A stretch of DNA of 64,000 bases from NCBI GenBank assembly GCA_944472135.2, contig OX235268.1, positions 6,082,589 to 6,146,588 on the forward strand, given 5' to 3'. A model generated the notes under the pieces. The model did not search any database. It was not told the DNA's origin and saw only the letters and a program-made list of their open reading frames with translations. Source of the DNA: Trichobilharzia regenti. Its lineage: Eukaryota > Platyhelminthes > Trematoda > Strigeidida > Schistosomatidae. This document shows, piece after piece, positions 1-64,000 of this stretch. The first letter of the stretch is position 1. The number at the start of each line of letters is the position of its first letter. Made by a program: the position numbers and the translations under genes.

Positions 1-204
1 TGAGTTAGTCTGTTTTTGTTTTCTTCTTCTCCTGAACAAGATATGGGACGTAAACACTGACGTAAATTGCTGTCTACTGATTTTGGCTAGCAGATAGCTC
101 TCACCACACCAGCACTAATCCCCTTAAACACGAGAGTTTTGTCAGAGGTTACTTCCTGTCTTTAGTTATCCGGCTAGGAAGCATGGTCTAAACCACAAGC
201 AGTC

Positions 205-808
205 AGAATAGATGAAGATGTCAAAAACCAGCCAGAATCGGAGAGGCATAATATGCGTACACCAATCTGAAACCAGTTTGAAAATCTTCTGCTCTCCACA
301 GCATAAATAACACGCTTCAGATTTTCAACACAAATATGAAGTAAGTTGATTCTTTTATTATGGGTCAGAAATTTATACTGCGTGTCACGGAAAAGATTTT
401 ACAGCAATTCACCGCAGACTTTTATCGAAAACTGTCTATTTCGCTGGTATCATACTGAGGATCAAATGGCTGGCCAGAAAAAATTATCAACAAGAAACTC
501 CGACTGGGTGAAAAACCAACCAAGAGAGGATTGCTTGGCAAATATACAGGGAAGAATGGCAATTAATTGGACATATGTTGAGGAGGTTGTCGAGTGACAT
601 CGCGTCTTTCCCTCGAGTGGAAGATGAATGGGAAGCGACGAGTTGGGCATTTGTCAGAGGGTGACATTGAGGAAATTGTTTGACACTGAGGAGATAAGAA
701 ATCAAGTGAAATTCTCGACCCAGCTGAAAAGGATATCAGCGAATAGAAAAAAGTGGAGATGTGTTGTTGAAGCCCTATATTCCGCTTGGAGCCTAATGGA
801 ATAATAAT
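205..808 (+). mobile_element. RTE-like non-LTR retrotransposon, degenerate 3' end
   Basis: This is the C-terminal part and 3' end of an RTE-clade (SR2-type) element. Broken frames read through the post-reverse-transcriptase region: a DEDVKNQ-like stretch near 210, an IENCLFR stretch near 430 that corresponds to the INSCLR block of better copies, then the block that ends these elements, with KWRWRxxVxALxSxW-like residues near 745-790. The copy ends in an ATAATAATAG tail at 800-808. It has no endonuclease, no catalytic motif and several stops, so it is a dead 5'-truncated insertion. Similar ends lie at 4235, 18375, 24300, 48365, 54190 and 55000. Confidence 0.7.
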
Positions 809-829
809 AGCATATGTTAACTTAATGCT

Positions 830-1500
830 AATTATTTATCGCCTGTTCCTGTCTAATCTGTAATTTTAATGCCTCACTTTGTGGTTGTTAGTATGTTATT
901 TGACGAATGTGATATCGTCTGAGTGAATGAAGTTCATTCCGACTTTGGACTGTCGTCTGCAAGATTTGTATCGCGAAGGAATCTGGCTGATACAGTATTG
1001 ATTCCACATTTTTAGGTGAATTCTGCTTGATTCTTAGGTAATTGCATAGAGGATTTCATCATGAGCTGAAATTAGTTAGAGGACCACTGGGAAACAAGTT
1101 GGAAGTACTGGACAGCTGTTTCGTCGTAGTTTGGAACTCCTCACCAGTACCAGCCCACACCACAGGGTTCAAACCCAGCAACTTCTGGTAACAAGGCGAG
1201 CTCGTAGACCACTGAGCTACTGAGACCCGATCCAATGGTCCTTGAATTGTAACTTCTACCAATTCACAACATAGCCCAACTATTTCACAATGCCTTCCTT
1301 GATGAGTTACTGCCTCATCTTCAACCTGCTGTATCCTACTGGTCACGGCTTCCTAGATAATTCTTATAGTCGAATTTTAGTTCACCAATATTTGTTGTGC
1401 AGTGCTTGTTTCAATAATGCAAACTTCATCTGCTCTGTAATAGCTGCCTAACGGCATTGTTAAGGTGATTTGAGTCTAGACATTATTATTGTAAAATAGT
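830..1500 (+). repeat. Dispersed repeat D, interrupted by a SINE
   Basis: This matches 31840-32310 in the same orientation. Shared blocks include the CTAATCTGTAATTTTA-like start, a run around 'gaatgaagttcattccgactttgg', 'aattctgcttgattctta', and the end 'tgtaaaatagtacc'. The copy here is split by a SINE-A segment at 1047-1346. I see no coding sequence. It could be an untranslated region of one of the retroelements, and its identity is unknown. Confidence 0.6.
1047..1346 (-). mobile_element. SINE family A copy, antisense
   Basis: The reverse strand carries a tRNA-like head (gggtctcagtggctcagtgg-like A-box region, B-box near 1165) followed by the family-A body: CTGGTGA, a stem reading GTTCCAAACTACGAC, then GAAACAGCTGTCC. 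It ends at 'tcagctcatgatgaaatcc' near 1050-1070. The hammerhead-like CTGATGA is mutated to CTGGTGA here. It lies inside repeat D, so it inserted later than that repeat. Confidence 0.7.
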
Positions 1501-1589
1501 ACCTTAGATGATATTGCAGATGACTGTCTTTTCATACGGCTTATTCTCTTCATTAGTATGAATAAAGAAATAATGAACATTGATATAAG

Positions 1590-2690
1590 TATAAAACTTG
1601 GTCACTGTGGTAAAGTATAACTCCATTACAGATAAGATTTTATTTTGATAAACTGTCACACAGTGTTGAATAACTATCCTATAAAATTCAATTGGGATTT
1701 CAAAGAAGGTCAGATTAAAAATAAAAATGGTCAAAATAATAATGATAACATAAACAAGAAAGAGAATATAAGTCATCTACAGTTATGCCATATAAAGAGG
1801 GGACATCTTAGACCCGACGTAGGATTCTCAACAAACCAAGAATTAGGATGGCATTCAAACCTACAAACTCATTCAGAGGCAAGCTCTATGGACTAAAAGA
1901 CCAGGTCGACCCGATTAAACAAAATAATATAATTTAAAAAATACCTAGCACTGACTTTGAGTGAGATCAGCTCTACACATGTCAAACTAGTAGATCGGTT
2001 GCGAGTGGTCAGATTGTCGGAACACAAGAATTCAGCTAAGGTAAGAATGGTTGACCTCGAGAAGATAACGAATTTAGAAAAAAGCTGGGCAATTGCGGTG
2101 TATGCATTAAAACACAACCACACAATAGGGTGGGAGAGGGTTAAAATTCTAAATAGTAATTTGTATAGATGGAGACAGAGATTGATTACTGAATCCTGGT
2201 TCATTGAGTCTACACCCAACACAACACATGCAACAGAAATGACTCAATGCAAATACCAGAGATATGTATGGAAGATATTATTACCACCAGTCATTCAAAT
2301 CGGAGGAGGATAATAAATTATCTCAAAATTCTATTTCAATTCAATTCAAGTACATCACAACATTCTAACAAGTTACTTATTATGACTATAAAAACACTCA
2401 TCTTATTTTCCATCTGATTGTAATTGATCAGTAACACTCACATTATTATCAATTTCTGAATGTACATTATCCCATATTGATTTTTATTCAAATACCTAGT
2501 CATTAATTTCACTCATGTATATAAATGAAGGAAAAAGGTTTGTGTGAGTGGTGCCTTGATATGATTATGAGTAGCAATAGTTTGTGCTTGAAACCTGGTC
2601 ATCACTTTATATTACTGTATCACAACACTGTGTGATTTATCGAAATAAAATCTTATCTATCATGAAATAACGAATATTTTTGCGGGATAA
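1590..2690 (+). mobile_element. Penelope-like element (lineage P3), 3' part with GIY-YIG domain
   Basis: This is a 5'-truncated PLE. From about 1650 the reading starts in the linker (VLNNYPIKF, then HIKRGHLRP, a block that precedes the endonuclease). From about 1960 to 2310 it carries the back half of the GIY-YIG nuclease (VVRLSEHKNSAKVRM, then ALKHNHTIGW and RLITESWFIE). Frames shift between blocks near 1900-1960, so it is inactive. The 3' untranslated region from about 2280 recurs at 33515, 51760 and, antisense, at 27770. At the 5' edge (1590-1665) an inverted piece of the family's own 3' end abuts the coding part, a rearrangement common in PLE copies. Confidence 0.75.
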
Positions 2691-3530
2691 CACAATACGA
2701 AGTCGTTTTATTTCATGGATGCTCTTCAACTGCGTACATCCTTAAAAAATCAATTATATGTTACAAAATGGTGTCTGAACATACTTTTACAATGATTACA
2801 AAGATAGTGTAAGTAGACGAATTATTCAGGGTTAAAAGAGTTACTGTTTATACAGTAATCAGACAAAGAGGTGGAGTTCAGAGTTTGCTTTGAAACAAGG
2901 ATGGGCTAGAGACAAGATACAGGATAGATCAACAGAGTTCATTTAAGCATATTGTGGTGGGGATTTCAAGAGGATGGGGGGGTGGTTAATGAAGTAAATT
3001 AAAAGAAATACATAAACTAATGTAATTCAGTAGATTTGGAACCTTAATAGTGAGTTGAGCTCAGTCAGTGAGTGAAAATCAATATCAAGATTGACTGGAA
3101 TGTTATGTAAGACAACAACAACACAAAAGCACACGAACAAAACACTTATCGTTACCAGGAAGGCTAGCGAGAGATTAGTCACATTATCTTTCTGTATGCA
3201 TAACTTGGGTTGAAGTCTTCTGTTGATATCAATGGCTTCTGCAAACCGAATTAACTATGGCTTTCTTTGGCGTACTGATTGCTTTGAAAGCTTGACTAAT
3301 TTCCATTGTCATTTAGATGTCTGGTGATTGTGCTTGAGAACACTTTGCTATCTTTGAAACGGAGAAATTTACGGATATGATCGGAGAATCTAGCAGCAGT
3401 TATTCTCTCAGTTGTTCCTATTTCCTTACTGTCACAAGTGGAGGTGTATTGGTAAATGCAGTTGGAGTTGATATGCGTAGTAGGATACTTATCTAATTTT
3501 GACTGGGTTAATGAACATCCTGTTTTGTAA
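2691..3530 (-). mobile_element. Penelope-like element (lineage P1), antisense GIY-YIG end
   Basis: The reverse strand reads a CIYQYTSTCDSKEIGTTER-like stretch near 3460-3400. This corresponds to the C-x-C and YIGRTER signature of PLE GIY-YIG endonucleases, with YIG decayed to EIG. It continues through FSDHIRKFLR and ITRHLNDNGN to AIDINRRLQPKLCIQKD near 3200, the usual C-terminus. Stops and shifts break it. The 3' untranslated end near 2700-2740 matches, antisense, the block at 26170-26220. Confidence 0.65.
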
Positions 3531-3589
3531 AGTGGAATGGATCTACCGGCTGGATATGTTATTTATTCTTCCGTGAAACTTTAATTCTG

Positions 3590-4060
3590 TATTTAGGACA
3601 TATTTTTTGACTGTGAGGAACTCAAGAAAGGTTTGATTGACCATACAGTGGAACGCAAGTGGTAACATTTCGGTTTTGGTCGTTACTTAGACGTTCACAA
3701 GGATGTAGTGGTCACAGTAGAAATCATACCGACTAAGAGATCACTTCTTGAAGAACTTTTGCTTACACACTATTCTGTGTCAGTAAAAGGAGATCTTTCA
3801 CAGTGTTATATAAAATAGAGTCATGCTTACGTCTTCTGTTAGCAATGAAAGTTCTTACCACATATCTGTTAAATCCTGAACTTTGCATACAGAAGCGATT
3901 TGAACAATTCCCTTTTACAACTGTGGCTTTAAATGACATTTTTGACCGGTATCGTGACAGTCTTGTATGTGATCTTTTGTCATTTACTTTCGTAAACTCC
4001 TAAATTTACATAATACTTCACAGATGAAGCGGCAGTACACAAGTGACACAGACACTTTGT
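3590..4060 (+). mobile_element. PLE C-terminal fragment with a shared upstream repeat
   Basis: A short open frame at 3803-4003 contains LLNPELCIQKRFEQ, the conserved C-terminal signature of lineage P1 PLE proteins, seen elsewhere as LKPDLCVQKE or KPKLCVQKRF. The sequence upstream (3590-3740) matches 32830-33010, with shared 'gactgtgaggaactcaag' and 'tttggtcgtta' blocks. There is no catalytic domain. Confidence 0.5.
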
Positions 4061-4234
4061 TCATAAGCGCTTTATTAAATCCCTTACTGTCCTCTGTGTT
4101 TAATATCATTGCACTTCACTTTTTCTTGTATTTTTTCATCTCATTTGCAATCTGAGAAGCTTTGCCAATCTTGTACATGGTGCAGACGATCCATATTCCC
4201 ACACAGACCAAATCTTGGCGCAAAAGGTTTGATT

Positions 4235-4668
4235 GTGCTGACGCGCCAAGTCTCAAAGAGCACCTCAAACACACTACAGACCTTCATTAACAGCTGTCTT
4301 CGCTCAATACTCAAGATGAGGTGACCGGCCAGAAAAGATCAGCAACAGGGATCTCTGGCAACGAGCGAACGAAGCAGGAACCGACTGCAAAACAAGTGGG
4401 TAGAAAGAAATGGAGCTGGATTGGCCATACTCCAAGGAAACCATCAAGTGACATCACTAGACAAGCCATTCCTCGAGTGGAACCTGAAAGGGAGGCGGCG
4501 AGTTGGTCGTCCTAGGGCGACATGGAGGAGAAGGTCATGTGGAGAGGAGATAAGAGCATGTTGATAGACGTGGAGCCAGGTGAAAATTCTAGCAGAGAAT
4601 CGAACGAAATGGAGACGCGTGGCTGAAACCTTATGTTCCTATAGGAATTAAAGGAAATAATAATATTA
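4235..4668 (+). mobile_element. RTE-like element, 3' end
   Basis: This reads the RTE C-terminus across frames: LQTFINSCLRSI, VTGQKRSATGIS, GRKKWSWIGHTPRKPSSDI, then WRRRSCGEEI-like residues, and it ends at 'gttcctataggaattaaagg' followed by an AATAATAATATT tail. The IGHTLRKP block is diagnostic of the family. It is truncated upstream at about 4235 and shifted within, so it is non-functional. Confidence 0.75.
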
Positions 4669-5109
4669 TTAATGATAATCACTTTGTCTCTTCTTCTACT
4701 ATCATAATAATTATTACTATTATTGTTATCGTAAATGCAGATTTTTCAACAGAACATGACCCACTTTAAATCTCCTCACATATTAATTGCTTTTATATGA
4801 CTTATTTGCTATAATCCTTCTGCCTAGTACCCCTGAGAATTGTGTTAATTCATTTTTTATCAAATGTCTATTGTTAAACTCCCTATTTAAAATTTGAAAA
4901 TGAACTTGTCGGAAAGAAATGTTTCTTAGCTGAATACTAGTTTTTAAATATCCCCACGATTAATATTAGATCAGATCTTTTTCACGCTTTACTCTAATTG
5001 ACATAGATTTATATATAAAAGGGAATCTAACCAATGTTGTTAATTTTGTGGATCGAATTATAACAATAAATGTTAAGTTTTCTATAATTGAATAGATAGA
5101 GAGGTATAC
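4669..5109. other. No feature recognised
   Basis: AT-rich sequence with no open frame, tRNA-like block or repeat that I could match inside the window. Confidence 0.5.
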
Positions 5110-6300
5110 ATGGATACCTTTGAACCGAAAACGAGCTCTCTTCATCGCACTAACTCAACACATCAGAAAAGTCTGCAACAGCGATTGCATGGAAGAGGAG
5201 CTTCTATTCCTCAAAAATATCCTGGCTCAAAATGGCTACCCGACACGTTTTGTCGAAAAGAGCATGAAACCTAAACCAAAAAGAGAAGAATGCGATTCAG
5301 TGCCAAAGAAAACGCCATATCTGAATCCGAATTTCAGGGGGAGATTCGGCAACCGATATCCTGAAGAGGAGAATATCCAGCTCTTTAAAGAAGACCTTCC
5401 CTGCAGTAACACTAAGAGTGACATTCTCTAGCCGTCCAATACTTCGAAACAACGCGAAGGACAAACTCTCCCAGATGACTAATTCAATGTGCATATACCA
5501 GTTCATCTGCTCGTGCGGAGCTAGGTACATAGGTCGTTGTATGCGCGTCCTTTTAAAACGTGTTAAAGAATATTACCCAACGTGGCTGCAAAGAGGAGGC
5601 ACTTCTTACAAAGTTGACAGAAACCTACCGAAAGCAGTATGTTTCCGACTTCTTTGTACTGCAGAAGCCCTCAAAATATGCATCGAGAAGCCGTAGCTAA
5701 GAGTTCAGAAGAAATCAGTCCAACCTCTACAACTACCATGGACGACCTAGTTTGGTATGTTCCCTTAGCTTCCGTTTTTCCTCTTGTTTTCGTTCTCTCT
5801 TTTCTTTTTGAGCATTTTTTCGTTTGCTGCCTGCCTGATCCTTACTCCCTCAGTCTTCATTCGATTCACCCCATTTCTGTTTTCAGTTATAAAAACAGTT
5901 ATTTTGAAGTTTGTTTCCATGCTTTCTATGTTCACATTTATAATTCGTTTAAAGATTAACTATTTTACAATTATATCTTAATCCTGTGCAATTTTTGTGT
6001 TTCTAAGGCTCCTGTAGTCTATATTCACACCTCCTATCTTCTATTTTAAGTTGAAAATTATTATTTCAATTTTTTGGCTTCCATGCTCATTTTTACACAT
6101 TTGCTATCCGTTCTAATCCTGTGTAATTTTGTTTCGAAGCCTCTCCTCGTAAAAACCATATCTAGTTGAAAATAATTATCACCTTCTATTCTCTGTCGTA
6201 ATTATGTGTAATCAAACAAGAAAATGTATCAATGTAAAATTATGTATTTAAATGTGATTGTACAGTGGTTTTTGAAAATAAAATCGCTGAAAAGATCGCC
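5110..6300 (+). mobile_element. Penelope-like element (lineage P1), linker, GIY-YIG domain and 3' UTR
   Basis: The first frame (5120-5431) covers the linker between reverse transcriptase and nuclease: ALTQHIRKVCNSDCMEEEL and LAQNGYPTRFVEKSM, blocks shared with the copies at 7850-8070 and 17800. After a frameshift near 5420 a second frame (5418-5696) holds MCIYQFICSCGARYIGRC, the C-x-C pair and YIG motif of the GIY-YIG nuclease, with KEYYPTWL after it. The domain is then internally deleted, going straight to FRLLCTAEALKICIEKP. The 3' untranslated region ends near 6300 with 'tgattgtacag' and 'aaaatcgctgaaaagatcg', homologous to 53650-53720. No reverse transcriptase catalytic part is present. 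Confidence 0.8.
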
Positions 6301-6308
6301 ATCTTTAC

Positions 6309-6512
6309 TGCGTCGGTGGCACAGTAGTTAGGACTCTCGCCGACCATGCACATGGTCCGGAGTTCGAGCCCACACCGGCGCACACCTGATATCTATGGCC
6401 GGCCTGCAGAATTTGGGCTACCGATATCCACGCTGAAAATTCCATACTTGTACGAAAAATACAGTGTGGAATCAAGCTGTAATCAAAAATAAAATAAATA
6501 ATAAATAAATAA
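6309..6512 (+). mobile_element. SINE family C
   Basis: A tRNA-derived SINE. The head 'gcgtcggtggcacagtagtta' holds an A box, and 'ggagttcgagccc' is a B box about 55 bases on. The body reads 'ctaccgatatccacgctgaa' and 'acagtgtggaatcaagctg', and an AAAATAAATAAATAA tail closes it. Other copies: 10741-10904 (head missing), 45052-45262, antisense at 47770-47935 and 62588-62775, and fragments at 16140 and 43440. The tandem duplication breakpoint (6349) lies inside this copy. Confidence 0.85.
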
Positions 6513-6536
6513 CTTCGTGTTCTCTTTTTTCTATAA

Positions 6537-6898
6537 CTGGTTTGTAAGGATGCTCACTAGTGACTTGCTACAGGATGGAGTGAAACGTCGTGACCAGTGA
6601 GGTCCATCCGGTCACGTGTTAGTATGGATGTCCTACCGATGATATTAGTTGGGGTTGTGCAAAATCACAAATTGATAGAAGTTAGAATGCATGGCCTGGC
6701 CATTGGACCGGGTCCCAGTGGCTGAATGCTATACAGGCTAGCTTACCTTGTAACCGGAAGGTCCTGGGTTCGTACCTCGGTGGTGGGTGAGTACTGATGA
6801 TGATTCCTAAACTAGTTGGATGAAACAGCTTTCCAGTACTTCGTGGTTTCTAATGGTTCTCTAACTGTTATCAATCCGTGACAAACTCGTAAAAAATA
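6537..6898 (+). mobile_element. SINE family A with hammerhead-like core
   Basis: The head at 6713-6780 is tRNA-like: 'gggtcccagtggctgaatgc' (A box region), an anticodon-arm-like 'cttgtaaccggaagg' and B box 'gggttcgtacctc', most like tRNA-Thr(UGU). Downstream lie CTGATGA near 6797, a TCC-TAAACTAGTT-GGA hairpin and GAAAC near 6824, the order of a hammerhead core. I do not see a convincing stem I, so catalysis is doubtful. The end 'ctgttatcaatccgtgacaaactcg' matches the other A-type ends. Confidence 0.75.
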
Positions 6899-7182
6899 AG
6901 TGTTAAGTGTTTTGAACGTCTTTATTAACGATGATTATAATGTTAAGAAAAATAACAATGATAATGGGGTTTATGCAGGTGGTGATAACAATAACGAAGG
7001 TAGTATTATGTGTATATGTAGATAATTAAATATTTAAATAAATTAGGTCAAATCTGAAAAGTTACGTAATACTAAAGCTGAAGTGGACAGATAATCAGAG
7101 TTTAAATAAATATCATAGAAGTACGAAAGAAATGGAAAATAATAAAGTGTGGGTGGGAAGTTTTTAATTAGAATTTACCTAG

Positions 7183-7483
7183 ACCAGGGAAGAGAAAAAT
7201 GTAGAACGAACTTCTCTTGTATGTAAACACCGAGACTGTTCTTTTGAATTAATTCCCATAGCTTCGTTTATGTGTGTAAAAGGCGGGTTCGATTTCTGTT
7301 TGAAAGGTTCAGTGGAGTGTGTGATAGACAATTTTGAAGGCACTCCTTCTCTCCACTTGATCTGATGACCGCTATCAATCAAATGAATCAAGATAAAACT
7401 ACTTATAGATTTTACTTGGTCTTTTCCAAACCTTGAAGAAAGATGCTCACTGATGATGTGTTTGTTGAGCTGTTTATTTGTTC

Positions 7484-7555
<72 letters not shown>

Positions 7556-8070
7556 GCCGCAGGTACAACTAAATTTGTAGATACACATAGAAGTGGCAAA
7601 GCCAGGTAGCTTGTCTTTCGGTTGACCATCTACAGATTGGTCGGTTGGAAAGTGACAAAAAACACAATGTGTGGCGGCAGTATAAGTCCGTTTTATTGCT
7701 CTCGATAATCCTAGATTTAGGAGTTTACTAACCATATCCCTATTGAATTGCAGTTTCAAGCACAGTTGTTTCTTTGCAACTATTGTCAGTTTCCCTTTAT
7801 TATACCTGGCGTTCATGTATCTCGTTATAAATCTACTAGATTAACCCATTTGAATCAGTGTATTTGCGATGCATCCTAATTCATTTTCTAGGCAGTCATA
7901 TGTACAGATCCGTTTTACTCTATTCTTAAGGCGTTTGACCAAATTGATTTTGTCTTGGATTGCTAAAAAAGTTAGGAAATATGTATATTGTCCTACAGAT
8001 GTAGGATCTTTAGTGAACCATCCTGTCTCCAGTTCAACTGGACATAAAAGAGGTGTAATCTACCATGTAA
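7183..8070 (-). mobile_element. Penelope-like element (P1), thumb to GIY-YIG domain, split by TA tract
   Basis: On the reverse strand from about 8070: TGWFTKDPTSVGQYTYF (the end of the reverse transcriptase), RLKNRVKRICTYDCLENEL (linker), then from 7816 the frame with LSRAIKRTYTAATHCVFC and MCIYKFSCTCGERYI, the C-x-C and YI(G) start of the GIY-YIG nuclease. A TA dinucleotide tract (7488-7549) has grown at the YIG codons. Downstream the frame resumes as HIISEHLSSRFGK and LIDSGHQIKW and stops near 7183. Catalytic residues after YIG are lost. The duplicate lies at 11575-12425. Confidence 0.8.
7488..7549. repeat. TA dinucleotide microsatellite (62 nt)
   Basis: An uninterrupted TA tract inside a PLE nuclease frame. 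It is translated on the reverse strand as alternating Y and I, continuing the natural RYI(G) residues. The duplicate unit holds only 22 nt at the same point (11880-11901). Confidence 0.97.
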
Positions 8071-8959
8071 TACTTATTATTATTTGATCCACAAATTCAC
8101 TGTCATTGGCTGAATTTTCTTCATATATAAATCCATGTAAATTAGAGCAAAGCCTGAAGAAGATCTAATTGAAAACAACAATATTGTTTGTTTATATGTA
8201 TCCATAATACATGTCTAATATTGATCCAAGAAGAAGATCAGAGATAGGTTTCTAAGTGTGTAGAATATGCAGGAAGATAATTTTGTGCAGTCTTTGTTAA
8301 AAGTTAAAAAGTGACATTCTTTCACGTGAGGACAGACAACGAAATTTAATTGTGAGTATATGGAGTCGCTGAGAAGAACTGTGAATTCGTGCTCAGTACC
8401 TGTACGAATAAAGCATGGTAATAAAGAAGTTAATTGAATCACGTTTATAGATAACGACTTAGATGCAAGTATTATTAAGGCAGACATCGGACACCTTCTA
8501 TGACTGTTATCAGAAACAGGGGCAAGGACTACCTTGACAACGGTTAATGGGAGATAGGTGACAACCCTAGTCAGTAAAACCCTTGAAATCGATTGACTAA
8601 GTCATTATTTGGAACGACTTTCCGTTACTAGGTTCAAAAAGGTTCATTCAAGTAGGTGCTAAGAGATGACCACATCCTAAATTCCATCTCTCAAAGTGGC
8701 AACACTATAGATTTGAGAGAAACTCTAAAGAAAAACCGGAGTACTGGCGAAATTCAAGATAGTGGAGTGATTACCTATGTTAGTATGCAACAGGCTATAC
8801 AGGCTAAAGGGATGCAGAATCCTAAGCCCTTTCGAAATGTGCTAGATAGCCGCCAACGTAATCTCGATAGTTTACGCATGTTATTCCCAACCAGCATTAC
8901 TGCTCAACATGGTCAGAGACAAAGAAAATTTCAGATTTGACCATAAATTCAAATCAGTT
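8071..8959. other. Unassigned part of duplicated unit
   Basis: Two open frames lie here: 8215-8487 reverse (90 codons), possibly decayed PLE reverse transcriptase since it directly precedes one, and 8656-8940 forward (94 codons, hydrophilic, glutamine- and serine-rich). I recognise neither, and both recur in unit 2 at 12568-12840 and 13009-13293. Their survival in both copies reflects the recent duplication, not selection. Confidence 0.4.
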
Positions 8960-9815
8960 ATATCGAGAGAACTATAGAAAACCAACAGGGAGTTTCCCGG
9001 ACAGCCTTTTTCGAACTGACTTATCTCTGAGACGCACCCGCCAGTTTTCGAAACCGGCAGCTTCTGGTTACAAGGCAAATTTGTAGACTATTTAGTCACT
9101 GGGGTCCGTTTTAGTCGTCCACGAATTCCAGGTTTCACCAGTTCGTGAGTATTTGTCCTCACTGCCGAACTGATGAACCTAAGTGTTCACAACTTCTCCA
9201 TAGAACACTAGCTAGTAAGAAGTGATGAAACTGGCTGGTGGTCGCACTGAAATCATGAATTAGTAGAGTTTAGAATTCATGAAATACCGATTGAGTCAGG
9301 TCCCAGTAGCTGAATTGTCTACGAGCTTTCCTTGTAATTAGAAGTTCCTGCGTTCGAGCTCAGTCGAGTGGGTACTGCCAGTGATTCAGAAATTCAGAGA
9401 AAATAGCTGTCTAGTGTTAAAACTTCGGCAACTGACTGCATACAGGACGTCATCTGAACGTCTATTGAGCAGCCGTAACTGTTGAGGCCCATCAAGTCTG
9501 TTAAGATAACAGCCACACACCCGCGATATTAGCTGGGGGTTGAGATACATATATCGTTAATTGGTATTAGTTGGAATTCATAGGTCGGCCATCGGTTCAA
9601 GTCCCAGTGAATCGGTGGTCTATGAGTTTGCCATTTAACAGGATCATCCTGGACCCAACCACGGTAGGTGGGTACTGATGAAGACTCCCAAACTAAGACC
9701 AAAACAACTATCCAGTTTACCGTGGCTTTCTGATGGTTCTTTAACTGATGTCAACTTGTGACCAAACCTACGATCAACTAGATCCCTGCAACCAACACTT
9801 GACGCTAGTTATATG
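8960..9815. mobile_element. Degenerate SINE-A cluster
   Basis: Three old SINE-A pieces: antisense about 8965-9140 ('aaaccggcagcttctggttacaaggc'), sense about 9285-9410 ('gagtcaggtcccagtagctgaa' head, 'tgcgttcgagctc' B box) and sense about 9590-9810 (head, 'tactgatgaagactcccaaactaag' hammerhead-like block with GAAA decayed to caaaa, end 'ccaacacttga'). The first two face each other, like the palindromic copies elsewhere. Confidence 0.6.
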
Positions 9816-10139
9816 CCTGAAGATGTTGAATACTATCAGAAGAAAAGCATACTTATTGATGATATATGCATAATTCGTTTCATACTCAATGTAATTTAGA
9901 AAATACTGTATATGGAAAAGATGCTTAAATTATTTATTTTGTGCTTGTCAACAGGAATGTGAAATCTTAAATTTTCCGCCATTTTGTGTAACACACAAAT
10001 AAGCTGGTAAAACAAAACAAAGACGAGTTGAAAAGAGAAGGATATTTTCTTGAAACAATTATTTAATTTTTAATGAATGTCTCATGCTTGTTTCTTTGCC
10101 TCAAAGCTAATCCCGTACATACGATTTCATCTGGATTAT
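9816..10139. other. No feature recognised
   Basis: AT-rich spacer between the SINE-A cluster and the antisense PLE. No frame or repeat was matched except its own duplicate at about 14170-14490. Confidence 0.45.
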
Positions 10140-10550
10140 AGGAATTATTAAAAAGAGACCGTTGCAGCGAAGAAAATTTTCTTTTCGACGAAGTCACTAT
10201 CAACTAGACAGCTGTACAATCGTATATTTATAACAAATGGATGGGAAAGTTCCAGAATAATTTCCGGTTAAGGGTCAAGTTGATAAAATAACAATTAGGA
10301 ATTAAAATGCCACAATAAGAACGGGGGAGGGATAAAACTCAAACAAAGCAGCCCATTATTTTGAAGGACTTTTCGAATGGCACTGAATGTCCTTGAATTG
10401 ACCAGATGTTCTGTCACTGAAGTATATACACGTTTTCGTTCTCCTTTTACTAGCCAGTCTGGATAGTGTTCACGAGCCCATTTCTCAAATTGGCGCAGGG
10501 TACGGTTGGCTAATAACTGTCTAATAATTTTACTTCCCACTTAATTTGTA
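10140..10550 (-). mobile_element. Penelope-like element (P1), GIY-YIG remnant and 3' UTR
   Basis: The reverse frame 10540-10295 reads RTLRQFEKWAREHYPDWL, equivalent to the stretch just after YIG in other P1 copies (RxLxKRxxEHYPxWL), then SVTEHLVNS. The C-x-C and YIG residues are missing. On the low-coordinate side, 10150-10240 is the antisense form of the family 3' untranslated block found at 53650-53720 and 18310-18370. The duplicate is at 14490-14900. Confidence 0.7.
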
Positions 10551-10740
10551 CTATTTAGGGCATTTTAAGGTCATTACATGCATTGGTCTTCACGTATTTT
10601 ATATCGGCTGATGGCATCACTAAAATATTAGTGTTGAAAATGTCGTCTGGAAGGATTATGAAACCAATGGAAATTAAATTTCATAGATGAGAGAACACAA
10701 AAACCGGAAAAAATTTTTTAAATTTTAGAAACGGTATATA

Positions 10741-10904
10741 CACATGGTCCGGAGTTCGAGCCCACGCCGGCGCACACCTGATATCTATGGCCTGCCTGCA
10801 AAATTTGGGCTACCGATATCCACGCTGAAAATTCCATACTTGTACGAAAAATACAGTGTGGAATCAAGCTGTAATCAAAAATAAAATAAATAATAAATAA
10901 ATAA
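10741..10904 (+). mobile_element. SINE C, head removed by duplication breakpoint
   Basis: Same body and A-rich tail as 6349-6512. The first 40 bases with the A box are absent because the duplicated unit began inside the SINE. Confidence 0.85.
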
Positions 10905-10929
10905 CTTCGTGTTCTCTTTTTTCTATAAC

Positions 10930-11290
10930 TGGTTTGTAAGGATGCTCACTAGTGACTTGCTACAGGATGGAGTGAAACGTCGTGACCAGTGAGGTCCATC
11001 CGGTCACGTGTTAGTATGGATGTCCTACCGATGATATTAGTTGGGGTTGTGCAAAATCACAAATTGATAGAAGTTAGAATGCATGGCCTGACCATTGGAC
11101 CGGATCCCAGTGGCTGAATGCTATACAGGCTAGCTTACCTTGTAACCGGAAGGTCCTGGGTTCGTACCTCGGTGGTGGGTGAGTACTGATGATGATTCCT
11201 AAACTAGTTGGATGAAACAGCTTTCCAGTACTTCGTGGTTTCTAATGGTTCTCTAACTGTTATCAATCCGTGACAAACTCGTAAAAAATA
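10930..11290 (+). mobile_element. SINE A, duplicate copy
   Basis: Counterpart of 6537-6898, with the same CTGATGA and GAAAC blocks and a few substitutions ('gggtccc' to 'ggatccc'). Confidence 0.75.
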
Positions 11291-11574
11291 AGTGTTAAGT
11301 GTTTTGAACGTCTTTATCAACGATGATTATAATGTTAAGAAAAATAACAATGATAATGGGGTTTATGCAGGTGGTGATAACAATAACGAAGGTAGTATTA
11401 TGTGTATATGTAGATAATTAAATATTTAAATAAATTAGGTCAAATCTGAAAAGTTACGTAATACTAAAGCTGAAGTGGACAGATAATCAGAGTTTAAATA
11501 AATATCATAGAAGTACGAAAGAAATGGAAAATAATAAAGTGTGGGTGGGAAGTTTTTAATTAGAATTTACCTAG

Positions 11575-12425
11575 ACCAGGGAAGAGAAAAATGTAGAACG
11601 AACTTCTCTTGTATGTAAACACCGAGACTGTTCTTTTGAATTAATTCCCATAGCTTCGTTTATATGTGTAAAAGGCGGGTTCGATTTCTGTTTGAAAGGT
11701 TCAGTGGAGTGTGTGATAGACAATTTTGAAGGCACTCCTTCTCTCCACTTGATCTGATGACCGTTATCAATCAAATGAATCAAGATAAAACTACTTATAG
11801 ATTTTACTTGGTCTTTTCCAAACCTTGAAGAAAGATGCTCACTGATGATGCGTTTGTTGAGCTGTTTATTTGTTCACCCTATATATATATATATATATAT
11901 ACCTTTCGCCGCAGGTACAACTAAATTTGTAGATACACATAGAAGTGGCAAAGCCAGGTAGCTTGTCTTTCGGTTGACCATCTACAGATTGGTCGGTTGG
12001 AAAGTGACAAAAAACACAATGTGTGGCGGCAGTATAAGTCCGTTTTATTGCTCTCGATAATCCTAGATTTAGGAGTTTACTAACCATATCCCTATTGAAT
12101 TGCAGTTTCAAGCACAGTTGTTTCTTTGCAACTATTGTCAGTTTCCCTTTATTATACCTGGCGTTCATGTATCTCGTTATAAATCTACTAGATTAACCCA
12201 TTTGAATCAGTGTATTTGTGATGCATCCTAATTCATTTTTCTAGGCAGTCATATGTACAGATCCGTTTTACTCTATTCTTAATGCGTTTGACCAAATTGA
12301 CTTTGTCTTGGATTGCTAAAAAAGTTAGGAAATATGTATATTGTCCTACAGATGTAGGATCTTTAGTGAACCATCCTGTCTTCAGCTCAACTTGACATAA
12401 AAGAGGTGTAATCTACCATGTAATA
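11575..12425 (-). mobile_element. Penelope-like element (P1), duplicate copy
   Basis: Counterpart of 7183-8070 with the same CIYKFSCTCGERYI start and downstream blocks. Its TA tract is 22 nt, so the reading after RYI is IYIYIYR and then a different frame. Confidence 0.8.
11880..11901. repeat. TA microsatellite, short allele (22 nt)
   Basis: Paralogue of the 62-nt tract at 7488-7549. Confidence 0.95.
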
Positions 12426-13312
12426 CTTATTATTATTTGATCCACAAATTCACTGTCATTGGCTGAATTTTCTTCATATATAAATCCATGTAAATTAGAG
12501 CAAAGCCTGAAGAAGATCTAATTGAAAACAACAATATTGTTTGTTTATATGTATCCATAATACATGTCTAATATTGATCCAAGAAGAAGATCAGAGATAG
12601 GTTTCTAAGTGTGTAGAATATGCAGGAAGATAATTTTGTGCAGTCTTTGTTAAAAGTTAAAAAGTGACATTCTTTCACGTGAGGACAGACAACGAAATTT
12701 AATTGTGAGTATATGGAGTCGCTGAGAAGAACTGTGAATTCGTGCTCAGTACCTGTACGAATAAAGCATGGTAATAAAGAAGTTAATTGAATCACGTTTA
12801 TAGATAACGACTTAGATGCAAGTATTATTAAGGCAGACATCGGACACCTTCTATGACTGTTATCAGAAACAGGGGCAAGGACTACCTTGACAACGGTTAA
12901 TGGGAGATAGGTGACAACCCTAGTCAGTAAAACCCTTGAAATCGATTGACTAAGTCATTATTTGGAACGACTTTCCGTTACTAGGTTCAAAAAGGTTCAT
13001 TCAAGTAGGTGCTAAGAGATGACCACATCCTAAATTCCATCTCTCAAAGTGGCAACACTATAGATTTGAGAGAAACTCTAAAGAAAAACCGGAGTACTGG
13101 CGAAATTCAAGATAGTGGAGTGATTACCTATGTTAGTATGCAACAGGCTATACAGGCTAAAGGGATGCAGAATCCTAAGCCCTTTCGAAATGTGCTAGAT
13201 AGCCGCCAACGTAATCTCGATAGTTTACGCATGTTATTCCCAACCAGCATTACTGCTCAACATGGTCAGAGACAAAGAAAATTTCAGATTTGACCATAAA
13301 TTCAAATCAGTT

Positions 13313-14170
13313 ATATCGAGAGAACTATAGAAAACCAACAGGGAGTTTCCCGGACAGCCTTTTTCGAACTGACTTATCTCTGAGACGCACCCGCCAGTTT
13401 TCGAAACCGGCAGCTTCTGGTTACAAGGCAAATTTGTAGACTATTTAGTCACTGGGGTCCGTTTTAGTCGTCCACGAATTCCAGGTTTCACCAGTTCGTG
13501 AGTATTTTTGCTCATTGCAGAACTGATGAACCTAAGTGTTCACAACTTCTCCATAGAACACTAGCTAGTAAGAAGTGATGAAACTGGCTGGTGGTCGCAC
13601 TAAAATCATGAATTAGTAGAGCTTAGAATTCATGAAATACCGATTGAGTCAGGTCCCAGTAGCTGAATTGTCTACGAGCTTTCTTTGTAATTAGAAGTTC
13701 CTGCGTTCGAGCTCAGTCGAGTGGGTACTGCCAGTGATTCAGAAATTCAGAGAAAATAGCTGTCTAGTGTTAAAACTTCGGCAACTGACTGCATACAGGA
13801 CGTCATCTGAACGTCTATTGAGCAGCCGTAACTGTTGAGGCCCATCAAGTCTGTTAAGATAACAGCCGCACACCCGCGATATTAGCTGGGGATTGAGATA
13901 CATATATCGTTAATTGGTATTAGTTGGAATTCATAGGTTGGCCATCAGTTCGAGTCCCAGTGAATCGGTGGTCTATGAGTTTGCCAATTAACAGGATCAT
14001 CCTGGACCCAACCACGGTAGGTGGGTACTGATGAAGACTCCCAAACTAAGACCAAAACAACTATCCAGTTTACCGTGGCTTTCTGATGGTTCTTTAACTG
14101 ATGTCAACTTGTGACCAAACCTACGATCAACTAGATCCCTGCAACCAACACTTGACGCTAGTTATATGCC
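13313..14170. mobile_element. Degenerate SINE-A cluster, duplicate copy
   Basis: Counterpart of 8960-9815. It holds several of the substitutions between the units, such as those around 13505-13520. Confidence 0.6.
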
Positions 14171-14489
14171 TGAAGATGTTGAATACTATCAGAAGAAAAG
14201 CATACTTATTGATGATATATGCATAATTCGTTTCATACTCAATGTAATTTAGAAAATACTGTATATGGAAAAGATGCTTAAATTATTTATTTTGTGCTTG
14301 TCAACAGGAATGTGAAATCTTAAATTTTCCGCCATTTTGTGTAACACACAAATAAGCTGGTAAAACAAAACAAAGACGAGTTGAAAAGAGAAGGATATTT
14401 TCTTGAAACAATTATTTAATTTTTAATGAATGTCTCATGCTTGTTTCTTTGCCTCAAAGCTAATCCCGTACATACGATTTCATCTGGAT

Positions 14490-14900
14490 TATAGGAATTA
14501 TTAAAAAGAGACCGTTGCAGCGAAGAAAATTTTCTTTTCGACGAAGTCACTATCAACTAGACAGCTGTACAATCGTATATTTATAACAAATGGATGGGAA
14601 AGTTCCAGAATAATTTCCGGTTAAGGGTCAAGTTGATAAAATAACAATTAGGAATTAAAATGCCACAATAAGAACGGGGGAGGGATAAAACTCAAACAAA
14701 GCAGCCCATTATTTTGAAGGACTTTTCGAATGGCACTGAATGTCCTTGAATTGACCAGATGTTCTGTCACTGAAGTATATACACGTTTTCGTTCTCCTTT
14801 TACTAGCCAGTCTGGATAGTGTTCACGAGCCCATTTCTCAAATTGGCGCAGGGTACGGTTGGCTAATAACTGTCTAATAATTTTACTTCCCACTTAATTT
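14490..14900 (-). mobile_element. PLE (P1) GIY-YIG remnant, duplicate copy
   Basis: Counterpart of 10140-10550. The open frame at 14893-14648 has the same translation as its partner. Confidence 0.7.
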
Positions 14901-15104
14901 GTACTATTTAGGGCATTTTAAGGTCATTACATGCATTGGTCTTCACGTATTTTATATCGGCTGATGGCATCACTAAAATATTAGTGTTGAAAATGTCGTC
15001 TGGAAGGATTATGAAACCAATGGAAATTAAATTTCATAGATGAGAGAACACAAAAACCGGAAAAAATTTTTTAAATTTTAGAAACGGTATATACTTTTAG
15101 CTTG

Positions 15105-16155
15105 TTCACAAGTTGATATCAGTGACAGAACCAATCAGAAATCTGCAGCACAGGACGGCTGTTTCTCCCCCATCTTGAACTCTTCAATAGTGCGAATCCC
15201 CTGAGGTTTGAACCTAGCACCTTCCGGTCACAAGTCAAGTTTATAGAGCATTCAACCACCATTCAACGGCCCCTGAATTCCACCTTTAACCAGTTCGTGC
15301 TATATGTGGCGTAAATGCCAGCCAATGTGATGAAGAAGCGATTATTCCCTTTCGAGACGTAGTGGACCCTGCTGGTTACCACATTTTATTAGAATTCGAG
15401 GCAAAATCCTGTATAGAGCCAGTTACTAGTGAGTATTAGACAATGGCCAACAGCTGCGCTAAATGATATTAGAGAATTGGGGGCAATCGGCAGGAAGCTC
15501 CTCCTCACCTAGGTTTCGTGCTAGTTGACACTCACCAGTCAGCAAGGAAGGAACTCATGTCCCTTGTGAGATTCGAGCTTACGTTAGCCAGTGAGAGCTG
15601 CAGTTTGAGACATTACCACTGCACCAAGTAAAAGAGTAGATACGTCACACTAGTTACCAGTTTCCAATGAAAATACCCACTACAGTCCTACAGGAGGTCA
15701 ATCGCGAGCCCGAATAGCTCAGTGGTAACGTCTGTGACTGCAGCTCTTACTGGGTGACACGGGTTAGAATCTCAGAAGGGTGCAGATACGCCTTAGTGAC
15801 TGGTGAGTGCCAGCTAACACGAAACCTAAGTCCAAGGCTTCCTGTCCATCGCCTCCCACTCTCCAATATCATTTCGTGCAGCTGCCATCCATTGTCTGAT
15901 TGATACTCACTACAGTCTGGCTCTTTACAGGATGTTGCCTCGAATTCTAGCGAAATGTGCTAACCAGCAGGGTCCACAACGTTTAGAAAGAGAATAGTCG
16001 TTTCTTGATTGCACTGGTTGGCATTTACGCCACATATAACATTAATTGGTCAAAGGTGGAATTCATGGGTCTTTGGATGTCGGTTGAATGCTCTATGAAC
16101 TTGACTTGTGACCAGAAAGTCCTAGGTTAAAATCTTGGTAGATACGTACTGTTGG
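15105..16155. mobile_element. Large palindrome of nested SINE A and SINE B copies
   Basis: An inverted repeat with arms of roughly 415 bases: about 15247-15660 pairs with about 15700-16110. Matching landmarks include 'ggcgtaaatgcca' (15307/16022), 'gtggaccctgctggtta' (15361/15958) and 'gttaccactg' (15611/15726). Each arm holds a SINE-A end outside and a SINE-B unit inside. The right arm keeps the tRNA-Cys-like head 'agcccgaatagctcagtggtaacg' near 15709 and a B-box remnant 'gggttagaatctc' near 15762. The left arm keeps the antisense equivalents. Confidence 0.85.
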
Positions 16156-16290
16156 CAATTCCGAAACAGGGGCAAACCAGCTGTGTATTCCGCTACCGAT
16201 ATCACATGCTGAAAATTTCATACTTATATCAAAAATACTGTGTGGAGTCAAGCTATAATAAAATATTTAAAAAAAATATAGTGTCCAATG
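16140..16290 (+). mobile_element. SINE C, 3' fragment
   Basis: The body blocks 'cgctaccgatatcacatgctgaaaa' and 'aatactgtgtggagtcaagct' with an A-rich tail match other SINE C copies. The tRNA-like head is missing. Confidence 0.65.
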
Positions 16291-16394
16291 AAAACTACAC
16301 TTATATAGATTTTACACAAGGAGTCCAAGTTTAAACAAATTAAACGTATTCATACAAATGGTAAAGAAGTTGCGCAACAAAGATGGGAGATGCG

Positions 16395-17405
16395 TAAGAC
16401 GAAAGCTGCTACCTTGACGTGGTGGTCGGTCTTGAACACCGCAATGACCTAATCAAGCTATACTGGCTGAGACTTATGTCTCTTGAGGTTCTACCATGCC
16501 AGTCAGGTTGTTTGGATAGCGGTTAAACAAAAAGCAGCTACCCCATCCAATACCATGATTCAAACAAATTCACAAAATTTCATGCCGGATCGGCCGTGGT
16601 CCGGATTAACAACGACCGCGCTTCCTGCTGCCGTGTCACAGGGCAGGAGTGATAAGTATGCTACTGAGGCACACCAAACAAAAGAGAACAAACAAAAACA
16701 GGCCGCGTGTGACCGGCCTCAAGCAGTTGTCCCCTGGGCTCTGCGGTCACGCAACCAACTTCCACGGTGTGGGCAGCCGGGAAGTAACAAATGCCCTCAC
16801 AATCCGAAATGCACACAAAACCTCTCTAATCCTCACTCATCTTTGTCTTCATCTTCATCTCTATTACCTTGCCTTCCTCCCACTGATGCAACTCCTCTAC
16901 TTGATGGCTCCTCACTCCCTCTTCACTCTGTGTAAGACGATGAGTAACTAATAAATTGGGTAACAGTGCACTCAACTCAAATCATAGAAATAAGAGACAA
17001 GCAAAATCACACTATATCAAGGGGTGCAGAATGAGATTACAGCCAAAGATTGCGTAGTCAAATGAAGTATCAGTCATCATCAACAGGAAAAGTTTCAAAT
17101 AAGTGTCTTGTTTCGCTTATTTAGACGACAGCAGCGTTTCAACTGCATGCATTACGTTTGAGGATGTGAAACACAGGATTGGAAAGACATGATAGGCGTT
17201 CGTTATTATGAAATTAGTGTGGAGACCCGCTGAAATAAGCTTCAAATTCAGTGCTTCTCATATACCTCAGAGACTTGATGCTGAAGTTATTGAAAACATT
17301 TCCAACAAGCTACTGCTGCAGATGTGCTCATGCCATCACTGCAAAAGGTTTGGAAGGAAGAAAAGGTGCCTGACTATTGTAAGAACGGCTACCTATTCCT
17401 TGTAT
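16395..17405 (+). mobile_element. RTE-like element: 5' region plus RT fragment, internally deleted
   Basis: 'gctaccttgacgtggtggtcgg' (16408) and the 150-codon frame at 16483-16935 (proline- and serine-rich, with HNPKCTQNLSNP) look like the 5' region that precedes the coding part in RTE elements; this is inference. At 17280-17400 a different frame reads LQKVWKEEKVPDYCKNGYL, directly comparable to LQKVWKEGKVPTDWRKGYL of the RTE at 41158-41976. The endonuclease and the rest of the polymerase are deleted between these parts. Confidence 0.55.
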
Positions 17406-18290
17406 ATGGGTTAGAAACTTGGCGTGTCATGCTAAGGATCTCCAACAAATGGATGGGAAAGTTGCAGAATAACCAGGCTGGATAGTGTTCATGAGCGTGT
17501 TTTTCAAGTTGGCGCATGGTACGGCTGATGTACTTAGCTCCACTAGAGCATGTAAACTGGTTTATGAACGTTAGAGCGGCCCAATTTGACAGCTTATATT
17601 TTGCGTTCTGGCTGAACAGTTTCTTGCAGGAAAACATCAGTCGTAGGTTCGTGGCGAATTATGCTTTCCTCAAAGATTTAGAAAGGCGTTTCCGAAGGAT
17701 TTCTGTTTCAATGTCACCTTTGAATTCTAGATTAAGCCAAGGTATGTTCTTTGGGACGGATTGGACTTGTTCGGAAGTCTTTTTAGATTTTAGATTCTTG
17801 TTTATGAACAGGGGGAGGGAAACCATTTTCCATCAGGGTTTTTCGAAGATTACGCAGTTCTTCTTCAACCACTTCCTCGCTGCATATATTCCGAATCCTC
17901 GAAGAAAGAGCGTATATCAGGTTCCTATTTCTGCTCAGGGGCACGAAGCTTTGAAAGTTGATGAATTATCCATTTCATGTAGGCTTTTTGTATATGGACC
18001 TTTTCAGAGAGTTGTTGGCGTTTCTTGTCAGATGGATGTCGAGGAAGTGGAACATTCCGTCGGATTCAGTCTCAAGTGTAAAGTCAATACTTATGTAGAC
18101 GTTATTGAAGATTTGAAGTAGGTTTTTTTAAATCAAAATTCTGATCACAAATAATAAAAGTATCATCAATGTATCTCTTGTAGAGATTGAGGTTGTTGAT
18201 AGTTGGTGATAAGGGGTTGTTTTCTAAGCTAGCCATAAAGCAGTCGGCTAGGAGGGGTCCTAAGTGAGAACCTTTTAATTAAATCATTCA
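17385..18290 (-). mobile_element. Penelope-like element (P1), RT palm to GIY-YIG domain
   Basis: Reverse strand, in order: LGPLLADCFMAS (after the GSPLGPLLAD-type motif), LYKRYIDDTFIICDQ near 18200-18160 with the catalytic YIDD intact, FHFLDIHLTR, SFVPLSRNRNLIYALSSRI, LRNLRKTLMENGFPPP (linker), and FTCSSGAKYISRTMRQLEK (C-x-C with the second Cys changed to Ser, YIG changed to YIS), then HEHYPAWL. Frames change near 18120, 17960 and 17640, so it is dead. The 201-codon forward frame at 17516-18121 is its antisense shadow. Confidence 0.8.
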
Positions 18291-18299
18291 GGAACTTTC

Positions 18300-18375
18300 C
18301 CATACATTTGATATAAATACATGAATGTACAGCCTAGATGATGACTTCGTCGAAAAGAAAAGTTTCTTCACTGCA
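18300..18375 (+). mobile_element. PLE (P1) 3' UTR fragment
   Basis: 'aatacatgaatgtacagcc' and 'gatgacttcgtcgaaaagaaaagtttcttc' match the 3' untranslated block at 53650-53720 and, antisense, at 10160-10230. It is in opposite orientation to the neighbouring PLE. Confidence 0.6.
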
Positions 18376-18732
18376 ATTGTCTTCTTAAGATCTCCAACAA
18401 GTTACAGATTTCTACCAACAGCTGTCCGATTCATTGGCTGCATAACGAATTAGCAACAAGAAACTCTAGGAGGTGACGAACAAACTAATAGCCAATCGCT
18501 GAACAATTATGTAGGGAGAGATGGAAATGGGTCAGGGATACGTTTACGCCATCTCTCTAGTGAAGTCCTAGTGGGAGGCGACAAGCGAGTCGTCGGTGCT
18601 AGGATGACATTATAGAGAATCGTGGAGCTAGCCAGCTAAAGATGACAGCGCAAAATGGAACAAAGTGGATATGTGTTGCTGATGTTCCATTTTTCACGTG
18701 GGACTCAAAGTAATAATAATAATAATAAATGA
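18375..18732 (+). mobile_element. RTE-like element, 3' end with TAA tail
   Basis: Degenerate RTE C-terminus (ISNKLQISTNSCPIHW-like start, then 'ggagagatggaaatgggtcagg', equivalent to KWRWVR) ending in 'gggactcaaag' and (TAA)6. All frames are interrupted. Confidence 0.65.
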
Positions 18733-19754
18733 AACCTTTATCAAGAGATGGCTTCACTGGCAACATACTGAATATCGGAATTCCCCACAGAAGAAACTAT
18801 GAAGAAAAACACTCTGTGAGGAAGGAAAATCTATGAAGAACCTTTTATATCACCAAATATGCAAGATGACAAGTTGTACATGACTTCGAGGTTGAAATGG
18901 GAGAGATCATGTCATATAGAGGAAACGAATGCCAACAGATAACCTTGAAACCAGATGGAAAAGAATTCAGAGGTCAGATTGAAACAGGCATTTACTATTG
19001 GAACCCTGATTTCCACTGAGCAACCAAAGAAATAATATCCATTATCCACAGAGCATGATTTTTGCTTAAAAACTTATCAACCTGATAACTACTCCACTGC
19101 AAATCACTGTAAAACACTCTTACATTAGAATACAATTGAAATTAATTACTTTGATAGGCTAAACAAAAATCGAAAAGCAAACAATTCAACAAAAGAATAA
19201 AAAAACTTCTTTCTTTTAAATTTAATTCGACGACTGTCACATTTCATCATCGAGTAAATTCATCTTTGTCACTTAGTGTTTAAAGGATAGACAATAAATA
19301 ATTAAATAGACCGCTTGATTTTCGTTGAAAACAAGCGCGAATTTGACTTTTGTTTGTTTTTCTCTTTTGATGGTTTATCAGGAAAACAAAAATAGGGATA
19401 CTGTACTTTACATTGTACACTGAGAACTTTTGAAGTCTATTCTCCTCCTTTCTGCTTTGATTGATGACAATGGAAACTCTATGATGTTTTCCCTTCACTC
19501 TCCTCTCTTTTAATGATGTTGATGATGACATCAACACAGTCGAGAGAGAGAGAGCAAAATAGTTCATTGAACAAGCGAGTTACACTTTATTCTGATCTAT
19601 TTTTGACTAATTTTTGTAGAAGGAGAGTGTAACAAGGGCAGTGCCTATCAATAACAATCCCTTAAAAGGTTTTGTTTTGGTATAGATATGTTATGTTGCT
19701 GCTGCTAAGTGGTTAATAGTAGTTTTCCCCGTCGCCAGATTGTTATGTACTCGT
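18733..19754. other. No feature recognised
   Basis: One reverse open frame (19280-19567, 95 codons, basic, with KRKTNKSQ) has no similarity I can name. It lacks any start or splice context that I trust. Confidence 0.4.
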
Positions 19755-22440
19755 CGACAAATTATTATTATGGATTGGTCGAGAAACTAATAGTCCTGAC
19801 GCAAGAAGGCGGAAATCAGAAGACCACTAGGTTTGCGATGATACTTCTATTTTCCAAACACAAGGAGAAGCAATAAGTGGTATCACACCAAAGTAAGTAG
19901 GAAAGTCACACAAGATTGTGTGAGCGAAATATATATGAATGTCCAGACAAGTGTGTGAACAAATCAATAGACAGTCTTAACATGAATGGCTAATTATAAT
20001 GAAGTATCGATCCATATATACATGGCAAAATATAGCAGACATGTCAACAACCACACATATAATATGGATATATGTCACCAAGCAACGGACTGTCAACAAA
20101 CACACATATTATTTATAATATAAGGGGAATATACATTGTTAAAGGAGACAGATTCATCAAAATGAAATGGTCACAGACTAAGCGAGCAAACAGAAAGAGA
20201 GACCATCATACACACATATATATATGTATGGATACATATCAAGATATGATAGAGAAGACTTGTAGCTCAGGTGGATGATTTTGATGTGGTTGTGTTCTCT
20301 GAGCTGGATAATTGATTTGCGAAGCTTTCATCATCGCCATTTTTGGCAACATCTCCCTTCAGCGCATACTTCAATTCGAGGAAATGACCTTTTAGAATTC
20401 TCCACGAGTTTATTAATCATCTCTCCTGGTGGGTCATCTTGAAGATGACTGGTTGTTTTTGTGTGTTTTCACACCCTGTAGGCTACTTGTATTGGCATTG
20501 GTGCTGACTATTTCCTTGACTTGAACTTCGACCCTTTGTGTATGAGATTTTCTTCTTATCGATCGGTAAATTTTGTCTACCTCAGCGTGTCTATTCATTG
20601 ACGATACACTGGAATACAAGGCACATTCTGAAAACTCCCTGGTATTTTTCGTGTTTCCTCTGTTTTATATCTGAACGTTGTCCCAGTCGAATAGATGTTA
20701 GAAGTTGTATGTATGCAGTCAGGTGATATGAGGGAGTGGATGTCATGTCTTTCGACGGCGAAGGGGATGTCCAATTTGGCAGTTGTTACAATTAATTTTA
20801 TAGATGACATTGGTTTTATCTTCTTTCGTTGTTGAGTCTTTTGGATGACACAGAGCCAGCCGAGTGAAATAATTTTGTTGGTTTTTTGTGCGATGTCAAT
20901 TCCTAAACGTTTGAAGAGTCTTGCAGTGATTGCTGAGATGTCCTTTATGTATATGGTAGGACGATTTTCTTTGTGCTTTCCTTTGGGGCGTTTGATTTCG
21001 TAAGTTAGCTTAGGGGTAGATGTCTTTTGATGAAAGTTCATGGATATCCATTCTTTTAGAAGACGTCCATAAGATATCTTTCTTCAATTTTCCTTTAGGT
21101 GAGAGTGCTGCAATGAGTCCTGGCCCTCTTGAGTAATGTTAGTAGACAATTCCTTTTGTGTGTTATTCTATTGTTGCTGTTCTAATTCAGTTTTTGGTCT
21201 GTGTGAGTTGATTTGGCTATAAACTTCAGTTTTTAATTTCCTGTGGTTGTTCGCTTTGCTCTCGGATTCCTCTTCTCTTGTGAATTTGATGTCATTGAAG
21301 ACGTTGTTTATGAAGTTGTGAGTTTTATTCAACTCGTTTTTTTGACTATTACAAATGTGTCGTTGACGTAACGTATCCAAATCTTGGGTCTGATCTTTGG
21401 TAAGTGTAATGTCGTCGAGTAGTTAATAGTCCTGACGCGGAAAGAGGGAAATCAGACGACCACCAGGTTTACGATGATATTTGTATTTTCCAGACAAGGA
21501 AAATTAATGTCACACAAGAGTGTGAGTGAAATGGTACGTAGTGTACGAAACGTGAGAGCAAGTGTACAAAGTAAGAGTATATATGAAAATGGCTAATACA
21601 CATGAACCAATAAGACAGTAATCTTACCATGATTAGTTGTAATGTCATATGATAACAAGGTCATACATGTTTATTTAGTTAGTGGACAGACAAAAGCATA
21701 TTGTCAGTTATAATGGAATATCGATCCATATACACATAGCAAAATATAATAGACTGTCAAAAACAAAACACACATCATGTGGATACAAATCAGTAGGATT
21801 ATGTTTTTGAACCTTCGCATCACTGCTTCTGCAATCAAACCTGATATTGGCGATCCCATGGGTGTTCTTTTGAATTTTTCATATATTTGGCCGTTGAATT
21901 GGAAGTATATCATTAGGCATGGGTTTATGCATTCCATCCAACTTGTGTGTTGGATTTTTGATTGTTGTAGGAGATGTTCGTCGTTGCTAAGTAATTGCTC
22001 CATGGTTTCTTTTGCTAGGTTTTGTCCGATTGAGGTATATAATTCTGTGACGTCGGAGGATATCATTATTTCTTGTTCATCTATTTGGATGCCTCTGATT
22101 TTCTCTCTAGAAATTGGATATCAGAGTTGATGGAGTGATTACAAGATTCCGTTAGGTTTTCAATTTTCTGTATGATTCTTTGGACAAATTGTATGTTGGA
22201 ACTCCTGGGAGTGATACAGTTGGTCGTAACGGGATATTTGGTTTGTGTGCAGTAGAATCTGGGTAGGATTGTTCCATTGGATTTCATTCATCATTGGTCT
22301 TGTTCTGTGATCTGACCAGTTTTGATTAGCTTGTTTAAGGTTCTTTGGATGCGGTTGTCTAATGTTTTTATGAGATTTGTTGGGAGTTGTTGATATACAT
22401 CATCGTCTTTGAGTAGTTCTTCACCTTTGGTATCTTTATT
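19755..22440 (-). mobile_element. Penelope-like element (lineage P2), RT to GIY-YIG region, RT split by an insert
   Basis: Reverse strand from 22440: LKDDDVYQQLPTNLI, NGTILPRFYCTQTKYPVTT, ISSDVTELYTSIGQNLAKET (RT motif A) and RTPMGSPISGLIAEAVMRR (motif B, near 21850). After an insert (21424-21795) the frame resumes as PKIWIRYVNDTFVIVKK near 21380-21340, motif C with YVDD changed to YVND, then NFINNVFNDIKFTREE. At 21040-20600: YIKDISAITARLFKRLGID, the linker before the nuclease, whose GIY-YIG part is decayed. 3' untranslated sequence at 20270-20350 recurs at 45788-46165. Confidence 0.8.
21424..21795. repeat. Repeat inserted in the P2 RT, related to 19788-20100
   Basis: It begins 'tagtcctgacgc' and ends near 'catgtggata'. 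Matching sequence lies in the same orientation at 19788-20090, with shared blocks 'tattttccaaaca/tattttccagaca' and 'tatcgatccatatacacat'. It interrupts the polymerase between motifs B and C. It may be a PLE terminal repeat (pseudo-LTR) or a separate short element. Confidence 0.65.
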
Positions 22441-22599
22441 AGTGAAATAAAATCACTCCACCTAAAAACGATAACAGTTTAATTTTGTTTAATATTCATG
22501 TAGGTGTAAGAATGAAGAATATTTTTCCCATTCGAAATGTACTTGAGCGACAGCTTGACACGCAATGTCAGCTGGCGTTCCCCTAGACGTATATCTAAT

Positions 22600-23240
22600 T
22601 CATCTCGATTTTACAGGATTTTATTATGAGCTGACATTGATTAGAGAACCATTGGAAAACCTGCCAGGGAGTACTGGACAGCTGCTTTGTTCTAGTTTAT
22701 CCTCTGCAACAGTACTCACCCGGCACAGGGGTTCGAACCCAGGACCTTCTGGTTACAAGGCCAGTGAGCTCGTATATCATTAAGCCACTGAGACCCGATC
22801 CAATGGCCAGCCAGTCCATGAATTCCAACTTCTGCCAATTCACGACATTACGCGACCCCTAGCCAATGTCATCCGTGACGAGTATTTGTCCTCACAACCC
22901 GACCTGCTGCCCCCTACTGGTCATGACTCCTCACTAGATCCCCAGGTTACTACCTACCTGAATAGGGTAAGTCGCTAGTGAGCATCTCATCTGTATTCAA
23001 GTGTTGGTTTGTAGGTAGTTGATTGGTTACAGGATTTCATCATAAGCTGACATATTGGTTGGACAAAGTTGGTAGTACTGGACAGCTGTTTCATCCTAGT
23101 TTGGTGGGTGCGTACTGTGAAGAGACCCAAACTAGGACGAAACAGCTGGCTGTCCAGTACTCCCTAGCAGGTTTTCCAATGGTTCTCTTACTAATGTCAG
23201 CTCTTGATGAAATTTTGCAACCAATCAATCGTTCTAAGAG
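22600..23240. mobile_element. SINE A copies, antisense unit with facing partial units
   Basis: A full antisense SINE-A unit spans about 22610-23020 (end 'ttattatgagctgaca', B box near 22730, A-box region 'ctgagacccgatccaa', then the unit body down to 'caagtgttggtttgta'). A second partial antisense copy (23030-23105) meets a sense partial copy (23105-23225) that holds 'gagacccaaactaggacgaaacagct', an intact GAAAC side of the hammerhead-like core. CTGATGA is decayed to CTGTGAA. Confidence 0.75.
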
Positions 23241-23439
23241 TTTCTCGTTGCCAATTCCTTCTGGGTGGCCAGCCACCCGGTCTTCACTATGCAGGCAGCG
23301 AGGTGGGCAGTAGTTCGTGAAAGAAAGATGGCAGTACTAGCCTATTGGAAATGGTTTTCGTGACGTTCAGACTGATTCTGTGACCCATATATAGGAATAT
23401 CATTGGTAATAATAATCAGTCTCTTAATCTTACTCCAGT

Positions 23440-24775
23440 CAATGCAAGAACTGGCACGGAATTATGCTTCTGTCCATTCCAAGCAAGATACTAAGTCGCA
23501 TCATCCTGGAGAGAATCAAACAAGCCCTAGATGAAAAACTTCAACCGGAACAGGTCGGATTCAGGAGAAACAAATCATGTATTGATCAAATCGCTACTAT
23601 ACGGATCATCATTGAACAAAGCTTGGAATGGCAGTCACCTCTCTATCTCACTCAACTTCATCGACTTTGAGAAGGCCTTCGACAGCGTCGATGGAGAGGT
23701 GATTTGGCAACTAATTCGCTACTACCAAGGGGTCCCATCGACAATTATACATCTCATCCAACAGTTATACGACAGTGCTGCATGCGAAGTAATCCACAAC
23801 GGGAAACTTACGGAAGCCTTTGAAATGAAGACAGGAGTAAGACAAGGCTGTCTACTATCGCCAATGATCTTCCTGATTGCAGTAGATTGGATGATGCGAC
23901 AGAAAACGGGCAATGAGGAAACAGGCATAAAATGGACTCACACAAAAAACTTGGAGGATCTGGACTTCACCGATGTGAAGTTTGTCTAATTTCCCACAAA
24001 CTGGAAGATATGCAAGTGAAAAGCAACAAGTTGGCAGAAGAAGCATCCAGAGAAGATAGGACTTCAGGTGAACATAGAGAACACAGAGAAAACTGGCCAA
24101 CAACGGCAAAAACAACAGACAACAATCAGCCAGCATAAATGGAGGAACCTGAAAGAAACAACCTCCTCTACTCACTTACCTGGGAAGCATCGTTTCAACT
24201 ACAGGTTGACAGAACTGACGAGGATATCAAAGCCAGAATCGGAAAAGCAAGACAAGCTTTCATTACTCTCAAGTCTGTGTGGAGGTCAACAGCACTCAAT
24301 ATAAGAAAATAGGATCCGGATTTTCAACTCGAATGTCAAGTCAGTGCTACTCACTATACGGATCAGAGACTTGGAGCGTCAAAAAGAGCATCTCAAACAA
24401 ACTACAGACATTCATTAACAGTTATCTTCGCTCAATACTCAAGATGAGATAGCCAGGCAGAAAAGATCAGCAACAGAGATCTTGGGCAATGGGCGAACCA
24501 ACCAAGAACTGATTGTGCAACAAATAGGCAGGAAGAAATGGAGAAACAAACCATCAAGTGATATCACTAGACAAGCTCGCGAGTGGAACCTAGACGGGAA
24601 GCGGCGAGTTGGTCGTCAGTGCAAGAGTGCCTTGGAGGAGGTCATGGGAAGAGGAGATGAAAGCATGTGGGTTGCAGACTTGTAGCCAGGTGAAAACTCC
24701 AGCTGAGAACTGAATTTGATGGAGACGCACGTCTGAAGCCCTATAGTCCTCTGGTAATTAAAGGAAATTATAATT
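23440..24775 (+). mobile_element. RTE-like element, RT domain to 3' end
   Basis: Reads LLSIPSKILSRIILERIKQAL and EQVGFRRNKSCIDQI, then after a shift near 23640 FIDFEKAFDSVDGEVIWQLI (RT motif A) and KTGVRQGCLLSPMIFLIAVDW (motif B). The LDFADD motif is broken: LDFTD and then a frameshift near 23975. The C-terminal region follows (LTRISKPESEKQDK, NGRTNQELIVQQIGRKKW), and the end 'aattaaaggaaattataatt' is typical. The endonuclease is missing, so the copy is 5'-truncated and dead. Confidence 0.85.
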
Positions 24776-25500
24776 TATCCTACTCCTTTCTTCACGTCAA
24801 ATGCCTCATTGAATTTTCCCTTTTTCGATATCCTGGAGCATTCAGTGCCAAATAGCCAGCCATTGAATGAGGCTGATAAAGATTTTTGCGTTACCACACC
24901 CCATAATGTTGAAGTAGATTCTAGATTACTTCGTCCTCATTAATGTTGAAGAAGTGCTTCTTGTTTTGCTGCAGTAGATATCTGTATAAAGGTGAAAAAA
25001 TGTCACCCGCTAATCTGGTCGATAAGACTTTATCATACCCAAAGGGGGAAACTTTTGTTTCTTATTAATCATTAGACGTACGCCGAGGAGACTGTCGAGT
25101 GATATCATATACCAGGAGCACCTTCAGATGGAACATGAATGGAAAACAATGTTGTTCACCGTTGGCCTGAAGGTTACACTCAAGAGATCATACCAGAAGG
25201 TAATCAAAGGCTATTAGTGATCTTCGAGCTAGCTAAAAAAGCTTGAGAGAGCAGATTAAAATGTATATATGCTTTTGAGGTGATATGTCCCTCTTGCAAC
25301 ACTAGGGAATAACAGTAAAGTCATTGTTGGTTGACTTTTTTAAATGCATATTCTTCCTTCATCTATGTCGCCTTTAAGTGAATGTCGGGATTCCAGCGGT
25401 GAGTTGTAGACGAATACCAAATGAGGTATAACGTTATTAGGCTACGTATCATACCAGATGATGTGAAGGTGGGCATTTTTAACAAGTTAAGAAATAGAAA
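24776..25500 (+). mobile_element. Spacer with a decayed RTE 3' end at 25080-25330
   Basis: 25080-25330 weakly follows the RTE terminal block ('cgagtgatatca', 'aatgggaaaacaa', a final 'gtccctcttgcaac'). The rest (24776-25080 and 25330-25500) shows no recognised feature. Confidence 0.4.
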
Positions 25501-26230
25501 GAAGTAATTTTCTAGGAGGGCCTACGTGAGATTCTGCGAACATATACCAAGGCGCTTATGGTTAAAGGGACCGAATTGTTTAAGCTCTTCAATCGCCGCC
25601 AAACACCTGATTGACACAGGACACCGAATAGATGTGCTGGAACCATTCAAAATAATAATGAACAGACAAATAACACCAAGTGTTCTCAAGTTTGCTGAAG
25701 CTATAGTAATAAAATGATTGAAGCTTGATTTATGTATCCAAAAGGAATCCATTGTTGGATTCACTTTTAAGTAACCCTTTGTTTTTCCCTAGCCACCCTT
25801 TATTTTTCGCTTGACTTCCTTAAGAGGTAATTTTTCTTGATCTTCTGCGTTCTGCTCACTGTAAAACATCATCAACTTCTTATCTGACCTCATGTGCACC
25901 GAAATTGTAAAATTTTGATCTTCTCTCATCTAATTACGTAACTATTACTAATTTTCGTTTGTTACCACCCCAACAACACAACTGTTAATTAATTTTCTTC
26001 AACAAACTTCTCTCTAACAAGATATATATATATATACGTCGTAACACTTTAGACACCTTTTAAATCACAACGCCTTATTTCACTATGATGCCGTGACAAT
26101 ATGCTTGCTAATGGATAGAAGTTTGTTAAAATTGTACACTTTTTATTTTGATTTTATTAAAGAATCCAGGTGTACGCAGCTGATGATGAGAACCAACGAA
26201 ATAAAATGGATCCAGATTATTCTCCGCCAA
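25500..26230 (+). mobile_element. Penelope-like element (P1), GIY-YIG C-terminal half and 3' UTR
   Basis: The frame at 25526-25717 reads FCEHIPRRLWLKGPN, SSIAAKHLIDTGHRIDVLE and SVLKFAEAIVIK, the back half of the nuclease domain and the approach to the C-terminal signature. It is closely parallel to 61640-62010. The 3' untranslated region ends at 26230 with 'gcagctgatgatgagaaccaacgaaataaaatgg'-type sequence, shared with 62275-62300 and, antisense, 2700-2740. Confidence 0.75.
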
Positions 26231-26755
26231 TGTTTCTTCTCTCTTTATTCAAATTTATAAAAGGGAATCATTGTATGTAATTTTTTAGAGCCATCTTTAT
26301 TTCAAAAATTCTTTAGATAGTATAGATTTGTAATTAAATTTATCTACCTTGTAATTATATTGTAACAACAGAAGACAAAGGTCAAGTAACACATCTTTTT
26401 TATTAAGGGAATTAACACGTATTTATCTATTTTCATGTACATTATTATAGCTTATTCAAGCAAACAAACACAGTCTTTTGATTGGTTGTTTCGCACAGAA
26501 AGTTGACCTTGCATCTCTTTGTGACTGTTTCTTGAATGTCAGATCATCTATATGTCAGCTGTATCTGCCTACGCAAAATCTGCTGTGATTGATTGTTGAA
26601 TCAGTCTTGTTTATATTTTCTCACAACCAATATTTGCAACATAAACATTGACGTAAATTATTGTCTAACAATTTGGCTGGCAGCCTGCTGTCACCACAAT
26701 ATGATATCATAAAGTCTTATTGCTTAGTGAACAGTGGTCAAGTGTTGTTTTGTAC
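26231..26755. repeat. Unassigned AT-rich sequence; repeat shared with 45-115
   Basis: 26632-26700 ('aacattgacgtaaattattgtct', 'tgtcaccaca') matches 49-110 at the window's left edge. I recognise nothing else here. Confidence 0.45.
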
Positions 26756-27190
26756 TGGTTTCCATGGTGACATGTTTGATGGAAGACGACTAGAGAAACG
26801 AGGGGTACTGGACAGTTGTTTAGCCTTCGGTTAAAAGTCTTCGACAGTATGAGTCCAACGGGGTTTGAATTCCGGCCATCACGGTTACAATTCAAGCTTG
26901 TAGAATATCCAGCCAATAGGATCCTAGCTGACATTAGTCAGAGGGGTCCACCAAATCACGTAAGAGAACAGCGACTGGCAAGTGCACAAAATATATATAT
27001 ATATATATATATTTACTGCGAATGAACAGAATTTGGAAGTGAATGGATTGAGTCAGATCCCGGTGGATGAATGTTCTACGAGCTCACCTCGTAACTGCAA
27101 GGTTGTGGGTTCAAACCTCAATTGTTACACGTTTCTGAATATCCACAAGCAGGGACGAAGTAGTTATCCAGTACCCTAGTGGTAAATAAA
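26756..27190. mobile_element. SINE A pair, facing, degenerate
   Basis: An antisense copy (26760-26940; 'ggacagttgtttagcc', 'ggggtttgaattcc') is followed by a TA tract (26990-27012) and a sense head (27045-27175; 'gagtcagatcccggtggatgaatg', 'gggttcaaacctc'). Both bodies are eroded. Confidence 0.6.
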
Positions 27191-27600
27191 CATTTCATGG
27201 ACACTATCCATGTAGACATTAACGAAAACAAAGCATGCACTTAAGTGAAGAGGCTTTTCAGCGAATTCATTTCCTTTGCGTGTACAATAAACACTTACAT
27301 TTTCTCACACACGAACTGTTTGCAGATTCTGTGAGGAAATACGTCATCTCACGGTTATCATCACTGAGCTCCATGTAGCTTTACTGTAAATGTCATTGTA
27401 TTGATTAAAGAGTTGATGTTTTTAAGCAAGATCATTCTCAAGCTGTTTGTATCATCAGAATTTTTCACTTTCAGATAAACCGTCAACAAATTCAGAAGAA
27501 ATTACGTCATACAAAGAGTAATCATTAGATAGAGAATGTAGCGAAATTCAGCAAGTAAATTGGGTAACGTAAAATAGTTATGATAGGATTAAGAGCACCC
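27191..27600. other. No feature recognised
   Basis: AT-rich, no convincing frame, no repeat matched within the window. Confidence 0.4.
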
Positions 27601-28500
27601 TCCATTATAGATAAGATTTTATTTTGATAAATCACAAAGTGTTCTTTTACAATAATATTGACTGATGACCGCGTTTCGAGCACAAATTATTACCGCTCTT
27701 AATCATATCAAGTTATTCACACAAACCTTTTCACTTCATTTATATACATGAGTGAAATTCACTAGACAGTTGAATCAAATCAATCTGAGATAATGTACAT
27801 TCAGAAATAATAATATTAGTGTTACTGATCAATTACAATCAGATGGGAAATAAGACGAGTGGTGTCTTTATAGTCATAATAAGTAACTTGTTAGAATGTT
27901 TTGATGTACGTGAATTGAATTGAAATAGAATTTTGAGGTTATTTATTATCCTCCTCTGTTTTGACTGACTGGTGGTAATAATATCTTCCATACATATCTC
28001 TGGTATTTGCATGGAGTCATTTCTGCTGCATGTGTTGGGTGTAGATTCACTCGATGAACCAAGCAGGATTCAGTAGTCAATTTCTATTTCCACCCACCAA
28101 TAATACCTGTTAGAACTTAAACCCTCTGCCTCCCACCCTAATGTGTGATTGTGTGTTAATGCATGCACCACAATTGCCGAGCTTTTTTCTAAATTCGTTA
28201 TCTTCTCGAGGTCAACCATTCTTACCTCAGCTGAATTCTTGTTTTCCGACAATCTGAATACCACCACCCGATCTAGTACTTTGACCTATGTAGTTGACTT
28301 CACTCATAGTCATTGCAGGGTATTTTGTAAATTAAATTAGTTTGTTTCCTTGGGTCCACCGGGTCTTTTAGCCTTCAGAGCTTGACATATCTGAGTGAGT
28401 TTTTAGGTTTGAATACCACCCTAATTCTTGCTTTATTGAGAGTCCCACGTAGGGCCTCAGATGTCCCCTCCTTAGAATTAAGCATTTCAGTTAAAATCAA
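27600..28500 (-). mobile_element. Penelope-like element (P3), antisense GIY-YIG and 3' UTR
   Basis: The reverse strand carries, from 28490, the linker end and nuclease: VVFRLSENKNSAEVRMVDLEK, IVVHALTHNHTLGW, and degenerate RYYWW and IDY blocks that align with 1957-2313. The 3' untranslated region (27990-27600) is the antisense of 2280-2690, including the block with 'tttcgagcac' near 27680. Stops and shifts are present. Confidence 0.75.
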
Positions 28501-28796
28501 AAGAAGCTCGGCTGAAGATTGTTCTGCTATGGAGTAGAGAATTTCAAGCGCAAAAAGATGAAATATGGGTTAACAGTTTAAGGAAGTAGGCTTCATTTTA
28601 GGTTAATGACTGGAGAAATTTTTTTTTGTAGGCGAAGTTAAATCTTTGGTAATATGAATCGACATGACTTCAGATATTTAAATAAATTTGGTTCTTACAT
28701 TATTCTTGAAGTTTCCGTGTAGAATGCGGTAAAGGAATAATTGTTTGGAAATCCTTCATGAACCGTATAATTATTCATAATAATAATCTACTTTAT
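28501..28796. other. No feature recognised
   Basis: Short AT-rich spacer before the CR1 3' end; no frame or repeat matched. Confidence 0.4.
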
Positions 28797-29461
28797 TCAA
28801 AAAAAGAAGACAGTACGTATAATACAGAATGGAATTTTCAGCATTTGTCCTTAATATTGCATCTGATTTACACTTAAAATATAAATAAAATTAGAAATTA
28901 AAACAAAAGTTAATCAGAGGAATTTGTCCACTTTTACGATATAAAGTCAAAAATATTTTAAGCACGAATTGAGATCATTAAATATTAATAAGAATAATAA
29001 CGGTGAGTTTGTTTCAAACAGTATTGTCGATTCAGTTGAGTACCATAGGGTATTGAATCTAATGTTGTGTTGATACAGAATGGTGAGGGGAAATACAAAT
29101 TTAAAAGTTATAACAGAGCCTAAATGATGTTCACACTTATAAAAAAATAAACAAATAAAAACAAAAGAATTGAAAGGATTATAAACATAAGAAGTACAAT
29201 AACAATAAAGGTTAATACTGTTAGGGTGGAGGAAATTGGTTTATTTAGTAGTGCAAAGTAGGTTAGTTAGTTCGTCATCAAATAAAGAACGTGCAGACAA
29301 ATATAGTGTAGTGGAACTTTTATACTTAGACGTACGTGCATAAAGTTTCCTGAAAAGACTTCTTGTTTTACCTGAGGAGATACAAGGTTGGAGCTGCGGG
29401 TACTGTAGTGGGTGCTCACAGTCTGAGGAAATTCCTCTAGCAAATTTGTTGCATGACAACA

Positions 29462-30570
29462 CCAACCATTTCACAAACATATCGTACAATACGATTATCA
29501 ATTGGTTCATCAATAGGCACTGATAAATCTTCAGTAAGCATATAATAGGTGTTGTATAAAAGATGAGGAGGATCTCTTTCGACATCTGTTAAATATCTAG
29601 TTAACAGAGCATTTCGTACTTGTTAGCGTTCGGGTAATTTTCCACGGAATAGAATATTTTGTTCAACTAAATAAACAAGAATATGACGGACCAGCTCTCC
29701 AAGATATATTCCAGATACCATTTTTTCATATAATTGTTTTCCAGGATGAAGACTTTCAGCATCCATACACTTATCAAATTGTGTTCTCCAACAGTTTAAT
29801 TCACCTTTTTGACCGAATGCACCGTATTCTGTATTGATAACAACTTCAGGTTCTTTTACACCAGTCATTAATTCAACTTTTGAAGCATCTTCAATATAGG
29901 CAACTTTTGTACCAGTTCCTGCTATTAATCCTACAGCACATTTTGGATTCTCAAGAGCACATGAAGCCAGAGTACCAATTGTATCGTTTACAACGGCAAC
30001 ACATTTCACGTTTAGGCCCAATTGATCAAGAGCAACTTGAAGTAGTTCAGCAACATTGTGACCTTCTACACCACTTGCACTGAAGCCTTTTGTCCATCTT
30101 AATAAAGTGGCATGAGTGAGACCTTTCTGTACACATGGGAAAGAGAATGTGAATCCAAGTTCAAATTTTATTATGTCTCATTCCATTATTGTCTAGGAAA
30201 TCAGCCAATGTCTCAGAGATATATTTGAAAAGATCTTCCCCTGAGCCTGACATCTTTTCTGACGGAACACAGTAAGTTCTTTCCTGAATTCTTAGTGGTT
30301 TTCCTTTACCTTCAAGTGTTACTGCAAGTACACGATAATTTGTTCCTCCAAGATCTAGTGCCAGATAATTTCCAGTCTCTGTGCCATTCCGTGTTCGTGT
30401 AACATAAGATGGGAACATTTTAATTGATGATTTTTCACTAGTGCTCTTCTGTAACCCTAAACGCATAGCTTCATTCATTCTCTCACAAAGCTCTTCATAG
30501 TCAACCACAGAAAGGTCTAGTGGCTTCATAATTTCAACTACTTTCTCGAAAAGTTGCTCATTTGAGTCAC
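29462..30570 (-). pseudogene. HK: Hexokinase cDNA segment inside CR1, disabled
   Basis: About 366 codons of a roughly 450-residue hexokinase, read without introns. Visible in order: EQLFEKVVEIMKPLDLSVVD, MFPSYVTRTRNGTE, LALDLGGTNYRVL (phosphate 1 region), GFTFSFPC, LLRWTKGFSASGVEGHNV, VVNDTIGTLASCAL (with the catalytic Asp), GLIAGTGTKVAYIE, VINTEYGAFG, ELVRHILVYLVEQ, TRYLTDVERDPPHLLYN, VRYVCEMV. The last ~80 residues with the adenosine-binding GSGKGA motif are absent. One extra A in an A run near 30168 shifts the frame, and a TAA stands at 29621-29623 after KLPER. The segment has no poly(A) tail and no start of its own; upstream the frame is continuous with CR1 residues. The sequence resembles schistosome hexokinase as I know it. 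A functional gene is excluded by these breaks. Confidence 0.93.
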
Positions 30571-31077
30571 TGAGCCTATCAGTGACAATGTCAACGATAT
30601 GGCCCAATGGGTTTCTACGAATTATGACATAGTCTTTTTAAAGCAATCCAGGAAAGAATAAGGATGAACAGTAAAGAAGAATAGGTAAAATACACGAGTT
30701 GACAAACTGTAAAAGGTGTAGTTGAGTTGTGCCTGAGTGCCTTAACTTCTTAATGTAAAAAGTCAGACGAAATATTCTTTTAGAAATCGTTTAGACAAGG
30801 GAAGACCAGGATAGGTCAGAAGAAAGAATTAATCCAAGGTACTTAACTTCAGACTTGGTTTCTATATCAGTATCATCAATTTTGCGAGGGTCATAGGAAC
30901 CAACAGCTTCATTTAACTTTCATTTGCATGGGAAACTGACAGTGGCACATTTGGAAGGATTCACTTTAAGACCATTAGACTCGTGACAGAAATCTGTTCG
31001 TCTTATTACAGTCAGGCTGGGACTTAACAGACATTGAAATAGTTAGATCGTCAGCATACTTGACAAAGTTCATTTCA

Positions 31078-31662
31078 GGATTTCATCATGAGCTGATATT
31101 AGTTAGAGAACTATTGGAAAACCTGGGAGTAATGGACAGCTGTTTCGTCCTAGTTTGGGACTCTTGAGCAGGACGCACCCAGCGGGGTTTGAACGCAGGA
31201 CCTTCTGATTACAAGGAGAGCTAGCTCGTATACCATTAAGCCACTGGGACCCAATCCAACACTTGAATACCAATGAGATGCTCACTGGTGACTGGCCCTA
31301 TTCAGGTAGGTAGCTACCTGGGTTCCAGTGGGAATTCGTGACCAGTAGGGTGCAGCTGGTCGGGTGTGAGGACAAATACTCGCCGAAGACATTGGCTAGC
31401 GGTCGCACTATGTCGTGAATTGGCAGAATTTAGAATTCAAGGACCATTGGATCGGGTCCCAGTGGCCTAATGGTCTACGGGCTCGCCTTATAACCAGAAG
31501 GTCCTGGGTTCGAATCCCGGTGGGTGCGCACTGCCGGAGAGTCCCAAACTAGGACGAAACAGCTGTCCAGTACTCTCTGGCAGGTTTTCCAATGTTTCTC
31601 TAACTAATGTCAGCTCATGATGAAATCCTGAAACCAATCAAATCCCTACAAACCAACACTTG
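31078..31662. mobile_element. Palindromic SINE A, inserted in CR1 with 13-bp target duplication
   Basis: The left part is an antisense SINE A starting 'ggatttcatcatgagctga' and the right part a sense SINE A ending 'tcagctcatgatgaaatcc' plus a 35-base tail ending 'ccaacacttg'. Each holds a tRNA-like head (B box 'gggttcgaatccc' at 31507; antisense near 31185) and the stem-loop 'gtcccaaactaggac' followed by GAAAC (31533; antisense near 31150). The direct repeat AAAGTTCATTTCA at 31065-31077 and 31663-31675 is a target-site duplication, and joining the flanks restores the CR1 frame. Confidence 0.92.
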
Positions 31663-31839
31663 AAAGTTCATTTCATCAGAGTGAGGTAAGTCATGCAAGA
31701 AGAAAGAAAACAGAAAAGGAGAAGGGACACCACCTTGACAGACGCCAGCCTCAGTAGGCAATGAAGTGGACGACTTTCCCTGACTAACATACAGTGTACT
31801 GCTTTCTTTCTTGAGAAATAAGAACTAAGAATTACGGTG

Positions 31840-32310
31840 CTGATAATTGCTTGCGTGTTTCAGCTGACTTTTCAATTGCTTTCCTCTTTCCTCCTAGACT
31901 GTACACATCATATTTTTGACATTTGTATATTCTATGTTGACTTAATCCTTTATTTACGTCTTTATCCTTGTTTAATCTCTAATTTTATTGCCTACATTCA
32001 TAGTTGTGTCATGATGTTGATGATGGTTTCGTTTGAACAAATCAAGGTCATTCTGACCTTGGTCTGATTGTGGAAATTGTTTGGTGTGTAATTCTTGTGG
32101 GCAGAGTGTTTTGATCCCACCTTGTTGGGGAAAATTCTACTTGATTCTCAGCTACTTCTTACAGCTAAATTTAGCTAAACATTTTTATTCTACGGTACTT
32201 GTTTTATTGTGGAGAACGAATCTGACCGTTTTTAGCTGACAAACGGCACTGTTGAAGTGGTTTTAGACCATTTGGTATGCTATCATTGTAAAATAGTACC
32301 ATGGATTGCA
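31840..32310 (+). repeat. Dispersed repeat D, second copy
   Basis: Uninterrupted copy of the repeat at 830-1500, ending 'tgtaaaatagtacc' (32287-32300). No coding sequence recognised. Confidence 0.6.
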
Positions 32311-32317
32311 TTCTATG

Positions 32318-32795
32318 GTTTGAGAGGGTTAGTTATGTTCTTACGAGTTGATCACGAATTTATATCAGTTAAAGAACCATTGAAAACCAGCAAGGAGCAC
32401 TGGACAGCTTCTGTTTCATCCTAGTTTCAAAATAATCGGAAGTAGGCACTCACCACAGGGGGTTCGAACACAGGACCTTCCGGGTACAAGGCGAGCTCGT
32501 ATACCATTCAGCCACTCGGACACGATTCAGTGGGTCATGATTTCCAACTGGGATCGCTCGAAACCACGAATTGGTACAAGTTAGAATTCATGAGCCATGG
32601 AATCGGGTCGCAGTGGCTGAATGGTATACGAGCTCGCCTTGTACCCGGAAGGTCCTGTGTTTGAACCCCCTGTGGTGAGTGCGTACTTCCGATGATTTTG
32701 AAACTAGGATGAAACAGCAGCTGTCCAGTGCTCCTTGCTGGTTTTTAATGGTTCTCTAACTGATATCAATCCGCGATCAACTCGTAATAACCGTG
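32318..32795. mobile_element. Palindromic SINE, subtype A2
   Basis: Arms of about 200 bases (about 32340-32545 and 32585-32792) pair almost perfectly around a short centre. Each arm has a tRNA-like unit (sense: 'gggtcgcagtggctgaatggta', 'cttgtacccggaagg', 'gtgtttgaacccc') and a block 'cgatgattttgaaactaggatgaaacagc'. The outer ends read 'acgagttgatcacg' and 'cgatcaactcgt'. The copy at 35115-35580 is the same subtype. Confidence 0.88.
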
Positions 32796-32829
32796 GATTG
32801 TGTTTCAAATAGTTTTCTTTTTAAATTCG

Positions 32830-33400
32830 TTGTCGAGACATTTTATGACTGTGAATGACTCAAGAGAGTTTCAGTGAGCTATACAGTAGAACGGACTGAC
32901 TAGTTCCCTACGTTCAGACCGCAAGACATCGGATTTGGTCGTTATATATGAACCTGCCTAAAAAATTAGTCTACAGGGTCATGTGATGTTCACGGTAAGT
33001 ATCACTGAAGGTTGAAAATGTTGAATGAAGTTAAAAATGCCACCCAGTCAGAGGAAAATTATCATCATACTTAGGAAATATTTGATTTAAAAGTTTGAAA
33101 ACATTTGAGAACCGGCTGAGTCTAATATTTTCTTGGATTCCAGTTGGAGCGCAGAGCTTCAGTAGCAAATCAACACTCTCCTCTCTCCTCTGCAGTCTTT
33201 TTTAGCTGGTTGGCTGACAGATAATAAGGTTTTATCCTCTTCTCACCTAATATACCTTATGTCACCCTTGGGCCCAGGCACAACTCATTGTTTTTCATTG
33301 GAGTACCATTGGAGGGTGTGCCTAATATATGTGATACCCTCAACACATACCCAGTCTATCTTTCTTTCATTCCTCAGTGTTTTGGTTAGTTGTCAAACTT
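32830..33400 (+). repeat. Repeat shared with 3590-3740, then unassigned sequence
   Basis: 32830-33010 follows the sequence upstream of the PLE fragment at 3590-3740. 33011-33400 shows nothing I recognise. Confidence 0.4.
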
Positions 33401-33490
33401 TCTTGTTTCTTATCCTTCCTGGCCATCTGATTTTCGGTAGTCAGAGAGAAGACAGCTGTTGATGGACGTCTGCAGTGGCCTGTTGTAAAG
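33400..33490 (-). mobile_element. RTE fragment, antisense
   Basis: 'ggccatctgattttcgg' and 'gaagacagctgttgatgg' match, in the same antisense sense, 40355-40400 of the larger RTE copy. Confidence 0.5.
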
Positions 33491-33514
33491 TCTTTGCATA
33501 ACACACCAGAAATA

Positions 33515-33756
33515 TGAGAGATATTTTTACCATCAGTCATTCAAATCAGAGGAGGATAATAAATAACCTCAAAATTCTATTTCAATTCAATTCACGCGCA
33601 TCATAACATTCTAACAAGTTACTTATTTTGACTATAAAGACACCACTCGTCTTATTTCCCATCTGATTGTAATTGATCAGTAACACTAATATTATTATTT
33701 CTGAATGTAAGTTTTCCCATATTGGGTTTTAATCAAATGTCTAATCAATTCGACAC
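33515..33756 (+). mobile_element. PLE (P3) 3' UTR fragment
   Basis: Matches 2280-2510 and 51760-51970 ('tcattcaaatcagaggaggataataaat', 'tctgattgtaattgatcagtaacac'). Confidence 0.7.
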
Positions 33757-34230
33757 ACGTATGATATTAGATTTTTAGAGGTAATCGGCACGAAGCCTTG
33801 GAACTAAGCTTCGTACTAGTTGCCACTCACCAGTCACCAAGGCGTATCTGAAACCGCCTTGAAAGAACTCATGTCCCTTCCCCTGAGATTAGAACCCGCG
33901 TCACCCAGTGCCGCCTGCAGTCAGAGACGTTACCACTGAGCTATTCGGGCTCGCGGTCGACCTCCTGTAGGACTGTAGTGGATATTTTCATTTGGCGCTA
34001 GTAACTAATGTGCCAACTAGCATGAAACCTAGGTGGCGTCCAAGGCTTCCTTTGGCCGATTGCCTCCAATTATCTAATATATCATCAAATCAATGTGCAT
34101 AGTGGTGGAGAGCTACCTAGAATGGTGGCCACATTACAACCTGACTGATGGAATTCAGTCTGCACCAAACAACCAAAGGACCAGACACATCACACTAGTT
34201 ACTAGTGTCAAATCAAAATATCCACACACA
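33757..34230. mobile_element. SINE family B, partly palindromic
   Basis: The antisense tRNA-like unit at 33875-33955 reads 'agcccgaatagctcagtggtaacg', an anticodon stem-loop with TGCAG, and 'gggttctaatctc'. It most resembles tRNA-Cys(GCA) (gactgcag arm). The ends 'gtatgatattagatttttagaggtaatcgg' and 'ccgattgcctccaattatctaatata' are inverted. A family-specific tail runs to 34230 ('gtggccacattacaacctgactgatgg'). Confidence 0.8.
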
Positions 34231-34239
34231 CATTGACTA

Positions 34240-34500
34240 CTACTGGTTGTGCCATGTTGTGAACTTGCAGAAGTTGGAATTCATGGACTGGCTGGCCATT
34301 GGATCGGATCACAGTGACTGATGAATGGTCTACCCGTTCGCCAGCCTTATAACAAGAATATCTTGGGTTCGAATCCCAGTGGATACATGCTGCCGGAGAG
34401 TCCTAAATTAGGCTAACGAAGCCGTTATCTAGTACTTCCTATGGCTGGTTTTCCAATGGTTCTTTAACCAATGTCAGCTCATGATGAAATCCTGTAACGT
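34240..34500 (+). mobile_element. SINE A, sense copy
   Basis: Head 'ggatcggatcacagtgactg', 'cttataacaagaatatc', B box 'gggttcgaatccc', body 'gagtcctaaattaggctaacgaagcc' (a decayed GAAAC side), end 'tcagctcatgatgaaatcctg'. Confidence 0.75.
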
Positions 34501-35114
34501 ATCTTGAATATATATTATGATATTTATCCCGTGAAATTATTTTTCCTAATTTTTAAATACTACTCTCAAATTATTAAGTGTATGTTCAAGAATATATATC
34601 TATTCAAGACAACAAAAATAGAATCCTACGTTACATCTCAATTTTTTTGCCTAATTTCTCAACTTCATGTTATAGATACATAAACTGTTCAGTACATCTA
34701 TCTGTTCAATGTTTCAATTCTTTCTAGTTGTTTTAATTTAACATTGAATTTTGGGTTGTTGTGGTTTTTTTTGCTGATTCTTTTGAATTAAAAAGAAATG
34801 AATAATTTGTCTTTCCTTTGGAAATTAAAAAAGAAGACACAACATACTTTTACTTTTTCATTCATTTTACGTGAAAATTTATTTTTCATAATTCACCCTG
34901 AAGCATAATTTATTTGGTAGTGATTTGAATCCCATTGTAACATTTCTCTTGCTATTGGCATAGCATAGACACACGCATACATAGTGAAACATAGTTTTGA
35001 AGATTATTTTGGTGCATGGTGGAAAGCAGGGGTTTCTAGAATGAACATTTCCTTCTGTATGAGACTCTTCATCGGCGTGTTCTTGCATTCCCCATGACTG
35101 ATGATAATGTTCTA
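34501..35114. other. No feature recognised
   Basis: Very AT-rich. A reverse 69-codon frame (34879-35088) shows no recognisable similarity. Confidence 0.4.
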
Positions 35115-35580
35115 TAGTTTGGTTTGTAAGGGTTAGTTATGTTTTTAAGAGTTGATCACGGATTGATATCAGTTAGAGAACCATTGAAAACCAGCAAGGA
35201 GCACTGGACAGCTGCTGTTTCATCCTAGTTTCAAAATCATCGGAAGTACGCACCCACCACAGGGGGTTCGAACACAGGACCTTCCGGGTACAAGGCGAGC
35301 TCGCATGCCATTCAGCCACTCGGACACGATTCAATGGCTCATGATTTCCAACTGGGATCGCTCGAAACCACGAATTTGTACAAGTTAGAATTCATGAGCC
35401 ATGGAATCGTGTCCGAGTGGCTGAATGGCATGCGAACTCGCCTTGTAACCGGAAGGTCCTGGGTTCGAACCTTCTGTGGTGAGTGCGTACTTCCGATGAT
35501 TTTGAAACTAGGATGAAACAGCAGCTATCCAGTACTCCCTGGTTTTCAATGGTTCTCTAACTGATATCAATTCGTGATGA
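35115..35580. mobile_element. Palindromic SINE, subtype A2, second copy
   Basis: Same architecture as 32318-32795: 'gagttgatcacggattgatatcag' on the left, 'ctgatatcaattcgtgat' on the right, tRNA-like units in both arms, and 'gattttgaaactaggatgaaacagc' near 35500. Confidence 0.88.
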
Positions 35581-35764
35581 TGATGGGACTTGAACCTTGT
35601 ACATCATCATTTTAAAAGTCGAAGTATTATTCTCTTTCCCTCGAAAACACATATCAGATATCATTTGTTTGGTGTCACCTTGTGAAAAATTCTCTTATTA
35701 ACAGAGTACCCCAAATCATACAGAAGGACTTTCCAGGTACTGGTTTTTGTAGGGATTTTGGTTT

Positions 35765-36365
35765 GATTTCATGGAGGATTTCATCATAAGCTGATATCAG
35801 TGAGAACCTTTGGAAAACCTGCCAGGGAGTACTGGACAGCTGTTTCGTCGTAGTTTGGAACTTTAATCAGTATGCACCCACCAGGCTTCGAACCCACACC
35901 TTCTGGTTATAAGGCCAGCGAGCTCGTAGACCATTGAGCCACTGGGATCCGATCCAATGGTGCTTGAATTCTAACTTCTGCTGTTTCACGATATAGCGCG
36001 ACCATTTCGAGACGTCTTCTTCGATGAGTTACTGCCTTATCTTCAAGCTGCTGTACCCTATTGGTCTAAGAGCTAGCTTGCCTTGTAAGCAGAAGGTCCT
36101 GGGTTCGAGGCCAGGTGGGTACGTACTGATGAAAGTCCCAAACCAGTACTACCAGGTTTTCCAGTGGTTCTCCGGCTGGTATCAGCCCATTATAAAACCC
36201 TCCATGGAACATAGGAGGACTATTACTCACCTGTGGTACTGGTTGATGGTTTCACCAAAAAAACATCGTAAACTGGTAGAAGTTGGATTCCATAAACCAC
36301 TGAATCGATTCACAGTGGCCGAATGGTCTACGGGCCCGAGGTATAGCCAGAAGGTCCTGTGATCA
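35765..36365. mobile_element. SINE A, facing pair plus partial third unit
   Basis: Antisense unit 35770-36060 (CTGATTA, 'gttccaaactacgac', GAAACAGCTGTCC on the reverse strand) faces a sense unit 36065-36205 ('gggttcgaggccagg', CTGATGA at 36127, GAAAC side deleted). A partial sense head follows at 36300-36362. Confidence 0.75.
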
Positions 36366-36739
36366 GTTGTGAGGCCAATTTGTTTTTAGATTCCTTTTCA
36401 TTTCTCATCCATTGATTACATTGGACTGAAATATCTGCAATGTGTTGACGTGTCAGCTCGTATTACTGAAGAAGTCCAACGAAGATTTACAATTTACTTG
36501 GATTAGCTCTCATCGTCATGTGAATAATGGTTTTGCTTGGTTTTGAGTGCACATTTCCAGTCTCGGGGTACAGAATAGCACTGCCTACAGCGGATTGCAG
36601 GTACATTCAACTGACCAGTCCAAATAGGCTAAAATATGCATAATGGCGGTGGCCTGTTTAAATCTTGGGCTACCGAAATTTCCATCCTACATATTGCATA
36701 TATTTCCTCGGATTTATTTTACTTTAATTATTCAGTTAT
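36366..36739. other. Region upstream of CR1 endonuclease, unassigned
   Basis: No open frame with a recognisable domain; it may include 5' sequence of the CR1 copy that follows. Confidence 0.35.
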
Positions 36740-39700
36740 GTGTCCAAATCGCATTACTTACTCTCGCGATTATTTAAAATGTTTCAACCTGATTATTTAC
36801 GTGTATATAATAACCTTAAGAAGAAGCATCATGGTGAGTGGCAGAGATCGTTAAAGTGTACTCCAATGCATCAGATGACTGTTCCTGTGATTATGAGCAC
36901 AAATTGCAGGTCATTATCGAACAAGATTAACTACTTGCATTCTCTATTATACTCAAATGTTTATTGTAATACTGGTGTAATCACTCTTCAAGAAACTTGG
37001 CTCCATGATTCATATGACGATAATTTAGTCTCCTTAAGTGGGTTCACAATCTACAGACAAGACCGATGCAGCTCAAAGAAGAAGAGAGGTGGTGGTGTTG
37101 CCACTTTTATTAATTCTCAGTGGTCTACTGCCAACAACGTCTGCTTCAAATTCTCAAATGACAATATTGACTGTATAACTGTAAAATGTCGACCTAAACA
37201 CTTACCTAAGTATAGCTTCATTTTTGTCACAAATATCTATATCACACCTTGTTGCAGTCCCTCAGAACTATCTATCTTCGCTGATGAATTCACTATTTTT
37301 GCTGCTGCTTCGTTTGGTAACTCCTTATCTATAGTGACTGGCGACTTCAACTCCAGCGACTGCAGTTTTATTACATTGCTGGGCCATGAAAATGTTGTTA
37401 ATTTCCCAACTCGACAAAATACTTCACTTGATTTAGTATTTATAAATGATTCTGGAATATACGAAGCTCGTAAAAGAGCCCGCTCTTCAATTCTGATCAT
37501 TGTATTGTACGAGTCTTACCCAAAATTTACGGAAAGTTACACAGTAAAGCCTCTCAAACTTGTCTAAGAAAGTTGTTCACAGATGCTACTCAAATGAGAA
37601 CGTACATCATCTTAGAAACATGCTCAGTGACACAAGATGGGATTTGTTTAATGATTCACTTAATGACAATATCTCTAATATTACATCCTATCTGAAATTC
37701 TGTTTTGAAATCTGTTGTCCAAAAGAAACACTATTCGTCAAATTTGACCGTTTCTCCTCGCCTCAACTTAAAAAGCTTCGTAGAGAGAAGGAAAAACTGT
37801 ATAAGATGAAAGATAAAAGTGGTGTAAAAAGAACTAACTTCTTAATTAAGTCTGAAATGCAGAGGTTGAATGTAATATATAACCAGAAATTCATATCCTG
37901 CAAAAATCCTTCTAATATGTGGAAACTATTTAAGGAAATCACTGGTGGTAAGCAGATAAACAATATTCCATATTCTTTTGATGTATGTACTCTTAACAAA
38001 TCTTTTATTTACTCTCCCTCAAATGCCATGCTTCCCAGCATCACTTGTGTTAATAATAGCCCCTTTCCAGGTTTTAACACAAATGATGTTCAAAAGTGCC
38101 TCAAGTCTCTAAACCCTTCCCAGAGCTTAGGTCCCGATTATGTACCTAGTATTATTTTTAAAAAATGTTCTGATATTCTGTGTCACCCTCTTACTGATCT
38201 ATTTAACAAATCTTTTTCCGATAATATTGTGCCTGCCGTTTGGAAGGACATTAAAGTTGTACCCATACCTAAATCATCCACTGGAGCATGTGTCAAATTT
38301 AGACCCATTGCTATTACCTCTCCTTTTTTGAAAACTATGGAGAAATTACTTTTACTTAGTCTTGTACCTTCGCTTAAATCCTTTAATGACCCTAAACAAT
38401 TTGCCTATAAGCACAGTAGAAGCACTTTAGATGCAGCTGCCGTCTTATATCATAACATTGCTTCCAGTCTAGACAAGGGGGCTAAATTTGTTCGTTGTGC
38501 CTTCCTAGACTATACATCTGCTTTCGACTCGGTCCCTAGGGACATCTTATTAAATAAACTTGCTGCTAGTCAAACAGAATGTTGGGCTGTTAACTGGTTA
38601 CATTCCTATTTCTCAGATAGAAAGCAGTACACCGTATATAAAGGGAAGTCTTCCACTTCATTGCCTACTGAAGCTGGTGTCCCTCAAGGCGCTGTTCTTT
38701 CTCCTTTTCTTTTTTCTTTCTTCTTGCATGACTTGCCTCACTCTGATGAAATAAACTTTGTGAAGTACGCTGATGATTTAACGGTTTCAATGGCTGTTAA
38801 CTCCCAGCTAGATTGTACTAAAATAAATAGCTTTCTATCGGAAGTCAGCAAATGGTCTGAGTCTAACGGTCTTAAACTGAATCCTTCTAAGTGTCAAACT
38901 GTTGATTTCAGCTTAAGATGTAAACGACAGTTAAAAGAAGTCATCGATTCTCATGACACTTGTAAAATTGACGACAATGATATAGGAATCAAATCAGAAA
39001 TTAAGTATCTTGGACTCATTCTCTCTTCTGATCTCTCCTGGTCTTCCCATGTCTTAGCAATCTCCAGTAAAATATTCCCCTGACATTTTACATTAAGAAG
39101 TTAAGACACTCGGGTATAACTCAACCCCTCCTCTTACAGTTCATAAACTCTTGCATCCTACCTATTCTTCTTTATTGCTCACCCTTATTCTTTCCTGGTT
39201 TGCTTAAAAAAGACTATGTCACAATTCGTAGAATACTGAAGACTGTCAGTAGGGTGAGTGGTGTCCCAGTGGACCACATAGTTAACGTCGTTGTCGATAG
39301 GCATTTGACTTCGTGCAATAAATTTGCTAAAGGGAGCATCCGCTTTACCCTCAGCTTTCACCTTGCATCTCCTCAGGTAGAACAAGGAGTAACTTCAGAA
39401 AACTGTATGCTCGCACGTCTAAGTATAAGAATTCTATGATACCATACTTGGCACGTATTTTATGTGATGAAAATAGTGTCAGGCAAGAATTAACTAACTT
39501 TTTTCATCTAGTAAATAAACAATTTCCTCCATCCATCCTTATATACCTTCAAGTTTTACTTTTATTACTTCTATTATATTTATGGTCCTGTTAATTCTCT
39601 GTTTTACTCTCATAATTGCAAACACCAACTTATCTCCATGACGGCTGTAATCTTTGTTTTTCCCCTCTCCATATCATGTAAAGAAAAATTATATTCAATA

Positions 39701-39990
39701 TTTTTAAACATGTTAGGATTTCTATACCACATTGACAATACTGTGTGAAACAAGCCAACGGCAATTTTCACTTGTATTATTATTATTACCCTAGCTGTTA
39801 TCATTATTATTATTTCCATTTTATATGCTGCATGTTTTTGACACTACCTCTATTGTAAATGTGGAAAATTTTTTGTGTGATTAATTTTATTTATAATTTG
39901 AGGAAATTAGATGCAATATTGTGATTAATGCTGAAAATTCCATTCTGTATCACAAGTACTGTTTTTGGAATAAAGTAAATTATGATTATT
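36740..39990 (+). mobile_element. CR1-like (SR1-type) non-LTR retrotransposon, best copy
   Basis: The apurinic-type endonuclease (36740-37480) shows TNCRSLSNKI, LQETW, GGGVATF and VTGDFN. Its SDH motif (NSDHCIV) follows in another frame after a shift near 37480. The reverse transcriptase (37560-39083, 507 codons) has LGPDYVPS, FRPIAITSPFLK, AFLDYTSAFDSVPRD (motif A), GVPQGAVLSPFLFSFFL (motif B), FVKYADDLTVS (intact catalytic YADD) and IKYLGLILSSDLSWS. A one-base deletion near 39078 breaks it; the C-terminus continues in another frame (LTFYIKKLRHSGITQPLLL, VVDRHLTSCNKFAKG). The 3' end 'gaataaagtaaattatgatt' lies near 39990. At least three frameshifts make it non-autonomous. Confidence 0.92.
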
Positions 39991-39999
39991 ACTATGGAT

Positions 40000-42490
40000 T
40001 CCACCGAAAGTCACATTATTATTATTATTGTTCTCTTGGGTTCCTAGTGGAACATAGGATTTCAGCTTCACGTCTTCATTTGCTTCTGTGTTCCTTCTGC
40101 TGTACTTTTCACCTGCATCCATGGCAGTTCGTCCAGACTCTTTCAACTCCTCTTCACACGATCTCCTCCATGTCACCCTAAGACGTCCCACGTGCCGCTT
40201 CCTATTCAAGTTCCACTCGAGGGCTTGACGCACGATGTCCCCCAGCGGTCTCCCCAGCGAATGACCTATCCATCTCCACTTTCTTCTGCATATTTGTTGG
40301 CTGGCGATTGGTTAATGCTTTGTTTGTCCGTAGTTCTTTCTTGGTGATTCCTTCCGGCCATCTAATCTTCAGTATAGATCCTGCGAAGACAGTTGTTGAC
40401 CAAGGTCTGCAAGTGGCTGTTGGAAATATTCTTTGTGCTCCCCCCGCCAAGTTTCTGATCCGTATAGAAGAACTCACTGACTGACTTGACGTTTTTTGTA
40501 TTGAAAATCCGACCGAATTTTGTTGTTGATGCCGGCTGAGTGACGAAGATTTCCAGATTGATTTCAGGTTGATGAATGTGTTTCTCGCCGATTTGACATC
40601 CTCGTCCGTTTTGACTGCCTGTAGTTGAGACAATGCTTCCTAGATAAGTGGTGAATGAAGTAACCTCTTTCAAATCCCTCCCGTTGATGGTGATTGGCGT
40701 TGGATGTTGTTGCTGTTGTTGGTTGGTTATTTTCATAACCTCCGTCCTGTCTATGTTTACCTGGAGTCCTGTCTTTGCTGCTTCTTCGACCAGTTTGTCG
40801 ATTTTCGCTTGTAAGTCTTCGATTGTGTGTGACATCAAACATAAGTCATCAACGAAATCCAGGTCTTCTAGGTTCTTCACGTCGGTCCAGGATATCCCTG
40901 TCTTCTCGTTTCCCACTCACTGTCTGACGCATAATCCAGTCCACCACAATTAGGAATATCATTGGTGATAGTAAGCACCCTTGTCTGACTCCTGTGTTTA
41001 CTCCAAACGCCTCTCTGAGTTTTCCTTTGTGTATCACTTGACATGTGCTATTGTCGTACAGCTGTTGAATAAGGTTGATGAATATTTGGGGTGCGCCGTA
41101 GTACTCGATTAGTTTCCCAAATTACTTCACGGTCAACGCTGTCTGTCGAAGGCCTTCTCAAAGTCTATAAAGTTGAGGTAGAGGGAGGTTTGATTGCCAT
41201 TCCATGCTTTGTTCTGTGATGATGCGTAGGGTTGTAATTTGGTCAGTACATGATTTGCCTTTCCTGAATACAGCTTGTTCTGGTCGGAGTTCTGTCTCCA
41301 GTGCGGCTTTTAATCTCTCCAGTATGATGCGACTCAGGATTTTACTTGGTGTCGACAGGAGCATGATTCCTCGCCAGTTCTTGCAGAGTCCTAAGTCGCC
41401 CTTCTTTGTTAGTTTCACGAGGTAACCTTTCCTCCAGTCAGTAGGCACCTTTCCCTCCTTCCAGACCTTTTGCAATAATGGAGTCAGCATATCTGCTGTA
41501 GTCTCTGGGTCCGCTTTTAGTGCTTCAGGAGGTATTCCATCTGGTCCAGCTGCTTTTCCAGCGTTCAGAAGCTTGATTGCATTCAAGACTTCAGCTCTCG
41601 TTGGAGGATTGGTGTCAACTTGCAGTTGTGTGCGCGCTGTTGTTGGTATTTCTGGACGGGTTGCAAGTAATGGTCGGTTCAAGAATCCTTTGAAGTGATC
41701 CGCCCATTGTTTAATCTGCTTTTCTTCCTTGGTAATGGGCTTCCCTTGGCTGTCTTTTATAGGTTTCGCTTGTGTTGGTCTCTTCCCGGATAGAGATTTG
41801 GTTATCTGATATAGTGTCCTCAGGTCCCTTTTGCCTGTTGCCTTCTCAGCTTCAGTGGCCAGATTGTCGTAGAATTGTCTTTTGTCCTTCCTAGCACTTT
41901 TCTTCACTTCTTTGTCCAATGCTGTGTAGGTTGAGCTCAGCGTCTCCTTCTCCTGTCTGTCCTTGCATTGAATCATTTCTCTTCCACCATTCTACTCTCT
42001 TCCATTAATTTCCAAGTGTCCGTTTAGAGCCATTCCTTGTCTTGTCTCTTCTTTCTTCCTAGAACCGTTGAACACTTTTCGTTAAAAATCACCTATAGAG
42101 ACTTCCAATGTTCTTCCACGCATGATTCTTCAGTGATGTCACGTAGTGTTTCCTGTTTTGCTCTAACAGTTGCAGTGAAAGTGTCCTTCAGTAATTGAGT
42201 GTAGAACTTGCATTGTGGCCTATTCCCAGCTATCCTCGAGGCTTTTAGTTTCACCTTGAAAGTCCCTTCTACTAGATAGTGATATGAACCCACATCTGCT
42301 CCTCTCCTTGACCTTGTGTCCAGTAGGCTTCGTCTCCACTTTCTTGAAATTGAGATGATGTCTATTTGATTCTTGGTGTTTCCATCTGTTGAAATCCATG
42401 TCGTCTTGTGTATATCCTTGTGTTTGAAAATGCTGCCACCAATCACCAAGTCGTCAACATCAACCATCAACTCAAATAACTTCAATTTAA
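40000..42490 (-). mobile_element. RTE-like (SR2-type) retrotransposon, antisense
   Basis: Endonuclease C-terminus at 42485-42093 (VDDLVIGGSIFKHKDIHKTTW, NQIDIISISRKWRRSLLD, RRGADVGSYHY, where the usual SDHH reads SYHY). Linker and reverse transcriptase N-part at 41976-41158 (GKAAGPDGIPPEAL, LVKLTKKGDLGLCKNWRGI, EQAVFRKGKSCTDQI). After a frameshift: AFDSVDREVIW, TGVRQGCLLSPMIFLIVVDW (41010-40940), then NLEDLDFVDDLCLMSH (near 40865), where FADD is FVDD. The C-terminus runs to about 40050 (GRLRVTWRRSCEEELKESGR). The 3' end is an ATAATAATAATAAT tail, seen in reverse as (ATT)n at 40014-40031. Several shifts make it inactive. Confidence 0.88.
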
Positions 42491-42619
42491 TCTGATGATT
42501 TTATTAAAACTCCCTTACTAAGAGCTGGTATGTAAACAGAGAACAAACCATTCAACTCAGCATAATCAATAATTAACATGGGATGCGAAATAACCTCACC
42601 ATAAGCATGTAGTGTCATT

Positions 42620-43325
42620 GCGAATACGTGACCAGTGGGTTCCAGTGACTATGTCAAGATGAGGTGGGTTCTCATCGAGTTGACTAATGACGGCAGGACT
42701 ATATCAAGAGTTGAAAAAATTATTATTCACGCGTCATCTAATGCGAACCCAAGTAGCTGAATGGTTAATCATCTCCGCATCGTAAACTGAATGTAGTACG
42801 TTTTATCCATGTCATGGTTGTGGGTATGTAATGCCGAAGAGTCTCAGAATAGGATGAAACATCTCTCAATACCCATTAGTGATTCTCAGTGATTTCAGCT
42901 CATAGTAAAGATACAAAAACTGTAATTGGTTTGTACAAACCAACACTTGAATACCAATGAGTTGCTTACTAGCGAGTGGCCCTGTTCAGGTAGGTAGTTA
43001 CCTGGGGTTCCAGTGGGAAGTCGTGACGAGTAGGGTGCAGCAGGTCGGGTGTGAGGATAAATACTCTCCGAAGACATTGGCTAGCGGTCGCACTATGTCG
43101 TGAATTGGCAGAATTTAGAATTCAAGGACCATTGGATCGGGTCCCAGTGGCCTAATGGTCTACGAGCTCGCCGGCCTTATAACCAGAAGGTCCTGGGTTC
43201 GAATCCCGGTGGGTGCGCACTGCCGGAGATTCCCAAACTAGGAAGAAACAGCTGTCTAGTACTCTCTGGCAGGTTTTCCAATGTTTCTCAAACTAATGTC
43301 AGCTCATGATGAAATCCTGAAAAGT
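42620..43325 (+). mobile_element. SINE A units, degenerate then well preserved
   Basis: 42735-42905 is an old copy ('gaacccaagtagctgaatgg', 'gaagagtctcagaataggatgaaaca'). 42930-43320 is a nearly complete sense unit with the long 5' body ('ccaacacttgaataccaatgag', 'ggtaggtagttacctgggg'), tRNA-like head near 43135, B box at 43196, 'gattcccaaactaggaagaaacagc' (GAAAC intact) and end at 43316. Confidence 0.8.
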
Positions 43326-43439
43326 AACTATTTCTTTGCTCAATCGTTTCATCTGTAGCAGTGGTACTTATTTTTCAGGATGGAGTTGCTAGCCTCATGC
43401 ATAACCTTCCTTCTTTACCGGTCTTATTACTGGCATAAC

Positions 43440-43530
43440 GAGGTAAAAGAGTGCGTTGGTGGCCAGGTATCGAACTTCGGACCACCTACGTGGTCAGCGA
43501 GCACTCTGTCGCTGTGCCACCGATGCAAAA
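43440..43530 (-). mobile_element. SINE C-like tRNA head, antisense fragment
   Basis: Reads in reverse 'gcatcggtggcacagcgac' and 'gtccgaagttcgatacc'. It is a tRNA-like head only, with no body. Confidence 0.5.
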
Positions 43531-43869
43531 ACCCAGGAGTAACTGAATGAAAGAAGATTACTTACAGCAATGATCTACAACTTTCTCTCTCCAGTACGAT
43601 ATTCAACGTGGAAAGTCAGCTGACAAATGGATTTGTTTGTATGAGATTTCATGATTAGCCGCACACCTCAGAGAAAGTGTCTTAAAATCTATGAGTAAAT
43701 TCATTTTTGTAGCCGAATATGATCACCACAAAGCTGTTTAATTCACAAAGAATATTTAAGGCATTTTTAGCCATCTTGTATTCATACTGGTTTTTATGAC
43801 TGGAATAAACATTGAGCTCACTCTGTGGGCATAGGTTCGAATCCCACTCCTGACACCACTTTAAGCCCA
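43531..43869. other. No feature recognised
   Basis: A 62-codon reverse frame (43682-43870) with CQEWDSNLCPQSEL; a B-box-like 'gttcgaatcccac' at 43832 is isolated. Confidence 0.35.
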
Positions 43870-44000
43870 TGTGGGTGATTTAGCGACTACCTGATGGATA
43901 GAAGGCAGAAGATAATTGTTAATGGTGTACTGTCTAGGTGGAAAGAAGTACTGAATGAAGTACCTCAGGGGACTTCACTTTGTCCCCTGCTATTTTTATT

Positions 44001-44560
44001 GATGATATTATATGGTTAGAGGCGATTGGCAGAAAGGAAGCTTTGGACCTAGTTTTTGGTCTAGTTGGCACTCACCGGTCAGCAAGACGTATCTGAAACC
44101 TTGAAGGAACTCATGTCCCTTCTGAGATTTAAACCCGCGTTACCTAGTGCTGCAGTAGGAGACGTTACCACTAGTGTTACCACTGCTAGTGTTCAATCAA
44201 AATATTCACTACAGTCCTACATGAGGTCGATCGCGAGCCCGAATAGCTCAGTGGTAACGCCTCTGACTGCAGCTCTCACTGAGTGACGCGGGTTTGAATC
44301 TCAGAAGGGACATGAGTACATTCACAGTTGCAGATATGCCTTGGTAACTGGTGAGTGCCAACTAGCACGATATCTAGATCAGAAGGGGAATTCCTCCCGA
44401 TCGCCTCTAACCATCTAATATTATCAAATCAATGTGTACCGTGATGGTGAGCTACCTAGACTGGTGGCCACTTTGCAAACCTGACTGACTGATAGAATTC
44501 AGTCTGAAGGAAAGAAAGGACTAGACACGTCAAACTGGTTACTTGTGTCCAATAAAAATA
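44001..44560. mobile_element. Palindromic SINE B inserted in a non-LTR element, with target duplication
   Basis: A direct repeat GCTATTTTTATT (43989-44000) and GCTATTCTTATT (44561-44572) flanks the insert. The inner inverted ends are 'gatattatatggttagaggcgat' and 'atcgcctctaaccatctaatatt'. The right arm keeps a tRNA-Cys-like head at 44236-44310 ('gcccgaatagctcagtggtaacg', 'gactgcag', 'gggtttgaatctc') and the left arm its antisense copy (about 44100-44175). The tail matches 34090-34230. Confidence 0.9.
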
Positions 44561-45051
44561 GCTATTCTTATTATATGTAAATGAACTGCCAAATATTCTT
44601 ACCTCATCTTCCTTATTATTTGCCAGCGATATTAAAATACGAAAAACTGTTAATAATAAAGGTGATAGTTTGGTACTACAAAACGATCCGGACAAATTAG
44701 CTGAATGGGCTTATCACTGAAGTTTGGAAATTAACTCCAAGAAAAGTGCTGTAATGCACCTAAGTTAGAGGTCTTGCACGTCGTACTCTTTGGGGGACAA
44801 AAGGATTTAGGAATTATTGCAAGCTATGACTTAAAAACAATGATAAGTTGTCATGGAGTTGTGGCTTTTTTTGAGTGCTATGTACACTTCGAAAGGCTTT
44901 CAAACAATTAAACGAGGGTATGTTCTAAGTACTGTACGCAACACCTGTCAGGTCTCATCTAGAATACTAAATACCAGCGGCTAGTCCATGCTACAAAAAG
45001 GAGGCGGGTAGGAACCAAATTACATAATGGTATCTCACACCTTTCTTATGA

Positions 45052-45262
45052 TGTGCGTCGGTGGCACAGTGGTTAGGACTCTCGCCGACCATGCACATGG
45101 TCCGGGGTTCGAACCCACGCCGGCGCACACCCGATATCTATGGTCGGCCTGCATAATTTGGGCTACCGATATCCATGCTGAAAATTCCATACTTGTATGA
45201 AAAATACAGTGTGGAATCAAGCTGTAATCAAAAATAAATAAAAATAATAAAAAATGATAAAA
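45052..45262 (+). mobile_element. SINE C, complete
   Basis: Full copy: A box in 'cggtggcacagtggttagg', B box 'gggttcgaaccc' near 45105, body blocks as at 6309, A-rich tail 'aaaaataaataaaaataat'. It separates two parts of the non-LTR element at 43870-45620. Confidence 0.9.
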
Positions 45263-45787
45263 AGATGGGGCATTTAAATCTATTCCCATTATCATACCTA
45301 AGGAGGAGAGGTGACTCAAATTCGGCTTACCAAATATTAGAGTGAGATTCAGGGATTCGTCTTTCAAGTCTTTTCTCTCCCTCTGGGATACATTTACGAG
45401 GTCACCACAAGAAGGTGCTCAAACTGAGGTCGAAAAAACACTCAGGAAATTTAGATTATCTCACAGAGTGGTCAACGACTGGAACTCTTTACCTGATTCA
45501 GTAGTAACAGCTCCATCAGTGAACGTATTCAAAGAGGGATCAGATCTGCTTTGATATGTATAAAGCGAAGATTAACATAGGCAATAAGGGACTTTTGTCC
45601 TTGTAAACTGAACCTGATATTAATCAGGTTGGAGTGCTTCCTTTCTTTGTTTCATGCCCCTTTCAACTGCTATAGACCCTGGTTTCTAAACTTCACACTT
45701 GTTTTCAGAATAAAATCAAATTTTAATAACAACACTTCTTCCTATTTTGAGTTCCGAACGGGACATAGGTATTCAACAGGACATCGA

Positions 45788-46170
45788 CATTCTTTTTGAT
45801 GAGGTTGTGTTCTCTCAGCTGGATAGTTAATTTGCTAAGCTTTCATCGCCCTACTAGGCGACATCTTCAATTTGACCCTTTGTGTGTGAGGTTTTTTTCT
45901 TAGGGGTGAAAGTTCAAGTCAAAGAAATAATCAGTTTCAATATAAGTAGCCTAGAAGGTGTGAAAACACACAAAAACAACCAATCACGTTCAAGGTGACC
46001 CACCAGGAGAGATGATTAATAAACTCATGGAGTAATCTAAAAGCTCACTTCATTTCAAATCAAAGTATGAGTTGAAGGGAGAGGTTGCCTAGTTGAGCAA
46101 TGAAAGCTTCGCAAATTAACTATCCAGCTCAGAGAACACAACCACATCACAACGTATACAAAGGTTAATC
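45788..46170. mobile_element. PLE (P2) 3' UTR, inverted pair
   Basis: 45795-45850 'gttgtgttctctcagctggatagttaattt' pairs with 46110-46155 in reverse complement. Both match the antisense end of the P2 element at 20285-20335. The sense half (45905-46165) also carries 'gtgtgaaaacacacaaaaac' seen at 20455-20475. Confidence 0.65.
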
Positions 46171-46179
46171 CTCCTCTGC

Positions 46180-47485
46180 TGTGTTCACTGAAGCTGGTGT
46201 CCCTCAAGGTGCAGTACTCTCCCCACTTCTCTTTTCTTTCTTTCTACATGAACTACCATCTTCAAATGACATTAATTTTGTAAAATATGCTGATGAACTA
46301 ACTGTATCTTTGTCTGTCAAATGTCAAAGTGACTGCACTAAACTAAACGGCTTCTTATCAGAAATCAGCCAATGGTCCTAAGAAAACGGTCTCAACTTAA
46401 ACCCCTCCAAATGCCAAACAGTTAATTTCACCTTTAGGCACAAATCTGACCTAAACAAAGTGGTTATCACTCACACGAGGTGTGCAACATAGATGGCACT
46501 GAAATTGAAACCATGTCGGAAATTAAATAACCAGGTGTCAATCTATCTTATGATCTTTCCTGGTCGTCTCATATCTTGTCGATTTCTAAGAAAATATTCC
46601 GTCTGACCTTCTACATCAAGAAGTTAAGACATTCTGGAATAACCCAACCCTTACTCCTACAATTTGTTAACTCTCGTATTCTGCCTGTTATTCTCTATTG
46701 TTCCCCCTTAATTTTTCCATGGCTACTGAAGAAAGACTATATCTTATTACACAGGATGTTAAAGGTTGTCAGCGGGTAAGCAACGTGCCACTTAATGAAC
46801 TTGTCAACATTCTGGTGGACAGACACATTGACTAATGTGAAAAACTGGCTAAATCCATTTTATCTAACTCACACCACCCTCTTCATTCACAACTCTCCCC
46901 ACCCTTGTATCTCATCGGGGAAAACCAGAAGCCTGCCTGTATAGAAAACTATATGCCCGCACTAGTAAGTACAGAAACTCATCCATACCATACTTAGCTC
47001 GTGTTCTGTGCGATAAAGAAAGCATTAGGCGTGATACCTACAACTTATTAAAGGGTCAGTAGAACAACTGGATCTCGACTTTCTAACTCACATCATGTAT
47101 GGGTACAACGTTTTCTTTCTTTCTTTTACTTTTTTTCTGTTATGGGCCGCTTTGTTTCTCTCCTCCTTACAAACTCTATTTAAAGCATTCTTCTTCGTTC
47201 TTTCACACTCTGTATATCTCGACCTTTTTGTTACCACTTACGCCATTAAATATGCTAGCATCTACTTTTCTAACACCTTCAAAGACTCCGTTCAATTTTG
47301 GCTTTGCTACAGACATGCCAATATGTTGTTGTCATAACTAACTGAGATTACCGATAATCTATGTAGAATTTTATTTATTGTTAATGTACTAACTGAATGC
47401 AATACTGTAGTGAGATGCTGAGAATTCCATTCTGTATCACAAGTACTGTTTTGGAATAAAGCTGTTATTATTATTATTAAAATCA
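46180..47485 (+). mobile_element. CR1-like element, 5'-truncated copy
   Basis: Starts abruptly in RT motif B (TEAGVPQGAVLSPLLFSFFL), then FVKYADELTVS with the catalytic YADD changed to YADE, and LNLNPSKCQT. After stops and shifts come FRLTFYIKKLRHSGITQPLLL (46600) and KKDYILLHRMLKVVSG. The 3' end at 47410-47480 has the same 'gagaattccattctgtatcacaag' and 'ggaataaagc' as other copies, with an (ATT)n tail. Confidence 0.88.
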
Positions 47486-47769
47486 TCGACCTGGGCTACA
47501 AATCCTCTGCATCATATCAAAATCGACATTCTATCGTTTCCTTTGCAGCCCTCTTTAGTCGACCTTACGATTATCCATAAACAGTCATGGGGCTCCTCAG
47601 CGTGTGTCCAATTTATCTTCATTTCCTACGTTATATTTGTTGAGTAATTGTTTTTTCGATTGGTTTGTGTCTTTAATTCTCTCTGGTAAGCCATTCGATC
47701 TTCATTTTCGAGTGACGGCAACTACTGAAAATTGAATTTATGATTAATTTTTTAAAACATTTTTTCAAT

Positions 47770-47935
47770 TTTTATTTTTTTAATGTAGTTTGATTCCACA
47801 CAGTATTTTGGTACAAGTATAGGATTTTCAGCATGTGATATCAGCAACCAAAGTGTGCGTCAGCCGGGGATCAAACCTCAGAACATGTGCATGGTCGGCG
47901 GGCGTCCTAACCTACGTGCCACCGACTTACGATAA
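47770..47935 (-). mobile_element. SINE C, antisense
   Basis: Reverse strand: 'aagtcggtggcacgtagg', 'gaggtttgatccc', 'atatcacatgctgaaaatcc', 'aaaatactgtgtggaatc', then an A-rich tail at 47770-47790. Confidence 0.8.
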
Positions 47936-47944
47936 ATACTTACA

Positions 47945-48350
47945 AGTACCTGCGATAGGAGTTACACTGAGAGGAAAGTAAAATGGGCACACCTTCAATT
48001 TTCTGAACATGTACCGGAAAGCCTACGTCTCAATGGAACAAGCACTTTTGTTGATACATGTCATGAGCTGGAAACCCTGAAATCCTTTCAAAAATGGCAC
48101 TGAAACTTACCGAATCCAATGCTGTCAAATGACTTAAACTCGATTAACTTGTTCACAAAGAAGCAGTTGTTAGTTTTTCAGTCGCCAGTCCTGGAAACTG
48201 AATGTCTGTACTCCTCTTTTCATTTGATTATACAATCGATGACTTTAACCTCTTGTCCCTTTGTCATAGTTTTACTTTGCTTTTCTCTTGATTCTGTTGT
48301 CGACGATGAACTGATTGAACTGCCACTCAACTGACTTGTTACTCATGATC
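47945..48350 (+). mobile_element. PLE (P1) GIY-YIG end, fragment
   Basis: Reads LQFSEHVPESLRLNGTSTFVD, parallel to FSEHVSKSLRCLRGTNALN at 61650, and 'ttcacaaagaagcagttgttagtttttcag' parallels 62010-62040. Other frames are interrupted. Confidence 0.6.
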
Positions 48351-48364
48351 TTACTCCCCTCTTA

Positions 48365-48790
48365 TTATCACAAAATGCACTTCAAACAAACTAAAGACCT
48401 TCATCAACAGCTGTCTTCACTACATACTTCGCTCAAGATCAGATGGTCGGCCTGAAAAGATCAGCAACAGGCACCTGGGAGCGAATCAACCAGGAACATA
48501 TTGTGCGAAAAACATGCAGGAAGAAATCGAGGTGGATTGGATTGGCCATACTCTGAGAAAACAAACCATCAAGTGAGTGACATCACACGTTAGGCCATTG
48601 CTTGAGTGGAACCTGGCGGAATGGGAAGCAGCGAGTCGGTCATTAGTGCAAGTGTGACATGGAGGAGGTCATGTGAAGAGGAGATGAAAGTATGTGAGCA
48701 GACAAAGAGCCAAGTGAAAACGTTGACCGAGGAGCGAACGCAGTAAAGACATACGGCTGAAGCCCTATATTCCTCTAGGAACTTGAGTGA
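48365..48790 (+). mobile_element. RTE-like element, 3' end
   Basis: Terminal RTE block: 'cttcatcaacagctgtcttc' (INSCLH), 'gatggtcggcctgaaaagatcagcaacag', 'ggaagaaatcgaggtggattgg', ending 'ctatattcctctaggaac' at 48784. Degenerate. Confidence 0.7.
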
Positions 48791-49554
48791 GTGATTCCAA
48801 CGTTTCCCTGTGTTCGGCAACCTGGTGCAAAATTCTTCAGAGAAATTAATCGAAATTAACATAACAGAGGTTTATATGCAGAAAAAGAACATCTCTTGTT
48901 TTTAAAAACTTTGGCCAATCATGAGTCATGAAACAAGTATTAACAAGTATAATAAACAAAATCGTATGAGTTGTGATCAAAATTTGGTCACAGACTTATA
49001 AATATTGATCTACCTTTGTTAAACACTTTAAACACAGTGTGTGTATGTGTGTGTGTGTGTGGATAAACAGTTGTAAAACAATGTCTTAACGTCTCCATAA
49101 GTAGATATAGACAGTCAGGAACTTTGACCAAGTATCATTAGTTAGTGATACACATCCATTCTTATTTACTGATCAGGATTTTCTATGCGTCATCACACCT
49201 TCATGTCTGTTCAAACTGTTAGTATCTAGAGTTTTATGATTAGACGTATTTTCAAAATTATGGTGTTTAGGATTAGAGTTTAGTTGAAGCACCATGTCGA
49301 ACTAATTGCTTTGCCTTCTTTCTGAAAATTGAGCTGCTTTATTCGACCTACTGGAGTTGTCAGTTGACTGGACAGCTACAGATTTAGGATATGCATTCTG
49401 CTGCAGACAACGGAGAGTGGAAACACGATGATTGTGCGAATTACATAGTTTCTTTGTTATTGTAATTCGATTGCAAAATAAATCAAATGAACTGTAGTCA
49501 ATATTTGACAGAATAGTTCTAAAATATTCGGGCGACGAATGAGAAGTAGACATT
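48791..49554. other. No gene recognised; TG microsatellite
   Basis: A (TG)n run sits near 49036-49062. A reverse frame at 49302-49553 (83 codons) is not recognised. Confidence 0.4.
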
Positions 49555-49670
49555 TGTAAAAAAATTATATTTGTAAAATCTCAGCGATGAAGAAGTTCGG
49601 ACCAGATTGCCGAACGAAATGTTGGAATTACTGATTATCGCTGAGATTTTACAAATATAGTTTTTTTACA
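49555..49670. repeat. Near-perfect palindrome with internal hairpin
   Basis: Arms of 34 nt (49555-49588 and 49637-49670) differ at one base. The 48-nt loop holds a 6-bp hairpin GTTCGG...CCGAAC followed by GAAAT. A GATGA precedes it by four bases more than a canonical hammerhead allows. It probably comes from the terminal region of a PLE, where such GATGA/GAAA hairpins occur. Confidence 0.7.
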
Positions 49671-50419
49671 AATATCTCTTATGGGATTTAGTTCCAAAGA
49701 TTTTACGAAATGATATTTGACGTATTTCGTTGCATAACTTTACATCACTAGCGGTATTATCGCATTAATCTTTAGAATGAAGCAATTCCCATAAGACGAG
49801 TTAAACTGTCAGAGATAAGATCAACTATACATTGGTTAGGAATCAAATTACTGTTCAGTATATTTTGAAAATTACTAAATTACAGATTTTTTTGATAAGA
49901 AAGTGACTGAAAGAGGATATTATCTATCAGTTCAGTGACATTTTTAAAAGAGTTGATTTTAACAGACAAAAGCAAGTCAAATCTCGGAATAAAAGTCAAG
50001 AAGAATTATAAATCTAGTTATCCAGAAGTCGACAGATAATCAGTGACAGACATACAACAGAATCCTAGAAGATCTACACTCCGAGTATAATTCGTGTCTA
50101 ATGCCGCGCAAACACGATAATTTTCAGGCAAAAACCAAAAAGTTGGAAGAAGATTGTGATTTTTTTTTATTCGGCAATATTAACTAACAATCTTGGTTGT
50201 GAACGCCGTTACCACCATCTTAAAAATTTTGTATTATGCAGAATTACTCACACTACCACTACAAACACCGAATTACACCTGACAATAAAAAACAACTCTG
50301 AAATGTTTATTTTATGGTTGTTTAGTGTAGTTCAATCAAATTAACTGATCATCTTGGCTATAAACATTCTTAAATATAATTTTCATAACTTCTTGTATGA
50401 TTACAGCTGTTACTGTTCA
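49671..50419. other. No feature recognised
   Basis: AT-rich, with only a short frame at 50156-50344 that shows no similarity. Confidence 0.4.
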
Positions 50420-50655
50420 CCACTCATACACATATCATAGCTTCCATTACCCAATACTGAGATATTATTCATTATGTTGTTTGTTTTCCTTTATACTTCT
50501 TGGTATTGTTTTTAGTATTTTCTGTTTTTTTGTTTTTGTTGTTGTTTTTATATTTATTTTTTGATAAAATTAGATGCAATATTGTAGATAAGTGTTGAAA
50601 ATTCCACACTGTACCACTTGTACTGTTTCTGGAATAAAGCAAAATTACTATTATT
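50420..50655 (+). mobile_element. CR1-like element, 3' UTR only
   Basis: 'aaattagatgcaatattgtagataagtgttgaaaattcca' and 'tactgtttctggaataaagc' are the CR1 3' end seen at 39905-39985. No coding sequence remains. Confidence 0.75.
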
Positions 50656-50984
50656 CTGATTAGTTCAGTAAAGGGATCGTAGAGTCAATCACAAGTTCCA
50701 TATTGGAGGACCTTGTGGATTTGGATCACAAGGCTGATTGAAATTCTCCCTTTACGATTCTATGTAATGTACCACTTCAATTCACTAAGTCTCTACGCCT
50801 TCCATTACTAAGTGCAGCTGAGTGCAGCAGTCGCCGTAAAATGCTTTCAACCCAATCTTTGTGTTCATAAAATGTTGGTTCAATCCCTCTCCATCATATG
50901 ACCTTCCACCCCAACATAGAATAGATGCCTCTTCCACTGACACCAGATAAGTGTAAATATCACTTTTAATTGTACTGTTAACTG

Positions 50985-52290
50985 AATTATCAATGTCTTA
51001 CAGTGCTACAGAAGGCACGCTGCACACTAGCGTTTATAAAGAACCAACACATTCTGACATAGTTAGATTCTAGTTCTTCTCATCTGTTGTCTGTGAAGGC
51101 TGGCTTAGTGAAGTGTTTAACAAACCAAGCAGTAGCACTAAGTAGCACAAGAAAAGACTTAAATGATGAACTAAAACAGATAGAAGAAACTTTGGTGTTA
51201 AATAACCAACTATCCTATAAAATTCATTAGAAAGATCAGTAAAGTCCAAAAGCAAAATATAAATAATTTAAAAAAACTGGTAATGATAACATAAGTAGGA
51301 GAGAATACAAGCCATCTACTGGTATACCATATAAAGAGGGGAGATTTCAGATAAGTGCCTACTTAGAATTCTCAATAAAGCAAGAAAAAGAGTGGCATTC
51401 AAACCTACAAATTCACTCAGGTAGGAAAATTTCTGTAGGCTAAAAGACACGATGGACCCAATTAAACAAAATAATAAAATTTACAAAACACTCTGCAATG
51501 ACTGTGAGCTAAGTTAACTACATAGATCAAACTAGTAGATCGGTTGGGGGTAGTCAGATTGTCAGACCATAGAAATTTAGCTAAGTTAAGAATGGTTGAC
51601 CCCGAGGCAGGGTTTAAAATTCCAAGAAGTAATCTATGTTGGTGAAAAGATAGAAATTGATTACTGAATCCTGCCTGGTTCATTGAGTCTACACCCAATA
51701 CAACACATGCAACAGAAATGACTCAATGCAAATACAAGAGATGTGTATGGAAGATATTATTACCACCAGTCAGACAAATCAGAGGAGGATAATAAATAAT
51801 CTCAAAATTCTATTTCAATTCACGTACGCTATAACATTCTAACAATTAACTTATTATGACTATAAAGACACCACTCGTCTTATTTCCCATCTGATTGTAA
51901 TTGATCAATAACACTCACATTATTATTTCTGAATGAACATTTCCCTTTATTGATTTTTATTCAAATGTCTAATCATCAATATCAGTAAAAAGTTTGAGCA
52001 CTGTGGATTAGATCAAATAAAGTATAATTATATTTCAATAGTTTACACACAGTGATAAGTTTTGTTATTGGTAATATTTCGAGCAAAAATACTGCCTGTG
52101 TTCACACCACTGTTGGAATTGTTTTTAGAACAAAACTTTCATCAATTCCACACATGTACATAAATGAAGGAAGACGGTTGTGTGAGTGAGTGAGAGACTT
52201 GATATGATTATGAGTGCCAATAGTTTGTGCTCGAACTGTGGTCTTCAGTTAATATGACTGTATAAGAAATACTGTGTGATTTATCAGTTG
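50985..52290 (+). mobile_element. Penelope-like element (P3), RT thumb to 3' UTR
   Basis: Across frames: GTLHTSVYKEPTHSD (51010), LSVKAGLVKCLTNQAVAL and LNDELKQIEETLVLNN (end of RT), linker 'atataaagaggggagatttcag', then nuclease remnants 51530-51700 ('gtagatcggttgggggtagtcag', KILSRSNLCW-like) with a large deletion against 1957-2313. The 3' UTR at 51720-52290 is interrupted by repeat E at about 52008-52135. Confidence 0.75.
52008..52135 (+). repeat. Repeat E, copy 1
   Basis: About 125 bases nearly identical to 62878-63003 ('tagatcaaataaagtataattatatttcaatagtttacaca', 'ttcacaccactgttggaat'). It sits inside a PLE 3' UTR and may be a terminal piece of another PLE. Confidence 0.7.
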
Positions 52291-52874
52291 TATATTTGAA
52301 TTTCAGTTTCACAATTTATTATTATTATTATTCTGTTTACATTCCTCTTGATTCTGTCAATTGATTCACATTGTTTCTCAAATGTCCATGGCTGATATTT
52401 TCTTACGTAACTGAGTAAAGTCTGATGACAGCTAACCAAAAATAGGTAGGTATTTGCTATTTTATGTCGTGTTCTAAAGTTTTCTCTTATGTCTATTTAT
52501 TATTCTTAACAATTGAGCGGAGGAAACGAATGAATTCTACGCAAAATTAACAATTTCTTAATAATAATAATAATAATAGTAATAATAATATGCGTCCCTA
52601 CTCCTATTCATCATTTAACTGATTCTACAGAAACGTTAGTAGAATTATAACATTGTTGCATAAATGTCGATTAAATATTATTCCTTCCACTTTTCACTTC
52701 GTTTTACGTTAGTGGTCAACATTTTATATTGGAAAGGAAATGGCTTTCTGTAAAAAAAATCACGTTTTTCTTCTCTTAAATACAAGAGGATTGTAATAGA
52801 ACAATAAAAAGCATCATTAGTGCTTAACTAAAATTAACTATCTGGTTAATTTAAGTCAATTTAGATTTTCCTAT
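52291..52874. other. No gene recognised; ATA repeats
   Basis: Low-complexity ATA/ATT runs at 52318-52332 and 52559-52591; nothing else recognised. Confidence 0.4.
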
Positions 52875-53930
52875 CCTCGCCCAAGTGGTGTAGTGGAAAA
52901 CGTATTGGCGTTTAAGACTATGGGCACCATTTCAGAATTGATTAAAAATCGTTTATCTAAATATATTAAACGTACTTTTCCTGCTGCTGACCTGCAACTA
53001 GTTTTTACCAGCCAAAATATGATCAGACAAGACGTCAAGGATAGATTACCGCTTTTGTCCACATCTATGTGCATTTACTCTTTTACTTGCTCTTGTGGAG
53101 CTGATTATATTGGACGCTGTAAGCGTAATCCCCGAAAACGTGTAGCTGAACACTATCCGGTTTGTTTAATGAAAGGCGAATGTAGAACTGCAAAGTCGTC
53201 TATTTGTGATCACCTGTTAGAGTCTGGTCATTTAGCCCCACATGATTCACCTTTCAGGGTTATTTACATGGCAAAATCGAATCAATCCAAATGTTTACGT
53301 TTTCTTCACTTATGCATAACCGAAGCTTTAGCTATACATGAACAGAAACCTAAATTATGTGTTCAAAAGCGTTTTGTCAAACCACTTTCTTTACCTTGGT
53401 CATAATAATGTTCTTTCTAGTTTTTATTTTATTTTACCACTTGAATTCTTTCCACTTAACTTCACATCTTCATTCTTATCATAATCGTACTCCTAATTTT
53501 CACATTTTTTAGACAACACTTGACATTTTTTTTGTTATAGAACAGTCTTTAATATTTTTGTAATTTATCCACTTCAACTCTATCCCTTATAACTTTTATC
53601 ACATATATACGTACATTGACTGAGCAATTATTTAGTGCCACTTAATAACCTTTTTCTGTAATATAAATACGACTGTACAGCTTGAAAATGAAGTCGTTGA
53701 TAAGAAATTTCTTCGCTGAACAAAAACTGTGGTTTTACTTATGAATAAATGGGTATTTTTCGAGATTTATGGGCATTGGGTTTGAGCCTCAGTGAAAACT
53801 TCATCGATCACTGAGGAATGGAGGTACATCTAGTTGACAAGTCTCAAATGGGACGAAATGCTGAGTATCCACTGGATTCCACTGCAGCTAGTTACCATTA
53901 ACCAACCGACTTCAAGTATCTGGTGTATTG
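52875..53930 (+). mobile_element. Smalpha-type hammerhead SINE, split by a PLE
   Basis: The left part (52875-52926) holds the tRNA-like head 'cccaagtggtgtagtggaaaacgtattggcgttta'. The right part (53768-53930) continues 'tgggcattgggtttgagcctc' (B box) and a hammerhead remnant at 53823-53885: stem I 'ggtacatctag', core TTGACAA for CTGATGA, stem II GTCTCAAATGGGAC, GAAA intact, then 'ctggattcc' closing stem I. The intact order matches the known Smalpha ribozyme. Core changes should abolish cleavage. Confidence 0.85.
52927..53767 (+). mobile_element. Penelope-like element (P1), 841-bp insertion with intact GIY-YIG frame
   Basis: The frame spanning 52893-53405 is the best PLE nuclease here. It reads LSKYIKRTFPAADLQLVF, MCIYSFTCSCGADYIGRCKR (C-x-C and YIG), RVAEHYPVCLMKGECR, ICDHLLESGH, FLHLCITEALAIHEQKP and LCVQKRFVKPLSLPWS, with a natural stop. 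The domain's Arg after YIG, Glu and C-terminal Asn/Glu positions appear plausible. The reverse transcriptase is missing (5' truncation). The 3' UTR ends near 53760. TATGGGCA at 52919-52926 and 53768-53775 is the target duplication. The first ~11 codons of the open frame belong to the host SINE. Confidence 0.9.
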
Positions 53931-54189
53931 CACAATACCATATACTACTGAGTGATTCAAATGAGTAGTTGTATACCTTATTTCTTAATTAAAACTCGGA
54001 GTTAAAATGAACGTTAGGAAAAACCTCTTTACTGATATTTCACTTATGATATCAATTTTTTTCTAATCTTAAACGGCATCATTTTGAATCTGAATACCTC
54101 ATTTCTAAAGTTCGCCATTGTGCTACTAGAACCGGAAAGGTAAGACAGACCCTTATTATTGTCAGGATCAATTCGGATATCTTCTTTAC
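53931..54189. other. No feature recognised
   Basis: Short unassigned AT-rich stretch. Confidence 0.35.
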
Positions 54190-54610
54190 TCAGCATAAGG
54201 AACCGAATTCGTATTGTCAACACTACTCTTAAGTCACTTCCTCATGGAAAGTATTTCCCACAGCCTACTGCAGACTTTCATCAGTAGCTGCTTCATTGGC
54301 TTCATAGTGAAGATTAGGTGACCGGTTAGAAGAAATTAACAACAAGGAACTCTGGAAAAGAATGAACCAAGAAACTATTGCTTAATAAGTATCACTGAGA
54401 AAATTAAGATGGATCGAACACACTGAGGAGACCGTTAGGTGACATTGCATGTCAATGTGTGGATTTGATGGTGACACGAAAGAGATTGTGCAAGGAGCAG
54501 ATGAAAGCTTATGGGTGATCGTGATGTCAACTGAACTGGACTACAGGGAAAAGGACCAAATGAAGAAGTGCAGTTAAAGCCCTACATTCCACTTTCAAAC
54601 CAAAAGGGAA
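54190..54610 (+). mobile_element. RTE-like element, 3' end
   Basis: Decayed terminal block ('actttcatcagtagctgcttc', 'gtgaccggttagaagaaattaacaacaagg', 'gaagaagtgcagttaaagccctacattcc') with an A- and T-rich tail (ATTATTAATATT) to 54640. Confidence 0.65.
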
Positions 54611-54669
54611 AAATATTATTAATATTATTAAATTATTATTGTTATCTCCAAAAAACATTAGGTTGATTA

Positions 54670-55400
54670 CACAGCCTTAGAAAGCTGTGCTAAAGATTCC
54701 TGGCCAACACCAACAACCACAACAACAACAGACAACAATCATCATAAATGTGAGGAGCCTGAAAGAAACAACTTCCTGTACCTATTGACCTGGGAAGCAT
54801 CGTTTCAAATACAGGCGGAATTGACGAGGATATCAACGCAAGAACCGGAAAAGCAAGACAAGGTTTCATCACTCTTAAGTCTGTGTGGAGGTCAACAGCA
54901 CTCACCATCAAAAATAAGATCCGGATTTTAGACTCTAATGTGAAGTCAGTGCTACTTGCCATACGGATTAGAGACTTGGCGAGTCATAAAGAGAATCTCA
55001 AACAAACTTCAGACCTCCATCAACAGCTGTCTTCGCTCAATACTCAAGATCACATGGTCGGCCAGAAAAGATCCGCAACACGGATCTCTGGCAATGAGCG
55101 AACCAACCAGGAACCGATTGTGAAACAAATAGGCAGGAAGAAATGGAGATGGACTGGCGGCCATACGCTGAGGAAACCATCAAGAGACATCATTAGACAA
55201 GTCATTGCTCGAGTGGAAACCGAATGGGAAGCGGCGAGGTGGTCGTCACTGCGAGGGGTGACTTGGAGGAGGTCATTTGGAGACGAGATGAAAGTATGTG
55301 GGCAGACTTGGAACGGCATGAAGAAGTTGGCAGAAAACAGAAGGCAGTGGAGATGCGCAGCTGAAGCCCTATGTTCCTCTAGGAATTAAAGGATATAATA
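54670..55400 (+). mobile_element. RTE-like element, C-terminus and 3' end
   Basis: The 168-codon frame 54883-55389 reads KNKIRILDSNVKSVLLAIRI, GNERTNQEPIVKQIGRKKWR, GHTLRKPSRDIIRQVIARVE, RGVTWRRSFGDEMKVCGQTW and AAEALCSSRN, the full RTE C-terminal block in one frame. The reverse transcriptase catalytic part is absent. The end is 'aattaaaggatataatagtaat'. Confidence 0.85.
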
Positions 55401-55534
55401 GTAATACAATAAGAAGGCTGTGTCATGTGAATACTTATCTTACGTGTACCTTACGTAGTTAACTATAAACCCAATGCCTCTTAACTAAGTTATTTGTGAG
55501 TAGGAAAAATATTTGTTGCGATGGAAGTTTCACA
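55401..55534. other. Spacer, nothing recognised
   Basis: Short AT-rich spacer between the RTE 3' end and a SINE. Confidence 0.4.
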
Positions 55535-55880
55535 ATTGGTCGTCAACTGATTTCAGTTAAAGCACCACTGGAAGTCAGAATGCGGTGGTCCCTGTTTAGG
55601 ACTCTTCGTCAGTATGCACTTATTACTACACTGTGAATTACACCAAGAGCCTTCAAGTTACAAGGTGAGGTGGTATACCTTTAAGCAACTGAGGAGTAAC
55701 TGAAGTACCTATGAATTCTAACTTGTGAGAATTTGCGATATATGTAATGTGAATGCCAGCCAGTGTCATCGACAAGTATTAGACCTCCCATATGCAACTT
55801 AGTGAACTCCAATGCACACGACTTTCCACTAGAACGTCTAGCGACTTCATTCTACAGTCAGTCAATAGTGAACATTAGAT
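55535..55880 (-). mobile_element. SINE A, antisense, degenerate
   Basis: Reverse landmarks: 'ctgaaatcagttgacg' end, 'aagagtcctaaacaggg' stem remnant, B-box remnant near 55635, 'aattctcacaagttagaattcat' and the 5' body near 55750-55870. Confidence 0.55.
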
Positions 55881-56629
55881 TAAGTAGTTTTGGTCTGAAA
55901 GGATTTGACTGATTGAAGTTTTTTTCATTAAATACAATTTGCATGTTAAGCCTCAAAACGTGAAGTAGAGAATGGGGCGTAAACTATCTAGTTGGGGACC
56001 TCAGGCTGTTAAAAACCAGTGACTGCAGACTATTCGTGGTGTGGCTCAAAATAATTTTCAATGACACAAATGAATTTACTGTTTGTAATTGATATGGCCG
56101 TTACTACTCTTGATAGTTTGCGCTAACGAATTTCCACACTAGTCGATCTGCATGCCTACTGTTCTAATCACTATTATCAACAACAACAACGACGACACCA
56201 TACGATGCAAATGAACCCGCCAAGCAAGATGATAAAAAAAATGTTGACATGCAGAAATTTTACTGTTGTCAGTCAGCAGCCAAGAGAGTTGACAGGATTT
56301 GCTTATATATTTATGGGCTTTCAAATGACTCTGAGAGACACTTATAAGTTAAAACAATCAACAACCAATGAGATTCCAAGGTCGTATATGCGGGGGAGGG
56401 AAACACAATCAGCATTGTTTAAAAAAGCTAAATGTAATATTTTAGAAAAATTAGGTCTGTATAACGAAAATATACAGTGTGGCTAATTAATGTATAAAAA
56501 AGAATAAAAAATGAATAGAATTGGGGGATATCTCTCAGCGTTTTAGCCAACAAAAACGTAAAGAATGCGTCAGCCTTTCCAACTAAAACATTTACATCCT
56601 TCATCTAATACTAGCCAAAGTAAAGTTCA
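55881..56629. other. Unassigned; open frame of 93 codons
   Basis: The frame 56205-56486 (lysine-rich, with RDTYKLKQSTTNEI and ETQSALFKKAKCNILEKLGL) is not recognised. I see no domain, signal or repeat match. Confidence 0.35.
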
Positions 56630-56920
56630 CAAAATAACCGCCAAAATATTGAACAGACAAACAAACAAACAGCGAATATGTTGTTTGGAGAAGACCATAA
56701 GAAAGATGCTTTTTAACACTGTCTAAATGACATAAATTTTCTTATGAAACATGACTTTCATACTGTTATCAATTTGTTTGCTTCCTTAGTTACATTCGCC
56801 TTAGATGAGAACATCTGTATATTTGGTTCGTAGGGTTTTATAGAGAGACAAACTTACGGTAGCATCTGTGTTTGTTTGTTTGTTTATGTGTGAAAGTACG
56901 TTAGGAGATTAGCGCTGTTG
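56630..56920. repeat. Direct repeat flanking the P4 PLE region, copy 1
   Basis: Matches 59990-60270 in the same orientation ('ataaccgccaaaatattgaac', 'aattttcttatgaaac', 'actttcatactgttatcaattt'). The spacing is about 3.36 kb. Confidence 0.75.
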
Positions 56921-58489
56921 ATCATCAGCTGTTTTATGGTGTCCTCATCTTTAAGAATCCTTCTTCGGAATATAAGGATTATCCTTTCAGATTGGAGTTT
57001 AAACGCTTTCAAGGTTTCTTCCTGTCTTTCATCAACTGATCATCAACTGGGTACGGAGACAGTCTTCACTTCCTTAAAAGCTTTTATTCGAGAAACTGAA
57101 GGTGGGCATCAGAAACGATGATGTCCGTGTTATACTTTCATGCAGTCCACCATGATTGTCGAGCCGATTTAATAAGCTCAGCGTTCTTTATATGGATTGA
57201 ATTTCTCTGTTTCCGTTTAGCCTGAAACTCACGAAATCTTCTCATATTTCCTCTGTCTAAACTCATCTATGACTGCACCAGAGTTAGATCTAACTCCGTT
57301 CACCAAACGTGAATGAGAACTATAACGCGAAAATGTCGAGTAAACGAGATTTACCTTGTGCCTTTTCTGTGTTCACAACAGGACCCGTGGACAGTCTAAT
57401 TAAATGTCTATATATCACATTATCACAGCGAATTAAGAACCGGCAGAGCTGAGAACTAGATTTGTTCAACTGGAGGAAACATCTCTTTCACATTCACAAA
57501 TAAGTCTACTAATCCACCTAGTTTCGAAGTTCTCAATATTTAACAAAAATTTCCGGAAATTTCAAAGGAACAGAATGTAACAATTGCATTGTTGGTCATT
57601 GGGATTTTATCGAGCAATTTATCGAAAAAACGACTGACAGTCATTAGGAAGATGAGCTTTCATTTGGTTAGTAGTCGTGGATCTGGGGATCCTATCAACA
57701 GAGCAACTCGAATTCATTCTATCATCACCATCTGATTAGTCAACAGGCATTCCTATGAACCTTAGCTTTACAGACCTTATTCGTCCCTTCAAAATTTTCA
57801 ACTTTGCCTTCGTATCTAGGATAAGAGCAGTCAGCATCTTATTGACACTGGTAACAGTATTTATTTTTGAATAAAGCAGTGCCGTTTATTTATTATCAGA
57901 GATCTCGACGCACGAATACTCTGCTAGCCACCCTGAATCTTAGCCTCTGTTGCTAGCTTTACTACAGTCATTTTGTCACTCTATATATGTTCAAACCAAG
58001 TTCACTTTTAACAGTTTGAAAAAGTTTGGCATTGGGTGTATGATATTCATTATAATAAAGGTTTCTTTCGTATTTCCCAATGAATGAAAAACAAAACGAT
58101 ATCGTTGTTTTTACTGACGTTTCGCTATTTAATGCAGCTGCTAATAGCTTTATCAAAGTATTATTAAACCGGAATTTAAAAAATCTCAGCATATGTATAA
58201 CAAAGAGTTAAGAGGTGAGAAAATAGACCAGTTAGGTCAAGTTAAAAGGACACATTGAAAGTCAAAATAACAATGAAGATCACTAAACCAAATAACAAAG
58301 GTAATAGTAAATCTGCTATGGTATCAAAACAAAGTTTACTAACTTGATCACCATTCGTCAGTCTGAGGGCATTTCTCGTTGTCAAGTTGATCAGTGGGTA
58401 AAGATAACAAAACCAGGTGTAGATTGTTGGATTTGATCAGTGTGTAAAATTATTAAAGCATTTTGTGATTAAATAGTGAACTTGTTTAT
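56921..58489. other. Unassigned stretch, includes likely PLE terminal sequence
   Basis: No recognised frame. Near 58085-58160 the reverse strand reads 'tagcagctgcattaaatagcgaaacgtcagt', a GAAAC-containing block typical of PLE ends, probably the 3' UTR of the antisense PLE that follows. Confidence 0.4.
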
Positions 58490-59925
58490 CACATTCGTGT
58501 TGAATTTTGTCATTTCGTGCAGGGAGGTGTTGTAACCAGGTCAAATTCCGTTTTAGTCCATCATTCACATTTTGTTCAGACAATTTAGATTCCACTTTAT
58601 ATAAAATGCTTCGGATATTAGACGTTCTTTGAGATTTCTGAAAATTTTCTGGATTATTTCAATATTGTCAAAATCAATTTTGTGGCCTGATTCTATTGCG
58701 TGAAGACCACTTTATGACTGATGATTTTTCAAGCTTTTCTAGTTTGTTCGGATTTTTCGGTGGTCGAACAGATGCTCTACGGTGTTCATTTCTTCTGAAT
58801 TTGATTTCTCAAGACGTCTGTCCGATGTATATCGCATCACATTCCAAGCATTTCATATTATAGACACAATTAGATTTGAATCTTTAGCAATTCGGTCTTT
58901 TATATGGACAAAGTTGTTTCGTAGTATGTCTGATGTTTTGAAGAAAATTCTAATGTCGAGCTGATTGAGTACTCTTCTGATATCGTCTGACGTCTCTGCT
59001 CTATATGGAATGACGACTGTTGATGTCTATGTTTTCGGAATGCGCTTTTGGCCATATTTAGTGTCTGTGTTGATTTTGTTGATGAAGTTCCTTAGGTAGT
59101 GGTTTTGCTTGAGGAGAGTTTCAGTAATGTTTGATATTTCCTCTTCTTTTTCTTGCTCATCCGTTCTCAGAGAGTGTGCTCGTCTAAGAAGACTTGAAAC
59201 CACTGAAATCTTTACGCTGATGGAGTGTGATGCTCTGAAGTCTAGATAAATATTCAAGTGGTTTTTTTCCTGAATATGGATATTCTAAAATGTCCGTTTT
59301 CCCTTTCACTGATGTTTGATTCTGCTTTCGAAGTGAACTGGATTCTGGGAGATACACAGTTTATTTTCTCCAAGGATAAATGGTGTAGATCTCGTTTTAG
59401 TACTACAAAAGTATCATCCACATATCTTAACCATATTTAAGGAGTGAGTATGCCTGAAAAGATATTATTTCCGAATTTATTCATGTAAAGATCGGCGACT
59501 ATTGGGGAGACTGGTGAACCCATAGCAACACCATTTGTCTGTCTATATAAACTCCCTTTAAATGTGAAATAATTACTTTCTAGGCAGAATTTCAAGCTCT
59601 TAATAATATCACCGGTGTCCAGTGGACATCTTTGTGATGGTATTGTGTCTGGTTATAGTAGACTGGAGAAGATATCAAGACTTTCGGCAATAGGGATGCT
59701 AGTTTATAATGAGTTAATATCATAGCTTATCATAATGTCTTCTTTATCAATTTCTCGGTGTTCTATTTGAGATCTGAAATCATATGAGTTTCTTACAATA
59801 TTTTGAGTGTCGATTTGTAGTGGTTGTAGTACCGGAAGCAAGTATTTAGAAAGGTTGTATGTCGGTGAGTTGGTGAAATCGATTACTGGTCTTAATAGAA
59901 CTGTTGTCACTCTGTGTGCTTTATT
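58490..59925 (-). mobile_element. Penelope-like element (lineage P4), antisense, RT and nuclease remnants
   Basis: Reverse strand from 59915: LRPVIDFTNSPTYNLSKYLLP and NIVRNSYDFRSQIEHREIDK, EDIMISYDINSL (RT motif A), NGVAMGSPVSPIVADLYM near 59520 (motif B), WLRYVDDTFVVLK near 59420 (motif C, YVDD intact), then a decayed thumb. ECDAIYIGQTS near 58840-58810 is the YIG signature of the nuclease. Many stops (for example between motif A and B near 59655) mark it as old. Confidence 0.8.
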
Positions 59926-59989
59926 TTAAGCTGCTAGAGATGTGAAAAATGAACCCAACTTCCTTCAGAAATAGGTAGACAAATTTAAA

Positions 59990-60290
59990 TTCATAAAATA
60001 ACCGCCAAAATATTGAACCGCCAAAATGTTTGAATTTATTGTTTACATTAGACACAATGAAAGATGGCGTTTAACTCGGTCTACGTGACAGAAATTTTCT
60101 TATGAAACGAAACTTTCATATTGTTATCAATTTCTTTGGTTTCTCTGTTATATTTACCTTTGCTGACAGCATGTAAGTAAGGGGTTTTTGTAGAAAAACA
60201 GACTTACAGTAGCGTCTGTGAGTGTGTGAGAGTGGTGCGAGATTAAATCAACTCATCCAGAAAGACTTATGTCATAGTATACGGACTGTT
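59990..60290. repeat. Direct repeat flanking the P4 PLE region, copy 2
   Basis: Partner of 56630-56920. 60245-60280 ('gattaaatcaactcatccagaaa') also recurs at 62555-62580. Confidence 0.75.
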
Positions 60291-60539
60291 ATCCTTTTTT
60301 ATTTGATAATTAGAACCATCAATTCCAAATATCCTGAGAAAGTTACGTAACTTGACAAACAAAATAAGGTTGATGCAATTTCTGCGAAAAATTAAGTAAA
60401 TGTTTGGCCAGAATAGTTGGTTACTTTATGCGTTTATAATCATTTTGCCATTTTTGTGTTTTTAATATTGCTTAATAAATTGGTAGATTCAAATTGTATA
60501 ATCGGACTAAAAATTTCATTTCTCTTTCGTTGACGGTGC
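60291..60539. other. No feature recognised
   Basis: Unassigned AT-rich spacer. Confidence 0.35.
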
Positions 60540-60680
60540 CTAGTAGATGGATCCCTCAGGATGTGCATTTATCCCATTTGGAACACGTCATCTAGATGTA
60601 CCTCCCATCAAATTCAGTGGTTACTGTATTCTTGTTCAGACTCAAGCCTTGCACCCATTCTTACGACCGAATACTCACCT
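60540..60680 (-). mobile_element. Smalpha-type SINE remnant, antisense, with hammerhead trace
   Basis: Reverse strand: 'gggtgcaaggcttgagtctg' (B box trace), then 'ggtacatctagatgacgtgttccaaatgggataaatgcacatcctgagggatcc'-type order. Stem I halves remain, CTGATGA has become ATGACGT and GAAA has become TAAA. Not catalytic as it stands. Confidence 0.65.
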
Positions 60681-60902
60681 GTCTTCGTCTGAACACATTG
60701 AGTAGATCTCTGCTCACTACATTATAGCCAATCAAAACTTCGTGGAATCATGCACAGATACAGAACTCCTTGAAGGGAGACAAATGATGATTATTCGTCG
60801 ATAAATCTATGTGCTGTTCTATTCAGCAGAGATAACATCAAAATCCTGAAATCACAATTTAGCAACTCAATAAGGCATCAAAACAGTCAGGAGAACTAAA
60901 AT

Positions 60903-61183
60903 TGAATTTTAGATTTTCCCGTCGATCAATTGATTGGATCGAAGTGCTCGGTCTCAGGTTGACATGTCGGCTTCTTGCTCAAAGTTGCTGTGGGAGAATC
61001 ATCACTCACTGAGAAATGCAGGTACATCCAGCTGACGAGTTCACTGCCAGTCACCATTCACCAATTAAAATTCTAACTGCATGCTCAGACATCGTCGAAG
61101 CATCTGCACAAGAAGCTGACATGTCATCCTGAAACCGAGCACTTCAGTCCAATCAATCAGTCGACGGGAAAATCTAAAATTCA
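60903..61183. repeat. Foldback with 75-bp arms around an Smalpha ribozyme fragment
   Basis: Arms 60903-60977 and 61109-61183 pair with only scattered mismatches (ends 'tgaattttagattttcccgtcga'). The 131-nt centre contains 'ggtacatccagctgacgag' at 61021-61039, the 5' strand of an Smalpha hammerhead (CTGACGA for CTGATGA) with no GAAA half. Confidence 0.82.
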
Positions 61184-61199
61184 TTAAAATAATTAATAT

Positions 61200-61440
61200 G
61201 ACTCGTTGCACAAGAGGTGGGTGTTATGTCACAAATGATCTAGTGGATAACGGCTTGGCGTTTGAAACTTTGGGCACTGGGTTCGAGCCTCGGTGGGAAC
61301 ATCATTACTCAATGGAGAATGCCGGTAGATCCAAATGGCGAGTCTTAAATAGGACAGAATACGCACCCTGGATTCCACTACTAGTCAACATCCATCAATT
61401 AAAGTTAGGAGAACGTTCTTGTTCAGAACTATTGCTGTAG
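61200..61440 (+). mobile_element. Smalpha-type SINE with decayed hammerhead
   Basis: tRNA-like head 'tctagtggataacggcttggcgttt', B box 'gggttcgagcctc' (61279-61291), hammerhead remnant 61324-61380: 'ggtagatcc' and 'ctggattcc' for stem I, TGGCGA core, stem II AGTCTTAAATAGGAC, and GAAA disrupted to AGAAT. Confidence 0.82.
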
Positions 61441-61499
61441 GACAGAATCACTTAACTGAAATTCAACAGTGAGAAGTGGCTGAGAACCAAGTTGAATAT

Positions 61500-62330
61500 T
61501 CCCCAACAAGATGGGATCACAATTCCTAGGTCAGGATGACCTCAATTTACTCAAACAAAATCATGTTAACTTCGAATGCATACACAAATTTACATGTATT
61601 TGTGGGAGCAGCTACATTGGAAGAACAGAAAGAAGGAGGACATATCTACAATTTTCCGAACATGTATCAAAAAGCCTACGTTGTCTAAGGGGAACAAATG
61701 CGTTAAACAGTGCCGTTCTCAGTCATCTCCTTGACACGGGGCATAAGATGGACATCGTAAGATCGTTCAGAATTTTCAATAGGCAGAAGAGTTCAATTCT
61801 CTGATATAAGAATAAAACTTGTGCACTGTGGTAGAGTGTAATTCCATTATGGGTAAACTTTTGTTTTGATAAAGTCTCACAGTGTTATACAGTAATGTTT
61901 ACTGATGACAAGGTTTCGAGCACACTTTATTGCCACTCATAATCATATCAAGGGCAGTTCTTCTCGTTTGCTGAAATTATATCCATCAAGCGCCTGAAAC
62001 CTGATTTATGCGTTCAGAAAGAAGCAGTTATTAGTCTTTCTTTGCCAACCTAGTAACTGAACATTTTTACCTGTTTTTCATCAGATTACATAATGCCGGA
62101 AGTTACCGTTATGTATGATTATTATTGTTCGGATTAGTGTTTAATATTACATATATACATTACTACTGTTTGCCTATCATGACTGATTGATTTTTGTTTA
62201 AAATGAACTCTGTGCGAGTATGTTAAAACTGTTTATGTAGATATATATTTAATAATATCTTTGGCCTGTAAGCAGCTGATGAGAAGGCAACGAAATAAGC
62301 AATGATGGTACCATTTTATTCTTCAAAAAC
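61500..62330 (+). mobile_element. Penelope-like element (P1), GIY-YIG frame interrupted by a repeat
   Basis: The frame 61511-61804 reads CIHKFTCICGSSYIGRTERR (C-x-C, YIG, Arg), FSEHVSKSLRCLRG and SHLLDTGHKMDIVRSFRIFN. It is cut at about 61804 by an antisense piece of PLE 3' UTR ('tttcgagcacactttattgcc', to about 61955). The frame then resumes as the FAEIISIKRLKPDLCVQKE signature (61960-62030). The 3' UTR ends with 'gcagctgatgagaaggcaacgaaataagc' at 62272-62300. Confidence 0.78.
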
Positions 62331-62587
62331 CACTGTTTTTCTTGCTTTATTGAAAATCGCAGTCTTGAGATAACATATTATCAACGTCATCACACAACCA
62401 CATAGAGAATCATTAAATTTAGAGATTAAACAAGGAGGGACAATGACAAATAAAAATAAGGATCAAGTCAACACATGATGTATATGTCAGAACAATGATA
62501 TGCAGAAGTGTATGTGCTTGTTCGTCAGTATGTAAGAGTGTTAAGAGGTTAAACCAACTCATCCAGAAATAATTGCGTCACAATATT
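62331..62587. other. No feature recognised
   Basis: Spacer sharing only 'aaccaactcatccagaaa' (62552-62570) with 60250-60270. Confidence 0.4.
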
Positions 62588-62775
62588 TCATTTATTTCGA
62601 TTACAGCTTGATGCTACAACGTATTTTCGGTACAAGTATGGAATTTTCAGCATGGATATCGGTAGCCCAAATTTTGCAGGCCGACCATAGATATCAGGTG
62701 TGCATCGGCAGGGGATCGAACCTTGGACCATGTGCATGGCCGGTGAGAGTCCTAACCATTGTGCCACCGATTGTA
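62588..62775 (-). mobile_element. SINE C, antisense
   Basis: Reverse strand: 'atcggtggcacaatggttagg' (A box), 'aaggttcgatccc' (B box), 'gctaccgatatccatgctgaa', and an A-rich end at 62588-62600. Confidence 0.82.
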
Positions 62776-62877
62776 AATAAAATGACGTAACTTCGTTGAC
62801 AAATTTTGACGCAATTTCTATCATGTATTTAAATGAATATTGAACTGGAATAGCTTCTAACTTTGATAATCAAAACA

Positions 62878-63003
62878 TACTGGATATGATCAAATAAAGT
62901 ATAATTATATTTCAATAGTTTACACACAATGATAAGTTTGATTATTGGCAATATTTCGAGCAAAATTACTGCCTGTGTTCACACCACTGTTGGAATCGTT
63001 TTA
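62878..63003 (+). repeat. Repeat E, copy 2
   Basis: See 52008-52135. Here it lies outside any recognisable PLE coding part. Confidence 0.7.
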
Positions 63004-63489
63004 TTCCTGGATATGGTCTGAATTCAGGAAACCGATGTCGGCGTCGTAATGTATTGCTGACGAAACCTTACTTGAGACACGCACTTCTACTAGACGCTTT
63101 AAAGAGAGAATATTCTTCAATAATAAAAGTCTGAGTGCGTCGGGGGCACGCACACAGCACTCCACGGCGAAGATATATCAGGTGTTTCGGTAAAAATCAG
63201 GTCACTGTAACATTAATCTACTAGTTCTGTTTAAATCTCTGCTCAATATATTTATTCGGAATCTTTTACTCCATTTTATCTGCATTGTGTATTAAATATG
63301 ATAGTGTGAAGACTTGAACTGCCGCACTTGTGTGTAAAGTCCTGTATTGAAAGTGCACCAGTCAGCCAGTGATGTGATCGCTTAGTTTAACGGAATAAAT
63401 GTTGTGTAAATCCTTCCTAATTACAATATCTATACTTATTTTGATGTCTTATTCTCTACACTACCGATGGTGATTCCTCGATTGAAAGA
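63004..63489. other. No feature recognised
   Basis: Unassigned; no frame of note. Confidence 0.35.
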
Positions 63490-63895
63490 TGAAGTACCTA
63501 GACTAGACTAGTCACTTCAAATTGTATCTACCGATTCAACTGCGCTTGTGGGGCGAGTTATATTGGCCTTTTTCGTGCTCGAGAAAATCTCCCACTATGA
63601 ATAAGTAAAAGTGTAGTTAAAATCATTAACAGTTCGATATTGGAGCATCTGGTGCAAACTGGCCGGCCACAAAGCCAGCCAGACAGCGTTGAAGAATCTT
63701 TCTTTATCAGCATATACCGGGTGCCTAATAAATTCCCAAAATCATCATCGAAGTACCACAGGCTCAAAACAGCAGAGGCTATTGCAAATCGCCTCAAACA
63801 ACCAGTGCTCTCTGTGCAAAAGAAGCAAGTCCAGAACCTACTACTGCCCTGGCCAGCCTTTAGTAGACACTATAAATTCATAAATTTGTAATATT
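63490..63895 (+). mobile_element. Penelope-like element (P1), GIY-YIG domain, two frames
   Basis: NCIYRFNCACGASYIGLFRA at 63508-63570 (C-x-C and YIG), a stop, then in the 63640-63891 frame LEHLVQTGRPQSQPDS, FFISIYRVPNKFP and RLKTAEAIANRLKQPVLSVQKK with a natural C-terminus (LLLPWPAFSR). Probably inactive because of the stop near 63598 and a deletion after YIG. Confidence 0.78.
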
Positions 63896-64000
63896 ATCTT
63901 TCCTAATTCTTCTGACATTCAGCTTATTTTTACGTTGGTGCTATTGAATCGTAATCCATTCATATGATTCATTCATTCATTGACTATAATGTATATATAA

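Follow-up and report, generated by a model that had tools for sequence, protein, structure and literature searches.

How did part of a hexokinase mRNA come to lie inside a CR1-like retrotransposon? The question is raised by a locus in a 64,000-nucleotide stretch of Trichobilharzia regenti DNA (contig OX235268.1, positions 6,082,589 to 6,146,588), called the window below; feature coordinates refer to the window. The initial annotation had described a hexokinase cDNA segment embedded in a CR1 reading frame and had set it apart from an ordinary retrogene. Two origins had been offered: two template switches during reverse transcription, from CR1 RNA to hexokinase mRNA and back, or the insertion of a cDNA fragment into CR1 RNA or DNA. 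The name CR1 was taken over from that annotation and is a presumed assignment here.

The hexokinase cDNA fragment occupied positions 29463–30567 on the minus strand and ran from base 8 of the parental coding sequence to the first base of codon 371. Pfam Hexokinase_1 and Hexokinase_2 were found in two open frames of the insert, with E values of 5e-33, 4e-29, and 2e-34. The best PDB match of the insert was 1bdg (chain residues 4–370, 309 of 366 residues identical), which we take to be the hexokinase of Schistosoma mansoni. The genome was searched over 954 Mb in 548 contigs. The search returned seven rows, of which one was the window and the other six covered the seven exons of a parent hexokinase gene of the same genome, which lay on another contig (C4:81061555-81069353). 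The Pfam domains, the 1bdg match, and the alignment to this parent confirmed the presence of a hexokinase cDNA segment inside CR1. The initial annotation had also proposed a search for other CR1 copies with the same hexokinase insert; no second insert was found in the genome search, which gave one copy only.

The insert consisted of the seven parental exons, and the six parental introns (35, 664, 1184, 1889, 885, and 2038 bp, all GT..AG) were exactly missing. Against the spliced parent exons, 1074 of 1104 aligned bases matched, with 30 mismatches and one 1-nt insertion (97.3% identity). Since the insert was intron-free, its source was RNA that had been spliced, and the insert originated from hexokinase mRNA. 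The first 7 nt of the coding sequence, including the ATG, were missing from the insert, and its other end fell inside exon 7, so that the C-terminus, the UTRs, and a tail were absent. The initial annotation had described the hexokinase part in these terms, and the alignment to the spliced parent bore this out. The parental gene has one very short intron of 35 bp (L008 745–779), which has GT..AG ends and is missing in the cDNA-derived copy.

Three other readings of the composite were rejected on its structure. Trans-splicing or exon capture at the RNA level was excluded because both hexokinase ends lay inside exons (exon 1 and exon 7) and not at splice sites. Gene duplication at the DNA level was excluded because the introns were exactly absent. 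The insertion of CR1 into a hexokinase retrogene was excluded because the hexokinase was continuous and the CR1 was split.

The insert carried a frameshift, caused by the 1-nt insertion near 30170, and a stop at 29623–29625. The substitution pattern was neutral, because 9 of the 30 substitutions were synonymous, compared with 22% expected at random. At sites invariant in five PDB-chain hexokinase domains, the insert differed at 9 of 106, the stop counted; some of these nine differences also occurred in the parent, so that 9/106 alone is no measure of decay. No function is indicated by the sequence of the hexokinase insert. Viral contigs were scanned with one 184-aa hexokinase piece, and no relative was confirmed. 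Word searches of the open literature named no such hexokinase/CR1 insertion among the matches listed.

The host was a CR1-like element on the minus strand, from about 31824 to 28777, interrupted by two foreign pieces. The left (5′) arm was 5′-truncated and consisted of an outer piece at 31663–31824 (86% to 38603–38759) and an inner piece at 30574–31077, which ended in GATAGGC. The right (3′) arm, at 28777–29461, held the ORF2 C-terminus, the 3′ UTR, and the ATT-rich 3′ end. All these pieces lay on the minus strand. The left and right arms were co-linear and formed one CR1-like element, and the expectation that the two flanks would join almost without loss was upheld. The host reading frame is dead: compared with a sister-subfamily copy, the joined arms showed several length changes and six single-base changes to a stop. 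Not all of these were private to this copy, since a 17-bp gap of the arms also occurred in about half of the 20 copies from the element's own subfamily. The left arm lacked stretches of 6 and 34 columns that were present in 18 of the 20 copies.

The 3′ ends of several CR1-like copies were ATT-rich. A longer relative of the element, at about 36728–39990 of the window, belonged to a young sister subfamily and had endonuclease and reverse transcriptase frames (two open frames with Pfam Exo_endo_phos and RVT_1). This copy was about 1–4% from the copies in L016, L022, and L027, and a 16-base gap relative to L016 broke its last frame. The sister-subfamily members c1, L016, L027, and L022 were about 1–4% apart and 22–29% from the element. 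L009 was excluded from the young sister subfamily, as it was about 6% (left) and 23–25% (right) from the members.

The other foreign piece was a separate insertion in the same CR1 copy. This repeat, at 31078–31662, was about 585 bp long and had inverted ends. The inverted ends were about 187 bp long, with 31447–31633 matching 31073–31259. Each inverted end contained a type I hammerhead ribozyme (Rfam RF00163), and the two faced opposite ways, at 31528–31573 (+) and 31129–31174 (−), with bit scores of 40.9 and 34.1. A 13-bp duplication, TGAAATGAACTTT, flanked the repeat at 31663–31675 and 31065–31077. Many partial relatives of the hammerhead repeat were found in the window, the best at 94% (42936–43322). 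Two further repeat features of the window were recorded. Open frames at 40849–41991 on the minus strand resembled part of a non-LTR reverse transcriptase of a different family, with a weak match to the CR1-like protein. Repeat matches between about 6670–9802 and 11062–14155, at offsets of 4392 and 4353 bp, suggest a direct duplication of about 4.4 kb.

The junctions were compared with copies of the element's own subfamily. The left arm had a further 39 long matches, 80–90% identical, and 20 of them were fetched (the 18 best-scoring and two shorter ones); 19 of the 20 covered the insertion site, and L048 did not. The common order at the site in these copies was GATAGGC-ACT-TGATGTCATGCAAC. In the element, the order was GATAGGC, TCAGTG, hexokinase from ACTCAAATG to ATGGTTG, G, and TGTTGTCATGCAAC. 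The left CR1 arm extended to 30574, the hexokinase from 30567 to 29463, and the right CR1 arm from 29461, and the earlier estimates of about 30570 and 29455 were close to these borders. Both junctions were ambiguous by 1–3 nt. Comparison with the 19 copies that span the site showed a loss of no more than about 3 bp of CR1, a figure ambiguous by 3 nt because ACT was common to CR1 and hexokinase. With the sister-subfamily copy c1 as reference, the two arms joined without loss. An overlap of TCA or ACTCA at both junctions, read from the sister-subfamily reference, was dropped, as the own-subfamily copies turned the left overlap into a 6-nt filler.

This filler, TCAGTG, lay at 30568–30573 on the minus strand at the left junction, as delimited by the own-subfamily copies. 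Together with the next 2 nt, it was the reverse complement of GTCACTGA at 30579–30586 in the adjacent CR1 arm. Among randomly drawn 6-mers, 1.7% matched one of the two flanks within 20 nt. Filler copied from adjoining sequence is known as templated filler of end joining, and the match is no more than suggestive of a left filler templated from the adjacent CR1 arm in inverted orientation. At the right junction, a single base at 29462 (minus strand) fitted neither the parent nor the CR1 copies; it could be filler or a substituted CR1 base, which gives a filler of 0–1 nt. No target-site duplication of at least 5 bp was found around the hexokinase insert in the comparison with the 20 copies, 19 of them covering the site. 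No poly(A) tract or cryptic polyadenylation signal was found at the 3′ end of the insert, where exon 7 sequence was followed directly by CR1. In lacking both a tail and a target-site duplication, the insert was indeed no ordinary retrogene.

The relative age of the arms and the insert was investigated by private differences, which were scored only at columns with at least 80% agreement among the other copies. The left arm was scored to 30574 against the 20 copies, and the right arm against 12 of those 20, for which the 3′ neighbourhood was fetched. Among the right-arm copies, L056 and L060 were unlike the element at the 3′ end and L054 was short; all were kept in the counts. Private divergence was 31/484 (6.4%) for the left arm and 42/597 (7.0%) for the right arm, with p 0.72 for the difference. 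For the arms combined it was 73/1081, compared with 30/1104 between insert and parent, both lineages counted (Fisher's exact p = 7.3e-6). The divergence of the arms was 2.5 times that of insert plus parent. Each arm singly also exceeded the insert (left, p 9e-4; right, p 4e-5). When the right arm was limited to its first 154 bases, its count of 8/139 did not significantly exceed that of the insert (p 0.06), and nine copies had terminal branches longer than that of the element there.

The element was not extreme within its subfamily. In the left-arm tree, its terminal branch of 0.077 was the third longest of 21, the branches of the 20 copies ranging from 0.007 to 0.089. L044 and L045 had slightly more private differences in the left arm, and L045 and L047 had slightly longer terminal branches. 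In the right arm, L056 and L060 had more private differences than the element and L059 had an equal number. The subfamily appears to be a mix of young and old copies, with the element among the old ones. No near-identical CR1 source copy for the arms was found among 40 scored of 4175 candidates; the best of them reached 90%, and that over only part of the arm. Some of the private CR1 divergence may be that of a sublineage outside the sample of 20 left and 12 right copies drawn from these 40. Because the private divergence of both arms exceeded the whole hexokinase–parent divergence, we infer that the hexokinase fragment arrived in a CR1 copy that was by then old.

The most probable origin is that hexokinase cDNA was patched into a double-strand break of an old, decaying genomic CR1 copy. 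A spliced hexokinase mRNA was reverse transcribed, as the intron-free insert shows, probably by the reverse transcriptase of a LINE. The cDNA fragment, or the RNA itself as template, would then have been joined in the germ line into a break in a pre-existing, mutating CR1 copy. End joining would have removed no more than about 3 bp of CR1 and introduced short filler, and the insert would afterwards have decayed neutrally as a pseudogene. The break itself is deduced from the ages and the junctions. The alternative of the initial annotation, a cDNA fragment entering CR1 RNA or DNA, is supported in its DNA form; capture inside LINE RNA is not.

A wider proposal was also considered, in which a CR1-type reverse transcriptase copied the unrelated mRNA in place at the break, as part of a regular LINE-driven germ-line repair route with many patches of seven-exon scale undiscovered. 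CR1-type reverse transcriptase is generally regarded as dependent on its own RNA 3′ end. This proposal is doubtful.

The chimera could instead have arisen as one piece during target-primed reverse transcription, with a switch from CR1 RNA to hexokinase mRNA and a second switch back to the same place in the CR1 RNA. Excerpts of PMC4476161 document LINE template switching. The insert ended 7 nt from the parental CDS start, a point that may be close to the mRNA 5′ end, and a reverse transcriptase might change templates there; the mRNA may start close upstream of this end of the insert. Two switches require equal ages, however, and the CR1 arms and the insert differed in age by the counts given above. 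If a dead CR1 had been transcribed and had served as the RNA, its source copy should exist and closely resemble the arms, and a copy with the private changes of the arms was absent among the scored candidates. The age gap and this absence therefore argue against template switching, the reading first favoured for the locus. It would also be unexplained why the second switch came back to within some 3 bp of where the first had left. A double switch is unlikely.

Endonuclease-dependent LINE retroposition of a 3′-truncated hexokinase mRNA into the CR1 copy would have produced a tailless retropseudogene. Mammals have tailless 3′-truncated retrocopies, mRNA-derived ones included, but the cases in the excerpts of PMC5322556 and PMC2912911 have flanking target-site duplications. 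At the hexokinase insert none was seen, and up to 3 bp were lost instead. An endonuclease-primed LINE insertion of the hexokinase fragment is unlikely in general because there was neither a target-site duplication nor a tail, and its tailless form is quite improbable. Two independent retropositions, in which a hexokinase/CR1-3′-end chimera landed beside an older truncated CR1, follow a scheme proposed for tripartite chimeras generally (excerpts of PMC4476161). The arms met at one CR1 site to within some 3 bp, belonged to a single subfamily, and had equal private divergence, so that this very improbable reading is close to refuted. An assembly or library artefact, from cDNA contamination or a chimeric read, is hardly credible: the basis is one assembly and no reads, but the insert sits inside a 58.5-Mb contig and differs from its parent at 30 of 1104 bases in a neutral pattern, with a stop and a frameshift.

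The probable patching of hexokinase cDNA into an old CR1 copy bears on other loci of this kind. Where a LINE seems to have captured a host gene, the relative ages of its arms and the insert provide a test, and at this locus that test reversed the attractive reading. The locus is also a clean case, from a fluke, of an old repeat patched with a long spliced transcript. Should such patches prove common, a source of gene fragments in fluke-like genomes has been overlooked.

Among known systems, the locus was closest to human class 2 templated sequence insertions (TSI, TSIP). According to excerpts of PMC5110952, these derive from transcripts, lack both a target-site duplication and poly(A), and show a microdeletion and added nucleotides at their junctions; they are likened there to endonuclease-independent LINE events. 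As in that description, the hexokinase insert was templated from a distant locus (contig C4) through spliced RNA, with six introns absent. It had neither a target-site duplication of at least 5 bp nor poly(A) or a cryptic polyadenylation signal, and it bore end-joining marks (at most 3 bp lost, filler of 6 nt and 0–1 nt). Unlike the human insertions described there, it lay in a fluke genome inside a LINE copy, was about 1.1 kb long with seven exons, and came from an old event whose break is deduced.

LINE-mediated processed pseudogenes (class 1 insertions and retrocopies) share with the insert an intron-free mRNA copy and neutral decay; the insert differs from them in having no target-site duplication, no tail, and a truncated 3′ end. 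Tailless retropseudogenes, as excerpted, are likewise 3′-truncated with no tail, and they differ in their flanking target-site duplications. In LINE template-switch chimeras (U6/L1 and similar, and MINE of Magnaporthe), LINE and foreign RNA sequence adjoin as they do here, and the excerpts of PMC4476161 ascribe tripartite chimeras to double switching or two separate insertions. The parts of the present locus, by contrast, are not of one age, and the LINE copy appears to predate the insert. The hexokinase insert belongs to a type of insertion already known; it is a well-resolved case, from a group in which such an insertion was unexpected.
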